Origin: Gordonia sp. SID5947
GTDB lineage: Bacteria; Actinomycetota; Actinomycetes; Mycobacteriales; Mycobacteriaceae
Assembly: GCF_009862785.1 (NCBI RefSeq)
Contig: NZ_WWHU01000001.1
Location: 124,001-188,000 of the forward strand
Reading direction: 5' to 3'
DNA: 64,000 bases
The notes below the pieces were generated by a model. That model worked only from the letters and a program-made list of their open reading frames with translations. It was not told the origin of the DNA and searched no databases. The position numbers and the translations under genes are program-made. This document shows positions 1 to 64,000 of this stretch, in pieces (within the stretch, counting starts at the first letter, position 1; each line of letters starts with the position of its first letter).

Positions 1-198
1 GTCGTCGCCGCCGACGGATTCGGGAAGACAGGCCCCGATGACGCCGAGTTCCTCGGCGAACGAACGCCAGATCTCGGGTTGCCAACCGGTGCCGACCTTG
101 GCCGCGTCCCGGCTCGCCGTCAGGTCGTAGCGGGCGGCGAGGAACTTGGTGAGCCCGTCGCGAAGCAGTTGCTGTTCAGGGGTGAGTGTGAAATCCAT
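1..198 (-). CDS. Acyl-CoA dehydrogenase (FadE type), N-terminal part only
   Basis: The protein begins MDFTLTPEQQLLRDGL, the typical N-terminal helix of the acyl-CoA dehydrogenase family, and 66 residues are visible before the window edge cuts the gene. The ATG at 198 is preceded by GGAG about 11 bases upstream. It lies 23 bases after the stop of the upstream fadE (222-1457), so the two are almost certainly co-transcribed. Mycobacteriales often encode such adjacent FadE pairs that form mixed tetramers acting on bulky CoA esters such as sterol side chains. The substrate cannot be read from this fragment. Confidence 0.85.
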   Translation of the reverse strand, partial: MDFTLTPEQQLLRDGLTKFLAARYDLTASRDAAKVGTGWQPEIWRSFAEELGVIGACLPESVGGDD

Positions 199-221
199 GA
201 GATGAGTTGCTCCGTTGCTTT

Positions 222-1457
222 CTAACCGAGGCCGAGTGCCGCTTTGGCGAGGATGTTGCGCTGGATCTCGTTGCTGCCCGCGTAGATCGATCCCGCCCGG
301 TCGTTGAGGTAGTGCAGCGGCGCAACCGCCTGCCAGGTCTCCCCGCTGACATAGCCATCGGCAGGTGGCTCGTACTGCGCGATCGGGCCGCCGGGTACGG
401 CGGCATGTGGCTGGTAGACGCGCCCGTGCGGGCCGGCCGCCTCGAGATCGAGTTCGGTGATGTGTTGGCTCAGTTCGGTTCCGAGGATCTTCAGCATCGA
501 CGCGACCGAGCCGGCATCCCCGCCTGAAGTCATCGCGGCGAGGGCGCGGTACTCGAGGATCTCGAGAACCTTGGCCCGGATCCGGGCGTCCGCGAGTTTT
601 GCGGCAAACGCCGGCTCCTCGATGAGGGGTGCTCCCGACGGGCCGGTGACGGTGGCCGCGCGTTCGCCGATGTGTTCACACATGACCTGCAGCGCGGGCG
701 CCACCGCGCCGCCGCCTCGTTCGAAGATCAGCAGGTACTTGGCGACGGTCCAGCCGTCGTCGATGGTGCCGAGCACGTTGGTCTTCGGCACCCGCACGCC
801 GTCGAAGAACACCTGCGCCTGGATCTGTTCGCCGGACGCCATCACCAGCGGCTGGATCTCGATTCCCGGCGACCGCATGTCGATGAGCACGAACGTGATG
901 CCCTGCTGCTTACGCTCCTGCCGAGACGTCCGGACCAGGCAGAAGATCCAGTTGGCCTCCGCGGCGTGGGTGGTCCAGATCTTGCTGCCGGTGACCACCA
1001 GGTCGTCACCGTCGCTCACCGCAGCCATCGACAACGACGCGAGATCGGAACCGGCCTCGGGCTCGGAGTAGCCCTGACAGAAGAACACGCTCCCGTCGAG
1101 GATGCCGGGCAGGAAGAAGTCCTTCTGCTCCTTGGTCCCGAACGCCATGATCGCGTGCGACACCATGCGAATACCCATGGGAGACAGGGCAGGAGCGCCG
1201 GCGAGGACGGACTCACGGCTGAAGATGTAGTGCTGGGTGAGGGTCCAGTCGCAGCCGCCGTACTCGACCGGCCATGCCGGCGCGGCCCACCCGCGCTCGT
1301 GCAGGATGGCCTGCCAGGCCATGGATGCCTCGTGATCGGAATACACACTGGTGCGCAAGCGGCCGGCGGCGCGCAACTCCGGCGTGAGATTGGCTTCGAG
1401 GAATTCGCGTACCTCGTCGCGGAATGCGATGTCGGCGTCCGACCACATCATGTCCAT
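222..1457 (-). CDS. Acyl-CoA dehydrogenase (FadE type)
   Basis: A 411-residue flavin acyl-CoA dehydrogenase that would introduce an alpha-beta double bond into an acyl-CoA. The N-terminal domain starts MWSDADIAFRDEVREFLEANL; the middle domain has FCQGYSEPEAGSDLASL and GSKIWTTHAAEANW, standard for FAD and substrate contacts; the C-terminus carries GSIYAGSNEIQRNIL. At the place where medium-chain dehydrogenases carry the catalytic Glu (YEG) this protein has Ala (YAG), so its base must lie elsewhere or be supplied by the partner gene at 1-198. A longer in-frame ORF reaches 1580, but ATG 1457 has an AGGGGTGA ribosome site and matches the family start. Substrate unknown. Confidence 0.9.
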   Translation of the reverse strand: MDMMWSDADIAFRDEVREFLEANLTPELRAAGRLRTSVYSDHEASMAWQAILHERGWAAPAWPVEYGGCDWTLTQHYIFSRESVLAGAPALSPMGIRMVSHAIMAFGTKEQKDFFLPGILDGSVFFCQGYSEPEAGSDLASLSMAAVSDGDDLVVTGSKIWTTHAAEANWIFCLVRTSRQERKQQGITFVLIDMRSPGIEIQPLVMASGEQIQAQVFFDGVRVPKTNVLGTIDDGWTVAKYLLIFERGGGAVAPALQVMCEHIGERAATVTGPSGAPLIEEPAFAAKLADARIRAKVLEILEYRALAAMTSGGDAGSVASMLKILGTELSQHITELDLEAAGPHGRVYQPHAAVPGGPIAQYEPPADGYVSGETWQAVAPLHYLNDRAGSIYAGSNEIQRNILAKAALGLG

Positions 1458-1625
1458 CGAAGTGTCACCCCTGTCTGCGGTGCACCACTCGGTGGGACCG
1501 CCTATCAGATATATGTTCTCAGTCGAATGTACGTGAGGCCACCGCGGGAGGAAAGCCCGGATGCCCGGATCGGATGCCACGACTCGCGGTGGGGCAATCG
1601 ATCCGGGCGGCGGACGGGACGGGGG

Positions 1626-1922
1626 TCAGGCAACGCGGTTGAACGGATCGTGGTCGGCCATGATCTTGTCCATCCTGGCCTCGTCGAGCCGGGCACGGAC
1701 CGTCGTCTGCTCTTGGCGATCACGGACCACCTTGGCGAGTGTGAACGTGCTCGATGTCAGGAACAGGAGAGTGATCGCGAGGAAGCCTCGTTGCCAGGGA
1801 TCGAGGGGAAGGTAGAGGATGCCGACGATCGCGGTCGCAAGGCTCACCCCGAAGGCGATAGCGGCCTGGGCGTAGAACGCGGCGGTGGTGACGGTCTGGG
1901 GAAGTTCGTTTGAGGTGCTCAT
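1626..1922 (-). CDS. YiaA/YiaB-family two-helix membrane protein
   Basis: A 98-residue protein with two strongly hydrophobic helices (about residues 15-40 and 45-65) followed by a charged tail that ends ADHDPFNRVA. The two-helix layout and terminal HDPF motif are those of the YiaAB family of inner membrane proteins, whose function is not known. It is downstream of the permease at 1971-3191 on the same strand with a 48-base gap and may share its transcript. Confidence 0.75.
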   Translation of the reverse strand: MSTSNELPQTVTTAAFYAQAAIAFGVSLATAIVGILYLPLDPWQRGFLAITLLFLTSSTFTLAKVVRDRQEQTTVRARLDEARMDKIMADHDPFNRVA

Positions 1923-1970
1923 GCCGATCAGATTTCCAGCAGCCGACTCTCGGCGGATGCGGGTGACTAC

Positions 1971-3191
1971 TCAGGTGGGCTGAGTAGTCCCGCGGGAATC
2001 GGCGCCGCCCGAGTTGTCGCCGCCCGAGTCGTCGCTGTCCGGTCCGCCTGAGCCACCTGCCGCCGTCGGCTCGGCCGGTGGGCCGCCGTTCGCCGGCGAG
2101 TCCGGTCCCACGACGGTGGTGGCGTCCTTGGGTGCACTCGACGCGAGCAGGACGTCGACCCAACGGGTGGAGGGGTCGATGTCGATCAACAGCGCCTTCG
2201 TCATCAGGGTGAGCGGTACCGCGAGGATCGCGCCGAGTGGCCCGATCACCCAGGCCCAGAAGACCAACGACAGGAAGGTGAGCGTGGTGGACAGGCCCAC
2301 CGCGTCACCGACGAACTTCGGCTGGATCACCGATTGGATGACGATGTTGATCGCGCTGTAGACGACGATCACCAGCAGCATCTGTCCGACGCCGCCGTCG
2401 AGCAGGGCCAGAAGGGCGGGCGGGATCACGCCGATGACGAAACCGATGTTGGGTATGTAGTTGGTGATGAACGACAACAGGCCCCACAGGATGGGCAGCG
2501 GCACCCCGAGCAGCCACAGCGCGCCGGTGTCGAGGACCGCCACGATCAATCCGAACACCGTCGAGACCAGCAGGTAGCTGCGCGTCCCGCGTGCGAAACT
2601 GCTGAAAGCCGTTGCGATATCGGCTCGTTGGCCGCGTAGCACGTTGATTCGCTTGTCGAACGAGATGGCGTCCGCGGACATGAACAGCAGCACGGTGATC
2701 ACCAGGATCAGCGCGGAGGCGACCGACACCGTGCTCTCGAGGACGTCGCCGACGTAGCCGATCGCCTTGCCCGGGTCGATGTGCGAGATCATGTTGTGGA
2801 CTTGTTCCTGGCTCACCCCGTGGTCGGTGAGGAACTTCTGGAAGTTGTCGATCAGCTGCTGGAACTTGTCGGAGTACTCCGGCAGGATCGTCGCGAGCCT
2901 GGCGATGGAGAAGACCAGGGAACCGAAGAGCGCCAACAAGATCCCGTAGACGGCGAGCAGGGTCACGACAAAGGCGAGCCACGTCGGGCAGCCCTTGCGT
3001 CGCAGCCATGCTGGAAACGGCTGGACGGCGACGGTCAGCATCAGCGCGAGGAAAACCGGGCCCACGAGGCCGGAGACCGCCTTCATCCCGCCGACGGTGA
3101 CGATCAGACCGGCGATCGACAGCAGCACAATCGTGCCGCGAGGCATCGACCAACCCTTCATCTGTTCGGCTTCGGGTTGCTCAACGGTCAT
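1971..3191 (-). CDS. AI-2E/PerM-family permease
   Basis: A 406-residue polytopic membrane protein of the AI-2E transporter (PerM/UPF0118) family. About eight hydrophobic segments are visible. The conserved region GLLSFITNYIPNIGFVIG and the closing block WAWVIGPLGAILAVPLTLM are characteristic. A soluble segment between the early helices contains a predicted amphipathic stretch (residues about 90-140). The last 60 residues are Gly/Ser/Pro/Asp-rich and likely disordered in the cytoplasm. ATG 3191 is preceded by GAGAGG. Family members have been linked to autoinducer-2 export or Na+/H+ exchange in other bacteria; no substrate is implied here. Confidence 0.85.
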   Translation of the reverse strand: MTVEQPEAEQMKGWSMPRGTIVLLSIAGLIVTVGGMKAVSGLVGPVFLALMLTVAVQPFPAWLRRKGCPTWLAFVVTLLAVYGILLALFGSLVFSIARLATILPEYSDKFQQLIDNFQKFLTDHGVSQEQVHNMISHIDPGKAIGYVGDVLESTVSVASALILVITVLLFMSADAISFDKRINVLRGQRADIATAFSSFARGTRSYLLVSTVFGLIVAVLDTGALWLLGVPLPILWGLLSFITNYIPNIGFVIGVIPPALLALLDGGVGQMLLVIVVYSAINIVIQSVIQPKFVGDAVGLSTTLTFLSLVFWAWVIGPLGAILAVPLTLMTKALLIDIDPSTRWVDVLLASSAPKDATTVVGPDSPANGGPPAEPTAAGGSGGPDSDDSGGDNSGGADSRGTTQPT

Positions 3192-3257
3192 TGCCAGCCT
3201 CTCGTCGGTCGGGGTGATCCTAACCCTCGATGAGCACTGACGCGTGCACGGCGACGC

Positions 3258-5645
3258 TCAGCGACCCGTCCACCGGGGTGGGCGTTTCGATACGAACGCC
3301 GTGATGCCCTCGATGGTGTCCTGGCTGACCAGCAGGCTGTCGAGGGCCGTCGATGTGGCGTCGATGGCGTCGACCTCGTCGGGGATCACCGATGCCGACT
3401 CCATCGCCCGCAACGATTCGCGCACCGATGTCGGTGAGCTCGTCAGCAATTCGTCGGCGACCGCGCGCGCCAGTGTCATCACCTTGCCCGCAGGCGCGAT
3501 CCTGCTCACCAGCCCGGCGGCCAGTGCCTCGGAGGCATCGAGCCGGCGACCGGTGAGGATCATGTCGCGCGCCAGCGCGCCGCCGACGGCCGCGGGAAGC
3601 CGGACGAGTCCGCCGGCGACGGCCGCGAGCCCGACCTTGACCTCGGGCAATCCGAAGGTGGCTCGCTCGTCGGCCACCACGATGTGACACGCCAGTGCGA
3701 TCTCGCATCCGCCACCGAGGGCGTAACCGTTCACCGCCGCGATGACCGGTTTGGGTCGATGACGTCGGGAGGTGAGACCGGCGAATCCGTTCTTCGGCAC
3801 CTCGAGCCCCGCGCCGGACGTCTGTGCGAGGTCGTTGCCCGCGGAGAACGCCTTGTCGCCTGCGCCCGTCAGGATGGCAACCCACAGTTCCGGATCGGCG
3901 AAGTATGCGTCGAAGATCGCGTCGAGCTCGGCGTTGGCTGCCGGATTCAGCGCGTTGCGGGCGTCGGGGCGGTTGATGATGACCTCGAGGAGATGGCCGT
4001 CGCGGCGAATCTCGACGTGCTCGTACTGCTCGCGGAACGCCGGAGCGGTCGGCGGATGGCGGCGCACCATTGCTGCCCGGCTCGTGAAGACGCGGTTGCC
4101 GCTCGCCGACGATCGGACGTAGATGCCGGCACCCACCGGATCATCGGACGCGAGAACGCCGAACATCTCTTCGTCCTCGTCGTCGACGTTGGCGACGAAC
4201 CGGCCCCCATCGGCCATCCGTCCGATCACGACACCCTTCCGGCGGCCGTCCTTGCCCGGGATCACGGTGAAGGTCTCGATGGTCGCGGGTCCGTCGGCGT
4301 AGTCGATGGGCCGGATCGTCGGTGCGTTGTCGACCACCTCCTGCAGACCGGCCGAATCAGCCCGAACCCACGCGGTGGGCCGCGTGCTGTAGACGCCCAC
4401 CGACGTCTTGCTCAGGATGCCGCCGTTGGCGACGACGAGTGCGTAGGTCTCGGGCTCCGACCGCACCCGGTCCACCGCCTCGGCGATCGCGTGCAGCGAA
4501 TAGTTGTTGCCCGGACCGCCGAAGAAGGGGAGGCCACCGGTGAGGGTGAGTCCGCGCGGATCGTCGGCGGCGATCCCGAGTGGGTCGATCACATTGGAGA
4601 CCGCGATCGGGAAGCAGCTGTAGATGTCGAGGAAGGAGACGTCGTCGAGGCCGATCTCGGCGACGTCGAGGGCATGGCGGACGGCGGCCGCGGCGGATGG
4701 CGCCGTGCTGAGGTCGGGTCGTTTCATGAGGGTCTGCTCGCGAACATCGGCGTGCCCGTGCAGGAAGACCCACCGCGACGGGTCGACACCGAGCGCCCGG
4801 GCCTGGCCGACCGACATGACCACGGCGGCCGCGGCCTGGTTGACCTGGTCGCGCGCGACCAGCTGGCGCGTGAACGGATCTGCCACCACGCGGTTGTCGT
4901 CACCGACCGTGACCAGTTCGGACGCCGTACGTGCGGTGGGAGCCGCAGCGTGCGGATTGTCGGCCGCGACCTGCGAGAACGGTGCGAACAACTCGCCCAT
5001 GGTGCGCGCGTACTCGTCTCGGCCGAGGCCGACACGATGCCGGCGCGCATTCTCGAGGACGGCGTACTGCGTCATCGGTGCGATGAGGCCGTGCCGCGCC
5101 TCCTGATGTGAGGTGAGGCCGGCGATCGCGTAACCACGATCCTCGAGTTGTCCTCCTACCTGCTCCGAGAGATCAGGACGCTCGTCTGCGGTCAAAGACG
5201 ACATGAGATGCCGGACGGTCGACATGATCTCGGCACCGAAGATCACCACCGCGGTGGACCGTCCGGCCTGGATCTCGACCGAGAACTCGGTCAACAGACT
5301 CTGGGGGCTCTGCCCACCCGTGACCCCGACCACGGCGCGCCGGGGATCCATGCCGATTCGTTTGGCGACCGCACGCGGCATGTTGTCGGGGCGACCGAGA
5401 GGTGAGCTGGAGAGCGGACTCGACTCCTCGAAGGTCCGCACACCGACAACCGTGTCGATCTCGGCTGCGACGGACGGTGCCGCCACGCCGGAGTCGGACA
5501 GGGCCGCCTCGACGGCGCGGGCGGCGAGGTCGGCCTCGCTCACAGCCTCGTAGCCGGCGTCGGTCAGCCGCTCCGAGGCCTGGCCGACACCCACGATCAC
5601 CGGGGTGTTCGGGTCGAGTTCGGACAGCGGTACAGATCGCGGCAT
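3258..5645 (-). CDS. Fused thiolase-like (TLP1-type) and enoyl-CoA hydratase/isomerase protein
   Basis: One uninterrupted 795-residue reading frame joins two families. Residues 1 to about 400 are a thiolase fold resembling thiolase-like protein type 1; the usual nucleophilic Cys motif is replaced by VGVTGGQSPQ and the His motif by GGLPFFGGPGNNYSLH, so classical thiolysis is doubtful. Residues about 430-520 resemble the additional C-terminal domain of TLP1 proteins. Residues 541-795 are a complete crotonase with oxyanion motifs (AFSAGNDL, NGYALGGG) and both catalytic Glu, E648 (GGGCE) and E668 (FGLPE). An upstream in-frame extension reaches 5738, but ATG 5645 has a GGAAGG site. Likely acts on acyl-CoA esters; reaction unknown. 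Confidence 0.88.
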   Translation of the reverse strand: MPRSVPLSELDPNTPVIVGVGQASERLTDAGYEAVSEADLAARAVEAALSDSGVAAPSVAAEIDTVVGVRTFEESSPLSSSPLGRPDNMPRAVAKRIGMDPRRAVVGVTGGQSPQSLLTEFSVEIQAGRSTAVVIFGAEIMSTVRHLMSSLTADERPDLSEQVGGQLEDRGYAIAGLTSHQEARHGLIAPMTQYAVLENARRHRVGLGRDEYARTMGELFAPFSQVAADNPHAAAPTARTASELVTVGDDNRVVADPFTRQLVARDQVNQAAAAVVMSVGQARALGVDPSRWVFLHGHADVREQTLMKRPDLSTAPSAAAAVRHALDVAEIGLDDVSFLDIYSCFPIAVSNVIDPLGIAADDPRGLTLTGGLPFFGGPGNNYSLHAIAEAVDRVRSEPETYALVVANGGILSKTSVGVYSTRPTAWVRADSAGLQEVVDNAPTIRPIDYADGPATIETFTVIPGKDGRRKGVVIGRMADGGRFVANVDDEDEEMFGVLASDDPVGAGIYVRSSASGNRVFTSRAAMVRRHPPTAPAFREQYEHVEIRRDGHLLEVIINRPDARNALNPAANAELDAIFDAYFADPELWVAILTGAGDKAFSAGNDLAQTSGAGLEVPKNGFAGLTSRRHRPKPVIAAVNGYALGGGCEIALACHIVVADERATFGLPEVKVGLAAVAGGLVRLPAAVGGALARDMILTGRRLDASEALAAGLVSRIAPAGKVMTLARAVADELLTSSPTSVRESLRAMESASVIPDEVDAIDATSTALDSLLVSQDTIEGITAFVSKRPPRWTGR

Positions 5646-5675
5646 CGGATGACCTTCCGGGACGACGGTCCATCT

Positions 5676-5686
5676 GACCATTGGTC
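5676..5686. promoter_or_regulatory. Inverted repeat GACCATTGGTC, candidate operator
   Basis: A perfect 11-base inverted repeat (GACCA-T-TGGTC) located 31-41 bases upstream of the ATG of the thiolase-crotonase fusion gene, where a repressor would cover the promoter. No dedicated regulator gene is adjacent, so the binding protein is unknown. Confidence 0.35.
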
Positions 5687-5791
5687 GATGGCAGTGTGCT
5701 GGATCCATTAATCCACTCTCTGTCGTGTGCCGTCGCACCGACCCCCGAACATGTTCCAGCCGGTGACAGCGAGGGAATTACGCGCTATCGT

Positions 5792-5807
5792 TGATTACAA
5801 GTAATCA
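5792..5807. promoter_or_regulatory. AT-rich palindrome TGATTAC-AA-GTAATCA, candidate operator
   Basis: A perfect 16-base palindrome in an otherwise GC-rich divergent intergenic region, 33 bases before the ATG of the gene at 5840. The position just upstream of that gene suggests control of it, perhaps by its own product. The cognate factor is not identified. Confidence 0.5.
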
Positions 5808-5839
5808 CAGCGCCGCAAGCGCCTGACAAGGGAGTCGAC

Positions 5840-6358
5840 ATGACCGGGACAGAGACCTCGGTGGCCGGTTGGCTGACCGGCCGTCTTCCCGACGGCCTGT
5901 TCACCGCGGCGCCGGAGGTGCGGGTGGACCGCGAGGAGATCACCGTCATCGGCACCATCGATCCACCGGATGTGGACGACGAGGCCGACGCCTCGGCGGT
6001 TCGACAGGCCGAGGCCGGGCGCATCGCCAGATTCCGCGAGTCGACCCGCGACCAACGGATCGAGGTTGCCCGTGAGGCCGAGCATCGATTCGACCGCAAG
6101 GTGGCGTGGGGAGTGCGGTGCGGTGAGACGTCGCAGCTGTTCACCCATCTGGCGGTGCCCGTGATGACCAGGCTGCGTCAACCGCAACGCCAGGTGCTCG
6201 ACACCCTGGTCGCCGCCGGGGTGGCCAGAAGTCGCGCCGACGCGCTGTCGTGGTGCGTGAAACTGGTCGGGCAGCACACGGATTCGTGGCTCGACGAACT
6301 GCGTGAGGCCATGAGCAAGGTGGACGAGATCCGGGACGCAGGCCCGGCCGTCGACTGA
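5840..6358 (+). CDS. Conserved actinobacterial protein of unknown function
   Basis: A soluble 172-residue protein with no signal peptide or membrane segment. Its N-terminus (GWLTGRLPDGLF) and a highly charged middle rich in Arg/Glu (residues 55-85) lead into a conserved C-terminal section including THLAVPVMTRLRQPQRQVL and GVARSRADALSWCVKLVGQ. I recognise the type as widespread in mycobacteria and relatives without an assigned function. The C-terminal ARSRADAL segment loosely resembles ribbon-helix-helix DNA-binding proteins, which would fit the palindrome at 5792-5807, but this is only a suggestion. The ATG is preceded by AAGGGAG. Confidence 0.8.
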   Translation: MTGTETSVAGWLTGRLPDGLFTAAPEVRVDREEITVIGTIDPPDVDDEADASAVRQAEAGRIARFRESTRDQRIEVAREAEHRFDRKVAWGVRCGETSQLFTHLAVPVMTRLRQPQRQVLDTLVAAGVARSRADALSWCVKLVGQHTDSWLDELREAMSKVDEIRDAGPAVD

Positions 6359-6467
6359 ACTCGCCGCATCGTCCTCGCGCAGGCCGGAGACGTTGTTGAC
6401 ATCTGGCGGCTGAGGGGTTGGCTGGAGGCATTGGCCGTGTCCGACAGCTGATCGAGAGGAACCACTC

Positions 6468-6761
6468 ATGGGCGAGACGCAGAAGCGGCTGAGGCGACAA
6501 CGTCTGGTTGTACCGACGATGTGGCTGGCCTACGTGGCAGTTCTGAGCGGAACGGTGGCCGCGGCGGTGACCGTGGTTGCGCTGGCGAGTGAGCGCTACG
6601 CCGTAGGGGTCGCGGTGGCTGTCGTGACCGTCGTGCTGTTCGGCGCCGCCTATGTGATCTACCGAGTCGACAAGCGGGTCGAGGGGCGGCCCGAAGCGCA
6701 ACGCGATGTCGCAAAGGGCCGTCGGGCCAAGTACCGGAGCGTGTATCCGCGTCAGAAGTGA
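6468..6761 (+). CDS. Small two-helix membrane protein
   Basis: A 97-residue protein with a basic N-terminus (KRLRRQRLVVP), two transmembrane helices (about residues 17-40 and 45-65) and a basic C-terminal tail (KGRRAKYRSVYP). Both ends should be cytoplasmic by the positive-inside rule. The ATG has GAGAGGA upstream. Its TGA overlaps the GTG start of the next reading frame (6758) in a GTGA arrangement, so the two are probably translationally coupled. Function unknown. Confidence 0.7.
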   Translation: MGETQKRLRRQRLVVPTMWLAYVAVLSGTVAAAVTVVALASERYAVGVAVAVVTVVLFGAAYVIYRVDKRVEGRPEAQRDVAKGRRAKYRSVYPRQK

Positions 6762-7135
6762 CCGAGTCGCGTCGTGATGTTCGCGTGGACGGACCACCCC
6801 GGGAGGGCCGAGCACGACGACGAGGACGTCGTCCACCACATCCCGGACATCGTCGGAGCGCGGGCAACTCGTCGTGGTTTGCGGACGGGTCGGCATCCGG
6901 CCCCAGGGTGGACCGTGCGGTCGCGAAGGCGACGGACGATCGCGGACGAAAGATCATCCGTTTGACGGTGACCGCGACGCCGACGCACAGCGGTGCCGAG
7001 ATCGCCGGATCGGTGGGCGAGGCCGTCGAGGACATCCGAGAGGCGCTCGACGGAGCCGACATCCACGTTCAGGCCCTCGTCATCTCGAGTATCCGGCGAC
7101 CTGATCGGGGGCATCTGGACGACTTGTTACCGTGA
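6758..7135 (+). CDS. Small uncharacterised protein, possible N-terminal frameshift
   Basis: A 125-codon frame starting at a GTG that overlaps the previous stop. The C-terminal two thirds look coding: residues about 48-115 give a compact alpha/beta-like sequence (RGRKIIRLTVTATPTHSGAE, IAGSVGEAVEDIREALDG, ADIHVQALVISSI). The N-terminal third is an Arg/Gly/Pro-rich string with low G/C at third codon positions, whereas the +1 frame over about 6800-6860 reads EHDDEDVVHHIPDIVGARA with typical high third-position GC. That pattern suggests a real or sequencing frameshift near 6850-6900. Not recognised as a named family. Confidence 0.5.
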   Translation: MTESRRDVRVDGPPREGRARRRGRRPPHPGHRRSAGNSSWFADGSASGPRVDRAVAKATDDRGRKIIRLTVTATPTHSGAEIAGSVGEAVEDIREALDGADIHVQALVISSIRRPDRGHLDDLLP

Positions 7136-7148
7136 CCGGGTGACGCGG

Positions 7149-8492
7149 ATGGAGCCTGCCGACTCCCGGATGTACTGGCTGTCGGCCGCGATTCCCAACG
7201 ACCAGTTCCTGCTGTATTGCTTTGTCGATCAGCAGGTTCCGATGGCAGATCTCGCCGAGGGATTGCGCCGTCGCGCGGGCCGGGTCGCGGATCTGTGTCT
7301 CCGGGTGTGCGACGTCCCGTTGTCGCTCGACCAACCGCTCTGGGTGCATCGGCCGGTGACGCCGGATCAGGTTGTCGTCCATGCCGGCGCCGACACCTGG
7401 CAGCGATGTCTCGAGCGTGTCGGCAGTCTGATGGCAGATCAGCTCGTGCCCACCCGATCGTGCTGGCGGCTACATCTTCTCGGCCCCGTCACCGACACGC
7501 CTCGCGGCCCCGCAGTGGTCGCGGTGCTGCAGATCGTGCACTCACTCGGTGACGGCCGTCGCACTTCACGGATTGCCCGCGACCTCTTCGGCGACCACGA
7601 ACTGCGCACGGTTGCCCCGCCCGAGAGGGACAGGCTCCCGCCCGCGCTCGCCGCGTCGTCGGCCGCCGTGCGGGGAGGTCTTGCGATGCCTGTCCGGGTG
7701 GGGCAGATGCTGTGGCGTGGCATGTGCGCGTTCCGTGCGGTCCGTGATCGTCCGCCGTCGGCGCGCCCCGGGTATGCGCTGACACGGCTCAATCGCCCGT
7801 CCGGTACGCAGCGGGCGTTGCGGGTGATCGTCGGAGATCGGACGATGTTGCCGGCAGGCGACACCGTGACCACCGGTGTGCTCACGGCTATCTCGATCGC
7901 GCTCGAGGCCTACCTGGGTCGAGATGTCGCGCCGATCGGGGCTGAGCTGACGATCGGGCGAACTCGCGATGCGAGGGCGCGCAACAACTTTCGCAATGCG
8001 GGGATTGATCTCCACCTCGAGGAGGCCGACCCGGCCGAACGTGCGCGACACATCGCAGCCGAGATGGCGCGCGCCGCCGAGGCCGACGACGAACCCGCCC
8101 GGATTGCCGAGCGGCGGGCCTCGGATACCACACCCGCGATCCTGAGCCATTGGGGGACAAGGCAGTTCGACCCTGATAGGCGGCCTGAGACGGTGACCGG
8201 CGTGACGGTCGTGTCGTCGGTGTACCGCGGCGCCGCGGACCTCACCCTCGGCGGCGGGCCGGTTCAGTTCACCACCGGCTTCCCTGCCTTGTCGCCGGCG
8301 CAGGGTCTGACCCACGGAGTGCACGGTATCGGTACGACCGTGGCGATCTCGGTCACCACGAGTCCGGAGATCATGCCCGATGTGGATCGCTATATCGAAC
8401 TCCTGCGTGCGGCCTTGGAACGCGTCGCGACGATCGACGGCCGTCAGGATTCGGGCGGGCCGTCCGAATCGCCGGGGCCCGATCGCGGATAG
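7149..8492 (+). CDS. WS/DGAT-type (wax ester synthase/diacylglycerol acyltransferase-like) protein
   Basis: A 447-residue protein in the two-lobed condensation-like acyltransferase fold. The active-site motif HHxxxDG appears as VHSLGDG: the second, catalytic His is kept (H131) with D135-G136, while the first His is Val. The later PLN and ND motifs of true TAG synthases are weak or missing, and the N-terminus (MYWLSAAIPNDQFLLYC) is short, so this is a divergent member. Family enzymes esterify acyl-CoA with diacylglycerol or alcohols. Start could also be GTG 7140, nine bases upstream. Its 3' end overlaps the convergent repeat-protein gene by 49 bases. Confidence 0.75.
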   Translation: MEPADSRMYWLSAAIPNDQFLLYCFVDQQVPMADLAEGLRRRAGRVADLCLRVCDVPLSLDQPLWVHRPVTPDQVVVHAGADTWQRCLERVGSLMADQLVPTRSCWRLHLLGPVTDTPRGPAVVAVLQIVHSLGDGRRTSRIARDLFGDHELRTVAPPERDRLPPALAASSAAVRGGLAMPVRVGQMLWRGMCAFRAVRDRPPSARPGYALTRLNRPSGTQRALRVIVGDRTMLPAGDTVTTGVLTAISIALEAYLGRDVAPIGAELTIGRTRDARARNNFRNAGIDLHLEEADPAERARHIAAEMARAAEADDEPARIAERRASDTTPAILSHWGTRQFDPDRRPETVTGVTVVSSVYRGAADLTLGGGPVQFTTGFPALSPAQGLTHGVHGIGTTVAISVTTSPEIMPDVDRYIELLRAALERVATIDGRQDSGGPSESPGPDRG

Positions 8493-9388
8493 CCGTTGCG
8501 TTCGGAACCGTCGGTGATCGACGGCGTGCCCGACGAGTGTCCGGAACCACCCTTGGAACCACGGGTGAGTCGCTTCGGTAGCCGGTCGGCAAGCCCGCCG
8601 AGCGGGGCCACGGTCTGGTTCAGCAGATCGACGGTCTCGGCGAGCTCGTGGACCGTGTCCTGCATGGCGAGCAGATTCGGGGCGAGCTGTCCGATCACCT
8701 CGGTGAGCTCGGTGATCCGGTCCAGCGGCCCGTCCGGCGCGATGGCGCGTTCCACCGCCCCGTTCTCACCGATGAGTTGATCGAGCAGCCCGCCGTCCTC
8801 CGCCATGCGATCGAGCACGCCACCGGACACGGTCACCTTCTCCAGGACGCCATCGGGGGACGTGAGCTTGTCGACGATCCCGCCCTCCGAGGTGAGACGC
8901 TCGAGGATCCCCTCACTCTCGGTGAACTGGTCGACCACACCGCCGGGCCGAGTGAGACGGTCGAGCGGGCCGTTCTTGGCCGTGAGGCGTACCAGGATGC
9001 CGCCGTCCTCGGCCATCTGGTCGAGTAATCCGCCGCTGGTCGTCAGTTTCTCGAGGAGGCCGTCGGGCGCGGTCAGGCGGTCGATCACGCCGTCCGGGTT
9101 GAGGAGACGCTCGAGCGGGCCACCTTCGGCGAGAATCCGCCCGAAGGGCCGTTCCGGACCGAGCAACTCGGCGAGCTGATTGAGCAGGGCGATCGGAGTA
9201 CGGGCGCTACCGAGTTCGTCCCCGGAGAGGCCGAGCGCAACATTCACCTCGTGCTGAACGCTGCTCGCGGTGATACGTGCGATGGCGACGGCCGATTCGG
9301 CTGCGGTCAGCACGACCCCGGTGACCGCGAAGCCGAGACGAAACGGCAGTTCGACGACACTTCGCGTGTCGACGCTGTTCGAGTCCAT
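8444..9388 (-). CDS. Decapeptide-repeat protein of unknown function
   Basis: A 314-residue protein not matching any family I know. Residues about 12-52 form hydrophobic/amphipathic helices (LGFAVTGVVLTAAESAVAIA). Residues 81-220 are fourteen uninterrupted repeats of exactly ten residues with consensus hh(D/E)(R/K/Q)hTxxxG, for example VIDRLTAPDG, LLEKLTTSGG and VLDRMAEDGG. Residues 221-265 look like a coiled coil (LTEVIGQLAPNLLAMQDTVH) and the last 50 are Gly/Ser-rich and disordered. The gene is convergent with the WS/DGAT-like gene, overlapping its end. Repeated amphipathic units next to a lipid acyltransferase suggest a lipid-surface or membrane-associated structural protein, but that is inference. 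Confidence 0.85.
   Translation of the reverse strand: MDSNSVDTRSVVELPFRLGFAVTGVVLTAAESAVAIARITASSVQHEVNVALGLSGDELGSARTPIALLNQLAELLGPERPFGRILAEGGPLERLLNPDGVIDRLTAPDGLLEKLTTSGGLLDQMAEDGGILVRLTAKNGPLDRLTRPGGVVDQFTESEGILERLTSEGGIVDKLTSPDGVLEKVTVSGGVLDRMAEDGGLLDQLIGENGAVERAIAPDGPLDRITELTEVIGQLAPNLLAMQDTVHELAETVDLLNQTVAPLGGLADRLPKRLTRGSKGGSGHSSGTPSITDGSERNGYPRSGPGDSDGPPES
8729..9148 (-). repeat. Fourteen tandem 30-bp coding repeats (decapeptide array)
   Basis: These bases encode residues 81-220 of the repeat protein. Every unit is 30 bases with no insertion, and every unit ends in a Gly codon. Hydrophobic residues occupy positions 1, 2 and 5, an acidic residue usually position 3 and a basic or Gln residue position 4. 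The DNA repeats are diverged, so the array is old and maintained at protein level rather than a recent expansion. Confidence 0.9.
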
Positions 9389-9471
9389 GTGCTGACCCTA
9401 GGACACTGATCGTCCGCAGCCCAGCACCGCTGAGCCGATCACCGCGGAGCCGGCCGCGTCACGTTCGGGAG

Positions 9472-10044
9472 TCACGTCTGCTGAGCCGCCTTGGCGGCCT
9501 TCGCCGCCTTCTTGAAGTCGCGGACCTTTTGCAACGACTCCGGGTCGGTCACGTCCGCGACGGACCGATAGCCTGCTTTGCCGTAGTCACCCACCACCTT
9601 TGTCCAGCCGGCGGGCTTCACGCCGAGTTGTTTGGCCAAGAGGGCGGTGAAGATCTTTGCCTTCTGATCGCCGAAACCGGGAAGCGCGCGTATGCGCGCG
9701 AAGAGGTCGGCACCCGACGGCGCTTCGGTCCAGATGCGTTCGGTGTCACCGCCGTACTCGTCGACGACCACCTGGGCCAGCGCCTGCACCCGTCCGGCCA
9801 TCGACCGTCCGTAGCGGTGGATGGCAGGCGGTGTCGCACAGAGGTCGGCGAAGGAATCGGGTTCGGCCGCGGCGATCGCGCCCGGATCCATCGTGCCGAA
9901 ACGGTCCCGGATCTTGGCGGGACCCGCGAAGGCTCGTTCCATCGGGAACTGTTGGTCCAACAACATCCCGGTCAGCAACGCGAATGCGTCGGTGGAGAGC
10001 AGCGCGTCGGCGGCCGGTTCCTGGGCAATCTGGAGATTCGCCAT
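9472..10044 (-). CDS. HhH-GPD-type base-excision repair family protein
   Basis: A 190-residue protein with the helix-hairpin-helix plus GPD layout: the hairpin reads IRALPGFGDQKAKIFTALL and is preceded by alpha-helical repeats (DAFALLTGMLLDQQFPMERA). Actinobacterial members of this size are annotated as base-excision repair glycosylase-like; the lesion is unknown. The C-terminus is Lys/Ala-rich (KKAAKAAKAAQ). ATG 10044 is chosen because a TAGAAT -10 box ends exactly six bases before it, giving a leaderless start; GTG 10050 is the alternative. It is divergent from the gene at 10077 across only 32 bases. Confidence 0.8.
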   Translation of the reverse strand: MANLQIAQEPAADALLSTDAFALLTGMLLDQQFPMERAFAGPAKIRDRFGTMDPGAIAAAEPDSFADLCATPPAIHRYGRSMAGRVQALAQVVVDEYGGDTERIWTEAPSGADLFARIRALPGFGDQKAKIFTALLAKQLGVKPAGWTKVVGDYGKAGYRSVADVTDPESLQKVRDFKKAAKAAKAAQQT

Positions 10045-10050
10045 GGACAC

Positions 10051-10070
10051 ATTCTAGTAACCCCTAGACT
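10051..10070. promoter_or_regulatory. Two back-to-back leaderless -10 boxes
   Basis: On the minus strand TAGAAT (10056-10051) lies six bases before ATG 10044. On the plus strand TAGACT (10065-10070) lies six bases before ATG 10077. The boxes are eight bases apart and point outward, so each promoter's upstream region sits within the other gene and both polymerases cannot bind at once. This is sequence-based and untested. Confidence 0.55.
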
Positions 10071-10076
10071 CGCCCC

Positions 10077-10616
10077 ATGGGGATTGGGCGGAGGGAACAG
10101 AAGTCCGTCGGGCGGCAGGGGTCCGCCGCGCGGCAGGCCATCGGTTCGGTGGCTGCCCTGGTGATGACGGCAAGTGCGGTGACCGCAGGGGCCGGCGCCG
10201 TGCACGCGATCCCCGAATACACCGAACCCAACCTGGTCACCACACTGCGGTGCGACAGTCCCAATCCGCTACCGGGCCCGCCGATCCCGGTGCACGTCGA
10301 CGTTTTCAACGGCATCAGGTTCCCGGCGGACGGACTGCCCGGACCGGTCATCTCGCTGGTCGCATCCAATCGGGCGAAGCCCGCGCCGGTACTCGACTAC
10401 ACCATGGAGACCAGGGTCGACTGGCGCAATCTCGCAAGCGGACGCACCGGATCGGTGACCGTACCGACCCGGGCGCGCGTGGTCACCTGGCAGGTGGACC
10501 TGCACCCCGGACGCGGTCCGGTGGCGTTCACCATCCACCAGAAGGTCGGCCTCATGGCATTCGTCCCGATGGTCAACGCGCGGAACTCGACGTGCGCGGG
10601 CCGGGCGTCGGCCTGA
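10077..10616 (+). CDS. Secreted protein of unknown function
   Basis: A 179-residue protein with a basic N-terminus, a hydrophobic core (AIGSVAALVMTASAVTAGAG) and a probable signal peptidase I site after VHA, leaving a mature protein of about 135 residues that starts IPEYTEPN. Two Cys (in TTLRCDSPNP and ARNSTCAGR) could form one disulphide. The mature part is beta-rich in appearance (LDYTMETRVDW, SVTVPTRARVVTWQVDL). Not a family I recognise. It appears leaderless, with TAGACT six bases before the ATG. Confidence 0.75.
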   Translation: MGIGRREQKSVGRQGSAARQAIGSVAALVMTASAVTAGAGAVHAIPEYTEPNLVTTLRCDSPNPLPGPPIPVHVDVFNGIRFPADGLPGPVISLVASNRAKPAPVLDYTMETRVDWRNLASGRTGSVTVPTRARVVTWQVDLHPGRGPVAFTIHQKVGLMAFVPMVNARNSTCAGRASA

Positions 10617-10763
10617 CATCGGCATGTTCTTCGGTTCCGATACCGAATCTTGACCCTCCGCCCTGCGCCGAAATCCCGCGGATCACAGCGTTTCGGCTAG
10701 TAGCCTGGCAATCGCATATCTCCGCCGGCCATTCGGTGGGACTCGACGATGAGGACACGGCAT

Positions 10764-12245
10764 ATGTCGCAAGAGCATCATCATGAGATCGCCGAGCAGC
10801 ACACGGCGAAGGTCATCGGCGTCACGGTAGCCGCTGCGGTCGGCGGATTTCTCTTCGGATTCGACAGTTCGGTCGTCAACGGCGCTGTCGACTCGATCCA
10901 GGACACGTTCGGTCTCGGCGCCCTCTTCACCGGATTCGCGGTTGCCATCGCACTGCTCGGTTGCGCTCTCGGCGCGTGGTTCGCCGGGCGCCTGGCCGAC
11001 GTCTGGGGCCGCAAACGGGTGATGTTGCTCGGTTCGGCGCTGTTCGTCATCTCGGCGATCGGGACCGCGTACACACAGACCGTCTGGGACCTCCTGCTCT
11101 GGCGCGTCCTCGGAGGCATCGGTATCGGGATCGCCTCGGTGATCGCGCCGGCCTACATCTCCGAGATCGCGCCCGCCCGTTATCGAGGTGCGCTCGCCTC
11201 CATGCAGCAGCTCGCCATCACCTTGGGCATCTTCGCCGCGCTCCTGTCGGACACGCTGTTGCAGGACGCCGCAGGCGATCCCATGAACAACCTGTGGTGG
11301 GGCCTCGAGGCATGGCGGTGGATGTTCCTCGTCGGCGTGGTGCCCGCGATCGTCTACGGCCTGCTCGCGCTGATGATCCCGGAGTCGCCGCGGTATCTCG
11401 TGGGCCGCAACCGCGACGAGGAGGCGGCACGCATCCTGCAGGAGGTGACGGGCGAAGCGCATCCGCTCGAGCGCGTCCGCGAGATCAAGATCACGGTGAA
11501 ACGCGAGGCGCGTACGTCGCTCGCCGACATCCGCGGGCCGTCGTTCGGCCTGCACCCATTGGTGTGGGTGGGTATCTGGATCGCGATCTTCCAGCAGTTC
11601 GTCGGCATCAACGCGATCTTCTATTACTCGACGACGCTGTGGAAGTCGGTCGGATTCGACACCGACCAGGCGTTCGCCACGTCGGTCATCACCTCGGCGA
11701 TCAATGTCGGCATGACGTTTGTCGCGATCCTGTTCGTGGACCGGCTCGGTCGCCGCAGACTGCTGCTGGTCGGGTCCGTCGGCATGTTCATCGGTCTGCT
11801 GATGGCGTGTGTCGCGTTCACCCAGGCGATGACAACGGTGAAGGACGGGGTCGCCGAGGTCACCCTGTCCGACGAGTGGGGCGTCGTCGCGCTGATCGGC
11901 GCGAACCTCTTCGTGATCTTCTTCGCCGCCACGTGGGGTCCGGTGATGTGGGTGATGCTCGGGGAGATGTTCCCCAACCGGATTCGCGGTGTCGCGCTGG
12001 GCGTTTGCACAGCTGCCAACTGGTTGGCGAACTTCACCATCTCGATGTTGTTCCCTCAGGTCAGCAAGGTGCTGGGTCTCGGTTGGGTCTACGGATTCTT
12101 CGCGTTCTGCGCTGCCGCGTCGTTCTTCTACGTCCGGGCGAAGGTGCAGGAGACGAAGGGTATGGAACTCGAGGACATGGATGGTGTCGCAGCCACGCGA
12201 TTGTCGGAGTTCGAGGCCGTGCGGACGGCGAAGGGGCCGCACTAG
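10764..12245 (+). CDS. Sugar porter family MFS transporter
   Basis: A 493-residue twelve-helix proton-coupled sugar transporter of the major facilitator superfamily. Family signatures are all present: GFLFGFDSSVVNGA in helix 1, GRLADVWGRKR between helices 2 and 3, PAYISEIAPARYRGAL, PESPRYLVGRNR before the central loop, QQFVGINAIFYYS in helix 7, and LGEMFPNRIRGVALG near helix 10. QQFVGINA resembles GlcP/XylE-type hexose or pentose carriers; the exact sugar is not determined. ATG 10764 is preferred over ATG 10749 because GAGGA lies about nine bases upstream. Transcribed alone; a TAGCCT -10-like box occurs at about 10701. Confidence 0.9.
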   Translation: MSQEHHHEIAEQHTAKVIGVTVAAAVGGFLFGFDSSVVNGAVDSIQDTFGLGALFTGFAVAIALLGCALGAWFAGRLADVWGRKRVMLLGSALFVISAIGTAYTQTVWDLLLWRVLGGIGIGIASVIAPAYISEIAPARYRGALASMQQLAITLGIFAALLSDTLLQDAAGDPMNNLWWGLEAWRWMFLVGVVPAIVYGLLALMIPESPRYLVGRNRDEEAARILQEVTGEAHPLERVREIKITVKREARTSLADIRGPSFGLHPLVWVGIWIAIFQQFVGINAIFYYSTTLWKSVGFDTDQAFATSVITSAINVGMTFVAILFVDRLGRRRLLLVGSVGMFIGLLMACVAFTQAMTTVKDGVAEVTLSDEWGVVALIGANLFVIFFAATWGPVMWVMLGEMFPNRIRGVALGVCTAANWLANFTISMLFPQVSKVLGLGWVYGFFAFCAAASFFYVRAKVQETKGMELEDMDGVAATRLSEFEAVRTAKGPH

Positions 12246-12273
12246 CCGTGATCGGCTGCCCGGTGTCGGCGGG

Positions 12274-12966
12274 TCATCGCTCGGGTTCGGACAGGCTGGT
12301 CACCAACAACCACTGCGCCGCGAAATAGCTTGCGAGGACCCATGCCTCGGCCACGGCAGCGAGACGCTCGTCGTGGATCAGATGTCGTCGGTTGATGATC
12401 GTGAGGTCGGAGGCGAGGAAAAGCCAACCGCCCATGCGCAAGTGTGGCTGGGGCTGCTCGCTCGCCCCGGCGCTTGCCGACATCAGGGCGAGCGTGTTGC
12501 CGTAGCCGCCGAGCACCGGGAGCAGGCGGGGTCGATGTCGCGCCATCACCGTTGCCGATTCAGCCAGGATCGCGGTGCGCGCGAGCACGCCGGCCGGTCG
12601 TGGCCGGGTGCCACGGCGGAACATCATGCCGGTCAGGCACAACTGGGCACCGGCGAAGAGCGATGCACCGACCTGGAGACGGCGGTCTTTGGCCGACGGC
12701 TCGTCGGTGAACTCCTCGAGCAGCATGGCCCGGTCCCCGGCGAACGAGAACGCCAGAGCTCCTGCGAGAAGCGCATTGTGGACCGCACTGCGACGTGGTG
12801 CTCCGCGGGCAGCCTGGACCGCGAGAACGACGAGCGGGAGGGGTTTGGTGATCTCCGCGGCTCGTCGCCGGTGCAACGCGCCCGCGACGGTCGCGGCTGC
12901 GCTCGCGGCCAGGTAGGGGACTGCCGGTCCCGCGGTCTGCGCGAGCCGGACTCGCGCCCGGCTCAC
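12274..12966 (-). CDS. YhhN-family (lysoplasmalogenase-like) membrane protein
   Basis: A 230-residue polytopic membrane protein with about eight short hydrophobic helices. Conserved acidic positions of the YhhN/TMEM86 family occur in LAFSFAGDRAMLLEE and GGWLFLASDLTIINRRHL. TMEM86B cleaves the vinyl-ether bond of lysoplasmalogen; bacterial activity is largely untested. Its GTG start overlaps the stop of the upstream secreted hydrolase-like gene in a GTGA arrangement, so they form a translationally coupled pair. Convergent with the sugar porter. Confidence 0.75.
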   Translation of the reverse strand: MSRARVRLAQTAGPAVPYLAASAAATVAGALHRRRAAEITKPLPLVVLAVQAARGAPRRSAVHNALLAGALAFSFAGDRAMLLEEFTDEPSAKDRRLQVGASLFAGAQLCLTGMMFRRGTRPRPAGVLARTAILAESATVMARHRPRLLPVLGGYGNTLALMSASAGASEQPQPHLRMGGWLFLASDLTIINRRHLIHDERLAAVAEAWVLASYFAAQWLLVTSLSEPER

Positions 12967-14174
12967 CGATTCGCCAGCCGCGAGACAAACCACCGGATGT
13001 CGTTGTCGGACAGGACATCGGACTGTTGCTGGTTCACGGCGAGATACGTGCGGGCGGTGACCCGACGGTCGGCCGCCCGGGCGTCGTTCAGATATCGGAG
13101 GGAGAGGGGCACGATGACATTCTGGTCGAACAGGCTCTGCGTCATCATCACCGGCCGGGTGAAGCCCTTGATGGGGATCATGTGGGTGCGGGAGACCGCC
13201 CCGATGAGTTCGCTGTTCTCCGCGAGCGGCGTCTGGAACAGCGAACCCAATGTCTGGCCGGCGAACTCGCGGGTGAGGTCGTCGGCGCAGACGCGGGCGG
13301 CACGATCGAGCCAGTGGCTCCCGGCCTCGGTCAGATAAGGATCGAGCCGCACCTCGGGCTGCGCGTTGCGGATCGCGCTGAGGGTGAAGAGGACGTCGGC
13401 CGCGACGCCGTTCGGCATCGAGGTGGTCGAGGGTCCGAGGCTGCCGATCAGGGTGTCGAACTCGACGGGGATCGAGGAGGCCGCCGAACCGCGGTAGTCC
13501 AGAGTCGGCCCCTGGATGCGGGTCGCCTGCCGGGCGAGTTCGATCGCGGCCCCGGCTCCTTGCCCTTCACCGATCACCGCCCATCGTCTGGCCAGCCCGG
13601 CGGCGACGTCTCGGCTCGCGCGGACGGCGTCGACGATGTTGTTCGCTGTGGTATCGGTGTCGAAATACTCGGGGGTGCCCTTGGTGCCGAGTCCGGCGTA
13701 ATCGGGCACCACGACGGCATAGCCGCGGTCGAGCCATCGTCCCATCTCGTCCCGGTCGGCCCTGGTGGGCTGCTTCGACGGGGCGCACTGGTCGGCGATG
13801 CCGCGGCTGCCGTGCGCCCACACGACGATGGGCCAACCGCCCTTGGGAGCGCGGCCATCCGGGACCTGCACGATGCTCGTCGACAACCGTGGTGCGCGAT
13901 CGGTGCCGGTGGTCCAGTAGGTGAACGCGTCTCCCGAGCCGGCGCCGCGTGCCAGGCTCTTGGCCGGCAGGTCGCGGTTGGCGAAGACCGTCCCCGGTGC
14001 CGAGCCAGATGGTGCGGCGTGCGCCGGGACAGCTTGGGTGGCACCGCCGATCGCGACAGCGGTCAGGAGCGAGAGCAGTCCGGGAAGCGTCGACCGGATG
14101 GCCGGTCTGCGACGGACCGGCGGTCCGGGCTCGCGGTTGGGCGAGCCGATCGGATTCGAGGTGCGCTTGGGCAT
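12963..14174 (-). CDS. Secreted alpha/beta-hydrolase (secretory-lipase type) lacking nucleophile
   Basis: A 403-residue protein with a signal peptide (LLSLLTAVAIGGATQAVPAHA, cleavage near residue 53) and the layout of secretory lipases: oxyanion region PIVVWAHGSRG, GYAVVVPDYAGLGTKG and an acidic-residue strand TQSLFDQNVIVP. At the nucleophile elbow, where GxSxG is expected, it reads GEGQG, with Gly204 instead of Ser. Near the C-terminus, where a catalytic His is expected, it has NQQQSDVLSDNDIRWF. It is therefore probably not an ordinary serine esterase. It is the first gene of a pair with the YhhN protein. Binding or non-hydrolytic roles are possible. Confidence 0.8.
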   Translation of the reverse strand: MPKRTSNPIGSPNREPGPPVRRRPAIRSTLPGLLSLLTAVAIGGATQAVPAHAAPSGSAPGTVFANRDLPAKSLARGAGSGDAFTYWTTGTDRAPRLSTSIVQVPDGRAPKGGWPIVVWAHGSRGIADQCAPSKQPTRADRDEMGRWLDRGYAVVVPDYAGLGTKGTPEYFDTDTTANNIVDAVRASRDVAAGLARRWAVIGEGQGAGAAIELARQATRIQGPTLDYRGSAASSIPVEFDTLIGSLGPSTTSMPNGVAADVLFTLSAIRNAQPEVRLDPYLTEAGSHWLDRAARVCADDLTREFAGQTLGSLFQTPLAENSELIGAVSRTHMIPIKGFTRPVMMTQSLFDQNVIVPLSLRYLNDARAADRRVTARTYLAVNQQQSDVLSDNDIRWFVSRLANR

Positions 14175-14212
14175 GGTGTCAGGATTTCGTTGTCGGCCGG
14201 GTGTTGTCGCGC

Positions 14213-15067
14213 TCAGGCGTCGACCACGCCGACGGCGGGCAGGAAGTAGCAGGTGCGGTTGCCGTTCTGGGCAGTTCCGTACACCGCCGACAGGATCGTT
14301 CCGTTACCCGTCTTCACCGGTGCGAGGCGCACACCGGAGAGCATCGGCAGCACCTTCTGGATCCGTGCGTCGGTGACGGGCTTCAAATCGGCGAAACCAC
14401 CTTGCAGAGTGGAGGTGTTGAACCAGGCGACCTGCACCGCACCGTTCGATCCGCCTCCCGCGGTGGCCGGGACGAACGCATAGGCGGTCTGACCGTTGTC
14501 GATGAGATTGAGCTTCGGCAGTTTGATCCCGAGCAACTGCTCGAGCGGTGCGAGGGGTTCTTGCGCCAGCGGCCACGGGCCGGCGACCGCGCCGGCCCCG
14601 GCGGTGACCAGCCCGAGCGGGTTGTCGGCGGTCGGATCGGTGCAGAAGGGGGCCACCGACGGGCTCAGCGGCTGGATGCCCAGGCCGCGCAAGATGGTCA
14701 GCGGGTCGGCTGCCACGGGTACCGCAGCCTGGTCGGCCACCGGGACCCCTGACGCGCGCGCCGCGACCTGCTCCGACGACATCTGGCCGACGCTGGTCAT
14801 GATCGCTTGCGCGGCTTCGAGCGCCATGCGGTCCACACCGGCGTCGCGCAGCATCCGGACGGCGGCGGCGAGTTCGCTGTCGAAGGGGATGGCCGGAAGG
14901 GTGATCGTGTTGTCGCCGATCAGCGGCTCGGCGGCGGCCGGCCCGGTGGCACCCCAACCGGGCGCACACAGGGCGGTGGCGGCCACTGCGGCTACGCCCA
15001 GGACGCCTGCGCGCAAACGGAACGACAAGCGACGGGTCTCCGCAGCGCGCTTCGACGTGGCGACCAT
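14213..15067 (-). CDS. Secreted protein, paralogue of the 15341-16165 product
   Basis: A 284-residue exported protein with a signal peptide (VLGVAAVAATALCAPGWGAT, cleavage around AAAE). The C-terminal half has one Cys pair (FCTDPTADNP and NRTCYFLPAVG) bracketing a domain that contains YAFVPATAGGGSNGAVQVAW and NGTILSAVYGTAQNGN. The gene at 15341 encodes the same arrangement (CMPNAS..., KLWVTWLNIDN, GRIVSTIYGNV, VISCGIVPTIG), so they are tandem paralogues. No function is known to me. ATG 15067 is preceded by AAGGAGAG. The minus-strand leader has a direct repeat GTAACA-ccc-GTAACA at about 15107-15121. Confidence 0.8.
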   Translation of the reverse strand: MVATSKRAAETRRLSFRLRAGVLGVAAVAATALCAPGWGATGPAAAEPLIGDNTITLPAIPFDSELAAAVRMLRDAGVDRMALEAAQAIMTSVGQMSSEQVAARASGVPVADQAAVPVAADPLTILRGLGIQPLSPSVAPFCTDPTADNPLGLVTAGAGAVAGPWPLAQEPLAPLEQLLGIKLPKLNLIDNGQTAYAFVPATAGGGSNGAVQVAWFNTSTLQGGFADLKPVTDARIQKVLPMLSGVRLAPVKTGNGTILSAVYGTAQNGNRTCYFLPAVGVVDA

Positions 15068-15294
15068 GATGTTCTCTCCTTCATCGACCGATACACCCGT
15101 CGGGCGACCGCCTGTTACGGGTGTTACAGATGTTGCTCAAGTTAAAAGAGAGCATGACAGGTGTCGAATGATCAAGTCGCGAGGCCGTCTTGTGACATCG
15201 TTGCGACCGATAGGCAACGTCGGACGCCCGATCGATCTACGCAGGTCACGCCGCTGTGGCGCGTGTCACAGGTGCCATCGTCGCCCCCACACGA

Positions 15295-15327
15295 GGACAC
15301 CCCCGGCCGCATGCGACCGGGGTGTCC
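15295..15327. terminator. Hairpin downstream of secreted protein gene
   Basis: GGACACCCCCGG pairs with CCGGGGTGTCC (one bulged base) around a 10-base loop. It lies 14 bases beyond the stop of the minus-strand gene at 15341 and before the 14213 gene, so it would end that transcript and insulate the paralogous pair. No U-tract is evident, as is common in actinobacteria. Confidence 0.6.
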
Positions 15328-15340
15328 TGTGAATGAGTGC

Positions 15341-16165
15341 TCAGACGATGCCGATGCCGATCGTCGGGACGATCCCGCAGGAGATGACCTTCCCCTTGGT
15401 CTTGGTCGTCACGTTGCCGTAGATGGTCGACACGATCCGGCCCTTGCCGGTCGGTGCGATGGCTGTGAACGTGCCCGGACCGTCGGTTGCGTTGATCTTC
15501 GGGTTGCGCTTGAGCTGCACCTGTCCCGAGCGGCCGTTGTCGATGTTCAGCCAGGTCACCCACAGTTTGCGAGCGGAGCTGTTGACCGCGGGCCCGGTTC
15601 CGAGGCTGGTGTAGACGTACCCCGCCTGGCCCTTCTTGGGGCCGGGCGCCGGGGCCTGCTGGGGACCGGCGGTCATCAGGGCGCGACCCAGTGAGTTGCC
15701 CGATGTCAGGCTGGCGTTCGGCATGCAGCCGATACCGATGGTCGGATACAGGAACTCCTGGATCTTCGGCGCACCCGGACCCTGCGGGATCTCCGGATCG
15801 CCGGGCTTGCGCTCGGCGGCCTTCTGCTGACGGATCAGTGCGACGCGACCGGGCTCACCGAGGAAGTCGATCACGTCCTGCCAGATCTCCTTCGCACGCG
15901 GCGGCAGTCCCGGTGCCGCGGCGAGGTTCTTGGCCTGGCTGATCAGCGCGGGGTTGATCTTGCCGTCCGGGCCCTTGGTGGTGACCGCACCGATGATCGC
16001 CGGGGCGAAGGCGCTCATCGAATCGAGAGTGCGCTGGTCGACCTTGGGGGCTGGAGCCTTTGGTGCGGCCTGCGCGACCGCGGGCATCGCCAACGAGGTC
16101 GCGGCGGCGACGCTCATCGCGGCGACCGCGACCCGGCGTACCGTGCCGGTCGATGGTCGGTTCAT
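15341..16165 (-). CDS. Secreted protein, paralogue of the 14213-15067 product
   Basis: A 274-residue exported protein. The reading frame extends to 16375, but ATG 16165 is chosen because it places a standard signal peptide at the N-terminus (VRRVAVAAMSVAAATSLAMP, cleavage near AQA-AP). A Pro/Lys-rich linker follows, then an alpha-helical part (QRTLDSMSAFAPAIIGAV) and a C-terminal domain between two Cys shared with the neighbouring paralogue. It probably acts at the cell surface. No clear ribosome site precedes the ATG. Its upstream region (16166-16442, shared with the ThiB-like gene) includes an AT-rich stretch at about 16360-16395. Confidence 0.75.
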   Translation of the reverse strand: MNRPSTGTVRRVAVAAMSVAAATSLAMPAVAQAAPKAPAPKVDQRTLDSMSAFAPAIIGAVTTKGPDGKINPALISQAKNLAAAPGLPPRAKEIWQDVIDFLGEPGRVALIRQQKAAERKPGDPEIPQGPGAPKIQEFLYPTIGIGCMPNASLTSGNSLGRALMTAGPQQAPAPGPKKGQAGYVYTSLGTGPAVNSSARKLWVTWLNIDNGRSGQVQLKRNPKINATDGPGTFTAIAPTGKGRIVSTIYGNVTTKTKGKVISCGIVPTIGIGIV

Positions 16166-16442
16166 GCGGTGGGAACGCAGGCTCTGGAGTACAGGCAAAC
16201 GCACTGTTTCCGGTCCAATCGGTCGTCGGTGTGCGCCGGTGGAGGTCGCACACTCCGCTGTCAGTGACTCGGACGCCGGAAAGGCGTCGCGCGTCATTCT
16301 ATGCACGCCCCGCTGGCGGGCACTGTCCAGGGAGCCTAACGCCGGTCTGTGTGACTCCTGGGATTGTTGATTCAATTGTTACTCATGTGACGCGGTCGCC
16401 CACCGGTCGTGCCACGGGGATCCACCTGGTTAGATCGAGCGT

Positions 16443-17519
16443 GTGGGGAGACGCGCTGAGGATGCCCGAGACATCGTGACCGGTGCGCGCCGACGCGTCG
16501 GAGCGGTGCGAGCCATCGCTCTGTCACTCGTGGCGGTGGTCACCGCAACCGCATTGGCGGCGTGCGGAGATGACGCGGAACCGGGCGCCGAGGTGACCCT
16601 GTTGACGCATGACTCGTTCGCCCTGCCCGACTCGGTGTTCGACGCGTTCCGCCGTGAGACCGGGCTGACCCTCAAGGTGGTGAAGTCCGGTGACGCGGGT
16701 CAACTGGCGTCGACCGTGTCGCTCACGCCGGGGTCGCCGAAGGCCGACGCCGTCTTCGGCATCGACAACACCTTCGCGTCTCGGCCGATCCAGGCGGGCG
16801 CGCTCGAGCCATATGCGTCGCCGATGGCTGCCGGCGGTGCAGCCGACTACGCGATCCCGGGCTCGAACAACGAGTTGACGGCCGTCGATCGCGGCGACGT
16901 CTGCCTCAACGTCGACGAATCCTGGTACGCCGCTCGGTCCGAGGAGCCGCCGAAGAGTCTTCGCGACCTCTCCGACCCCAAGTACGCGGCGGAGTCCGTG
17001 CTGCTCGACCCGGGCACCTCGTCGCCGGGAATGTCCTTCCTGCTCAGCACCATCGGAGTCTTCTCGGACGGATGGCAGGACTACTGGAAGACGGTGACCG
17101 CGGGCGGCGCGAGCATCGTCTCGGGCTGGGAGATCGCCTACAACCAGAAGTTCAGCGCCGGTGAGGGCAAGGGTGACAAGCCGATCGTGCTGTCCTACGC
17201 GTCCTCGCCTGCGGCCACCCCGGGTACTTCGGCGTTGCTCGACAGCTGCTTCCGTCAGGTCGAGTACGTCGGCGTCCTCAAGGGCACCGAGAATCCCTCG
17301 GGGGCGCGCAAACTGGTCGACTTCATGTTGGGCGCGGAGGTCCAGGCGGCGCTTCCGTCGGCGATGTACGTCTATCCCGTTCAGAAGGACACGCCGCTCC
17401 CGGATGGCTGGCAGCAACGCGCACCCGTGCCGCCGTGGACGGTGAGCCTGCCGCCTGCCTATATCGCCCAGAATCGGGAGAAGTGGCTCGAGCAGTGGCG
17501 CGAGGCCGTCGGCCGGTGA
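16443..17519 (+). CDS. Thiamine-type ABC transporter substrate-binding lipoprotein
   Basis: A 358-residue lipoprotein (signal LVAVVTATALAAC, lipid Cys in the LAAC lipobox) of the ThiB branch of iron/thiamine-binding proteins: it has LLTHDSFALPDSVFDAF, SPKADAVFGIDNTF and a conserved GDVCLNVDESWYA segment typical of thiamine or thiamine-phosphate binders. It is followed by permease and ATPase genes with 4-base or 1-base junctions, forming one transporter. No TPP riboswitch is visible upstream. TTAGAT seven bases before GTG 16443 could be a leaderless -10; GTG 16476 is an alternative start. Ligand assignment is by family resemblance. Confidence 0.8.
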   Translation: MGRRAEDARDIVTGARRRVGAVRAIALSLVAVVTATALAACGDDAEPGAEVTLLTHDSFALPDSVFDAFRRETGLTLKVVKSGDAGQLASTVSLTPGSPKADAVFGIDNTFASRPIQAGALEPYASPMAAGGAADYAIPGSNNELTAVDRGDVCLNVDESWYAARSEEPPKSLRDLSDPKYAAESVLLDPGTSSPGMSFLLSTIGVFSDGWQDYWKTVTAGGASIVSGWEIAYNQKFSAGEGKGDKPIVLSYASSPAATPGTSALLDSCFRQVEYVGVLKGTENPSGARKLVDFMLGAEVQAALPSAMYVYPVQKDTPLPDGWQQRAPVPPWTVSLPPAYIAQNREKWLEQWREAVGR

Positions 17520-19123
17520 CGGCGGGCCGACTCGGCGGACTCGCCCTGCGAGTCGTGCCGGCGGGGTTCATCCTGATCCTGTTCATCTGGCCGCTGGGCG
17601 CACTCGTCCGGCGGGCGGTCGACACCGGATCCGACGTCGGTGTCGGCGAGTTGTTCCGGCGAACACACGCCCTGGACCTGTTGGGCTTCACGCTCTGGCA
17701 GGCCGCCGCCTCGACGGTGCTGGCTCTGGTGGTCGCGGCACCGATGGTGTGGCTGATCGCTCGGGTCGACATCCCGGGATCGGCACTGCTGATGGTGATC
17801 GTGACGGTGCCGTTCGTGCTGCCGACGGTCGTCGTCGGCGTTGCGTTCCGCGCGTTGCTCGACGGTCCGCTCGCATTCGCCCACATCGGCTCGGGGCTCT
17901 GGCCGATCCTGCTCGCCCACGCGTTCCTCAACGTCGCCGTGGTCGCACGGGTCGTCGGGGCGGCGTGGCGATCGCTCGATCCACGGCAGGCCGAGGCGGC
18001 GCAGTCGCTGGGCGCGGGACGGGTCCGTGCCTTCCTGACCGTGGTCGCCCCTCGGCTGATGCCGGCGGTCGGCGCGGCGGCAGCGCTGGTCTTCCTGTTC
18101 TGCTCCACCAGCTTCGGTGTCATCGTGGTGCTCGGCAACGGTGAGATCCGCACACTCGAGACCGAGATCTACACCCAGGCCATCGGCTACTTCCGGATTC
18201 CGGAGGCAGTGGCGCTGTCGATGGTGCAGATCGTGGTGGTGGTGGCGGCGTTGTCGGTGACGCGGATGTTCACCGATCCGGGCGGAGGGGGTTCGGGTGC
18301 ACGCCCCGTGGAGACCCGATTCCGGCCATACGGCCGGGGCTGGCTGCCCGTCGCGGCGGCCGTCGCCTGGACGGTGGTGGTGCTGGTCGGGCCGCTCGCG
18401 GTTCTCGCACTCCGCTCGGTGCGCCCGGGCGCCGACGGCACCTGGACTCTCGACGGTTACCGCGCCCTGAGCGAGTCCGTCAATGGCGTCACCCCGCTCG
18501 AGACCCTGCGGTACTCGCTCGGCACAGCGGCGCTGGCGATGGTGATCGCCCTCGTGGTGGGACTCCTCGCCGCGGTCGCGATGCACCGTTCCCGGGGGGT
18601 GTGGGCGGCCACGGGCAACCTCGTCGCGACGATCCCGCTGGGCATCAGCGCGGTGACCCTGGGGTTCGGCTATCTCCTCGTGCTGGCTGCGCTGCCCCCC
18701 GACGTCGCCTCGTCCGGGCTGGTGATCCCCTGCGTGCAGGCCCTGATCGCGATCCCGGTGATCATGCGCATCGCCCTGCCCGCGCTGTCGTCGGTGCCGG
18801 GCAGGCTGCGGGAGGCGGCCGCGACCCTCGGCGCCGGGCCGCTGCGGGTCTTCCTCACCGTCGACCTCCCGCTCATCGGCCGTGCACTCTGTGCGGCAGG
18901 TGGTTTCGCATTCGTGATGGCGCTGGGGGAGTTCGGTGCCACCAGCTTTCTGGCGCGCGCGGACACGACCACCCTGCCGGTGCTGATCGGATCGGCGCTC
19001 AACCGGCCCGGGGCCGACAATCTGGCGACAGCGATGGCCGCCTCGATGCTGCTTGTCGGTGTCACCACCCTGGCGGTGGTCGTGGTGGAGGCCTTGCGAC
19101 CGCGGACGGGAGCGTTGCTCTGA
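17516..19123 (+). CDS. Thiamine-type ABC transporter permease (two fused halves)
   Basis: A 535-residue permease with about twelve helices in two homologous halves. Each half has the cytoplasmic EAA loop that docks with the ATPase: EAAQSLGAGRVRAFLTVVAP and EAAATLGAGPLRVFLTVDLP. This fused two-domain form is typical of ThiP and of ferric-iron permeases. The GTG start overlaps the TGA of the binding-protein gene (GTGA), indicating coupling. The ATPase gene begins one base after its stop. Confidence 0.85.
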   Translation: MTAGRLGGLALRVVPAGFILILFIWPLGALVRRAVDTGSDVGVGELFRRTHALDLLGFTLWQAAASTVLALVVAAPMVWLIARVDIPGSALLMVIVTVPFVLPTVVVGVAFRALLDGPLAFAHIGSGLWPILLAHAFLNVAVVARVVGAAWRSLDPRQAEAAQSLGAGRVRAFLTVVAPRLMPAVGAAAALVFLFCSTSFGVIVVLGNGEIRTLETEIYTQAIGYFRIPEAVALSMVQIVVVVAALSVTRMFTDPGGGGSGARPVETRFRPYGRGWLPVAAAVAWTVVVLVGPLAVLALRSVRPGADGTWTLDGYRALSESVNGVTPLETLRYSLGTAALAMVIALVVGLLAAVAMHRSRGVWAATGNLVATIPLGISAVTLGFGYLLVLAALPPDVASSGLVIPCVQALIAIPVIMRIALPALSSVPGRLREAAATLGAGPLRVFLTVDLPLIGRALCAAGGFAFVMALGEFGATSFLARADTTTLPVLIGSALNRPGADNLATAMAASMLLVGVTTLAVVVVEALRPRTGALL

Positions 19124-19124
19124 C

Positions 19125-20141
19125 ATGTTGGAGATCGAGGATGTTGGGGTCCGCTACGGATCTGATGTGGTCCTGGAAGACCTGAGTTGGACGGTGGGCA
19201 CCTCGGGCTCGGTGGTGACCGCGCTCCTCGGTCCGTCGGGTTGCGGTAAGTCGACGCTGATCCGGGCGGTTGCCGGTCTGGAACCCTTGCACCACGGCCG
19301 AATTCGTTTCGACGGTGACGACCTCGTCGACCAGCCTGCACACCGCCGCGACTTCGGAGTGGTGTTTCAGGACGGACAGCTGTTCCCCGGCCGCACGGTC
19401 GCATCGAACATCGCCTATGGGTTACGGATGCGGCGCTGGTCGCGGGCCGCGATTCGAGCCCGGGTCGACGAGATGCTGGATCTGGTGCGCCTGCCCGATC
19501 TCGCCGACCGCGACGTCGACGAGCTGTCGGGCGGCCAGGCCCAGCGTGTCGCTCTCGCCCGCGCCCTCGCTCCACGCCCACGGTTGCTGCTGCTCGACGA
19601 GCCGCTCGCGGCACTCGACCGACTGCTTCGGGACCAGCTGGCCACCGAGATCGCCGAGATCGTCCGGGATGCGGCCACGCCCACCATCGTGGTGACACAC
19701 GACCACAACGAGGCGGCGCTGATGGCGGACACGATCTCGGTGATGCGTGCGGGTGAACTCGTGCAAACCGATGTGCCGGAACGGCTCTGGAGCAGTCCGG
19801 TCGACGCGTGGACGGCGCGGTTCCTGGGGGTCACGACGGTCATCGAGGCCGAGTTCGACGGAGCCGTCGCGCAGACCGATCTCGGGCCGGTCGGTCTCGA
19901 CGTGCCGGACGGGCACCGGAAACTGGGACTGCGTGCGGAGTCGATGCACGCGGTCCACGCCGGCGCCGACGACGACGTGGTCGGTGTGGTCGCGGCGGTC
20001 GCCGATCTACCCGCGGGTCGCAGGCTGCGGGTTGTCACCGACATCGGCGAGGTCGACGCGGTGACCTCCGAGCATGTCGCGGTGGGCGATCGCGTGGGCC
20101 TGCGGATGGTTGCCGAGCGTGTGGCGGTGATCGGGCCGTGA
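19125..20141 (+). CDS. ABC transporter ATP-binding protein (ThiQ/FbpC-like)
   Basis: A 338-residue ATPase: Walker A GPSGCGKST, Q-loop FGVVFQDGQLFPG, signature LSGGQAQR, Walker B RLLLLDEPLAALD and switch His VVTHDHNEA. Residues beyond about 235 form a C-terminal regulatory extension seen in longer importers of this subfamily. It would energise uptake through the permease directly upstream (one base away). Its stop overlaps the start of the NUDIX gene (GTGA), so the operon continues. Confidence 0.88.
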   Translation: MLEIEDVGVRYGSDVVLEDLSWTVGTSGSVVTALLGPSGCGKSTLIRAVAGLEPLHHGRIRFDGDDLVDQPAHRRDFGVVFQDGQLFPGRTVASNIAYGLRMRRWSRAAIRARVDEMLDLVRLPDLADRDVDELSGGQAQRVALARALAPRPRLLLLDEPLAALDRLLRDQLATEIAEIVRDAATPTIVVTHDHNEAALMADTISVMRAGELVQTDVPERLWSSPVDAWTARFLGVTTVIEAEFDGAVAQTDLGPVGLDVPDGHRKLGLRAESMHAVHAGADDDVVGVVAAVADLPAGRRLRVVTDIGEVDAVTSEHVAVGDRVGLRMVAERVAVIGP

Positions 20142-20560
20142 GTGCGTCGGAGGCCGACGGGCGCCGGTTGGTGGTCGCGGGCGCCATCCTGGATCCGGGC
20201 CGTCGTCGACTGCTGCTCGCGCAGCGCAGGTATCCGGTCGAGGTCGCCGGACGGTGGGAGTTGCCCGGTGGGAAGGTGGAGCAAGGAGAGACCGCCGAAG
20301 CCGCCCTGCGCCGAGAGCTGATGGAAGAGCTCGGGGTCGAGGTGTCCGTCGGCGGTACCTTGCGGGAGGCCGTGGATCTGCCGGCGGGGCTCACGTTGGT
20401 CGCATTGTGGGCCCGCATCGTCGCGGGAACCCCGCGGCCCGCCGAGCATCGGGCCCTGCGATGGGTGGACGCCGCCGCGTTGAGCGCGCTGACCCACGAC
20501 GATCGGCTGGTGCCCGCCGACACCGCGTGGATACCCGAACTCCTCACCGCACTCGAATGA
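20138..20560 (+). CDS. NUDIX hydrolase, MutT type
   Basis: A 140-residue MutT-like pyrophosphohydrolase. The NUDIX box is complete: GKVEQGETAEAALRRELMEE, with the metal-binding REhxEE. The beginning WELPGGKVEQGE and overall length match (deoxy)nucleoside triphosphatases that clear 8-oxo-dGTP. It is translationally coupled to the thiamine-type transporter upstream and to the exporter downstream. In other organisms NUDIX enzymes degrade damaged thiamine pyrophosphate, so a thiamine-linked substrate is also possible. The sequence does not decide between these. Confidence 0.85.
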   Translation: MSASEADGRRLVVAGAILDPGRRRLLLAQRRYPVEVAGRWELPGGKVEQGETAEAALRRELMEELGVEVSVGGTLREAVDLPAGLTLVALWARIVAGTPRPAEHRALRWVDAAALSALTHDDRLVPADTAWIPELLTALE

Positions 20561-21429
20561 TGTCCGGGTCCGGCACCCGGGTCAGCGCACCGGCGCTGAT
20601 GATCGTCGGCGCGGTCTCGATGTATCTCGGGGCGGCGATCGCCGTCGACCTCTTCGACACGCTGTCGCCCGGTGCGGTCGCCTGGTTGCGCGTTGCCGGT
20701 GCCGCGCTCGTGCTGGTCATATGGGTGCGGCCGGGCCGGGCGGCGTGGCGGCCCTCGCGCCTGGTCCTCGCCGCCGCGTTCGGACTCATCACCGCCGCCA
20801 TGAACATCGCGTTCTACGAGGCGCTGGCCCGCCTGCCGCTGGGGACCACGGTGGCACTCGAATTCCTGGGTCCGGTCGCCGTCGCGGCGTTCGGATCGCG
20901 GACGCGACGCGACGTGGTGGCGCTGGGCCTGGCCGTGGCCGGCGTGTTGATGATCGCGGACGTCCGGTGGGAGGGGACGGCGGTCGGTGTGGTGCTGGCA
21001 CTGGTCGCGGCCGCATGCTGGGCGGGTTACATCGTGTTGGGCAAACGGGTGGCACAGCGAGGCCGCGGGCTGGAGGATCTGGCGACCGGTTTCGTGGTGG
21101 CGGCGGTCCTCACGTCACCACTCGCGATGTTCCTCGGCCCGGCCTTCGCCGGTGACGCGCCGACCGCGCGGTTGTTGCTGCTCGGGCTCGGACTCGGCCT
21201 GGCGTCGACGGCCATTCCCTACGCGCTCGATCAGGTGGTGCTCCGGCAGGTGGGCCGAGCCCGCTTCGCCATCCTGCTTGCCCTGCTCCCGGTCGCCGCG
21301 TCGATCGTCGGGGTGGTTGTGCTCCAACAGGTTCCGACGCCGATGGAGGCCGTGGGCATCGTCGCGGTGGCCGGTGCGGTCGCGGTTCGCTCGGCGGACG
21401 AGAGGGAGGCGCCGCCGCCGACGGCGTGA
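20557..21429 (+). CDS. EamA/RhtA-type exporter
   Basis: A 290-residue drug/metabolite transporter with ten predicted helices in two EamA repeats (first repeat ends near RPGRAAWRPS...; second begins near WEGTAVGVVLALVAAACWAG). FYEALARLPLGTTVALEFLG and AIPYALDQVVLRQVGRARFA match the RhtA subgroup that exports amino acids such as threonine and homoserine. The ATG overlaps the NUDIX stop (ATGATG; a second ATG at 20560). Last gene of the transporter operon; convergent with the small gene at 21438. Confidence 0.8.
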   Translation: MMSGSGTRVSAPALMIVGAVSMYLGAAIAVDLFDTLSPGAVAWLRVAGAALVLVIWVRPGRAAWRPSRLVLAAAFGLITAAMNIAFYEALARLPLGTTVALEFLGPVAVAAFGSRTRRDVVALGLAVAGVLMIADVRWEGTAVGVVLALVAAACWAGYIVLGKRVAQRGRGLEDLATGFVVAAVLTSPLAMFLGPAFAGDAPTARLLLLGLGLGLASTAIPYALDQVVLRQVGRARFAILLALLPVAASIVGVVVLQQVPTPMEAVGIVAVAGAVAVRSADEREAPPPTA

Positions 21430-21437
21430 CCCCGAGA

Positions 21438-21614
21438 TCAGGCGGCGCGCGCCTTCTTGAGTGCCTTGCCCAGCTGCTTCTTGGACAGCTGGGCACTGTC
21501 GAGCTTGCGCATCCGGTGGATCACCACCGGGCAGCGAACGCACCGTGTGGACTTCCGGCAGCACTTCTTCTTGGCCTTGAGGTCGCACACGTCAGCCGGC
21601 TTCACCTTGCCCAT
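21438..21614 (-). CDS. 58-residue basic cysteine-rich protein
   Basis: A small protein starting MGKVKPADVCDLKAKKKCC and ending LGKALKKARAA. It is strongly basic and has five Cys in the first half (C10, C18, C19, C25, C28), with a CVRC pair that could bind zinc or an iron-sulfur cluster together with C10/C18. The rest is a Lys-rich amphipathic helix. It would suit nucleic-acid or ribosome binding. A TAACGT box lies six bases before the ATG, so the mRNA is probably leaderless. I do not recognise a named family. Confidence 0.75.
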   Translation of the reverse strand: MGKVKPADVCDLKAKKKCCRKSTRCVRCPVVIHRMRKLDSAQLSKKQLGKALKKARAA

Positions 21615-21620
21615 ATGCGG

Positions 21621-21626
21621 ACGTTA
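21621..21626 (-). promoter_or_regulatory. Leaderless -10 box TAACGT
   Basis: TAACGT on the minus strand, six bases before the ATG at 21614. This fits the TANNNT-N6/7-start pattern seen repeatedly in this window. Confidence 0.45.
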
Positions 21627-21688
21627 GCATCCCCTAACTTCGGCCTGTCGGTGCGATGTGATCACCGTCTCAGGCGGTCGACCGATAC

Positions 21689-21698
21689 CCTGTACAGG
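21689..21698. promoter_or_regulatory. Palindrome CCTGTACAGG upstream of typA
   Basis: A perfect 10-base palindrome that extends to 14 bases with one mismatch (ACCCTGTACAGGTT). It lies about 112 bases before the typA start, in the intergenic region shared with the small Cys-rich gene. A possible repressor site; no known consensus is claimed. Confidence 0.3.
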
Positions 21699-21810
21699 TT
21701 GACCTGTCCGCCGGCGATCGCCACGGGACCGGCCGGCCGCCCTGTCGCGCCGTTCCGCCGCCGCGCCCCAAGCCCGACCTCAAGTACGAACCGCAGTGAA
21801 AGAGAGCTCA

Positions 21811-23721
<1,911 letters not shown>

Positions 23722-23732
23722 GGCAAGGCCGA

Positions 23733-23758
23733 GTGCCCGGACGATGTGCGCCGGGCAC
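23733..23758 (+). terminator. Hairpin after typA
   Basis: GTGCCCGG and CCGGGCAC pair around a 10-base loop, starting 12 bases after the typA stop and ending 22 bases before the lpqW start. It could end the typA transcript or act in the lpqW leader. Confidence 0.5.
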
Positions 23759-23780
23759 CCATGACGTGGGGGTGGTGCTG

Positions 23781-25667
23781 GTGAGTCGTTGGCAGCTGAG
23801 ATCGTCGGTGCGGGCCACCCGTCGTCACGGCAGGTTGCCGGCGTTGCTGGGGGCCATCGTGCTGGTGGGCGCAGCGTGCTCGGCGAATCCGCCACCTCCG
23901 GTACGCGAGACGGCGCCGCCGGCAACCCCTGCCGAGTACCCGACCGAGAAGACCGTCTACATCGCGACCGATTCGGTGGGCGGCGGATTCAATCCGCACC
24001 TCGGGGCCGACCAGGGCACGGTCACCACGGCGATCGCCGCGATGACCCTGCCGAGCGCCTTCCGGCCGGTCGACACCGCAGACGGCGTCGTCTGGGAGCG
24101 TCAGGACGCGCTGATCACCTCGGCCGACGTCACCTCGACCGAACCGTTCACCGTCACCTACCACATCCAGACAGACGCGCAGTGGTCCGACGGTCTCCCG
24201 GTGACCGGTGACGACTTCTCCTATCTCTGGCAGCAGATGGCGCGCCAGCCCAACACGGTCGCGCCGGCAGGCTATCGCCTGATCGACTCCGTCCAGTCGC
24301 GGGCCGGCGGCAAGGAGGTGGCGGTGACCTTCGCGCGGCCCTACCCGGCGTGGCGCCAGCTCTTCACCGACCTCCTGCCGAGCCACGTGCTGCGCGGCGC
24401 GCCCGCCGGATTCCAGACCGGTATGGACAGCGGGAAGCCGGTCTCGGCGGGGCCGTACGCGGTCGTGTCCATCGATCAGACCCGTGACGAGGTACGGCTG
24501 GTCCGCAACGACCGGTATTGGATGAAGCCGCCCACGCTGGATCAGGTGGTGCTGCGCCGGGCGGGTACGGCATCGCAGATGGTCGCGACAGTGCGGTCGG
24601 GCGATTCGTCGATCGCCAATGTCAGCACCGGTCCCGCGACAACGGCGGAGCTCGCCGCCGTGCCGGGGCTACAGACGCAGCGCAACCCGACGTCGCGTGC
24701 GCTGTCGATCGGCGTCAACGCGCGCACCACCACGATGCGTTCGTTGCAGGTGCGGCGGGCGATCCTCGGCATGATCGATCCGGGACTGGTGTCGCTCGCC
24801 GGTGCCGGCGACGACATCGTGACGCCGTATGCCAACACGGTTTTCGCCCCGACGGACCGTGGCTACTTCCCTGTCGCCCGGCCTCGGCCGTCGGCGGGTG
24901 AGGTGACAGGTCTGCTGGCCGACGCCGGCTATCAGCGCGTGAAGGCCGACAGCGAGGCCCCCGCCGCCGGCACGTCGGAGACCACGGGGACGACCCCGCC
25001 CTTCCAGAGCGCCGCGTCCCCGAGTTCCGCGGAAGCATCTCCGCAGACCGAGCCGCTGCCGGACGGGATCGCGCCCTACCGCAAGGACGGCCAGGATCTC
25101 GCCGTGCGGGTCGGCGCGACCACCGGCGATCCACGGTCGACGTCCGCGGCGTCCAACATCGTCGATCAGCTACGCGGCCAGGGGGTGCGGGCGAGCGTGG
25201 TCACCCTGCCCAACAACGAGCTGTACGGCGTCGCCTTGACCAACGCTCGCGTGGATCTCGTCGTCGGCTGGACCGGACTCGGGGTCCCGCCGGCGGCATC
25301 ATTGGCATCGCAGGTCGACTGCGATCAGCCCAAGCCGGGCACCGCGCCATCCCTGTCGACACCACCGACTCCCACCAGTGTCGCCCCCGGACAGTTCGAC
25401 GCCGGTCCGGGCGACTCATTCGCCAGCAACATCTCCGGGGTGTGTGACCCGGCACTGATCGCGCTGGCACGCGGAGCGTTGTCGGCAGCCGACCCCATCC
25501 CGCAACTCACCGAGGCCGAGCCGCTGCTCGCCGCCCAGGCGGTCTATCTGCCGCTGTACCAGGACAGCACGTTCGTGGGGCGGACCGATCAGGTCAAGAA
25601 CGTGCCGCTGTCGGGCCCGATCCAGGTGGGGATCTACGGCGACGCGGTGTCCTGGGAGCTGTCGTGA
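23781..25667 (+). CDS. lpqW: LpqW-like substrate-binding lipoprotein
   Basis: A 628-residue lipoprotein (hydrophobic ALLGAIVLVGAAC, lipid Cys followed by SANPPPPV) of the peptide-type solute-binding family 5. Typical segments are TVYIATDSVGGGFNPHLGAD, VTYHIQTDAQWSDGLPVTG and RLVRNDRYWMKPPTLDQ. In M. tuberculosis the gene between typA and mshB is lpqW (Rv1166), which steers phosphatidylinositol mannosides toward lipomannan/LAM rather than importing peptides; synteny supports the same here. GTG 23781 is preferred (GGGGGTGG upstream); the frame is open from 23733. The stop overlaps the mshB start. Confidence 0.85.
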   Translation: MSRWQLRSSVRATRRHGRLPALLGAIVLVGAACSANPPPPVRETAPPATPAEYPTEKTVYIATDSVGGGFNPHLGADQGTVTTAIAAMTLPSAFRPVDTADGVVWERQDALITSADVTSTEPFTVTYHIQTDAQWSDGLPVTGDDFSYLWQQMARQPNTVAPAGYRLIDSVQSRAGGKEVAVTFARPYPAWRQLFTDLLPSHVLRGAPAGFQTGMDSGKPVSAGPYAVVSIDQTRDEVRLVRNDRYWMKPPTLDQVVLRRAGTASQMVATVRSGDSSIANVSTGPATTAELAAVPGLQTQRNPTSRALSIGVNARTTTMRSLQVRRAILGMIDPGLVSLAGAGDDIVTPYANTVFAPTDRGYFPVARPRPSAGEVTGLLADAGYQRVKADSEAPAAGTSETTGTTPPFQSAASPSSAEASPQTEPLPDGIAPYRKDGQDLAVRVGATTGDPRSTSAASNIVDQLRGQGVRASVVTLPNNELYGVALTNARVDLVVGWTGLGVPPAASLASQVDCDQPKPGTAPSLSTPPTPTSVAPGQFDAGPGDSFASNISGVCDPALIALARGALSAADPIPQLTEAEPLLAAQAVYLPLYQDSTFVGRTDQVKNVPLSGPIQVGIYGDAVSWELS

Positions 25668-26548
25668 CGGTACCCGTGGACCGGCGCCTGTTGCTGTTGC
25701 ACGCGCATCCCGACGACGAATCGATCATGACCGGCGGCACCATAGCCAGGTACCTCGCCGAGGGCGTCGACGTGCGCGTTCTGACATTCACCCTCGGTGA
25801 GGAGGGCGAGGTCATCGGTGACGAATGGTCGCAGTTGGCCGCCGATGGTGGCGCCGACCAGCTCGGCGGTTACCGCGTCCTCGAACTGACCCGTGCTCTC
25901 GCGGCGCTCACCCCGGCCGGTCGGGAACCGCTGCGTCCGCGGTTCCTCGGCGGCGCCGGGCGGTGGCGGGATTCGGGGATGGCCGGATCGCCGTCGGCCG
26001 ACCACCCGCGTGCCCTGGTCCGGGCGCCCTTCGACGACCTGGTGGCCACACTGGTTGCCGAGATCGTGGATTTTGCGCCGCAGGTGATCGTGACCTACGA
26101 CGACGCGGGCACCTACGGCCACCCGGACCACATGCTGGTTCATGCGACCACGGTCGCGGCGGTGCCGCGGGCCGTGGACCGTCTCGGTCGCGATCTGAAG
26201 GTGTACGAGTCGGTGACCGAGCGCTCGGCGCTCATGGCCGGTCTGACCGCGGCATCCGAGCGCGTCCCGGATGCGTGGCGCATGCCCGGCGACGGCGAGC
26301 TGCCGAGTTATCCGGACGAGGTGATCACCACGGAGATCGACGTCCGGCCCCAGCTGCACCTGAAGGCGGCAGCGCTGGCGGCGCACGCCACGCAGGTGAC
26401 GGTGGCCGGGTCCGGCACCGAGTACGCCCTGTCCAACAACATCCTGCAGCCCGTCCTCGATCGCGAGCATTTCGTCCGGACCGACCGCCGTGCGGGCGAG
26501 CTCATGGGCCCGGGCCGCGAGATCGATCTCTTCGCCGGGGTCGGCTGA
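25664..26548 (+). CDS. mshB: GlcNAc-Ins deacetylase MshB (mycothiol synthesis)
   Basis: A 294-residue zinc deacetylase that removes acetate from GlcNAc-inositol, the second dedicated step of mycothiol synthesis. The zinc and catalytic motif AHPDDE is at residues 14-19, the third ligand region is TYGHPDHMLVH, and LGEEGEVIGDEWSQL is typical of MshB rather than of Mca. Coupled to lpqW (GTGA overlap) and to the membrane protein gene that follows (one-base overlap), the order seen around Rv1170. Confidence 0.93.
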   Translation: MTVPVDRRLLLLHAHPDDESIMTGGTIARYLAEGVDVRVLTFTLGEEGEVIGDEWSQLAADGGADQLGGYRVLELTRALAALTPAGREPLRPRFLGGAGRWRDSGMAGSPSADHPRALVRAPFDDLVATLVAEIVDFAPQVIVTYDDAGTYGHPDHMLVHATTVAAVPRAVDRLGRDLKVYESVTERSALMAGLTAASERVPDAWRMPGDGELPSYPDEVITTEIDVRPQLHLKAAALAAHATQVTVAGSGTEYALSNNILQPVLDREHFVRTDRRAGELMGPGREIDLFAGVG

Positions 26549-26922
26549 TGCGGTGGTCCGATCGGATCCTGCTCGCCTTCCTCGTCCTCGACGGCTTCGT
26601 GGTCGGCGTGATGTCCGTGGCGTTCGCATATCTACGATTCGGCGGTGTCGCGATCCCGGTGGCCGCCGTCGTCGCGGGCGTGGTCAACTCCGTCCTGCTC
26701 TGGCTGGCCTCGAGTTACACCGACGGGCCGGTGCGATATTTCCCGCTGCTGGCCTGGCTCCTCGCGCTGGTGATCGGCGCGTTGCCCGGTCCCGGCGGTG
26801 ACGTGGAACTGCTCCCGGACGGGGTGCTGATGCTGCCGACCCTGGCGTTGCTGGCGATCGGGGCGGGACTGCCGGCCGCCGTTGCGTGGTCGGGGCGCCT
26901 GCCGACACCCGATGACGTCTGA
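26548..26922 (+). CDS. Four-helix membrane protein (Rv1171-like position)
   Basis: A 124-residue integral membrane protein with four hydrophobic helices (about residues 6-30, 35-55, 65-85 and 92-115) and almost no soluble portion. It sits directly after mshB, as Rv1171 does in M. tuberculosis, with ATG overlapping the mshB TGA by one base. No function is known. A 76-base gap with its own promoter separates it from the FO-synthase-like genes. Confidence 0.75.
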   Translation: MRWSDRILLAFLVLDGFVVGVMSVAFAYLRFGGVAIPVAAVVAGVVNSVLLWLASSYTDGPVRYFPLLAWLLALVIGALPGPGGDVELLPDGVLMLPTLALLAIGAGLPAAVAWSGRLPTPDDV

Positions 26923-26986
26923 CCACGTCACCGCCGACGTGGCGGAACCTGGCTCGAGGCGACGTAAGGCTTCGCCGGGGTGCGGT

Positions 26987-26992
26987 TACAGT
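26987..26992 (+). promoter_or_regulatory. Leaderless -10 box TACAGT of the cofH-like/monooxygenase/cofG operon
   Basis: TACAGT ends six bases before ATG 26999. The GAGGGA next to the ATG is too close to serve as a ribosome site, so transcription from about 26999 would give a leaderless mRNA. This makes the three following genes a unit separable from mshB. Confidence 0.5.
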
Positions 26993-26998
26993 GAGGGA

Positions 26999-28123
26999 AT
27001 GGTCCTGCGGGAGTGGGCTCGGGACGCGCACGCCGCGGTGGACGAAGCCCGGGAAGCATTGCGTCACGTCGCCGACGATCCGGCGTCGATGACCGACGAC
27101 GAGTGGGTGGCCCTGCTCGGCGCGTCGGGTCCGGAGCTCGAGGCGCTGTGTGCGCTCGCCGACTCCGCGCGCCGTGAGGTGACCGATCCCGACACGGTGA
27201 CCTTTGTGGTCAACCGCAACCTCGACACCGCGGTGGTCTCTGCCGGACGGGACGACGTGCCGCCCGTGGAGGCATTGGTCGAAGAGGCGTGGCGCCTGGG
27301 GGCCACCGAGGTCTGCATGCAGGGGCCGGTCCCGGCCGGCGCCCCCGCCGACGAATATCTGCGTCTCATCGAACGGGTACACGGCGCCGCGCCGGATCTG
27401 CATCTGCACGCGTTCCGCCCGCCGGAGGTGCGTGACGCGGCGAACCGGATGGGCATCCCCATCCCTGATTTCCTGCGCGCCGCGCGCGACGCCGGCCTGG
27501 GCTCGGTGCCCGGTACGGCCGCGCAGATCCTCGACGACGAGGTCCGGTCTCTGCTCGCAGGCGGTCGCGCCCCGGCAGTGGGGGAGTGGATCGAGGTCAT
27601 CGAGGCGGCGCACGCGGTGGGACTGTTCTCCACCGCGACCATGCTCTACGGCCACGTCGAGACGCCGCGGCATCAGATCGCCCACCTTCGTCTGCTCGTC
27701 GAGATCCAAAGTCGTACCGGCGGTTTCAGCGAGCTGATCGTGATGCCGATGATCCCCGCCAATGCCGGACCTCATCTGGACGGGGTGGCGACCGCCACCG
27801 TGTCCGAACGTGAGACCCGCGCTGTCCATGCTGTCGCGCGGCTGCTGACGCTCGGTCACTTCGATCATCTCCAGGTGGCGTGGACGAAGTTGGACCGCGA
27901 CGTCGTCGAGCAGGTCTTGCGGGGTGGCGTCGACGACATCGGTGGACTGCTGCTCGACGGCGAGCTGATGCCCGAGGCGGGACAGGAGGCCGACCGTGTC
28001 CTCGATGTCGACGAACTCGTCGACATCGCTGCCTGCATCGGGCGGACGCCCCGCCAGCGCACCACCGCTCACGCCGATCCGCCCGCCGACCGCCTCGTGT
28101 CCATCCCGCAGGTGCGCCGATGA
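26999..28123 (+). CDS. CofH-like protein without the radical-SAM cysteine motif
   Basis: A 374-residue homologue of the CofH half of FO synthase (FbiC). Matches include DTVTFVVNRN, GATEVCMQG, HLHAFRPPEV, GTAAQILDDEV, YGHVETPRH and GRTPRQRTT. In FbiC, VNRN is followed by the loop with CX3CX2C that binds the [4Fe-4S] cluster; here it is followed by LDTAVVSAGRDDVPPVEAL, about 16 residues shorter and without Cys. No other frame restores it. The late CofH motif with AGSEHG is also altered (GELMPEAGQEAD). It cannot make the tyrosine adduct by the known mechanism. It is coupled to the monooxygenase (4-base overlap). Confidence 0.85.
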   Translation: MVLREWARDAHAAVDEAREALRHVADDPASMTDDEWVALLGASGPELEALCALADSARREVTDPDTVTFVVNRNLDTAVVSAGRDDVPPVEALVEEAWRLGATEVCMQGPVPAGAPADEYLRLIERVHGAAPDLHLHAFRPPEVRDAANRMGIPIPDFLRAARDAGLGSVPGTAAQILDDEVRSLLAGGRAPAVGEWIEVIEAAHAVGLFSTATMLYGHVETPRHQIAHLRLLVEIQSRTGGFSELIVMPMIPANAGPHLDGVATATVSERETRAVHAVARLLTLGHFDHLQVAWTKLDRDVVEQVLRGGVDDIGGLLLDGELMPEAGQEADRVLDVDELVDIAACIGRTPRQRTTAHADPPADRLVSIPQVRR

Positions 28124-29625
28124 CCGATGTCGGCGCCGGCACGCCCACGGACGTGGACGTCGCGATCGTGGGCGCCGGGTTTGCCGGGATCGGGATGGCG
28201 ACGCAGTTGGCGCGACGCGCAACCGAATCCTTCGTGGTCCTCGAACGTGCCGATGCGGTCGGTGGCACCTGGCGCGACAACACCTATCCCGGGATCGCCT
28301 GTGACATCCCGGCGCACCTGTACTCGTTCTCGTTCCGCCCGCCGTCGGACTGGGCGACGCTGTATCCGCGCGGAGCCGACATCCAGCAGTATCTGCAACG
28401 CACCGTGGACGAGGAGGGCCTCGCGTCACATATCCGACTCGGTTGCGAACTGCGGCAGGCGGTATGGGACCACGATGGTGCGGTCTGGTCGCTGGCCACC
28501 GAGGCGGGCCCGATCCGGGCACGGGTGCTGGTGATGGCGGTCGGCCGGCTGTCCGAACCGCACCTGCCGGACGTCGAGGGTCTCGAATCATTCACCGGCA
28601 CAATCGTGCACACCGCGTCCTGGCGTGATGACCTGCTCTCGGGCGGCGAGCGGATCGGTGTGGTCGGTACCGGTGCGTCGGCCGTCCAGGTGATCCCGCA
28701 CCTGGCCGAGATCGCCGAAGAACTCGTGGTGTTCTCGCGTACGCCCCCGTATGTGGTGCCGCGTGAGGACCGTCGGCTGTCGGACTCGGAACGGGCCGAG
28801 TTGCTCGTACCGGAGAACGCGCAGGCGCTGCGCGAACGGATGCTCCATGACGCGGACAAGGCATTCGCTCAGCGTCTCGGCCTCCGACCCGACATCGACG
28901 TCATCCGGGACCGTGCGCTGGGGCATCTGCACCGGCAGATCGAGCGCCCATCGTTGCGGGAAGCGTTAACGCCAGAGTATGAAATCGGTTGCAAGCGAAT
29001 ACTTTTGAGCGATGACTTCTATCCGGCATTAGAGCGCTCGAACGTGGTGTTCGAGTCGAGCGCGCTGGAATCGGTGTTCGAATGCAAGGCGCGTGCCGTC
29101 ACGGGCAACACCTACGACCTCGACGTCCTGGTGATGGCCACCGGATTCGAGGCGACCCGACCGCCTGCGGCCACGCGGATCCGCGGGCGCGGCGGCCGGA
29201 TACTCGCCGATCACTGGTCCGACGGCATGGTTTCCTATGCCTCGACAACGGTCGCCGGTTTCCCGAACATGTTCGTTCTCGATGGTCCGAACGCGGCCCT
29301 CGGTCACAACTCCGCGATCTACATGATCGAGACCCAGCTCGACTACGTGGTGGGTGCGCTGGACTTCCTGGCGGACAGTGGAACTCGTTCGCTCGAGGTG
29401 ACCGCGGACGCCGAGGCGGACTACACCAGGGAGATCGACGAGCGCAGCGCGTCGACTGTCTGGCTGACCGGCTGCGAGAGCTGGTATGTGGACTCGAGAA
29501 GCGGGCGGCTGACGCTGTTGTGGCCGGGTACCGCGGTGTCGTTCCGAGAACGCAACGGCACCTTCGACCCGCAGCCGTACCTGATCGAACCCCGATCCCA
29601 CGACGAAGGAGGTCTGGACCGATGA
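28120..29625 (+). CDS. Baeyer-Villiger-type flavin monooxygenase
   Basis: A 501-residue FAD- and NADPH-dependent class B monooxygenase. The FAD Rossmann motif is [13 protein letters not shown], the second is GTGASAVQV, and a near-match to the FxGxxxHxxxW fingerprint is [11 protein letters not shown] (followed by RD rather than P/D). [20 protein letters not shown] and [16 protein letters not shown] are typical of steroid/ketone monooxygenase relatives. It lies between the cofH-like and cofG genes with 4-base overlaps on both sides. A stretch at 28960-29036 has unusually low GC and two TTA codons. Substrate unknown; a role on a deazaflavin intermediate is speculative. Confidence 0.88.
29606..29611 (+). 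promoter_or_regulatory. Strong ribosome-binding site AGGAGG for cofG
   Basis: A consensus AGGAGG lies inside the last codons of the monooxygenase, 10 bases before ATG 29622. The start overlaps the previous stop (ATGA), so cofG is well placed for coupled and efficient re-initiation. Confidence 0.7.
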
Positions 29626-30866
29626 CCGACGCGGGAACGACGTCGACCGCCCTGGCGGCGGCGCGAACCGGAGAACCGATCGACCTGGCACAGACGACCG
29701 CATTGCTCGCGTGTTCCGGCGACGACCTGCTCGAGCTGCAGGACATCGCGGGCCGGATCCGTGACGCCGGCCTCGCGGAGGTCGGTCGCGACCATCAGAT
29801 CACCTACTCGCGCAAGGTGTTCATCCCGCTCACCCGGTTGTGTCGCGATCGCTGTCACTACTGCACCTTCGTCACCGTGCCCGGCAAGCTGGCCCGCGAG
29901 GGGCACGGGATGTACCTCGACCTCGACGAGGTCGTCGACATCGCCCGCAAGGGGGCCGAACTCGGTTGCAAGGAGGCGTTGTTCACGCTCGGCGACCGTC
30001 CCGAGGCCCGCTGGTCGCAGGCCGGCGAGTGGCTCGCGGCGCGCGGGTACACCTCGACGCTCGACTATGTGCGTGCCGCCGCGGTGGCGGTCCTCGAGGA
30101 CACCGGCCTGCTACCGCACCTGAATCCCGGAGTCATGAGCGTCGAGGAGATGCGCAGGCTACGACCGGTCGCGCCGTCGATGGGGATGATGCTGGAGACC
30201 ACGTCGCGCAGGTTGTTCACCGAGAAGGGTCAGCCGCACTACGGGAGTCCGGACAAGGATCCCCTCGTGCGGCTGCAGGTGCTCCGCGACGCAGGCGTCG
30301 CCCGGATCCCTTTCACCACCGGGATCCTGGTGGGGATCGGCGAAACCCTCACCGAGCGAGCCGAATCGATTCTGGCGATGGCCGACATCCACCGGACGCA
30401 CGGACACATCCAGGAAGTGATCGTGCAGAACTTCCGGGCGAAACCCGACACCGCGATGCGGGGCACACCCGACGCGGCGATGACCGAGTTCCTCGCTGCG
30501 GTCGCGGTCGCCAGGATCGTCCTGGGGCCGGGGATGCGTGTGCAGGCCCCGCCGAATCTGGTGTCGTCGGCGGAGTGTGCGGCCCTGATCGCGTCGGGTA
30601 TCGACGACTGGGGCGGGGTGTCGCCGCTGACCCCCGATCATGTGAACCCCGAGCGGCCGTGGCCGAATCTCGAGGTACTGGCGGACATCACCGCCGCCGC
30701 AGGCCACAAGCTGACCGAACGCATCACGGCTCAGCCGCCGTATGTTCTCGGTTCGGGCTGGATCGACCCGTCACTTGCCGGGCACGTCGCGGCTGTCGCC
30801 GATCCGACCACGGGTCTCGCCGCGGAGGTGACCCCGCGCGGCCGTCCCTGGCCCGCCGTCGCCTGA
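29622..30866 (+). CDS. cofG: FO synthase subunit CofG (radical SAM)
   Basis: A 414-residue radical-SAM enzyme of the CofG type, which closes the 5-deazaflavin ring to give FO, the F420 chromophore. The cluster motif is intact ([15 protein letters not shown]3CX2C). Close agreement with the N-terminal half of FbiC includes [38 protein letters not shown] and [20 protein letters not shown]. In M. tuberculosis the CofH half would follow in the same polypeptide; here the frame stops after GRPWPAVA. Third gene of the coupled trio, expressed with the CofH-like protein and the monooxygenase. Confidence 0.93.
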
Positions 30867-30900
30867 TCCCGTCGCCCGCCCCCGCGCGCCGTCTGCACTC

Positions 30901-30961
30901 CGCCGACCGGGCGCAGATCCACGCCGACCGTGCGCATTTCCCGCCGAGCGTGCGCCCCGGG
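30901..30961. repeat. Three degenerate 20-bp direct repeats
   Basis: Units start at 30901, 30922 and 30942 with CGCCGACCGGGCGCAG, CGCCGACCGTGCGCAT and CGCCGAGCGTGCGCCC; a weaker fourth occurs near 30990 (ACAACGTGCGCCC). They lie between the stops of convergent cofG and the rhodanese gene. GC-rich repeats of this wording occur between genes in related genomes as far as I recall. Function unknown. Confidence 0.5.
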
Positions 30962-31035
30962 ACGGGGTGCGCCGACGCCGTGCCCGGTCCCGACAACGTG
31001 CGCCCGCATCGGCGTGAGGTTCGGCGGTCCCGGGA

Positions 31036-31422
31036 TCACGATCGCGGGCGCGCATCGACGGCGCGTAGCGCTTCCCACCCGCCGACGACGTCGGTGGCGC
31101 GATGCAGGCCCAGTTGCTGCAGGGCGGCCGCGGCGAGACTCGACGTGAATCCCTGAGAGCACAACACGATCCAGCGCACGTCGTGATCGACGGCCTCCGG
31201 AAGGCGCGCATCGCTGGCCGGATCGCAACGCCACTCCAGGACGTTCCGCTCGATCACCAGCGCGCCGGGCGCCTCGCCCTCGACGGCGCGCTGGGCAGCG
31301 GGCCGGATGTCGACGAGGACACCCCCGGTCGCGATCTCCTCGGCCACCTCGGTCGGATCGAGGCGCTGGAGGCGTTCGCGGGCCTCGAGAAGAAGGTCGT
31401 CGATCGTCGGCATGTCGGTCAC
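31036..31422 (-). CDS. Rhodanese-domain protein
   Basis: A 128-residue single rhodanese domain, a sulfurtransferase fold. GGVLVDIRPAAQRAVEGE precedes the active-site loop VLCSQGFTSSLAA, where the Cys accepts sulfane sulfur, and GLHRATDVVGGWEALR closes the domain. The GTG start overlaps the TGA of the cysteine dioxygenase gene (GTGA), so the two are translated together. In several bacteria rhodanese and cysteine dioxygenase genes pair for cysteine-sulfur handling. Confidence 0.85.
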   Translation of the reverse strand: MTDMPTIDDLLLEARERLQRLDPTEVAEEIATGGVLVDIRPAAQRAVEGEAPGALVIERNVLEWRCDPASDARLPEAVDHDVRWIVLCSQGFTSSLAAAALQQLGLHRATDVVGGWEALRAVDARPRS

Positions 31423-32006
31423 TCCGGCTGGTCGGTGAGTTCGGTCCGCGTCCGTCGCAAGGTGGCGTGATCGGTCACAGCGTAGAACGACATCGCGGTC
31501 AGCGGCGGCGAATAGGCGTGCACGCTGAGCGTGGGTGTGATGATGTCGGCAGATGCCACGTCGCGGGTGTCGTCGGGCCGGACCGCCACGGCATCATGAC
31601 GTTGCACGTCGTGGACCCATCCGAGTGGGAACGCGGCCTGGTCCCCGGCGCCGAGGATCCGCAACGCCAGTCGGTTCCCGATCCACCGATACTCGCGTAA
31701 CGAACCGGTCAGCACCGTGAGCGCTCCGAGCGAGCCGGCGTGATCGTGGAGTTCGGTCGAACGATCCGGTGTCCAGCTGATGAGCCAGACGTCGAGATCG
31801 TCGGTGGCGTCCAGGCGGGCGGCCCACCGTTCGACCGGGTCCCATCGTTCCGGGAGGAGATGGTCGTAGGCGCCGTCGAGGACGTCGGCGACGCCTTGAT
31901 CTGTGATGCGCAGGAGATCGGCCGGGCGCCATCGTGTCGGCAGGTTGGCCGAACGGGCGTGCGCTGGTTCGAAGCGGGGTTCGGGGCGGCGTAACGTCGT
32001 TGTCAT
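31419..32006 (-). CDS. Cysteine dioxygenase family protein
   Basis: A 195-residue cupin of the cysteine dioxygenase family, which oxidises cysteine (or a related thiol) to the sulfinate using iron. Iron ligands are visible as TELHDHAGS (two His of the first cupin motif) and SVHAYSPPL (third His). GSLREYRW and PLGWVHDVQR are also conserved. The ORF is open for a further 280 codons upstream, but ATG 32006 has GGAG eight bases before it and begins the family homology. Coupled with the rhodanese gene; a mini-ORF with CPDC precedes it at 32054-32122. Confidence 0.85.
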   Translation of the reverse strand: MTTTLRRPEPRFEPAHARSANLPTRWRPADLLRITDQGVADVLDGAYDHLLPERWDPVERWAARLDATDDLDVWLISWTPDRSTELHDHAGSLGALTVLTGSLREYRWIGNRLALRILGAGDQAAFPLGWVHDVQRHDAVAVRPDDTRDVASADIITPTLSVHAYSPPLTAMSFYAVTDHATLRRTRTELTDQPE

Positions 32007-32053
32007 CGTGGTCTCCGAGTCGAAGGGAGGTCGAAGGATGTGGGATCGGGCGG

Positions 32054-32122
32054 TCAGGTTCGACAGTCCGGACACTTCCCGTGTGGGATGTCGCGGTTGC
32101 GTTCGTACTCGGTCACGGACAC
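32054..32122 (-). CDS. Candidate 22-residue leader peptide with CPDC
   Basis: A GTG-started mini-ORF (alternative GTG at 32116) that reads MSVTEYERN... and ends GKCPDCRT, 47 bases before the cysteine dioxygenase ATG. Two Cys codons near its end, just before a gene that consumes cysteine, are suggestive of cysteine-responsive attenuation, as described for Cys-rich upstream ORFs in mycobacteria, although those have Cys runs. A CxxC mini-protein that binds metal is an alternative. Evidence is position and composition only. Confidence 0.4.
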   Translation of the reverse strand: MSVTEYERNRDIPHGKCPDCRT

Positions 32123-32405
32123 AACAGTCCCGCGCAGTTTCGGTGACGTCGAGAATTGGACGCGCGACGATCGCAACGGGGCGGTGAGTGTGATCCCCAT
32201 TACTCCCACGTCGTGAGCACGGGGCGGGTGTCAAAGGGCTTCGCCACGGACGGATACGATTGGCCCTGGACCCTCTTGCGACCAGCCCCCGAAGGCCTGG
32301 CCGGGCGGTCCGCAACGCGGCGCGTCCAGCCCACGCGCCGTCCGACGACGAACCCGCTGCAGGTGTGATCGTCGTCGACCCGAGTTTGCAGCGAAGGAGA
32401 GTGTG
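32123..32405. other. Divergent intergenic region between cysteine dioxygenase leader and fdxC
   Basis: About 280 bases with no supported gene. It must hold the minus-strand promoter for the cysteine dioxygenase operon and the fdxC promoter. A TACGAT box at about 32255-32260 (GGATACGATTGG) is the best -10 candidate for fdxC, giving a leader of roughly 140 bases. No riboswitch or strong palindrome was seen. Confidence 0.4.
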
Positions 32406-32732
32406 GTGACCTACATCATCGCGGAGCCTTGCGTGGATGTCCTGGACAGGGCGTGCGTCGAGGAATGCCCGGTGGACTGCATCTACGAGGGCGGTCGGAT
32501 GCTCTACATCCAGCCCGACGAGTGCGTGGACTGTGGCGCCTGCGAACCGGTGTGTCCGGTCGAGGCGATCTTCTACGAGGATGATGTGCCCGATGAGTGG
32601 GAGCCGTACGTCAGTGCGAATGCCGACTTCTTCGACGACCTGGGATCGCCGGGTGGCGCGAGCAAGGTCGGCAAGACCGACCATGATCCCGCGTTCATCA
32701 AGGGCCTGCCTCCGATGAACGAAGAGGAATGA
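32406..32732 (+). CDS. fdxC: Ferredoxin FdxC, 3Fe-4S/4Fe-4S type
   Basis: A 108-residue seven-iron ferredoxin. The first cluster ligands lie in CVEECPVDCIYEGG with an extra Cys at CVDVLDRACVEECP, and the second in CVDCGACEPVCPVEAIFYED. The C-terminal tail (ADFFDDLGSPGGASKVG) is typical of actinobacterial FdxC. GTG 32406 is used because AAGGAGA lies at best spacing; GTG 32403 is possible. The gene precedes dapC as Rv1177 precedes Rv1178. Confidence 0.93.
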   Translation: MTYIIAEPCVDVLDRACVEECPVDCIYEGGRMLYIQPDECVDCGACEPVCPVEAIFYEDDVPDEWEPYVSANADFFDDLGSPGGASKVGKTDHDPAFIKGLPPMNEEE

Positions 32733-32741
32733 CCTGACGCG

Positions 32742-33863
32742 GTGAGTACGTCCGGATTCGTGACACGACGGCGCGTCAGCAGTCTTCTCCCCGACTTCCC
32801 CTGGGACACCATCGGAGACGCGCGCGCACGTGCTGCCGGGCATCCCGACGGCATCGTCGACCTCTCGGTCGGTACACCGGTGGACCCGGTCGACCCGGTC
32901 ATCCGCTCGGCACTGGCGTCGGCGTCGGAGTTCCCCGGTTACCCGACCACGGTCGGCATCCGGGAGTTACGCGACGCCGCGGTGGGTGCGATGAGCCGCC
33001 GCTACGGCGTCACCGGCCTCGACGAGTCCGCCGTGTTGCCGGTCGTCGGCACCAAGGAGGTCATCGCCGGGATCGTGTCGACACTCGGGATCGGTGCGGG
33101 TGAGGTCGTCGTGATCCCGGAAGTTGCCTATCCCACTTACGAAGTCGGTGCGATCCTGGCCGGTGCGACACCGGTGCGGGCGGACTCGACCGTCCAACTG
33201 GGCCCGACGTCGCCCGCGCTGATCTTTCTCAACTCGCCGTCGAATCCCACCGGCAAGGTGCTCGGTGTCGAGCACCTGCGCAAGATGGTCGCGTGGGCTC
33301 GCGAGCGCGGGGCGATCATCGTGTCCGACGAGTGCTATCTCGGGCTCGCATGGGACACCGAGGCCTACTCGATCCTCGATCCCCGGGTCAGCGACGGCGA
33401 CCACACCGGGCTGATCGCGGTGCACTCGCTGTCGAAGGTCTCCAATCTGGCGTCCTACCGGGCCGGTTTTCTCGCGGGCGACCGTGCGCTGATCGCCGAG
33501 TTGCTCGCGGTCCGCAAACACGCCGGCCTGATCGTGCCGTTTCCGATCCAGGGCGCGATGGTCGCGGCCCTCGACGACGACACCCATGTGCAGGCGCAGC
33601 GGGACCGCTATCGGGCGCGGCGGGACACGCTCGTCGCTGCCGTGCGGACAGCGGGATTCCGGATCGATCATTCCGAGGCAGGTCTCTACCTGTGGGCGAC
33701 CCGCGACGAGGACAGCAGGGTCACGCTGGACTGGCTCGCCGATCGGGGCATCCTCGTGGCGCCCGGCGATTTCTACGGTCCGGCAGGCAACCGGCACGTC
33801 CGGATGGCCTTGACCGCCACCGATGAACGCATCGACGCGGCCGCGGCGCGCTTGACGGCCTGA
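32742..33863 (+). CDS. dapC: N-succinyldiaminopimelate aminotransferase DapC
   Basis: A 373-residue class I PLP aminotransferase for the succinylase route to diaminopimelate and lysine. FLNSPSNPTGKVLG, SDECYLGLAWD and the PLP lysine motif HSLSKVSNLASYRAGFLAGD are present, with RMALTATDERIDAAAARL at the end. It starts nine bases after fdxC and is followed by a bidirectional terminator and convergent dapD; dapE follows within 3 kb, so the succinylase genes are clustered. Confidence 0.9.
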   Translation: MSTSGFVTRRRVSSLLPDFPWDTIGDARARAAGHPDGIVDLSVGTPVDPVDPVIRSALASASEFPGYPTTVGIRELRDAAVGAMSRRYGVTGLDESAVLPVVGTKEVIAGIVSTLGIGAGEVVVIPEVAYPTYEVGAILAGATPVRADSTVQLGPTSPALIFLNSPSNPTGKVLGVEHLRKMVAWARERGAIIVSDECYLGLAWDTEAYSILDPRVSDGDHTGLIAVHSLSKVSNLASYRAGFLAGDRALIAELLAVRKHAGLIVPFPIQGAMVAALDDDTHVQAQRDRYRARRDTLVAAVRTAGFRIDHSEAGLYLWATRDEDSRVTLDWLADRGILVAPGDFYGPAGNRHVRMALTATDERIDAAAARLTA

Positions 33864-33890
33864 GTCCGACGGGCCGTCGGGACTCAGGCC
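33857..33890. terminator. Long bidirectional hairpin between dapC and dapD
   Basis: GGCCTGAGTC and GACTCAGGCC form the outer stem, continued by CGACGG/CCGTCG with a bulged base, making about 16 paired bases. It sits between convergent stops (33863 and 33901) and would terminate both transcripts. Confidence 0.75.
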
Positions 33891-33900
33891 GCATCTGACA

Positions 33901-34866
33901 TCAGTTCTTGTGCAATGCCTCGTTGAGGGCGATTCCGTCGCCCTTCCACGGCACCACTTCGACCGCCCCGGTCAGACTGTTGCGGCGGAACAGCAGGTTC
34001 GACTGCCCGGCGAGCTCACGGGCCTTGACCGATGAACCGTCCGGCCCGGTGACCTTGGTTCCCGCGGTCACGTACAGGCCCGCCTCGACGACACAGTCGT
34101 CACCGAGCGGGATGCCGCAGCCGGAATTCGCGCCCAGCAGGCAGCGCTTGCCCAACGCGATGATCTCCTTGCCGCCACCCGACAGCGTGCCCATGGTGGA
34201 GGCGCCGCCGCCGATGTCGGAACCGTCGCCCACGACCACGCCTGCCGAGATGCGACCCTCGACCATCGAGGAGCCGAGCGTGCCCGCGTTGTAGTTGACG
34301 AAGCCCTCGTGCATGACGGTGGTGCCCGGTGCGAGGTGCGCGCCGAGACGGACGCGATCGGCATCACCGATACGCACTCCGCCGGGCAGCACGTAGTCGA
34401 CCATGCGCGGGAACTTGTCGACGCTGTAGACGGTGACATGTCCGCGTGAGCGCAGGCGCGAACGCGTTTCCTCGAAGCCTTCGATGGGGCAGGGGCCGAA
34501 ATTGGTCCACACGACGTTGCTCAGCAGGCCGAAGATGCCCTCGAGGTTGGTGCCATGTGGGGTCACCAGCCGATGGGACAGCAGGTGCAGCCGCAGGTAG
34601 ACGTCGTACGCGTCGGCCGGCGGCGACGACAGGTCGGTGATCGAGGTGCGCACGGCAACGGTCTTGACGCCGCGGGCCCCGTCGGTACCGACCAGCTCGC
34701 GCAGCGTCGACGGGACATCGTCACCGTCGAGCACGACCGTCTCCGACGTCGCCGGACTGTCGAGTTCCGGTGTGGGGAACCATACGTCGAGGACCACTCC
34801 GGGATCAGCGGATCCGCCGTTGGTCACGGTGGCAATGCCGGTTGCGTAAGCGCCATTCGTCGTCAC
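33901..34866 (-). CDS. dapD: Tetrahydrodipicolinate N-succinyltransferase DapD
   Basis: A 321-residue trimeric left-handed beta-helix acyltransferase that succinylates tetrahydrodipicolinate. Hexapeptide repeats run through [20 protein letters not shown] and [20 protein letters not shown]; the catalytic-site segment [20 protein letters not shown] is the actinobacterial DapD form (long N-terminal domain), like Rv1201c. GTG 34866 follows a TAGGCT box by eight bases, so the mRNA has almost no leader. Divergent from the AraC-type regulator at 34906. Confidence 0.92.
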
Positions 34867-34905
34867 GGGAGGACAGCCTACCGGGATGGGGGAATACTCG
34901 GATTC

Positions 34906-35631
34906 GTGACCGTCTCGACGACCTCAGACCGGCACGCGGGTCAGCGCGCCGCGACGGTGTGGCACGCGTGGCACGCGGCCGGGGAGTCGACGGTCCTGCC
35001 CGACGGCTGCATGGACCTCATCTGGACAGGCCGACGGGTGCTGGTCGCGGGGCCGGATACCGGTCCGTACCGGTACCGCGCGGACAGCCCGCAGTCGATG
35101 GTCGGTCTGCGTCTGCCGCCGGGGATGGCGCCCGCGATCCTCGGGCATCCGGCCGAGCGACTGCGGGACCAGCGGGTGGATCTCGCCGACCTCTGGTCCG
35201 GCATCGTGTCGGACCGATGGTGTTCTCGATTGTCGGAGGCCGACGATCCCGCGACGGTGCTCGGTGAGATCGCCCGAACCAGGACGTGGGATCCCCCGAC
35301 GTGGCTCGCCGCGGCCGCCGATGATCTTGCCGCGGGTGTGCGGGTCGACGAGTGTGCCGACCGGTTCGGGCTGACCGTCCGCACGTTTCATCGCCACTCG
35401 TCGCGGTTCTTCGGATACGGACCCAAGACGTTGCAGCGGATCTTCCGGATGCGCGCCGCGCTCGGCGATCTGGCGGCCGGACGGGGCGTCGCCGCGACGG
35501 CGTGTCGCCATCGCTACGCCGATCAGTCGCACATGCATCGCGAGTTCGTCGAACTGACCGGACACGGTCCGTCGTGGTATCTGCCGGCGCGACCCGGAGA
35601 TTCGTCGGTGAATCAGGCCAGCGGGCAATAG
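34906..35631 (+). CDS. AraC-family transcriptional regulator
   Basis: A 241-residue regulator with a cupin-like N-terminal sensing domain ([37 protein letters not shown]) and a C-terminal AraC double helix-turn-helix ([20 protein letters not shown], then [20 protein letters not shown]). GTG 34906 is the only sensible start that fits the gap to dapD (39 bases). Its targets are unknown; the convergent glyoxalase-fold gene overlaps its last 19 bases. Confidence 0.82.
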
Positions 35632-36020
35632 AAGTCGACGGGGTTGCCGTCGGGGTCGAGGACCACCGCGTACCGCTGACCCCAGAACGCATCGAACGGT
35701 TCCCGTGAGGACACGTGTCCCGCCTCGACGAGACGGGCATGCAGCGCGTCGACCTGGTCCGGTGCGGAACACTCGAAGGCCAGGGCCATGCGATGCCCGC
35801 CGGACGGTTCGCTCCAGTGGGGTGTGAAGGATGCGACCACGTCACGGGTGTCGAAGAGGAGGCGGAGGCCGCCGGCCACCGCCTCGGCATGCGGCTCGTT
35901 CTCGGCACCCGCCGGGATGTCGAGTCCACAGAGTCGGTAGAAGTCGAGTGCCGCGGACATGTCCTCGGTCACGATCGAGAGCGCGTTCAACGTCGGGCGG
36001 GGTGCATTGTCAGAGGTCAT
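35613..36020 (-). CDS. VOC (glyoxalase/bleomycin resistance) family protein
   Basis: A 135-residue vicinal-oxygen-chelate fold protein with two beta-alpha-beta-beta-beta units: LNALSIVTEDMSAALDFYRL opens the first, HRMALAFECSAPDQVDALHA opens the second, and [17 protein letters not shown] closes with the family's DPDGN turn. Metal and substrate are unknown. The ORF is open to 36203, but ATG 36020 fits the domain. Overlaps the 3' end of the AraC-type gene by 19 bases. Confidence 0.8.
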   Translation of the reverse strand: MTSDNAPRPTLNALSIVTEDMSAALDFYRLCGLDIPAGAENEPHAEAVAGGLRLLFDTRDVVASFTPHWSEPSGGHRMALAFECSAPDQVDALHARLVEAGHVSSREPFDAFWGQRYAVVLDPDGNPVDFYCPLA

Positions 36021-36154
36021 GCCGGTGACGGTACTGCGTGGACGACGCCCGGTCTTGTACGTTTCGGACAGCCCGACAGCGCACCTGGCCGGACGGCGGA
36101 GGAGTACATTCACCTCACGCCGAACCCGACGACGACTCCGATCTGGAGGCCCAG

Positions 36155-36505
36155 ATGATCCGCGGTATGCACGGCCTTTTCTACTCCACCGAAGAACGAG
36201 CACTTCGTGACTTCATCAAGGAGAAATTGCAGTTGCCGTCCACCGACACAGGTGGTGGCTGGCTCATCTTCGACACACCGGAGGCCGACCTCGGCGTGCA
36301 CCCGACGGACGGCATGAGCCCCCCGTCCGGAACCGCCGACATCTCGTTCTATTGCGACCGGATCGAAGAGACGGTCGAGGAACTGAAAAGCCGCGGCGTC
36401 GAGTTCACCCAGGACATCGCGGACCACGGCTACGGGCTCGTGACCTACTTCCGGGTGCCGGGCGGATTCGACGTCCAGTTGTACGAACCCCGCTACGAGA
36501 AATGA
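36155..36505 (+). CDS. VOC family protein
   Basis: A 116-residue glyoxalase-fold protein ([20 protein letters not shown] at the start, [20 protein letters not shown] at the end). The G-G-W-L-I and [20 protein letters not shown] segments match small actinobacterial members. No clear metal-ligand triad is obvious. ATG 36155 has GAGG seven bases upstream. It is not closely similar to the neighbouring VOC protein at 35613, so the two are probably independent members. Confidence 0.75.
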
Positions 36506-36551
36506 GCACGGTGGCGGTCCCGCGACCGTCGTCGTCGCGGTGGCCACGCGT

Positions 36552-36557
36552 TACGGT
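36552..36557 (+). promoter_or_regulatory. Leaderless -10 box TACGGT of dapE
   Basis: TACGGT ends six bases before GTG 36564. This supports GTG 36564 over the upstream GTG at 36540 as the dapE start. Confidence 0.4.
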
Positions 36558-36563
36558 GAACCG

Positions 36564-37667
36564 GTGACCACGCCCGTTCTCGATCTGCATGCCGACCCCG
36601 TCGAGCTGACCGCCGCCCTCGTCGACATCGAGAGCGAATCCCGCAATGAGACAGCGGTGGCCGATGCCGTCGAGGCAGCTCTGCGCGCTCAGACAACTGG
36701 TTTCGAGGTGGTCCGGCACGGCAATCGGGTGCTGGCCCGGACGAATCGCGGCATGCCGAGCCGCGTCATCCTCGCCGGACACCTCGATACCGTGCCGGTG
36801 GCCGGCAACCTCCCACACCGACGCACGGACGACGAGACCGAGGGAGAGGTGCTGCACGGCTGTGGCACCGTCGACATGAAGTCGGGTGACGCGGTCTTCC
36901 TCCACCTCGCGGCCACGATGGTGGAGCCGGCCCACGACCTCACGCTGATCTTCTACGACTGTGAGGAGATCGCCGCCGAGTACAACGGTCTCGGCGTCAT
37001 CGAGCGGGAACTGCCCGAATGGCTTCGCGGCGACGTCGCGATCCTCGGCGAGCCGACGGCCGGACTGATCGAAGCGGGTTGTCAGGGCACCATGCGCGCG
37101 CGGCTCTGGGCATCGGGCGTACGTGCACACTCGGCTCGATCGTGGATGGGCGACAACGCAATCCATAAGCTCGGCGGAGTCCTGACCACCCTGGCGGGAT
37201 ACCGGCCGAGGACCGTCGACATCGACGGCTGCGAGTACCGGGAGGGTCTGTCCGCGGTCGGGATCGGCGGCGGCGTGGCCGGAAATGTCGTGCCCGACGA
37301 GGCCTACGTCGACGTCAACTTCCGGTTCGCGCCCGATCGGAGCGCCGAACAGGCCACCGAACATGTCCGGGAGGTCTTCGCGGCCGAACTCGCCGACGGC
37401 GAACTGCGTTTCGAGGTCACCGATTCCGCCGCCGGGGCGTTGCCGGGTCTGTCGAATCCCGCGGCTGCCGCACTGGTGGCGGCGGCCGACGGCCGATTCC
37501 GCGCGAAGTACGGGTGGACCGACGTCTCTCGGTTCTCGGCGTTGGGTGTGCCGGCGGTGAACCTGGGGCCGGGCGACCCGAATCTGGCTCATCGGGTCGA
37601 CGAACGTGTGCCGGTGAGCCAGATCGGTCAGGTCGCCGGTCTCCTGCGTGCGTTCTTGTCCGAATAG
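36564..37667 (+). CDS. dapE: Succinyl-diaminopimelate desuccinylase DapE
   Basis: A 367-residue M20-family zinc hydrolase that releases LL-diaminopimelate from its succinyl form. Zinc ligands and base are visible: LAGHLDTVP (His), [14 protein letters not shown] (Asp bridge) and [12 protein letters not shown] (Glu-Glu). The dimerisation domain occupies about residues 175-285 and the final His is in [12 protein letters not shown]. With dapC and dapD nearby the succinylase branch is complete apart from DapF/LysA. Confidence 0.92.
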
Positions 37668-37671
37668 CCAT

Positions 37672-37677
37672 TAGCGT
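37672..37677 (+). promoter_or_regulatory. Leaderless -10 box TAGCGT
   Basis: TAGCGT ends seven bases before ATG 37685 and only one base before ATG 37679, which argues for 37685 as the start of the LOG-family gene. Confidence 0.4.
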
Positions 37678-37684
37678 GATGGCC

Positions 37685-38509
37685 ATGTCATCCGCTGATC
37701 CTGCCGACGAACCGGGCCGTCACCGAGCCGGAGACGTGCCGGCTCCCGACGATCTCGAGACCTGCTACGTCGGGCCGGTACGTGTCCGTCGGGACCCCGG
37801 CGAGCCGAGCCAGACCACAGATCGTCGGCTTCTCGAATGGGTCGATCCACGCGACGACGACCTGCGCGCCGAGCGGACCATGCGCGATTCGTGGCGGGTG
37901 CTGCGCATCCAATCGGAGTTCGTCGCCGGTTTCGACGCGATGAGTGAAGTCGCCGAGGCGGTCACCGTCTTCGGGTCTGCCCGGCTGGTGCCCGGCTCCG
38001 ACGACTTCGACCTCGCCGTGCGGCTCGGCCGGGCTCTTGGCGAGGCGGGTTACGCGGTGATCACCGGCGGTGGCCCGGGTGCCATGGAGGCCGCCAACCG
38101 GGGTGCCTGGGATGCCGGTGCGCAGTCGATCGGTCTCAACATCGAATTGCCGTTCGAGCAACACCTCAACAAGTGGGTGGATGTCGGCATGAACTTCCGC
38201 TACTTCTTCGTGCGTAAGACGATGTTCGTCAAGTACGCCCAGGCCTTCGTCTGTCTGCCAGGCGGATTCGGCACCCTCGACGAGCTGTTCGAGGCCTTGA
38301 CCCTCGTGCAGACGAAGAAGGTGGTCCGATTCCCGATCGTGCTGATCGGCCGCGATCACTGGTCCGGATTGGTGGACTGGATGCGAGAGGTGCTGCTGAG
38401 CAAGGGAATGGTCTCGCCCGACGATCTGGATCTGTTGTATCTCGTGGACGAGCCCGCCGAGGCGGTCGAGATCATCGCGGCGGCCGCGGCCGGACGTGGT
38501 GGTCGATGA
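37685..38509 (+). CDS. LOG-family protein (TIGR00730 type, long form)
   Basis: A 274-residue Rossmann-fold protein with the LOG signature: VITGGGPGAMEAANRGA and LPGGFGTLDELFEALT (PGGxGTxxE). It has about 90 extra N-terminal residues (DRRLLEWVDPRDDDLRAERT) compared with its neighbour. LOG enzymes split nucleotide 5'-monophosphates, including cytokinin-type ones, into base and ribose 5-phosphate. It overlaps the second LOG gene by four bases. Confidence 0.85.
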   Translation: MSSADPADEPGRHRAGDVPAPDDLETCYVGPVRVRRDPGEPSQTTDRRLLEWVDPRDDDLRAERTMRDSWRVLRIQSEFVAGFDAMSEVAEAVTVFGSARLVPGSDDFDLAVRLGRALGEAGYAVITGGGPGAMEAANRGAWDAGAQSIGLNIELPFEQHLNKWVDVGMNFRYFFVRKTMFVKYAQAFVCLPGGFGTLDELFEALTLVQTKKVVRFPIVLIGRDHWSGLVDWMREVLLSKGMVSPDDLDLLYLVDEPAEAVEIIAAAAAGRGGR

Positions 38510-39042
38510 GCGCGATCTGCGTCTACTGCGCATCCGGGCCGGTCGACGAGCGCTTTCTCGAGCTGGCCGCCGACCTCGGCACGGCGCTGGCCGCAGCGGG
38601 ACACACCGTGGTGTCCGGTGGCGGCAACATCTCGATGATGGGCGCCCTCGCAGAGGCAGCGAGAGCGGCGGGCGGGACCACCGTGGGCATCATCCCGCGC
38701 GCGCTGATGGAACGCGAGGTCGCCGACCTCGGCGCCGACGAGCTGGTGGTCACCGAGACGATGCGCGAGCGTAAACGCCTCATGGACGACCGCGCGGACG
38801 GCTTCATCACGCTGCCGGGCGGTATCGGCACCCTCGAGGAGCTGTTCGAGACCTGGACGGCCGGATATCTGGGCATGCACGACAAGCCGGTGGTACTCCT
38901 CGATCCGTTCGATTTCTACGCGCCGCTGCTCGGTTGGTTGCACGATCTGCGGGGGCAGGGATTCGTCTCCCGCCACGCCCTCGACCGGCTGCTCGTCGCC
39001 GAATCGGTGCCAATGGCCATCCGGTTTGCTACTGCTCGGTAA
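38506..39042 (+). CDS. LOG-family phosphoribohydrolase (Rv1205-like)
   Basis: A 178-residue protein with VSGGGNISMMGALA and LPGGIGTLEELFETWT, the two halves of the LOG active site. The length and position between dapE and fadD6 match Rv1205, for which cytokinin riboside monophosphate hydrolase activity has been reported. ATGA overlap with the longer LOG gene makes a tandem, co-translated pair. Confidence 0.9.
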   Translation: MSAICVYCASGPVDERFLELAADLGTALAAAGHTVVSGGGNISMMGALAEAARAAGGTTVGIIPRALMEREVADLGADELVVTETMRERKRLMDDRADGFITLPGGIGTLEELFETWTAGYLGMHDKPVVLLDPFDFYAPLLGWLHDLRGQGFVSRHALDRLLVAESVPMAIRFATAR

Positions 39043-39055
39043 GGTAGACGAGATG

Positions 39056-39077
39056 TTCGACAACGATCGTTGTCGAA
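39056..39077. promoter_or_regulatory. Perfect 22-bp palindrome upstream of fadD6
   Basis: TTCGACAACGA is followed immediately by its exact reverse complement. It lies 46-68 bases before the fadD6 start, after a TAGACG-like -10 (39045-39050), so a bound dimer would block transcription. Its AAC-GATC-GTT core has a four-base spacer, unlike the KstR site (two-base spacer). A TetR- or GntR-type operator for fatty-acid control is likely; the regulator is not in the window. Confidence 0.7.
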
Positions 39078-39123
39078 CCCGGCCGGGATCCCCCAGTGCA
39101 CGAGGAAGCGGAGTACACAACTG

Positions 39124-40902
39124 ATGTCGAGCAGTGATACGCACACCGCAGTCGGACTCACCGACCTGATCCGCGGCGTCGTGAAGATGGCGCCGCAGGC
39201 CCCCGGCATGCTCAAGCACGCGCCGGGACTCGTCCGGCGGCCACCCGAGGCCAAGCGCACCATCGGTTCGATCTTCCAGAAGCACGCGGAGGCGCACCCG
39301 GACCGTCCTTTCATCCGCTTCGAGGGCCGGTCGCTCACCTATGGAGAGGTGAACCGCCGGGTGAACCGGTACGCGGCCGTGCTCGTCGAGAGCGGGGTGG
39401 GTAAGGGCGACGTGGTGGCAATCCTCGCCAAGAACTCACCGACCGATCTGATGGTGATGCTCGCAACGGTGAAGCTCGGTGCGGTCGCCGGGATGCTGAA
39501 CTACAACCAGCGCGGAAAAGTGATGGCGCACAGCGTTGCCCTGCTCGACGCGAAGGTGCTGGTGCACGATCCCGACTGCGCCGAGGCGTTCGAGTCGATC
39601 CCCGCAGACGGACGGCCCGCGCAGGTGTTCGATTTCGCCGAGTTGGACGCGGCGGCCGAGGGGCGATCGGATGCCAACCCATCGGTGACGGCGACCCTGC
39701 CCGCGTCGACCAAGGCGTTCTACATCTTCACCTCGGGGACCACCGGGATGCCCAAGGCGAGCGTGATGAGTCACAACCGGTGGTTGGCGAACCTGTCCGG
39801 CATCGGCGGTCTCGCCGTGCGCCTCAAGCACAGCGACACCATGTACGTCCCGTTGCCGCTCTACCACAACAACGCGTTGTCGGTGTCGCTCGGATCTGTG
39901 CTGGCCTCGGGTGCGTGCATGGCGATCGGCCGGTCGTTCTCCGCGTCGAAGTTCTGGGACGAGGTGATCCTGAACCGCGCCACGGCCTTCTGCTACATCG
40001 GTGAGCTGTGCCGGTACCTGCTGGCGCAGCCGGAGAAGCCCACCGACCGGCAGCACGCGGTCCGGGTGATCATCGGCAACGGGATGCGTCCCGAGATCTG
40101 GGACGAGTTCGCCGGGCGTTTCGGGATCGACCGGATCGTCGAGTTCTACGGCGCCAGTGAACTGAATCTCGCTTTCGTCAATGCTTTCAGCGTCAAGCGC
40201 ACGGCAGGCTTCTGTCCGCTGCCGTACAAGATCGTCGAGTACGACGACGACGGCGAACCCAGGCGTGACGAGCACGGCCACCTCACCGAGGTCGGCAAGG
40301 GCGGGACCGGTCTGCTGATCGCCGAGATCAGTGAGCGCGTTCCCCTCGACGGTTACACCGATCCCGAGGCCACCGAGAAGAAGGTGATCCGCGACGCCTT
40401 CACCGAGGGCGACTCGTACTTCAACTCCGGAGACCTGGTGCGCGATCAGGGCTACGCGCACATCGCATTCGTCGACCGTCTCGGCGACACATTCCGGTGG
40501 AAGGGTGAGAACGTCGCCACTACCGAGGTCGAAGCTGCGCTCGACTCGTTCCCCGCGATCGCACAGTCGGTGGTCTACGGCGTCGAGATCGAGAAGACCG
40601 ACGGCCGTGCGGGGATGGGGGCGGTCAAGGTTCGCGACGGCTCAGACCTCGATCCGAAAGAGATCGCCGAACACCTGTACGGCCATCTGCCCGCGTACGC
40701 GGTGCCGCTGTTCATCCGGGTCGTCGACGACTTCGAGCAGACGTCCACCTACAAGAACCGCAAGGTGGAGTTGCGCGAAGAGGGCTTCACAAAGGTCGGC
40801 GAAGACAAGCTGTATGTGCTCGCAGGCCGCGAGAAGGGCTACGTCGACTTCTACGACGACTACCCGTCCGACGTGGCCGCCGCAAAGGTGCCCAAGGGCT
40901 GA
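39124..40902 (+). CDS. fadD6: Long-chain acyl-CoA synthetase FadD6
   Basis: A 592-residue AMP-forming acyl-CoA ligase. The P-loop is YIFTSGTTGMPKASVMSH, the adenine region EFYGASELNLAF, and the hinge/A5-A8 motifs are YFNSGDLVRDQGY and DRLGDTFRWKGENVATTEVE. An N-terminal 40-residue region (AVGLTDLIRGVVKMAPQAPG) and the C-terminal GYVDFYDDYP are shared with the FATP/FadD6 branch. It supplies CoA-activated fatty acids. The order LOG, fadD6, folP2 is that of Rv1205-Rv1207. Confidence 0.92.
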   Translation: MSSSDTHTAVGLTDLIRGVVKMAPQAPGMLKHAPGLVRRPPEAKRTIGSIFQKHAEAHPDRPFIRFEGRSLTYGEVNRRVNRYAAVLVESGVGKGDVVAILAKNSPTDLMVMLATVKLGAVAGMLNYNQRGKVMAHSVALLDAKVLVHDPDCAEAFESIPADGRPAQVFDFAELDAAAEGRSDANPSVTATLPASTKAFYIFTSGTTGMPKASVMSHNRWLANLSGIGGLAVRLKHSDTMYVPLPLYHNNALSVSLGSVLASGACMAIGRSFSASKFWDEVILNRATAFCYIGELCRYLLAQPEKPTDRQHAVRVIIGNGMRPEIWDEFAGRFGIDRIVEFYGASELNLAFVNAFSVKRTAGFCPLPYKIVEYDDDGEPRRDEHGHLTEVGKGGTGLLIAEISERVPLDGYTDPEATEKKVIRDAFTEGDSYFNSGDLVRDQGYAHIAFVDRLGDTFRWKGENVATTEVEAALDSFPAIAQSVVYGVEIEKTDGRAGMGAVKVRDGSDLDPKEIAEHLYGHLPAYAVPLFIRVVDDFEQTSTYKNRKVELREEGFTKVGEDKLYVLAGREKGYVDFYDDYPSDVAAAKVPKG

Positions 40903-40943
40903 GCCGCCGCGCGCGGCGACCGGCGTGGCCGGGGAGCCCCTCC

Positions 40944-41029
40944 CGCCGGTCGAGTTGGTGGGGAGCTGTTTCTGTTTCCTCCGCCGGTCGAGTAGCCGCG
41001 AACGGAGTGAGTGGCGTATCGAGACCACT
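40944..41029. repeat. Intergenic repeat with two CGCCGGTCGAGT copies
   Basis: CGCCGGTCGAGT occurs at 40944-40955 and 40982-40993. The second copy continues as TAGCCGCGAACGGAG and ends GCGTATCGAGACC, an imperfect inverted repeat (GGTCGAGTAGC against GGTCTCGATACGC). This wording resembles a dispersed palindromic element common between genes of Gordonia and Rhodococcus, from memory. It may also help terminate fadD6. Confidence 0.55.
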
Positions 41030-41032
41030 CGT

Positions 41033-41038
41033 TAGGCT
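41033..41038 (+). promoter_or_regulatory. Leaderless -10 box TAGGCT of folP2
   Basis: TAGGCT ends six bases before ATG 41045 and directly follows the intergenic repeat, so folP2-gpgS has its own promoter. Confidence 0.5.
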
Positions 41039-41044
41039 GGTGCC

Positions 41045-41908
41045 ATGCTCCCGACGATGTGCGGAAAACCCGTCGCGACCGACCGCGCGCTCGTGATGGC
41101 CATCGTCAACCGGACGCCCGACTCGTTCTATGACAGGGGTGCGAGCTTCGGCGATTCGGCCGCTCAGACACGCATCGAGCAGGTGGTGGCCGAAGGCGCG
41201 GACATCATCGACATCGGCGGGGTGAAGGCGGGACCGGGCACCGAGGTCGACGCGGCCACCGAGACCGAGCGCGTCGTCCCGATGATCGAGTGGGTCCGCG
41301 ACCGCTTCCCCGATGTCCTCGTCAGCGTCGACACGTGGCGCAGTGAGGTCGCCGAGCGGGCGTGTGCCGCCGGCGCCGATCTGATCAACGACACCTGGGC
41401 CGGAGCCGACCCGGATCTGGTGAAGGTGGCGGCCGCACGCGGCGCCGGGATCGTCTGCTCGCACACCGGCGGTGCGACCGTCCGGACCCGCCCGCACCGT
41501 GTGGCCTATGCCGATGTGGTCGCCGATGTGATCGCCGACGTCACCGCAGGGGCGCAGAGGGCCGTCGAAGCCGGGGTCGCCCGTGACTCGATCGTGATCG
41601 ACCCGACACATGATTTTGGCAAGAACACCCATCACGGGCTCGCCTTGTTACGTCAGGTGAACGATCTTGTTAATACCGGCTGGCCAGTGCTTATGGCACT
41701 CAGCAACAAGGATTTTGTGGGGGAGACTCTGGGGGTGGATCTCGACGAACGGTTGGAGGGGACTCTGGCCGCGACAGCTCTGAGCGCCGCCGCAGGCGCC
41801 CGGATCTTTCGTGTGCACGAGGTCGCCGCCACCCGTCGCGTGGTCGACATGGTCGCTGCCATCGCGGGGTCACGACCGCCCGCCCGAACAGTCAGGGGAC
41901 TCGCATGA
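41045..41908 (+). CDS. folP2: Dihydropteroate synthase homologue FolP2
   Basis: A 287-residue pterin-binding TIM barrel. MAIVNRTPDSFYDRG (first conserved loop), DIIDIGGVKAGPG, VSVDTWRSEVAE and IVIDPTHDFGKNTHHG are present. The second loop reads DIGGVKAGPG where true DHPS has DIGGESTRPG, as in FolP2 of M. tuberculosis, which is not regarded as a working dihydropteroate synthase. It overlaps gpgS by four bases, so a role linked to glucosylglycerate is possible. Codons at about 41606-41720 are unusually AT-rich. Confidence 0.88.
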   Translation: MLPTMCGKPVATDRALVMAIVNRTPDSFYDRGASFGDSAAQTRIEQVVAEGADIIDIGGVKAGPGTEVDAATETERVVPMIEWVRDRFPDVLVSVDTWRSEVAERACAAGADLINDTWAGADPDLVKVAAARGAGIVCSHTGGATVRTRPHRVAYADVVADVIADVTAGAQRAVEAGVARDSIVIDPTHDFGKNTHHGLALLRQVNDLVNTGWPVLMALSNKDFVGETLGVDLDERLEGTLAATALSAAAGARIFRVHEVAATRRVVDMVAAIAGSRPPARTVRGLA

Positions 41909-42948
41909 CCGAACAGGGACGACGGACCCAGACGCGTCGCACGGCGACCGTCACCAACAGCCGCAACAAGACCACCATCTGGCCGACGCCCGCCGACACC
42001 CTCGGCACCAAGCAACGCTGGGCCGCGACCAACACATGGGAACGGCCGGAATGGACGATCGACGAACTCGTGGCGGCCAAGGACGGACGGACCGTCTCGG
42101 TCGTTCTGCCCGCGCTGAACGAGGAGGAAACGGTCGCCGACGTCATCGCGTCGATCCGGCCGCTGTGCGGCACGCTGGTCGACGAATTGATCGTGCTCGA
42201 CTCCGGGTCCACCGACGCCACGGCGGAGCGCGCCCGCGCCGCGGGTGCCATGGTCTTCGGACGTGAACAGGCCGTGCCGGAACTCGAACCGGTGAAGGGC
42301 AAGGGCGAGGTCCTCTGGCGGTCGATCGCCGTCGCCACGGGAGACATCATCGCGTTCGTCGATTCCGACCTGATCGACCCGGACCCGATGTTCGTCCCGA
42401 AGATGCTCGGCCCGCTCCTGATCGATCCCCGTATACAGCTCGTGAAGGGCTATTACCGGCGCCCTCTGCGCACCGGCGGCCAGCACGACGCGAACGGGGG
42501 CGGCCGGGTCACCGAGCTCGTCGCGCGCCCTCTGCTCGCTTCGCAGCGACCGGATCTGACCGGCGTGCTGCAGCCACTGGGCGGTGAGTACGCGGGGACG
42601 CGAGAGCTGCTCTCATCGGTGCCGTTCGCGCCCGGTTACGGCGTCGAGATCGGTCTGCTGATCGACACGTTCGACCGGTACGGACTCGACGGCATCGGTC
42701 AGGTCAACCTCGGTGTGCGAACCCACCGCAACCGGCCGTTGATCGAACTGGGCGTGATGAGCCGGCAGATCGTCGGCACCCTGATGCGTCGTTGCGGTAT
42801 CGAGGACTCGGGGATCGGGCTCACCCAGTTCACCGCCGAGCCGGACGGGTCTTTCACCCCACACACGACCGAGGTCTACCTGGAGGATCGGCCGCCGATG
42901 AACACCATCCGGTCGGTCCGGAGCGACGCCACGGAGATGGCCTCCTGA
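41905..42948 (+). CDS. gpgS: Glucosyl-3-phosphoglycerate synthase GpgS
   Basis: A 347-residue GT81-family retaining glucosyltransferase that joins UDP-glucose to 3-phosphoglycerate, the first step toward methylglucose lipopolysaccharides. SVVLPALNEEETVADV opens the GT-A fold; the metal DxD is VDSDLIDPDP; KGYYRRPLRTGG and QPLGGEYAGTRELL match the mycobacterial enzyme. Translationally coupled to folP2 (ATGA), as Rv1208 follows Rv1207. Confidence 0.93.
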   Translation: MTEQGRRTQTRRTATVTNSRNKTTIWPTPADTLGTKQRWAATNTWERPEWTIDELVAAKDGRTVSVVLPALNEEETVADVIASIRPLCGTLVDELIVLDSGSTDATAERARAAGAMVFGREQAVPELEPVKGKGEVLWRSIAVATGDIIAFVDSDLIDPDPMFVPKMLGPLLIDPRIQLVKGYYRRPLRTGGQHDANGGGRVTELVARPLLASQRPDLTGVLQPLGGEYAGTRELLSSVPFAPGYGVEIGLLIDTFDRYGLDGIGQVNLGVRTHRNRPLIELGVMSRQIVGTLMRRCGIEDSGIGLTQFTAEPDGSFTPHTTEVYLEDRPPMNTIRSVRSDATEMAS

Positions 42949-42998
42949 GGCGGCCCACCGGCAGGTGACGCCCACGGCGGTCTGTCAGTATTGATCGT

Positions 42999-43346
42999 AT
43001 GCAGACGATCCTGCTGTACCTGCTGATCATGGCCGTCGTGGTGGCCGCGGTCTTCGCCGTGGTCTGGTTCGTCTTCGGCCGTGGCGAGGACCTTCCGCCA
43101 CTCGACCGGGGCACCACGCTGACCAGGCTCCCGCGGGCAGGCATCACCGGTTCTGATGTTCGCGCACTCACGTTCTCGCAGAGGTTTCGTGGCTATTCGT
43201 CGGATGAAGTCGACTGGGCCATGGAGAAGCTCGCACGCGAGCTCGACGAATTGCGCGGCGTGGTGCTCGACCTCCAGAGCCGCGAGGCGGCCGACCTCTC
43301 CGCCACTCAGGGCGAGCCGCCGGAACGGCCATCCGCCGGGCGATGA
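42999..43346 (+). CDS. DivIVA-domain membrane protein (Rv1209-like)
   Basis: A 115-residue protein with one N-terminal transmembrane helix (LLYLLIMAVVVAAVFAVVWF) and a soluble part containing a DivIVA-type segment (VRALTFSQRFRGYSSDEVDW) followed by a coiled coil (AMEKLARELDELRGVVLDLQ). It probably associates with the inner membrane and curved or growing poles. A CAGTAT box lies seven bases before ATG 42999. Confidence 0.8.
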   Translation: MQTILLYLLIMAVVVAAVFAVVWFVFGRGEDLPPLDRGTTLTRLPRAGITGSDVRALTFSQRFRGYSSDEVDWAMEKLARELDELRGVVLDLQSREAADLSATQGEPPERPSAGR

Positions 43347-43440
43347 GGCGAACCGGCCACGTGCGCAGCAGCGACGGCCGGCCGTACACGTATCATTGTC
43401 CTGGCACTGCAGCATTTCCGACCGATGCTGAGGTGTCGTT

Positions 43441-43453
43441 CCACACCGTGTGG
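43441..43453. promoter_or_regulatory. Palindrome CCACACCGTGTGG
   Basis: A perfect 13-base inverted repeat (CCACAC-C-GTGTGG) 26-38 bases before the DUF3117 start and downstream of a TATCAT box at 43391-43396. It may be an operator or a small leader hairpin. Confidence 0.4.
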
Positions 43454-43478
43454 CGAATGCTCTGAAGGGAGTTCGAGA

Positions 43479-43646
43479 ATGGCGGCAATGAAGCCACGTA
43501 CTGGGGACGGCCCCCTCGAAGCGGCCAAGGAAGGACGTGGAATCGTTGTCCGGATTCCGATCGAAGGCGGTGGACGCCTCGTGGTGGAACTGACTGCGGA
43601 CGAGGCGGCGGCGCTGGGCGAGGAACTGCGCGGGGTCACCGGCTGA
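43479..43646 (+). CDS. DUF3117 protein (Rv1211-like)
   Basis: A 55-residue protein (MAAMKPRTGDGPLEAAKEGR then IVVRIPIEGGGRLVVELTAD) conserved across actinobacteria next to the gpgS/glgC genes. It looks like a small beta-alpha unit of unknown function. ATG 43479 has GAAGGGAG at good spacing. Confidence 0.85.
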   Translation: MAAMKPRTGDGPLEAAKEGRGIVVRIPIEGGGRLVVELTADEAAALGEELRGVTG

Positions 43647-43657
43647 GACGAGAAGGC

Positions 43658-44551
43658 GTGCTCGCGGGACCGTTGCGCGACGTCGAGTCCGCGCTGCGGT
43701 GCCCGGTCTGCGCCGCCGACCTGGCGGTCACCGCCGACCACCGGTCGCTCGTCTGCGGCGCATCCCATCGTTTTGACATCGCCCGCCAGGGTTACGTGTC
43801 GTTGATCGACGGTCGCTCGACCAATCACCTATCCGACACCGCTGAGATGGTCGCCGCGCGTCGGCGGGTGCACGAGTCGGGGTTCTTCGGCGCGGTGTCC
43901 GAGGCCGTGGCCGACAGCGTCGAGCACACCATCCTCGAGGGCTCCGGGGTCGCGGAACTGCCCGGCCTGGTGCTCGACGCGGGTGCAGGAACCGGTCATC
44001 ATCTCGCGTCCGTCCTGGATCGTGCGCCGGGACTTCACGGGCTCGGACTCGATCTGTCGAAGTTCTGCGCGCGTGCCGTGGCACGGTCCCACCCCCGCAG
44101 CGCGTCGGTGGTCGCCGACGTCTGGCGTCCCTTGCCGATCCGGTCGTCGTCGGTCGGTGCCGTTCTCTCCATCTTCTCGCCACGCAATGTCGACGAGTTC
44201 GTCCGTGTGCTGCATCCACGCGGCGCGCTCGTGGTGGTGACGCCGAACTCCGATCACCTCGGGGAGATCATCGCCCCGATGGGGATGCTGGCGGTCGGCG
44301 CGGACAAGGACGATCGACTGCACAGCGCTCTCGCCGGTGGGTTCGACATTGAATCCGAGACCGTCGTCGGTGACCGGCGAACGCTCGACGCCGACGGCAT
44401 CGTAGACGTGGTGGCCATGGGGCCGACCGCATTTCACCGTTCGGCGGAGGACATCCGGTCAGATGCCGATCTGCTGACCGCCGATGCCGGCGGGTCGCTC
44501 GACGTCTCGGTGTCGGTGACCGTCACCACGGTCCGCCCTCGACGGCGTTGA
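43658..44551 (+). CDS. RlmA-type rRNA (guanine-N1)-methyltransferase-like protein
   Basis: A 297-residue SAM-dependent methyltransferase. An N-terminal zinc finger is visible: CPVCAADL with a second pair in LVCGASHRFD (C, C, C, H). RQGYVSLIDG follows as in RlmA, then SAM motif I LVLDAGAGTGHHL and motif post-I LGLDLSK. The enzyme family methylates G745/G748 of 23S rRNA. GTG 43658 starts 11 bases after the DUF3117 gene. Confidence 0.82.
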   Translation: MLAGPLRDVESALRCPVCAADLAVTADHRSLVCGASHRFDIARQGYVSLIDGRSTNHLSDTAEMVAARRRVHESGFFGAVSEAVADSVEHTILEGSGVAELPGLVLDAGAGTGHHLASVLDRAPGLHGLGLDLSKFCARAVARSHPRSASVVADVWRPLPIRSSSVGAVLSIFSPRNVDEFVRVLHPRGALVVVTPNSDHLGEIIAPMGMLAVGADKDDRLHSALAGGFDIESETVVGDRRTLDADGIVDVVAMGPTAFHRSAEDIRSDADLLTADAGGSLDVSVSVTVTTVRPRRR

Positions 44552-44560
44552 CGGCTCCGG

Positions 44561-45727
44561 TCACCGCAGGATCGCGCGATACACCTCGAGTGTCTGTTCG
44601 GCGATCGTGTCCCACGAGAACTCGGCGTCGGCGCGTTCCCGTCCCGCCCGGCCCATGGCTGCCGCCTCCGTCGGATCCCCGACGACGGCGTTGACGGCAT
44701 CGGCGAGTCCGGCTTCGAAGGCCCGGGGTTCGGCCGGGTCGTAATGCACCAGCCGCCCGGTGACGTTGTCGCGGACGACCTCCGGAATGCCGCCGACAGC
44801 CGACGCGACCACCGCGGTCCCGCACGCCATCGCCTCAAGATTCACGATCCCGAGTGGTTCGTATACCGACGGGCACAGGAAAACCGTTGCTGCGGTGAGA
44901 ATCTCGCGGATACGCGGTTGGGGGAGCATCTCCCGGATCCAGTACACGCCGTCGCGCGATGCGGACAGTTCGGATACCGCGGCCTCGATCTCGGCCCCGA
45001 TCTCGGGGGTGTCGGGGGCGCCGGCGCACAGGACCAGCTGGATCTCGGGCGCGAACTGATGGGCCGCGGCGATGAGGTGTGCGACGCCCTTCTGGCGGGT
45101 GATCCGCCCGACGAACGCGACGATCGGGCGGTCGGGATCGACACCGAGCCCGACCAGTGTCGATTCGGGGCCGAACGCATCGTCCACGGGAAACCAGGAG
45201 GTGGTGTCGATACCGTTGCGCACCACGTGAACCCGCTCGGGATCGAGGCGTGGGTAGGTGTCGCACACGTCGGTGCGCATTCCGGAACTCACCGCGATGA
45301 CGGCGTCGGCGTACTCGACCGCATTGCGCTCCACCCAGCTCGAGACGCGGTAACCGCCGCCGAGTTGCTCGGCCTTCCATGGTCGCATCGGTTCGAGCGA
45401 GTGAGCCGTCAACACGTGGGGCACCCCGTAGAGCTGCGCGGCGAGATGGCCCGCCAGGCCCGTGTACCAGGTGTGTGAGTGGACCAGATCGGCACCGTCG
45501 ACGCCCACCACCATCCGGAGATCGGTCGACAGGGTGGTGATGGCGGCATTGGCGCCCGCGATCCCCGGATCCGGCTGATAGACATGGGCGGTGTCGCGTT
45601 CGGCGCCCATGCAGTGCACATCGACGGTCGCAAGGCTGCGCAGGTGCCGGACCAACTCCGACACGTGTACGCCGGCGCCGCCGTACACCTCGGGTGGATA
45701 CTCCCGGGTCATCATCGCCACCCTCAT
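44561..45727 (-). CDS. glgM: Glycosyltransferase GlgM/GlgA (Rv1212c type)
   Basis: A 388-residue GT4 glycosyltransferase. MMTREYPPEVYGGAGVHVSE is the glycogen-synthase-like N-terminus; VGRITRQKGVAHLIAAA is the nucleotide-binding region and VYEPLGIVNLEAMACGTAVV the EX7E motif. The mycobacterial counterpart makes maltose-1-phosphate from ADP-glucose and glucose 1-phosphate for the GlgE alpha-glucan route. It is divergent from glgC, whose product is its donor. A TAGCGT box lies seven bases before ATG 45727. Confidence 0.9.
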   Translation of the reverse strand: MRVAMMTREYPPEVYGGAGVHVSELVRHLRSLATVDVHCMGAERDTAHVYQPDPGIAGANAAITTLSTDLRMVVGVDGADLVHSHTWYTGLAGHLAAQLYGVPHVLTAHSLEPMRPWKAEQLGGGYRVSSWVERNAVEYADAVIAVSSGMRTDVCDTYPRLDPERVHVVRNGIDTTSWFPVDDAFGPESTLVGLGVDPDRPIVAFVGRITRQKGVAHLIAAAHQFAPEIQLVLCAGAPDTPEIGAEIEAAVSELSASRDGVYWIREMLPQPRIREILTAATVFLCPSVYEPLGIVNLEAMACGTAVVASAVGGIPEVVRDNVTGRLVHYDPAEPRAFEAGLADAVNAVVGDPTEAAAMGRAGRERADAEFSWDTIAEQTLEVYRAILR

Positions 45728-45734
45728 GACGATG

Positions 45735-45740
45735 ACGCTA
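45735..45740 (-). promoter_or_regulatory. Leaderless -10 box TAGCGT of glgM
   Basis: TAGCGT on the minus strand ends seven bases before ATG 45727. It supports the 388-residue start over longer in-frame extensions to 45799. Confidence 0.45.
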
Positions 45741-45827
45741 ACGCCAACGTCGGTGGTTCGCCAACGGTCCTGTGGATCGCGAGCCCGTGGACGCATCATT
45801 CGTCTGGCCCGAGCCGTGGATGCCGGT

Positions 45828-45833
45828 TAAGTT
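45828..45833 (+). promoter_or_regulatory. Leaderless -10 box TAAGTT of glgC
   Basis: TAAGTT ends seven bases before GTG 45841. The GGGGAG that follows is too close to the GTG to act as a ribosome site, so leaderless initiation is likely. Confidence 0.45.
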
Positions 45834-45840
45834 GGGGAGT

Positions 45841-47055
45841 GTGAGAACACAGCCGCACGTGCTCGGAATGGTCCTCGCAGGCGGCGAGGGGAAGCGTCTG
45901 TACCCCCTGACGATGGATCGTGCAAAGCCCGCGGTTCCGTTCGGCGGTTCCTACCGCCTCATCGACTTCGTGCTGTCCAATCTCGTCAACGCCGGCTATG
46001 AACGCATCTGTGTGCTCACGCAATACAAGTCGCACTCCCTCGACCGGCACATCTCGCAGACCTGGTTCTCGGCGGGCTTCCACGGCGAATACATCACCCC
46101 CGTCCCAGCGCAGCAGCGACTCGGGCCACGGTGGTACACCGGCAGTGCCGACGCGATCTTCCAGTCGATGAACCTGATCACCGACGAGGAGCCCGAGTAC
46201 ATCGTGGTGTTCGGAGCCGACAACGTGTACCGGATGGATCCCTCGCAGATGGTCGAGGCGCACATCGAGTCGGGCGCCGACGTCACGGTCGCAGGCATCC
46301 GGGTGCCGCGCGCCGAGGCGACCGCCTTCGGGTGCATCGACTCGGATTCGTCGGGCCGGATCACCCGATTCCTGGAGAAGCCGACCGATCCTCCAGGCAC
46401 ACCGGATGATCCGGACGTGACGTTCGCGTCGATGGGCAACTACGTGTTCACCACCGAGGCACTCGTCGACGCCATCCGCTCCGACGCCGGCGACCCCGAC
46501 TCCGATCACGACATGGGTGGCGACATCATCCCGGGATTCGTCCGCCGCAACAGGGCATTCGTCTACGACTTCAAGGACAACGAGGTGCCCGGCGCCACCG
46601 AACGCGACAAGGGCTACTGGCGTGACGTCGGGACCCTCGACGCGTTCTACGACGCGCACATGGACCTGGTGTCGGTGCACCCGGTCTTCAACCTGTACAA
46701 CCGGCGCTGGCCGATCCGCGGCGAGACGGTCAACCTCCCGCCCGCCAAATTCGTCCAGGGCGGTACTGCTCAGGACTCCGTCGTGGGTGCGGGCAGCATC
46801 ATCTCGGCGGGCACGGTGAGCGACTCGGTGCTCTCGGCGAATGTGGTCATCGAAGACGGTGCGATCGTCGAGGGCAGTGTGCTGATGCCCGGGGTCCGGG
46901 TGGGCAAGGGCGCCGTGGTGCGGCACGCCATCCTCGACAAGAACGTCCACGTCGGCGAAGGCGTGCAACTCGGCGTCGACCCGGAAGCCGACCGTGAGCG
47001 CTTTTCGATCAGCGGCGGAGGCGTCGTGACGGTCGGCAAGGGTATGCGTATCTAG
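45841..47055 (+). CDS. glgC: Glucose-1-phosphate adenylyltransferase GlgC
   Basis: A 404-residue ADP-glucose pyrophosphorylase. [20 protein letters not shown] is the nucleotide loop, [14 protein letters not shown] the regulatory/catalytic segment and [18 protein letters not shown] the glucose-1-phosphate site. The C-terminal left-handed beta-helix runs through [12 protein letters not shown] and [15 protein letters not shown]. It feeds the divergently transcribed GlgM. Convergent with the NUDIX gene that follows. Confidence 0.95.
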
Positions 47056-47090
47056 GCGCCGCGGCCGAACATTCGATCAGTCCCGTTCGG

Positions 47091-47675
47091 TCAGGTGGGT
47101 TCGGTGGCCCGCAGGGCGGCGAGTCCGCGGTCGATGAGCACCGGGACGTCGACGGTGTCGGTGTCCGATGGCAGTCGGTCGATCGGCCACCAGGCGAGAT
47201 CGACCGACTCGTCACTGCGCACGATCACCGGCGGCCCACCGTTCTCGGTCGGTCGAGCCATCGCGGCGAAACGCACATCGAGATGTCGGGTGGGGACACC
47301 GAGCGAGCAGGTGATCGGGTGGGTGTGCAGGTGGACGGGCGCAGCCGTCAGCAGCAGGTCCGGCACGCCGGACTCCTCACGTGCCTCCCGGGCGGCGGCC
47401 CCGGCCAGCGTCTCGTCGGACTCCTCGCAATGACCCCCAAGCTGAATCCACTTGCCCACCCGCGGGTGCAGGGTCAGCAGCACATGCGTGAGCGTCGCAT
47501 CGAAGACGATCGCCGACCCGGTCAGGTGGCCCGGTTCGCTGCGGCGCAGGCACGCATCCGGGACAGCGTCGAGGAATGCGAGGTACGTGTGCCGCAAGGC
47601 ATCCTGCTCCGGGTCCGGTGCCTCCCACGAACGCAGGGACGTGACGGCCGACGCATGGAGCGAGGCCGTGCTCAC
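47091..47675 (-). CDS. NUDIX hydrolase
   Basis: A 194-residue NUDIX protein with an N-terminal helical extension (residues 1-50) and the box [20 protein letters not shown] followed by [17 protein letters not shown] and [10 protein letters not shown] suggest a subgroup distinct from MutT. Substrate unknown. The GTG start overlaps the fbiB stop (GTGA), which places it third in the fbiA-fbiB operon and hints at a nucleotide or F420-precursor clean-up role. Confidence 0.82.
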
Positions 47676-49030
47676 CGCTCGAGCACCAATCCCTCGGTGG
47701 ACGCGGGTGGCCGCAGCCCGGCTTCCTCCGCCGGTCGCCCGATCGCGACCGCGCCGAGCGGCTCCCAGTTCGCCTCGAGGTCGAGGGTCTCGCGGACGAT
47801 GTCGGGGGCGAAGATGGTCGACCCGATCCAGCAGCTCCCGACGCCGCGCACCGACAGAGACACCAGCAGCGACGACACGGCGCCGCCCGCCGCGACTGTG
47901 AACATCGTGTGCTCGGCGGCCGTTCGCCGCGCGTCGGGATAGTCGTGGGCGCCGTCGGGGACCAGGAACGGGATCACCAATTCGGGTGCGTCATACAGGA
48001 TCTGACCGCGCTGCACGCGCTTTCGGATCGACTCCGCGGACTTGTCGTCACCCTCCAGGTCGCGGCGCCAGGCCGCAGCCATCGCGTCGAGCAGTCGGAT
48101 CCGTCGTTCGTCAGAACGAACCCAGACGAACCGCACCGGATGGGTGTGGTGGGGTGCGGGCGCGGTGAGGGCCTCGGCGAAGGCCGCCGACATCACCTCG
48201 GGTTCGATGGCGCCGGGCGCGAAGCTGCGCACCGACCGGCGCGTCCGAACCGCCTCGCGACGCCCCTGTTCGATGGCTTCGGCGGTGCCGAGCCGAAACA
48301 GGTCCTCCGATGCCGGCCGGACGAGATCGGTGGCGCCGGAACCGTCGTCGACCGGGCTTAGGCCGCGCACCACGGCGATCGGTACCCCACCGAGTTTGCC
48401 TTTCACCAGGTCTGCGGCGGCGGCGATCTCATCGGCGACGGCGATGTCGGTGACCACGAGCGGGTTCCCGTAGGCATCGACCGAGCCCTCGTAGGGGTGC
48501 GAGACCCGGATGCCTGCCGCACCGATGGCGACGTCGGTCTGGCCGTTTCGCCAGGCGCGGCCCATCGTGTCGGTGACGATCACCGCGACGTCGATGCCTG
48601 CCACCTCACGGATGCGCGTACGGAGCGCGGCCGCGCTCGCATCGGGATCGGCCGGGAGCAGCGCCAGACGGTCGGTGGCGATGTTCGACCCGTCCACCCC
48701 GGCCGCCGCCTGTACGATGCCGAGGCGGTTCTCGGTGATGAGCGTGCGGTTCCTGCGTGCCAGGACGCGCACGGACTCGTCATCGACAAGCTTGCGGCGC
48801 AGCGCATCTCGTTCTTCTGGATCGCTGGGGGCGTCGACCATCCGGTTCTCCACCTTGGAGAAGATCTTGCTGGTCGCCACCACGACGTCGTCGTCGGCAA
48901 GCCAGGGCGCGGCGGCGAGGAGTTCGCTCGCGATGTCGCTCTCCGGCGTGAATTCACCCAGACCGCGGACCGCACGGATTTCCAGGCCGCCGACGGAGCC
49001 GTGGTCGCCTTCGGCCGGACCGGTGGTCAA
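47672..49030 (-). CDS. fbiB: F420:gamma-glutamyl ligase/dehydro-F420 reductase FbiB
   Basis: A 452-residue two-domain enzyme. Residues 1 to about 245 are the CofE-type ligase ([53 protein letters not shown]) that adds glutamates to F420-0. Residues about 255-452 are an FMN nitroreductase-like domain ([10 protein letters not shown] at the start, [15 protein letters not shown] near the end) that reduces dehydro-F420-0. This full-length form is typical of actinobacteria (Rv3262). It overlaps fbiA by four bases. Confidence 0.94.
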
Positions 49031-50094
49031 CTCACGCCCCCTTCGGTGGCACCGGCATTGCGATCAGGAGTGGCAACCCCGACCAGCGCGCATGCGTCAC
49101 GGACCATCTGTGCGGTGACCGCCGGATCGGTCATCAGCAGGGGAGCGGACCCGATCGCGATGCCGTCGACCCTCGCCTGGTCACCTTCGGCGATCAACCA
49201 TCCGTCGAGGATCCCGTTGCCGCTGCGGGCGCCGTAATGGGCCGCGATGGCCTCGGCCGAGGTCTCGACACCGATCACCGACAGGCACTCGTCGGCCATC
49301 CCGCGCAGGGGCCGGTTGTCGATCACCGGCGAGATGCCCACGACGGGGGCCGAGGTGGTCCGTAGCGCGCTCCGGACGCCGGGCACGCTGACGATGGCGC
49401 CGATGCTGACCACCGGGTTGCTGGGCGCCAGCAGCACTATGTCGGCGTCGGTGATCGCCTCGGCGACGCCCGGTGCGGTACGGGTGTCGTCGGAGCCCAC
49501 CTGCGCGAAACCGAACGTCGGGATCTTCGCCCGATGTCGCACCCACCACTCTTGGAAGTGGATGGCGACCCGCTCGCCGTCGTCGCCGTCGGGCTTGGCG
49601 ACCACCACGTGGGTCTCATGTCGATCGTCCGTTGCGGGGATGAGGCGGACACCGGGCTGCCATCGCCGGCACAGGGCCGCGGTCACATCGGACAGCCGGT
49701 AACCGGCGTCGAGCATCTGGGTCCGGATGAGATGTGTGGCGAGATCGCGATCACCGAGGCCGAACCAGTCCGGGTCGGCGCCGTAGGCCGCGAGCTCCTC
49801 CTTGGCATGCCATGTCTCGCCCACCCGACCCCACCCGCGCTCGCGGTCGATGCCGCCGCCCAGGGTGTACATACAGGTGTCGAGGTCGGGACAGATCCGG
49901 ACACCGTGCATCCACGCGTCGTCGCCGACGTTGACGACCGCGGTGACCTCGTGATCCGCGCGGTGCGGTGTCGTCGACTCACCGCCCGGGTCCGGAGCGC
50001 CCGGACCGGGAAACGGCGTGGGACCGAGCAATTCGCGGACGCCGGACAGGAAGCGGGCGCCACCGACGCCACCGACGAGAACCGTCACTTTCAC
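49027..50094 (-). CDS. fbiA: Phosphoenolpyruvate/lactyl transferase FbiA (CofD)
   Basis: A 355-residue transferase that attaches the activated phosphoenolpyruvyl (or phospholactyl) group to [22 protein letters not shown] is the dinucleotide-binding start; [20 protein letters not shown] binds [15 protein letters not shown] and [19 protein letters not shown] complete the family pattern. GTG 50094 is chosen over GTG 50103 because a TAGAGT box lies exactly seven bases before it and the N-terminus then equals FbiA. Divergent from whiB2, as in M. tuberculosis. Confidence 0.93.
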
Positions 50095-50101
50095 CTCGTT
50101 C

Positions 50102-50107
50102 ACTCTA
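50102..50107 (-). promoter_or_regulatory. Leaderless -10 box TAGAGT of fbiA
   Basis: TAGAGT on the minus strand ends seven bases before GTG 50094. It fixes the likely start of the fbiA-fbiB-NUDIX operon. Confidence 0.5.
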
Positions 50108-50564
50108 GTGATCGGTAGCCGGGCGGTGTCGACCGCGGTGGGTCGCGGCGTTCCGAGGTGGTCTGGGGGCCGTCATCTGCGAGATGACGCTCGGCGGCGG
50201 TGGGTTCGCTACCATGGGTCACGATTCCGGGGGAGGGGATCGCTCATCTGTGAGATTGCTGATGTCTGCGCCCGAGCCCGTGTCGAGACCGAGGGATTCC
50301 GACGACTGATGGTATTAAGGAATCTTTTCGGTTTAACTTGACCGCAGCGGTCCATGCCGTGTGTAATCACATCAGTGTCATTATGAGTTTGAGATCGAGA
50401 ATTGATGGAGCGCAAGGTTTTCGATCATTTGTTCGAATGACTCACGGGCAATGGGCCCGGACACGGTGAAGATCGATGGTGTGGGCAGATGTGGTGGGCG
50501 GCAGGGTTGCCGCGGACACCGACGACTGGAACTGACAGACTTCTCGAGCTAGGAGGCGCCGACG
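50108..50564. other. Long fbiA-whiB2 intergenic region and whiB2 leader
   Basis: About 457 bases without a supported gene. A possible whiB2 -10 is TACCAT at 50210-50215, which would leave a leader near 340 bases. A locally AT-rich block (50310-50430) follows and includes the inverted repeat TGTG-TAAT-CACA at 50360-50371. It is shorter than the 16-base CRP/GlxR consensus. AGGAGG sits just before the whiB2 ATG. Long regulated leaders would fit a developmental regulator. Confidence 0.45.
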
Positions 50565-51044
50565 ATGGCTTTTGAGAACCCGATCGGCAATCCACTTGAA
50601 CCACGCGACTATTCCGATCCCCGCAAACCTGTTGAGCCGGTGGATCGTTCAGAAGAACTGGCTCGCGCCGACGTGTCGGCGAATCATCTTGGGCTGGTGG
50701 GAGATTCGCCCATGACGCCGCGAATCGGCAACGCCGCGGCGGAGCCGGGTAACAACTCTCCTTGGTCACAGGGACGCCATCTGTCGTTGGTGGCCAACGA
50801 CTTCGACGATCTCTTCGAGGCCGTCGAGGAGCAGTGGCAGGAGCGGGCGTTGTGCGCCCAAACCGATCCCGAGGCATTCTTCCCCGAGAAGGGTGGCTCG
50901 ACTCGCGAGGCCAAGCGCATCTGTCAGGGATGCGAGGTGAAGCCGGAGTGCCTGGAATACGCCCTGCACAACGATGAACGGTTCGGCATCTGGGGCGGGC
51001 TTTCCGAGCGCGAGCGTCGGCGGCTCAAGCGCGGCATCATCTGA
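50565..51044 (+). CDS. whiB2: WhiB2-type iron-sulfur transcription factor
   Basis: A 159-residue WhiB protein, homologue of WhiD/WhiB2 that controls septation. The four cluster ligands are in RALCAQTDPEAFF and RICQGCEVKPECLEYAL (spacing CX2CX5C), followed by the GIWGG turn and the basic tail SERERRRLKRGII. The first 75 residues are a disordered extension absent from the shorter M. tuberculosis protein; the strong AGGAGG nine bases before ATG 50565 supports the long start, though ATG at residue 50 (SPMTPRIG) is possible. Confidence 0.92.
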   Translation: MAFENPIGNPLEPRDYSDPRKPVEPVDRSEELARADVSANHLGLVGDSPMTPRIGNAAAEPGNNSPWSQGRHLSLVANDFDDLFEAVEEQWQERALCAQTDPEAFFPEKGGSTREAKRICQGCEVKPECLEYALHNDERFGIWGGLSERERRRLKRGII

Positions 51045-51065
51045 CGCCTGCGCGCCGGTGTCGTG

Positions 51066-51671
51066 TTACTCCGGCCCGCGATCGATGGTGTCCTCGTCGA
51101 CACCCAGGTGGGTCGCGACCTGCTGTACGAGCACTTCGTGGACCAACTCCAGCAGATCGGCTCCGCGCTTCTCGCGGATCTCCAACGGCCGACGGAACAG
51201 GATGATCTGCGCCCGGGTCGGCTGCCCCCGGACGTCCAGGCCGGCCGGGATGAGTCTGGCAAGCGGCACCGCGCCGTCGGCGGTGACCTCATCGGGCCAT
51301 TGGATCGAATCGGGGTCGTGCGGCAACATCCGCGGGATGTCGTCGACCGCGATGTCGAGTCCGGCCAGCTGATCGTGCCAGTTCGCATCGATCTCTGCGA
51401 ACGCCTCGAGAGCGACGACGTCGAAGGAGTCCGCCCTGCTGGCAAATGCCGGTACGGTCTGTGGCAGAAGAGGTGAACGCAGTCCGCGGCCACGCCGATC
51501 TCGGATCCGTACCGACCGGCTCGGGCTCCGGAGCGAGCCCCGATGGATCGCGCCCGCACGACCACGCGCATCCTGCGCACGCGGGTCGGTACCGCGACCG
51601 CGGGGATCCTGGGCGCGACCACGAGGTTCGTCGGCGCGGCCCCGAGAGGGGCGGGGCGGATCGAAACGCAT
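51066..51671 (-). CDS. Zincin-like metallopeptidase-family protein (Rv3259-like)
   Basis: A 201-residue protein with an Arg/Gly/Pro-rich N-terminal 65 residues and a conserved C-terminal domain (FAEIDANWHDQLAGLDIAVD, RAQIILFRRPLEIREKRGAD). The region where the family has HExxH reads LVHEVLVQQVATHLGVDEDT, so the zinc motif is incomplete and activity is doubtful. Position between whiB2 and the DUF3499 gene equals Rv3259. The N-terminus may be shorter than given. Confidence 0.7.
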   Translation of the reverse strand: MRFDPPRPSRGRADEPRGRAQDPRGRGTDPRAQDARGRAGAIHRGSLRSPSRSVRIRDRRGRGLRSPLLPQTVPAFASRADSFDVVALEAFAEIDANWHDQLAGLDIAVDDIPRMLPHDPDSIQWPDEVTADGAVPLARLIPAGLDVRGQPTRAQIILFRRPLEIREKRGADLLELVHEVLVQQVATHLGVDEDTIDRGPE

Positions 51672-51780
51672 GACGTGAGTGTAAGGATTCCGGTCGCGTC
51701 TGTCGCGTGTGAGGTGCGTTTCGCGCGAGCACGCGTGTCGCCGCCGGTGTGGACCCGCCGCCGGGGATAACCTCGTCAGC

Positions 51781-52251
51781 GTGAAGCTTCCCCGACAGTG
51801 CTGCAGGCCCGGCTGCGCCCGTTCCGCGGTGGCTACCCTGACGTTCGTCTACTCCGAGTCGACGGCGGTCATCGGGCCACTGGCCAGTTCGGCCGAGCCG
51901 CACTCGTGGGATCTCTGTGACGATCATGCGCGGCGGATCACCGTGCCCCGCGGCTGGGAGATGCTGCGGAGCGAGCGGGGGTTCTCGGCTCCGGTCGCCG
52001 AGGACTACGAACTGACCGCGTTGGCCGAGGCGGTGCGCGAGGTCGGCGGTGCCGGCCGGGTCGACACGTCGCAGTGGCCCGACGTGTTCGACGGATCGGA
52101 CGACGTCGCACCAGGACGTCGCGGTTCTCCGCGGCCTGCTCCGGAGTCGCCCGCGGCAGAAGACGGTGCACCGCGCCGATCATCGCAATCGGCCCGTCCG
52201 CGCCCCGGACGGCGGGGTCACCTTCGGGTTCTGCCGGACCCGACCGACTGA
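51781..52251 (+). CDS. DUF3499 protein (Rv3258c-like)
   Basis: A 156-residue protein with an N-terminal CCRPGC cluster and a later LCDDHA that could bind zinc, then PRGWEMLRSERGF and a variable linker ending GRRGHLRVLPDP. Function unknown; conserved across actinobacteria in this gene neighbourhood. GTG 51781 gives the family N-terminus. In M. tuberculosis manB follows; here the next gene is the SIS-domain gene. Confidence 0.82.
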   Translation: MKLPRQCCRPGCARSAVATLTFVYSESTAVIGPLASSAEPHSWDLCDDHARRITVPRGWEMLRSERGFSAPVAEDYELTALAEAVREVGGAGRVDTSQWPDVFDGSDDVAPGRRGSPRPAPESPAAEDGAPRRSSQSARPRPGRRGHLRVLPDPTD

Positions 52252-52343
52252 CACGCCTGCGCGCATGAGGGGCGTCGGGCGTGTCAGGCTCGAGTGCACC
52301 CGGCATCGGCGCAGGCACGTGCGCGGCGGGCGGTCTGCGTGAC

Positions 52344-52349
52344 TAGGCT
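52344..52349 (+). promoter_or_regulatory. Leaderless -10 box TAGGCT
   Basis: TAGGCT ends seven bases before ATG 52357 and supports that start over an in-frame extension to 52294. The SIS-domain and manA genes therefore have their own promoter. Confidence 0.45.
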
Positions 52350-52356
52350 GGACGTC

Positions 52357-53484
52357 ATGCGTACCGGTGCCCCCGATCTCGATGATGTCGAGGAACTGAT
52401 CGCGGCCGACGTGGACGGTCTCCTACCCTCCGTCGCACTTGCCGGTGCGCAGGTGCGATCCGTCGCGGAGGCACAGCGCGAGGGCGTCCTCGAGCCGCTG
52501 TCGCAGCTGCGGCCGCGCAGTGTCGTGATCGTCTGCGGCACCACCGGGGCGGCATCTCCGGCGGCGCAGCTGGTGATCGCCGCGATCAGCTCGCGGGTCG
52601 ACGTCCCGATCGTGGCCGCTCCCGCGTTGCCGGGATGGATCGGCCCACTCGATGTGGTGGTGGTGGTCGGTGACGACGCCGGCGACATGGTCCTCGCGGA
52701 CGCAGCCGCTCGCTCCCTGCGTCGCCGGGCAGAAGTGGTCGTCGCCGCGCCGATCGAAGGGCCGTTACGGGATGCACTGGGCGGCAACGGCATCGACCTC
52801 TCACCGCGAGTACCGGTGGATTCCAGGTTTCGATTTCCGGGGTTCGTCGCGGCGCTCCTCGCGGTGTTCGTCTCGCTGAGCCAGGTCCGTTTCACCGGAC
52901 ATGTGCCCCAGGTCGCGGATCTCGCCGACGCCCTGGACGGCGAGGCGGTCGCCAACCACCCGGGAAACGAGAGCTTCCACAACCGGGCGAAGTTGCTGGC
53001 CGCCAGGCTCGACGCACGCTCGTCGGTCTGGGTCGGGGACACGGTGGGGACCGCTGTGATCGCCGGTCAGGCATCGCGCTCGCTGCTGGCCCTCGCGGGC
53101 GTCATCAGCGCCGTCGCGGAGGTCGGCGATGTGGCGCGGTTGGTGCGGGAGTGGTCTGAGCGAACGGGTTCGACGCCGTCGGAATCCATCTTCTACGACC
53201 CCGAGATCGACGGCCCGGCACCGCAGAGTCCACCACGGGTGTTCGTGGCGACCACGCCGTCGCGGGACTGGTACGTGCGCCGTCGTCTCGACGGTCTCGG
53301 CGATCTCGACGTGCTCACCGGCGACAGCACCGAGGACGACGCCGCGGGTCGACATGCCGGTTCGCCGCCGGTCGCCACCATGGACGATCTCGCCGCCGAT
53401 GCGCCGGCCGATCTCGTGTCGCTCGTGGTGTTGATCCTTCGTATCGAGATGGCAGCCGTCTATCTCCGATTGATCGGGACCTGA
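52357..53484 (+). CDS. SIS-domain protein (Rv3256c/TobH-like)
   Basis: A 375-residue protein with a phosphosugar-isomerase-like (SIS) fold: RSVVIVCGTTGAASPAAQLV and VWVGDTVGTAVIAGQASRSL resemble sugar-phosphate sites, and the C-terminal half resembles bacterial phosphoglucose/phosphomannose isomerases. It sits just before manA (four bases apart), as Rv3256c does, so a role in mannose-6-phosphate metabolism is likely but unproven. Confidence 0.78.
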   Translation: MRTGAPDLDDVEELIAADVDGLLPSVALAGAQVRSVAEAQREGVLEPLSQLRPRSVVIVCGTTGAASPAAQLVIAAISSRVDVPIVAAPALPGWIGPLDVVVVVGDDAGDMVLADAAARSLRRRAEVVVAAPIEGPLRDALGGNGIDLSPRVPVDSRFRFPGFVAALLAVFVSLSQVRFTGHVPQVADLADALDGEAVANHPGNESFHNRAKLLAARLDARSSVWVGDTVGTAVIAGQASRSLLALAGVISAVAEVGDVARLVREWSERTGSTPSESIFYDPEIDGPAPQSPPRVFVATTPSRDWYVRRRLDGLGDLDVLTGDSTEDDAAGRHAGSPPVATMDDLAADAPADLVSLVVLILRIEMAAVYLRLIGT

Positions 53485-53488
53485 CGCG

Positions 53489-54742
53489 ATGAAGACCCTG
53501 GAGGGGGTGGTGCGTCCCTATGCGTGGGGATCGCGCACCGCGATCGCATCACTGCGTGGACGGGCGGTGCCCTCGCCGCATCCGGAAGCGGAACTGTGGT
53601 TCGGCGCGCATCCGGCCGGCCCGGCGGTCTGCCTACGGCCCGACGGCGAGCACGACACCGACCTGCTCAGCGCAATCGACGCCGACCGAGTGGAGATGCT
53701 GGGTCGGCGCACCGTGGAAGCGTTCGACGGGCGGTTGCCGTTCCTGATGAAGGTCCTCGCGGCCGACGAGCCGTTGTCGCTGCAGGCGCATCCGAGCCTG
53801 ACCCAGGCCCGCGATGGGTTCGACCGCGAGAATGCCGCCGGAGTGCCGATCGACGCACCGAACCGGAACTATCGCGACCCGTGGCACAAGCCGGAACTGA
53901 TCGTTGCGACCACCGAATTCGACGCGCTGGCGGGCTTCCGGGATCCCGCCGTCACGATCGAGTTGTTGCGTGAGCTGCAGGTGAGCGAGCTCGATCCGTA
54001 TCTCGGAATGCTTGCCGGGCAACCTGATTCGGAGGGGTTGCGTGCTCTCTTCACCACCTGGCTCACCCTGCCCGACGCATCGATCGCCACGCTCATCCCC
54101 GCCGTACTCGCCGGGGCCGTGTCGGTCCTCGGGGCAGGTGGCGACAACCGCTTCGCGGCGGAATTGCGGACCGTCCTGGAACTCGGCGAGGTCTACCCTC
54201 GTGATCCAGGAGTGCTGGCGTCGTTGCTGCTCAACCGTATTCGACTCGAACCAGGTGAGGGCCTGTACCTCCCGGCCGGAAACCTGCATGCGTACCTGCG
54301 CGGCATCGGCATCGAGATCATGGCGAACTCCGACAACGTGCTGCGCGGAGGCCTGACGCCGAAACACATCGACGTGCCCGAACTGCTCCGGGTCCTGGAC
54401 TTTACTCCGGCCGCCGTCGCCGAGATCACCGCGCCGATACGCACCGTCGGTGCCGAGCGCGTCTATCTGACGCCCGCCCCCGAGTTCCGGCTCTCCCGTG
54501 TCGAACTCGACGGTACCGGCCTGCGGCATGCATCCTCGGTGTGCTTCGACATGCCGGGTCCCCAGATCCTGGCAGTACTGCATGGTTCGATCGATGTCCG
54601 ACCGATGGGCGGGGAGGCCACCACGATCCCCGCCGGGCGCGCGATCTGGATCGGAGATGCCGAACCCGACGTGGTCGTCCACGCCGCGTCGTCTCGTGCG
54701 GTCTTCTTCCGTGCGCTGGTGCCGGGCCGACCACCCGGCTGA
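53489..54742 (+). CDS. manA: Mannose-6-phosphate isomerase ManA
   Basis: A 417-residue type I phosphomannose isomerase that interconverts fructose 6-phosphate and mannose 6-phosphate, supplying GDP-mannose for mannosylated lipids. Zinc ligands and active-site motifs are visible: LQAHPSLTQARDGFDREN, YRDPWHKPELI and LYLPAGNLHAYLRGIGIEIM, then NVLRGGLTPKHID. The expected partner manB (phosphomannomutase) is absent from this cluster. A short hairpin (54721-54739) overlaps its end, before convergent eccE. Confidence 0.93.
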   Translation: MKTLEGVVRPYAWGSRTAIASLRGRAVPSPHPEAELWFGAHPAGPAVCLRPDGEHDTDLLSAIDADRVEMLGRRTVEAFDGRLPFLMKVLAADEPLSLQAHPSLTQARDGFDRENAAGVPIDAPNRNYRDPWHKPELIVATTEFDALAGFRDPAVTIELLRELQVSELDPYLGMLAGQPDSEGLRALFTTWLTLPDASIATLIPAVLAGAVSVLGAGGDNRFAAELRTVLELGEVYPRDPGVLASLLLNRIRLEPGEGLYLPAGNLHAYLRGIGIEIMANSDNVLRGGLTPKHIDVPELLRVLDFTPAAVAEITAPIRTVGAERVYLTPAPEFRLSRVELDGTGLRHASSVCFDMPGPQILAVLHGSIDVRPMGGEATTIPAGRAIWIGDAEPDVVVHAASSRAVFFRALVPGRPPG

Positions 54743-54764
54743 CCGATGGTCTGCACGTCGGGCG

Positions 54765-56489
54765 TCAGCGTCCGATGTAGGTCCACTCGTCCGGTGTCGC
54801 GACCATCGACACATCCACCCGCTCGGTGGCCGTGGTCACCGAGAAGCTCTGCGGTGCATGTGGATTCTGACGGAGGACGACCGCGGCGTCCGGGACCAGC
54901 TCGGCCACCCGCGGTTCTCCCGCGGCACACACCGTGATGGTCGTCGTGCCGACCTCGGGTGCGGGGGCCGTCAACTCGTCGTAGATCACCACCCGATGCC
55001 CGGACGGGTGCGCGACGTGGTCCGAGCTCACGGTGAGTTGTCGCCGGTCTCCCACGGCGGCGACCAGGTGCTCCCACCGGGTGGGTCGGAGAGTGTGCAC
55101 CGTGACGGAGGCGCCGATGGCCACGGCGCGCAACGCGATCTGTGAGACGAGTGCTGGATCGGCCGACACGACGGTCGAGGGGATGTCGGGGCCGAGGAGC
55201 GGGACGGCGACAGCGCGACCGGTGCGGTCGGCGCCGACGAGTTGACCACAGCCACCGGCCGGCAGGGCCAGGGTACTGAGCAACTGTGTTGCCTGCGCAC
55301 CGCGCACGGCGCCGAGCGTGCGGTCCAGTCGAGCGGGGATCGCGATGGGCAGGCCGGCAGCCAGGGCGTCGAACTGGTGACCGTCGAGTGGCACGAGTCC
55401 TGGCGGCAGCGGCTCGACACTGCGCCCGGCCGAAGGGAGTTCGGCGAACCGCACGATGCCGGCGACCTCGAGCGTGCGATCGGCACCGTGGCGCAGCCGT
55501 ACGGTCGCGGTGGTCGAGATGGCCGAGTTCACCCACACCGACGACAACACCGAGCCCATCCGGTGTGGCTCGATGGCCGCACTGCGGAAACGGAGCGGAC
55601 CGGCACCCACGGCATCCCACTGCTCGGTCATGTCCTCCAGCGCGACGCCCTCCGACAACTGGCGGGTGACCGAGCTGATCTCGGTGCCGTTGAGGACGGA
55701 GACCCGAAGGCCGCTCTCGGTGAGACGTCTGGCGACACGTCTGGTGGTCACGGTGGCGGTCCGCAGTGCGCCGACGGCGCCCCCACCACGGCGGGCGACG
55801 GCGTCGGCGCAGTCGAGGGGTTTCAGACGCAACACCACCACGACCGAACGGTGTGCGGTTGCCGCCAGGGGCCCGAGAGTCCTGTGGTAGGACTGCGCAA
55901 TCGGACCGGTGCCCCAGCTGCGGACGCCGTGGCTGACGACCTCGATCGAGTGCAGCGCGATGTCGTACGGGTTGATGCATTCGGCGAGCGCGTCGAGCGG
56001 CACCACCTGCCCGGTGGGGTCGTCGACACCGGTGTGGCCCGGGGTCAGGAAGGTGGCTGCCGGCCCCGCGGGAGACACTCGCAGGACGGTGATCACGGTG
56101 TCCCCGACCCAGCGGGCGCCGATCGGGTCGTGACCGCCCGCCGGTGCGGCGGGGACGTCGAAGCGGAGGGGTGCGAGGTCGATCGATCTGCGACGTGTTC
56201 GGGCCCAGACGAATCCCCATCGTCGCGTCCACCGGCCGGCGATCGAGTGACCGCCGCCGAGCGGGACGAGGGCGAGCGACGCCACCGCGGCGGTCGCCAG
56301 AGCGATCGGGCCCAGTGGGCTGCCACCGACCGCCCAGGTGATGAGGCCGCCGGCCAGGATGATCTCGACGATCACGACTGTCCGGAGGGTGCTGCGTTGT
56401 CGGCCGGCCCGCTCTCGTCGGGGCGGCCTTCGGGCTGGAGCGGTTTCCGGACGACGGGAGGTCGTCACCGGCATGCCTGTCATCGCCAT
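54765..56489 (-). CDS. eccE: Type VII secretion protein EccE
   Basis: A 574-residue membrane component of ESX-type secretion. Two transmembrane helices occupy about residues 33-75 (TVVIVEIILAGGLITWAVGG and PIALATAAVASLALVPLGG), followed by IAGRWTRRWGFVWARTRRR and a cytoplasmic domain with SRTLGPLAAT-like conserved segments and VVVVLRLKPLDCADAVARRG. EccE stabilises the ESX membrane complex. ATG 56489 (GAGGGGGAA site) is preferred over the open frame to 56576. Divergent from eccB; no eccC, eccD, mycP or esx genes lie nearby in the window. Confidence 0.85.
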   Translation of the reverse strand: MAMTGMPVTTSRRPETAPARRPPRRERAGRQRSTLRTVVIVEIILAGGLITWAVGGSPLGPIALATAAVASLALVPLGGGHSIAGRWTRRWGFVWARTRRRSIDLAPLRFDVPAAPAGGHDPIGARWVGDTVITVLRVSPAGPAATFLTPGHTGVDDPTGQVVPLDALAECINPYDIALHSIEVVSHGVRSWGTGPIAQSYHRTLGPLAATAHRSVVVVLRLKPLDCADAVARRGGGAVGALRTATVTTRRVARRLTESGLRVSVLNGTEISSVTRQLSEGVALEDMTEQWDAVGAGPLRFRSAAIEPHRMGSVLSSVWVNSAISTTATVRLRHGADRTLEVAGIVRFAELPSAGRSVEPLPPGLVPLDGHQFDALAAGLPIAIPARLDRTLGAVRGAQATQLLSTLALPAGGCGQLVGADRTGRAVAVPLLGPDIPSTVVSADPALVSQIALRAVAIGASVTVHTLRPTRWEHLVAAVGDRRQLTVSSDHVAHPSGHRVVIYDELTAPAPEVGTTTITVCAAGEPRVAELVPDAAVVLRQNPHAPQSFSVTTATERVDVSMVATPDEWTYIGR

Positions 56490-56632
56490 GACTTCCCCCT
56501 CGGTACGGATGACTGGCGCGGCACCCGCGGAAAATGTATCGGTTACGCTACTACGCGTCGAGCCGTCGGGGACCATCTGAACAGTGGAAACGGCAGTGCG
56601 ACGAGGTCTGTCATGCGGCCGAAGGGGGAGAG

Positions 56633-58126
56633 ATGGCCCGGCAGCTCACGACCAAGGCACAGGTGAACGGCTACCGGTTCATGCTGCGTCGACTCGAACA
56701 TGCGCTGGTCCGTCGCGATGTCCGGATGTTGCACGACCCGATGCGGTCGCAGCTCCAGGCTCTTCTCGTCGGGGCGCTTCTCGGGGTGTTGGTACTCGCG
56801 GGGTGTGGGGTCTGGGGACTGGTGCGGCCCCAGGGCTCCGTCGGTGACGCGAGGATAGTAGTCAGCAAGGACGGTGGGGGCACTTACGTCCGCATAGACG
56901 ACACCCTGCATCCGGTGCTCAACCTCGCCTCGGCGCGCCTGATCGCGGGCAGCAGTGAGACGCCGAAGTCGGTGAGCGACGGCAAGCTCGCCGCATACGC
57001 ACGTGGACCACTGCTGGGGATCCCCGGCGCGCCGCCCGCTCTGCATTCATCTTCCCATGGGGGACAGTCGTTCTGGACCGTCTGCGACACCGCGACCGCG
57101 TCGCCGGAGGGGGCGGGTCGGTCCATCGAGCTGGCCGTGATCGGTGAGCGTCCCGTTCTCGGCCGGTCGATCGACATGGCCGGCCCGGACGACGCGGCGC
57201 TGGTCGCCGTCGGCGGCAAGACCTTTCTGATCTACACCACCGAGCGCGACGGGAAGCCCCTGGCGGTCCGTGCCGAGGTGGACACCTCGAGCACACCGGT
57301 GATGCGTGGGCTGCGCCTCGAGGGGGCGGTCGTGCGTGAGATGAGCGCGGGACTGCTCAACAACTTCCCGGAGGTCGATCGATTGACCGTCCCGGAGATC
57401 GATGGTGCGGGCGGTGCCGCCGCGACACTCGGCAGCGACGTTCGGGTGGGCTCGGTGGTCAAGTCCGTGGGCGTCGACGACCGGACCAGCTATTACGTCG
57501 TGTTGCGCGGCGGTGTCCAGCAGATCAGCGAGGCCACCGCGGAGATCTTGCGGCTCGCCGACCGGGACAGCACCGCCCCGGTGCGGACCGTGGCACCCGG
57601 TCGGGTGGCCGCCGGTCCGATGAGAGAAGAGTTGCCGGTCGGTGACTTCCCCGCTCACGCACCGAGTCTGGTGGAGATGCAAACCGCCGGGACCCTCTGT
57701 CGATCCTGGTCGCGAGCCGCCGACGAGGCGACGGCGACGTCCCGGTTCCTGGTGGGCCGCGAGCTGCCCCTGCCCGACGGTGCCGTTCCGGTGCGGGTGA
57801 GCTCGGCCGATGGTGCCGGACCAGGTGTCGATCAGGTCTATCTGCGTCCTGGTACGGGCGAATACGTCCAGACCACCGGGTCGGAACCGGACAGCCGGCG
57901 TGTCGAATCACGCTATTACATCAGCGATGTCGGCATTCGCTACGGCGTCGCCGACGCCGAGACCGGCCAGGTCCTCGGGCTCGGTGACACCCCGGCGAAG
58001 GCGCCGTGGCCGGTCCTCTCGTTGCTCGCCGCGGGTCCGTCGTTGTCCCGGTCGGCGGCCCTGATGTCACACGACGGGATGGCGCCCGATGCGGACGCGC
58101 AGCCGATCCCGCTGCCGGAGAACTGA
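56633..58126 (+). CDS. eccB: Type VII secretion protein EccB
   Basis: A 497-residue ESX core component. The N-terminus MARQLTTKAQVNGYRFMLRR is the EccB signature, followed by a single transmembrane helix (LLVGALLGVLVLAGCGVWGL) and a large periplasmic domain with repeats (YVRIDDTLHPVLNLASARLI) and a conserved Cys pair (FWTVCDTA and GTLCRSWS). ATG 56633 has GAAGGGGGAGAG. Coupled by a shared 143-base divergent promoter region with eccE. The missing ATPase and channel subunits must be encoded elsewhere. Confidence 0.9.
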   Translation: MARQLTTKAQVNGYRFMLRRLEHALVRRDVRMLHDPMRSQLQALLVGALLGVLVLAGCGVWGLVRPQGSVGDARIVVSKDGGGTYVRIDDTLHPVLNLASARLIAGSSETPKSVSDGKLAAYARGPLLGIPGAPPALHSSSHGGQSFWTVCDTATASPEGAGRSIELAVIGERPVLGRSIDMAGPDDAALVAVGGKTFLIYTTERDGKPLAVRAEVDTSSTPVMRGLRLEGAVVREMSAGLLNNFPEVDRLTVPEIDGAGGAAATLGSDVRVGSVVKSVGVDDRTSYYVVLRGGVQQISEATAEILRLADRDSTAPVRTVAPGRVAAGPMREELPVGDFPAHAPSLVEMQTAGTLCRSWSRAADEATATSRFLVGRELPLPDGAVPVRVSSADGAGPGVDQVYLRPGTGEYVQTTGSEPDSRRVESRYYISDVGIRYGVADAETGQVLGLGDTPAKAPWPVLSLLAAGPSLSRSAALMSHDGMAPDADAQPIPLPEN

Positions 58127-58144
58127 CCGCGACTCTCCGGCCCG

Positions 58145-59305
58145 TCAGGACGTGAGTGGTCCGCCGACGATGTTCGAGACGATCCCGCGGATGACCCTGG
58201 TGCCGTCCTCCGAGCGGAGCTCGTCGTACCACGCGGCGGTGGCCGCCGGGTCCTTGGCATGGGTCACGTCACAGCGTTTTCGAGCCCGGAGAACCAACTC
58301 GCCCGCCCGCTCGGTGCGCGCCGACTCGTATGCGGCGAGTGCGGCGTGGAGGTCGTCGGGGTGTTCGACGAACGCGAACTGTAGTGCGACAGCATCTTCC
58401 ATTGCCGAACAACCGCCCTGGCCGATGTCGGGCGTGGTGTTGTGGGCGGCGTCGCCGAGAACCGCGACCCTACCCCTGACCCAGGTGTGGAACGGATCGA
58501 GGTCGAGGATCTCGACCCGGTTGGTGGTCGCCGGATCGAGCGCAACGATCAACTGCTGGACGCCGGGTGCCCAGCCGGCGAAACTCTCGGCGAGGAACTC
58601 GCGCGCCGTCCCTGGTCGATACGGCTGCCCCTCGGGCATGGTGACATCGAAGAAGAAGTAGAAGCGATCACCGGCCACCGGCATCACCGACACCCGCTTG
58701 CCGTCGCCGACGTAGGTGGTCCACTCGGTGGCCGGTCCGATCGTCTCGTCCACGTCGACGAGACCGTTGAAGTTGACGTAACCGGCATAGCGGCGCTCCA
58801 CCGGATGGCCCAGGACGTACTCGCGCGCGATGGACCGCGCGCCGTCGGCGCCGATCACGAGGTCTGCGGAAAGGATTGTCCCATCCGCGAATTCGACGGT
58901 CGCGGCATCGGGGCCATCGGACACCGAGACCATCTTCTTGTCGAAGTGGATGTCGTCGATGCCGTACGCGTTCATCAGCATCAACTGGAGTTCGGCTCGT
59001 GCGATCGGGTACGGCCGCTGGCCGACCTCGTCGATCAGCGGTTGCATGCTGAAGCGGCACATGGGGTCACCGGTGAAGCCGTCGATGTACGACATCGAGT
59101 CGACGATTCCGCCGAGCGCCGCGGTCTCCTTCTCCAGTCCGAGATGGTTCAGGCACTTGACCCCGTTGGACCACACCGAGATCGCCGCTCCGACAGGCTT
59201 GTTCTCGGTGATCTGATCATAGACCTCGACCTCGACGCCGATCTGCTTGAGTGCGATGGCGGCACTGAGGCCGCCCATGCCGGCGCCGATGATGACAGCC
59301 TTCAC
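58145..59305 (-). CDS. hpxO: FAD-dependent urate hydroxylase-like monooxygenase
   Basis: A 386-residue class A flavin monooxygenase closely resembling HpxO, which hydroxylates urate to 5-hydroxyisourate. AVIIGAGMGGLSAAIAL is the FAD motif, GADGARSIAREYVLG the DG motif, and VAVLGDAAHNTTPDIGQGGC the GD motif. HpxO-type EVYDQITENKPVGAAISVWS and DRFYFFFDVTMPEG are present. GTG 59305 is used. No other urate genes are adjacent, so purine use is inferred from similarity only. Confidence 0.82.
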   Translation of the reverse strand: MKAVIIGAGMGGLSAAIALKQIGVEVEVYDQITENKPVGAAISVWSNGVKCLNHLGLEKETAALGGIVDSMSYIDGFTGDPMCRFSMQPLIDEVGQRPYPIARAELQLMLMNAYGIDDIHFDKKMVSVSDGPDAATVEFADGTILSADLVIGADGARSIAREYVLGHPVERRYAGYVNFNGLVDVDETIGPATEWTTYVGDGKRVSVMPVAGDRFYFFFDVTMPEGQPYRPGTAREFLAESFAGWAPGVQQLIVALDPATTNRVEILDLDPFHTWVRGRVAVLGDAAHNTTPDIGQGGCSAMEDAVALQFAFVEHPDDLHAALAAYESARTERAGELVLRARKRCDVTHAKDPAATAAWYDELRSEDGTRVIRGIVSNIVGGPLTS

Positions 59306-59400
59306 TGGATTGTGCCTTCTCTCGTATCTCGTGCTCGCGCGATCCGTCCAGGCTAGGGCCGATGGCGGTCGGGCGCGCGCCGAGACCGGTGCGATGCTGC

Positions 59401-60030
59401 TCAGTTCGCGTGCAGGCCGGCGGCGAGCGTGGTCACCAGTTGCTCCCACTCCGTCGTGATCGTCTCCAGGTCGAGACCGACGGCGTCCCGGAGGTGTTTG
59501 ACCGCGGCCGCATTGAGGGGGGCGTGCACCGCGACGGCGACCACATCGACCTGATCCCCGAAACCCACCTGTTGGAGGAGGATCTGCACGTGGCGGTTGG
59601 ATGCGGCCCACACCGGGTGACTCAAGAACTCGGCGCCGGAGCCACCTGCCTCGATGAGGATGTCGAGATGGTCGACGGTCATCTTGAGCCGCGCACGGCC
59701 GTAGGCGAGCAGTCGGTCGAGCGGGGCCGCGCCCGGGCCGAGCGGTTGCGGACCGAACAGATACGCACGCTGGATCTCGGATTCCGAATGGTCGAGCAGC
59801 GCCAGCATCAGGCCGGTCCGGCTGCCGAACCGCCGGAAGACGGTGCCCTTGCCCACGCCTGCCTCACGGGCCACCGCATCCATGGTCACCGCGGAGGCAC
59901 CGTGATTGTCGATGAGGTTCTTGGCAGCGTCGAGCAGGAGGCGCCTATTGCGGGCGGCATCTGCCCGTTCGGGATCGGACCCGTCGGACAGACGGAGGGG
60001 GATGAGACTGCCGTCGGGACCGTTCGACAC
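59401..60030 (-). CDS. TetR-family transcriptional regulator
   Basis: A 209-residue repressor with an N-terminal TetR helix-turn-helix (RRLLLDAAKNLIDNHGASAV then MDAVAREAGVGKGTVFRRFG) and an all-helical ligand domain. It is divergent from the flavin-reductase gene at 60123, and the 92-base gap holds an 11-base inverted repeat (60037-60047). It probably represses itself and that reductase. GTG 60030 is chosen by domain position; the frame is open to 60108. Confidence 0.85.
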   Translation of the reverse strand: MSNGPDGSLIPLRLSDGSDPERADAARNRRLLLDAAKNLIDNHGASAVTMDAVAREAGVGKGTVFRRFGSRTGLMLALLDHSESEIQRAYLFGPQPLGPGAAPLDRLLAYGRARLKMTVDHLDILIEAGGSGAEFLSHPVWAASNRHVQILLQQVGFGDQVDVVAVAVHAPLNAAAVKHLRDAVGLDLETITTEWEQLVTTLAAGLHAN

Positions 60031-60036
60031 GTGACG

Positions 60037-60047
60037 AGCGTAACGCT
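60037..60047. promoter_or_regulatory. Inverted repeat AGCGTAACGCT, candidate TetR operator
   Basis: A perfect 11-base inverted repeat (AGCGT-A-ACGCT) seven bases upstream of the TetR-gene start and within the divergent promoter region. A second short one, TGCTAAGCA, occurs near 60098. Either could be the operator. Confidence 0.45.
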
Positions 60048-60122
60048 TGACCCTTCGTGGGAATGGATCGGACAGTGGTCCCGTTGGATATTTCGACTTG
60101 CTAAGCATCGAAAGGGAGCATC

Positions 60123-60692
60123 GTGTCCGAAAAGAACGTGGAGATCGTCGCGCTTGTGGGAAGCCTGCGCAAGGGATCGATCAATCGTCAGTTGGCGCAG
60201 GTCGCCGCCGACAATGCCCCGGCGGGGGTGCAGGTCACGATCGTCGAGGGGCTCGGGGAGCTGCCGTTCTACAGCGAGGATCACGACCCGTCGATCGAGG
60301 CCGGGGCAGTACTGCCCGCAGGTGTCGCGACGTTGCGGGAGGCCGTCGGCGCCGCCGATGCCGTGTTGCTCGTCACGCCGGAGTACAACGGCACGATGCC
60401 GGCCGTCCTGAAGAACGCCATCGACTGGCTGTCGCGGCCCTACGGCGCCGGTGCCGTGTCCGCCAAGCCCGTCGGTGTCATCGGTGCCGCACTGGGCCGG
60501 TACGCGGGCACCTGGTCGCGTGAGGACACTCGCAAATCCGTCGGTATCGCCGGCGGACGTGTGATCGAGGACGTCGAGGTCGGCGTTCAGACCTCCACGC
60601 TCGGTGACCACGGCGTCGCCGCCGCCGAGGTGGTCGAACAGGTCGTCGTGGCGGTCAACCGCCTTGTCGACGAGGTGACCGTCGCCGCCTGA
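60123..60692 (+). CDS. NADPH-dependent FMN reductase
   Basis: A 189-residue flavodoxin-fold reductase. LVGSLRKGSINRQLAQVAAD is the phosphate loop and TPEYNGTMPAVLKNAIDWLS the flavin-contact motif. It reduces FMN or quinones with NADPH. GTG 60123 has AAAGGGAG upstream. The divergent TetR gene likely controls it; a strong terminator follows directly. Confidence 0.9.
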   Translation: MSEKNVEIVALVGSLRKGSINRQLAQVAADNAPAGVQVTIVEGLGELPFYSEDHDPSIEAGAVLPAGVATLREAVGAADAVLLVTPEYNGTMPAVLKNAIDWLSRPYGAGAVSAKPVGVIGAALGRYAGTWSREDTRKSVGIAGGRVIEDVEVGVQTSTLGDHGVAAAEVVEQVVVAVNRLVDEVTVAA

Positions 60693-60707
60693 TCCGAACG
60701 ATCGTCG

Positions 60708-60749
60708 ACGCGCCGTCGCGGGCTCTGAAGGCCCGCGACGGCGCGTTTC
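60708..60749 (+). terminator. Intrinsic terminator with 16-bp perfect stem
   Basis: ACGCGCCGTCGCGGGC pairs perfectly with its complement at 60731-60746 around a 7-base loop, followed by TTT. It ends the FMN-reductase transcript and separates it from the nrd promoter. Confidence 0.85.
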
Positions 60750-60879
60750 TGTCTGCGGCCTGTTGGCAGCTTGGGGACACGTTGTGGAGAGTCCTGGGAC
60801 AACATGTGGAGGACACGCCGGACACGCCCGACTTCACGATCGCGCATACGCCGCGACCTGCGACTTTCACGAATGTTAT

Positions 60880-60927
60880 TCACAAGTTCTTGTGGTGTCC
60901 CCAAATGTCAGACACTAGGTGTAGTGT
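60880..60927. promoter_or_regulatory. Pair of NrdR-type boxes
   Basis: Box 1, TCACAAGTTCTTGTGG (60880-60895), and box 2, ACACTAGGTGTAGTGT (60912-60927), are 16-base inverted repeats with centres 32 bases apart, the three-helical-turn spacing known for NrdR. NrdR is the ATP/dATP-sensing repressor of ribonucleotide reductase genes, which is what follows (nrdH, nrdI, nrdE). Confidence 0.75.
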
Positions 60928-60982
60928 TTTGGACACCAACGGGGCAGACGTCGTAGACCGGTGTGACCGCGCGAAAGAAGCC

Positions 60983-61075
60983 ATGAGGGCGGTGACCTGC
61001 ATCACTTTCTTCACGTTGGGAAAGTGCCCGCCCGGGTCTGGTGTTGAACGTCATGGAGACGACGATCGGCGCTGA
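60983..61075 (+). CDS. Candidate 30-residue upstream ORF in the nrdH leader
   Basis: ATG 60983, preceded by GAAAGAAG, opens a frame beginning MRAVTCITFFTLGKCPPG. It overlaps the CACTTTC/GAAAGTG hairpin, so translation would disrupt that structure. Coding potential is weak and it may be chance. Confidence 0.25.
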   Translation: MRAVTCITFFTLGKCPPGSGVERHGDDDRR

Positions 61076-61282
61076 TCGGGGCGGCGGGTTCGCTCCCTGA
61101 GGAGCGAGCGGCAGAGGTTCTCGGACCCGAGCCGGCCATGGCAAGCAGACCGCGACACGACGACCCGGTGGCACGACGGCACCACCTCGGATCACCCTCT
61201 GGTGATCACCAGGACCGCGTACACCGACACGATCCAGCACGCAGCCAGATACAGCAGCCTGATCCAGCAAGGAGAATCTTCG

Positions 61283-61516
61283 ATGGCCATCACCGTCTAC
61301 ACCAAGCCGGCATGTGTTCAGTGCAACGCGACCTACAAGGCACTCGACAAGCAGGGCCTGTCCTACGATGTCGTCGACATCAGCGAGGACACCGAGGCCC
61401 GCGACTATGTGATGGCGTTGGGGTACCTGCAGGCGCCGGTGGTGGTGGTCGGTGACGATCACTGGTCGGGTTTCCGTCCTGATCGCATCAAGGCGCTGGC
61501 CGTCGCCGCTGCCTGA
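61283..61516 (+). CDS. nrdH: Glutaredoxin-like NrdH redoxin
   Basis: A 77-residue redoxin that donates electrons to class Ib ribonucleotide reductase. The active site is KPACVQCNATYKAL (CVQC) and the C-terminal WSGFRPDRI motif is typical of NrdH and of its link to thioredoxin reductase. ATG 61283 has AAGGAGA at ideal spacing. First gene of nrdHIE. Confidence 0.95.
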   Translation: MAITVYTKPACVQCNATYKALDKQGLSYDVVDISEDTEARDYVMALGYLQAPVVVVGDDHWSGFRPDRIKALAVAAA

Positions 61517-61636
61517 TCACCGGGAGTGCGTCGCTCGATCCGACGGGGAAGCCGGATCGTGGACCGCGCCAGAGGTCGACAGCACCGGAGTCGCAGCCAC
61601 CACATGGCGGAGAGACGAACTGACGGGAGGTGGACG

Positions 61637-62140
61637 ATGGCAGGCGTATCACATGAGTCGCCGTTGCTCGTCTACTTCTCGTCCGTCTCGGAGAACACCC
61701 ACCGGTTCGTCGAGAAGCTGGGGATGCGCAGCGCGCGCATCCCGGTGCACGGGGGCGCGGGCGCCGATGTGCCGGCGGGTCCCGGTGGAATTCACGTAGA
61801 CGAGCCGTTTGTCCTGATCACACCCACCTACGGTGGCGGCAAGGCCACCGGGGACCGGTCCGGTTACGTGCCGAAACAGGTCATCAAGTTCCTCAACGAC
61901 ACCCACAACCGGTCATTGATCCGGGGTGTCATCGCCGCCGGCAACACGAACTTCGGTGAGGAGTTCTGTCACGCCGGCGACATCATCTCGCGCAAATGCG
62001 TGGTGCCGTATCTGTACCGGTTCGAGCTGATGGGCACCGCCGACGACGTCGAACGGGTGCGTGCGGGGCTGGCGGACTTCGTCCGTGGCCCCGCGTTCAC
62101 CGATCCGCGGCACGCAGAGTTCAGTGCCGCACGCGCCTGA
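61637..62140 (+). CDS. nrdI: NrdI flavodoxin-like protein
   Basis: A 167-residue flavodoxin-like protein that helps assemble the Mn-tyrosyl radical in Nrd[20 protein letters not shown] is the FMN phosphate region and [20 protein letters not shown] the flavin-ring loop; [19 protein letters not shown] is a family-specific block. ATG 61637 has GGGAGG. It precedes nrdE by 61 bases in the standard order. Confidence 0.95.
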
Positions 62141-62201
62141 GTCTGTCTGACCCGCCGAGTAGCTTTTTCTCATAAGAACACCCAACTGCCAGGAGTCTTT
62201 C

Positions 62202-64000
62202 GTGTCGCCAACCGCCGCCCCCGTCTCCGACACCGCGTCCGCCAGCCAGTCGGGCATCCACTCGGGGCCCGCCGGCCACGAGCCCGGCGAACTCGACTAC
62301 CACGCCCTCAACGCGATGCTCAATCTGTACGACGTGGACGGCAAGATCCAGTTCGACAAGGATCGCGAGGCCGCCCACCAGTACTTCCTGCAGCACGTCA
62401 ACCAGAACACCGTCTTCTTCCACGACCTCGACGAGAAGCTCGACTACCTCGTCGAGGAGAACTACTACGAGCCGCAGGTCCTGGAGCGATACGACCGCGA
62501 GTTCGTGAAACTCCTGTTCGGCCACGCGTATTCGAAGAAGTTCCGGTTCCCGACCTTCCTGGGAGCGTTCAAGTACTACACGAGCTATACGCTCAAGACC
62601 TTCGACGGCAAGCGTTACCTCGAGCGGTTCGAGGACCGCGTGTGCATGGTCGCGCTCACGCTGGCCGACGGTGACACGGCCCTGGCGCGCAATCTCGTCG
62701 ACGAGATCATCGAGGGCCGCTTCCAGCCGGCGACCCCGACCTTCCTCAACTCGGGTAAGAAGCAGCGGGGCGAGCCGGTCTCGTGCTTCCTGCTGCGCAT
62801 CGAGGACAACATGGAGTCGATCGGCCGGTCGATCAACTCGGCGTTGCAGCTCTCCAAGCGCGGCGGCGGAGTCGCCTTGTTGCTCAGCAACATTCGTGAG
62901 CACGGAGCGCCGATCAAGAAGATCGAGAACCAGAGCTCGGGCGTCATCCCGATCATGAAGCTGCTCGAGGACTCGTTCTCCTACGCAAATCAGCTCGGCG
63001 CTCGCCAGGGTGCCGGAGCGGTGTACCTGCACGCCCATCACCCGGACATCTATCGCTTCCTCGACACCAAGCGGGAGAATGCGGACGAGAAGATCCGCAT
63101 CAAGACGCTGTCGCTCGGCGTGGTGATCCCCGACATCACCTTCCGGCTCGCCAAAGACAACGACGACATGTACCTGTTCAGCCCGTACGACGTCGAACGC
63201 GTCTACGGCGTCCCGTTCGCCGACGTCAACGTCACGGACAAGTACCACGAGATGGTCGAGGACCGTCGAATCCGTAAGACCAAGATCAAGGCGCGCGAGT
63301 TCTTCCAGACGCTCGCCGAGCTCCAGTTCGAGTCGGGCTATCCCTACATCATGTTCGAGGACACGGTGAACCGTGCGAACCCGATCGACGGCAAGATCAC
63401 GCATTCGAACCTCTGCTCGGAGATCTTGCAGGTCTCGACGGCATCCACCTTCAACGACGATCTGTCCTATTCGCACGTGGGTAAAGACATCTCGTGCAAC
63501 CTGGGCTCGCTGAACATTGCCAAGACGATGGATTCGCCGGACATCGGTCAGACCATCGAGACCGCGATCCGAGGGCTGACCGCGGTCAGTGATCAGACCG
63601 CGATCACCTCGGTCCCGTCGATCGAGAAGGGCAACAACGACTCCCACGCGATCGGCCTCGGGCAGATGAACCTGCACGGCTATCTCGCACGTGAGCGGAT
63701 CTTCTACGGCAGTGACGAGGGTGTCGACTTCACCAACATCTACTTCTACACAGTGCTCTTCCACGCCTTGCGTGCGTCGAACCGGATCGCACGGGAACGC
63801 GGTCGACCGTTCGCCGGTTTCGAGCGCTCCGCGTACGCCAGTGGCGAGTTCTTCGACAAGTACATCACCAAGTCGTGGGAGCCCGAGACCCAGAAGGTCC
63901 GGGACCTGTTCGGCGAGGCCGGGATTCACATCCCGAGCCAAGACGACTGGCGGGAGCTGAAGGAGGCCGTGCAGCGCGACGGCATCTACAACCAGAACCT
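62202..64000 (+). CDS. nrdE: Class Ib ribonucleotide reductase large subunit NrdE (cut by window end)
   Basis: The alpha subunit that reduces ribonucleoside diphosphates. About 599 of roughly 720 residues are present. [20 protein letters not shown] supplies the first redox Cys, [19 protein letters not shown] lies in the barrel, and [13 protein letters not shown] and [13 protein letters not shown] give the radical-site region. The N-terminal ATP-cone is short, as in class Ib. GTG 62202 follows AGGAG. It continues beyond the window; nrdF is expected further on. Confidence 0.95.

Follow-up and report, generated by a model that had tools for sequence, protein, structure and literature searches.

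According to a published account (PMC8498797), FO synthesis follows a universal mechanism with two radical SAM enzymes in all F420 producers studied. In the bifunctional CofGH enzyme FbiC a single chain carries two cluster motifs, whereas the Gordonia trio described here consists of separate genes in reversed order. We found no prior description of this trio in the open-access PMC papers searched. All coordinates given below are positions in the window, i.e. the whole 64,000-nt stretch of DNA that was analysed. The trio and its surroundings comprise the following features:

25664..26548, + strand: mshB, locus neighbour (TIGR03445 above cut-off)
26987..26992, + strand: -10-like box TACAGT, beginning 12 nt 5' of the first ATG, putative leaderless start
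26999..28123, + strand: clusterless CofH gene (374 aa, P0001), CofH homologue under the CofH cut-off and without CX3CX2C
27212..27262, + strand: residues 72-88 of the clusterless CofH protein, comprising NRN and, after it, the part that aligns with the canonical CX3CX2C loop
28120..29625, + strand: Baeyer-Villiger-type flavin monooxygenase (BVMO; ATG 28120, stop 29625), nearest solved structures type I BVMOs
29606..29612, + strand: Shine-Dalgarno-like AAGGAGG 5' of cofG, read in the sequence
29622..30866, + strand: cofG (ATG 29622, stop 30866; 414 aa, P0003), TIGR03550 459.2 bits against a cut-off of 213.35 bits
29841..29864, + strand: CofG iron-sulfur motif CRDRCHYC, read in translation
32742..33863, + strand: dapC, downstream neighbour (TIGR03539 above cut-off)
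47672..49030, - strand: fbiB, later F420 step (PRK13294 and TIGR01916 above cut-off)
49027..50103, - strand: fbiA (cofD), later F420 step (TIGR01819 above cut-off)

Reading the sequence bore out the gene arrangement given in the preliminary description: three co-directional genes on the + strand (cofH-like, BVMO, cofG), with the CofH-like gene first and cofG last, opposite to FbiC, and with a 4-base ATGA overlap at both junctions. The BVMO counts 501 aa with its ATG and 500 aa without it (P0002). Among 35 Gordonia relatives, for which the starts were chosen by script, the ATGA overlap was found at the first junction in 17 and at the second junction in 16. The overlaps thus stand for the window itself, but since they are not general among relatives, the proposed translation at matched levels is a weak inference. 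The -10-like box that had been ascribed to the trio is present as well: a TAnnnT at -12/-13 was conserved in all 35 Gordonia relatives read, compared to a rate of 2.6% in shuffled sequence. A promoter scan returned no sigma-70 -35/-10 pair and a terminator scan was also empty; the empty sigma-70 scan is compatible with a leaderless start, though short of proof. In Gordonia, mshB was found in the flank of 35/35 trio loci and 22/23 FbiC loci, and dapC in 25/35 and 22/23, respectively. Because mshB flanks both, the trio and Gordonia FbiC occupy the same locus, in agreement with the initial placement of the trio at the fbiC position.

The CofH-like protein reached 291.3 bits against TIGR03551 (CofH), below the curated cut-off of 374.1. 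It possesses a full radical SAM-type barrel with the CofH/MqnE fold. The CX3CX2C iron-sulfur motif of radical SAM enzymes is missing from its translation; the motif was likewise absent from 35/35 Gordonia relatives and from all 120 homologues listed, the window protein included. This absence is the key fact about the protein and had been overlooked before. The position of residues 72-88 was obtained from an alignment with Gordonia FbiC together with a column comparison. In the latter, 58 of the 161 columns conserved in canonical proteins were lost, such that the changes extend beyond the cluster loop alone. New residues became fixed at S140R, D221E, E321G and R325P (1.00 each) and at N146D (0.99), and a single cysteine, C106, was invariant among 16 sequences. 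The retained residues were not enriched at the barrel mouth or strand ends (p = 0.15), which makes any argument for the same pocket weak. For the clusterless gene a dN/dS of 0.10-0.23 was obtained, and all three trio genes are under purifying selection, contrary to the possibility that they are decayed remnants.

The closest solved relatives of the BVMO are type I BVMOs, including TmCHMO (7v8o) and PAMO (1w4x). It was aligned with TmCHMO, and two nucleotide-binding motifs, GAGFAG and GTGASA, were read in P0002. The fingerprint of this class, FxGxxxHxxxW(P/D), was found up to the Trp in 35/35 Gordonia relatives, in 13 of 14 further loci (all except L226) and in 117/120 homologues; in the window enzyme the Trp is followed by R, as compared to P or D in the fingerprint. 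D61, K291 and R292, among which are the positions of the catalytic Arg and Asp of type I BVMOs, were invariant in 121/121 sequences. Two homologues are annotated as 4-hydroxyacetophenone monooxygenase. At one locus (L127) the BVMO is frameshifted. A structure model of the BVMO was poor (pLDDT 66.7) and was left out of the analysis. A class-wide BVMO search gave 29 matches, of which 11 adjoin a clusterless CofH and 18 do not; two of the 18 are paralogues from the genome to which the window belongs. A similarity of 42-50% to the BVMO is therefore not diagnostic by itself.

CofG and the CofH-like gene differ in their descent: the latter comes from a clusterless lineage of its own, which is tied to the BVMO. 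The iron-sulfur motif CRD[RK]CHYC was present in CofG of 35/35 Gordonia relatives. The trio CofG is 72-74% identical to the corresponding half of five Gordonia FbiC proteins. It groups with the CofG of Gordonia FbiC and is native to the lineage; this grouping suggests that both act on the same substrate. The earlier view of split FbiC halves thus holds for the CofG part and fails for the CofH-like part.

Across 59 Gordonia genomes the clusterless CofH and FbiC are mutually exclusive: 36 contain only a clusterless CofH, alongside BVMO and CofG, and 23 contain an ordinary FbiC. The CofH cut-off was exceeded in 23 genomes, none of them a trio genome. A BVMO orthologue occurred in 36/36 trio genomes and in 0/23 FbiC genomes. 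The trio is thus not confined to one assembly; such confinement would have spoken against the proposal. A second complete fbiC or cofH in the window's genome, for which a check had been proposed, is rejected as well, as a search covering CofH relatives found none. FbiA and FGD were above their cut-offs in 59/59 genomes, in trio and FbiC species alike, and FbiD genes were found in all 59, in 58 of them above cut-off.

The proposed comparison across genera revealed related loci in several families, including Williamsia and other genera, such that the conserved three-protein pathway suggested initially is well supported. Outside Gordonia, similarity to CofH led to 14 clusterless loci, and the BVMO was present at 14/14 of them. 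At 11 loci a single protein joins the clusterless half and CofG in the order known from FbiC, and these fused proteins have one cluster motif only; nine genomes of the class sample contain such a fused clusterless CofH. Of nine Williamsia CofG loci, seven were read with wide flanks. An old FbiC persists in four Williamsia; its CofG half is intact, and its CofH half has diverged heavily. Since these CofH halves retain CX3CX2C, an open frame and a dN/dS of 0.16-0.35, they may still be alive. A scan of named genomes yielded at least 80 loci among the matches listed, all canonical FbiC, and within the flanks covered, 0/80 of them had a P0002-like BVMO at 1e-30. Searching the class with the clusterless profile matched 266/393 genomes (five candidates scored per genome); among the 30 loci listed, two were clusterless, both from Gordonia, and 28 canonical. 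Near one of the canonical loci (L184) lies a BVMO-like protein, though a distant one (30-41% identity). One genome (G124) gave two CofH-type matches in this search, of which the clusterless one was read.

Taken together, the locus probably encodes an FO synthase of an alternative kind, with the clusterless CofH barrel and the flavin monooxygenase in place of the radical SAM CofH step. At the genomic level this replacement is well supported: the cluster motif is gone, clusterless CofH and BVMO are strictly linked, the clusterless CofH and FbiC exclude each other in Gordonia, and the other parts of the F420 pathway are retained. The two proteins would make the C-C bond otherwise made by CofH and feed CofG, and ordinary FO is a likelier product than a new deazaflavin. 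We found no trio strain for which F420 had been measured.

The preliminary description had favoured another product, i.e. a deazaflavin other than FO that the trio makes or modifies, with the monooxygenase adding or inserting oxygen in the precursor or product. The constant company of the monooxygenase would fit this idea, and the new fixed residues of the clusterless CofH could reflect a different substrate. However, the later enzymes FbiA, FGD and FbiD are retained in trio and FbiC species alike and the affinity of the trio CofG to that of Gordonia FbiC points to the same substrate, which leaves this proposal unsupported and, in our view, unlikely. If instead the clusterless CofH and the BVMO served another purpose, FO would come from CofG together with an unrecognised analogue of CofH encoded at another site in the genome; being limited to CofH relatives, our search would miss an unrelated sequence. 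The fusions to CofG in FbiC order, the position at the FbiC locus in Gordonia and the mutual exclusion with FbiC render this quite improbable.

It is very unlikely that CofG carries out both radical steps, with the clusterless CofH serving only as a scaffold to which CofG docks and the BVMO as an accessory. CofG has kept its motif in every trio read and a fusion to the clusterless half is compatible with a scaffold, but an accessory role explains neither the presence of the BVMO in all trio genomes nor its invariant D61, K291 and R292, and the trio CofG is of the same lineage as in FbiC. Lastly, the lost catalytic motif and the one frameshifted BVMO might indicate a pathway decaying in lineages that lose F420. 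Given the low dN/dS of the clusterless gene, its occurrence with FbiA and FGD in 36/36 trio genomes, the retention of FbiD and its spread over several families, we reject decay as having a negligible chance of being correct.

For the replacement of the radical CofH step by the clusterless CofH and the BVMO, we tentatively propose the following route as one possibility. The BVMO would oxygenate a carbonyl derived from tyrosine, for example 4-hydroxyphenylpyruvate or 4-hydroxyphenylacetaldehyde, yielding a 4-hydroxybenzyl ester. Departure of the acyl group would leave a p-quinone methide as the oxygen-derived 4-hydroxybenzyl electrophile. The clusterless CofH would hold 5-amino-6-ribitylaminouracil, whose C5 would capture the p-quinone methide. 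This redox-neutral alkylation would provide the adduct that CofG usually receives, and CofG would close the ring by its usual radical step. O2 and NADPH would thereby stand in for SAM and the reduced cluster. More generally, though speculatively, the first F420 step could be O2-dependent and SAM-independent, with a cluster-free barrel acting as a non-radical C-alkylating enzyme, and a two-gene module of single origin could have spread across actinobacteria, taking the place of the radical CofH half but leaving the native CofG.

A cluster-free version of the first enzyme, accompanied by an O2-using flavin enzyme, appears to serve F420 synthesis in many soil actinobacteria. If this is true, many aerobic actinobacteria make FO through a different first step, a step long thought universal has a replacement, and a radical SAM enzyme has shed its cluster and been re-used beside an oxygenase. 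With one oxygen-sensitive step fewer, ordinary hosts might produce FO and F420 more easily. Annotation by similarity to CofH or FbiC can mask changed chemistry; in some species, trio-type proteins are annotated plainly as FO synthase or CofG. Since one genus holds both trio and FbiC species, the question is directly testable.

With type I BVMOs such as TmCHMO and PAMO, the window BVMO shares FxGxxxHxxxW, the GGTW region and the Lys-Arg and Asp positions, while its genomic partner is a CofH-like protein. MqnE, the aminofutalosine synthase (6xi9, 6xig), differs from the clusterless CofH in being a radical SAM enzyme; the cluster motif is missing from the latter. FbiC, or CofG plus CofH, is the standard FO synthase: its CofH barrel is homologous to the clusterless CofH (42-47% identity to 23 Gordonia FbiC), the locus in Gordonia is common to both, and the FbiC-order fusion recurs in distant relatives of the trio. 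The trio differs from FbiC in a CofH part without CX3CX2C that falls under the CofH cut-off, and in the addition of a flavin monooxygenase.

The CofH-like gene is the first of three genes, followed by a flavin monooxygenase gene of the Baeyer-Villiger type (BVMO) and cofG:

26999-28123, same direction as the other two genes: CofH-like gene
28120-29625, same direction as the CofH-like gene and cofG: flavin monooxygenase (BVMO)
29622-30866, same direction as the CofH-like gene and the BVMO gene: cofG

A point overlooked in the preliminary description is that the CofH-like protein lacks the CX3CX2C iron-sulfur motif. Where canonical CofH carries NRNINFTNICYTGCRFCAF, this clusterless family has NRN and then a short segment of unrelated sequence. 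Against the CofH model the window protein scored 291.3 bits at a cut-off of 374.1. The motif was likewise absent from all 35 Gordonia relatives and from all 120 listed homologues of the 2101 found, the window protein being among the 120. In an alignment of 16 sequences a single cysteine, C106, was invariant, which is too few for a 4Fe-4S cluster held by cysteines. CofG retains its motif (CRDRCHYC in the window, CRD[RK]CHYC in 35/35 relatives). Public records name the clusterless proteins "FO synthase", "CofG" or "radical SAM protein", which masks the missing cluster.

A TACAGT box begins 12 nt upstream of the first ATG of the trio. Since TAnnnT was found at -12/-13 in 35 of 35 Gordonia relatives compared with 2.6% in shuffled sequences, the earlier observation of a leaderless promoter is sound. 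The 4-base overlaps described together with it are present as ATGA at both junctions in the window but are less general among the 35 relatives, occurring, with starts chosen by script, in 17 at the first and in 16 at the second junction.

The window genome (5.10 Mb, 99.4% complete), which has Gordonia as its closest named relatives, was searched with the clusterless protein and the CofH model for the second fbiC or cofH that the preliminary description had considered. The clusterless gene was the only CofH found, the rest being weak matches, of which the single one listed falls inside CofG. In 23 of 59 Gordonia genomes a CofH match above the cut-off was present as part of a long FbiC frame; the other 36 had the clusterless protein only, with no match above this cut-off. 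The order clusterless CofH-BVMO-CofG was conserved in all 35 trio genomes besides that of the window, so the arrangement is not confined to one assembly. A BVMO orthologue (at least 69% identity) was present in 36/36 trio genomes, counting the piece at locus L127, and in 0/23 FbiC genomes; four of these 23 hold a paralogue of 41-42% identity. At L127 (genome G056) the BVMO of a Gordonia trio is frameshifted, through sequencing error or real loss. The window genome contains two more BVMO paralogues (48-50% identity) about 10 kb apart, at G000:C1:3769970-3771442 (L262) and 3779921-3781363 (L260), with no CofH in their 1.5 kb flanks.

The family search covered 251 genomes, and 16 loci outside the genus code were taken from its ranked matches. 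Clusterless CofH was found in 14 of them, each time adjoined by a BVMO, while the remaining two held canonical FbiC without BVMO. Nine of the 14 belong to one genus code (Williamsia), and three others correspond in sequence to Gordonia jinhuaensis, Williamsia sterculiae and Rhodococcus sp. HNM0569. CofG and FbiA were found in all 14 genomes. In the remaining two of the 14 (genomes G616 and G593) CofG and clusterless CofH share a single reading frame, and the BVMO gene follows. When 393 class genomes were searched for the BVMO, 29 matches were obtained: 11 lie beside clusterless CofH (nine of these outside Gordonia) and 18 elsewhere. At the nine non-Gordonia class loci, as in G616 and G593, CofG and clusterless CofH are fused, and the single CX3CX2C is that of CofG. 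The CofH half of one fused protein retrieved 1130 homologues, of which 120 were listed: 111 had exactly one CX3CX2C and nine, all of at most 617 aa, had none; a CofH-type CX3CX2C occurred in 0 of the 120 listed. These listed homologues include proteins of Aeromicrobium, Terrabacter, Nocardioides alkalitolerans, Salinibacterium, Leifsonia and Microbacterium and are annotated as FO synthase or CofG. A BVMO resembling that of the window was found in the flanks of none of the 80 named canonical FbiC loci listed; near one of 28 listed canonical class loci (L184) there is a distantly related BVMO-like protein, 30-41% identical to the window BVMO, on the opposite strand to FbiC. In a class search with the clusterless CofH profile many genomes of families f18, f19, f13 and f15 gave two to four CofH/FbiC-type matches each, which suggests FbiC paralogues, and genomes of about 2-3 Mb in family f32 gave many low-scoring CofH-type matches (E about 1e-82 to 1e-93).

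Williamsia genomes carry the clusterless CofH-BVMO pair apart from the old FbiC locus, whose neighbours it shares in 0 of nine cases. CofG stays there, with mshB in the flank of 7 of the 8 CofG loci read (seven Williamsia, one Rhodococcus). At four of the Williamsia loci (L277-L280) an FbiC frame still begins with CofG, and its CofH half, with just 30% identity to the query, no longer has 29 of the 69 positions common to canonical and clusterless CofH. Over five pairs among these four FbiC, dN/dS was 0.06-0.10 for the CofG half and 0.16-0.35 for the CofH half. The diverged halves retain CX3CX2C (CEPGCRYC) and an open frame, which counts against reading them as a record of the replacement; they may be decaying or acquiring another role. 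In a CofH tree of 70 rows, from a quick search without bootstrap and with a long-branch warning, a branch with SH-aLRT 100 separates the 40 clusterless rows from all others, and the diverged Williamsia halves, whose branch has a length of 1.57, group with Gordonia FbiC. A CofG tree of 47 rows, built with the same limits, places trio CofG with that of Williamsia and Gordonia FbiC, separate from CofG of the distant fused clusterless proteins. The simplest reading is that clusterless CofH and BVMO came in as one module and that the native CofG was retained.

The later F420-pathway genes are kept, with fbiA and fbiB at 47672-50103 of the window, so that by gene content trio species are equipped to complete and use F420. 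The open-access literature searched yielded no measurement of F420 in a trio species.

According to PMC8498797, standard CofH cleaves tyrosine by radical chemistry, the resulting p-hydroxybenzyl radical is added to 5-amino-6-ribitylaminouracil (5-A-RU), and CofG closes the ring. PMC12855090 states that 4-hydroxyphenylpyruvate was formerly believed to be required for FO, until tyrosine was shown. We consider it likely that the clusterless CofH-BVMO pair takes over the CofH step. By general chemistry, Baeyer-Villiger oxidation of 4-hydroxyphenylpyruvate or 4-hydroxyphenylacetaldehyde would produce a 4-hydroxybenzyl ester, and this ester should easily shed its acyl group to form a p-quinone methide. 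With the clusterless barrel holding 5-A-RU and the electrophile, attack by the nucleophilic C5 would yield formally the same adduct as CofH, with no net redox change. That this quinone methide route is the chemistry used is a tentative proposal, drawn from general reactivity.

Our search of open-access PMC papers turned up neither a clusterless CofH nor a monooxygenase with a part in FO synthesis, and the trio appears to be a new variant of FO synthase. Compared with CofH, the clusterless protein appears to act in its place, yet two defining CofH features are missing from it, and it should therefore not be classed as CofH.
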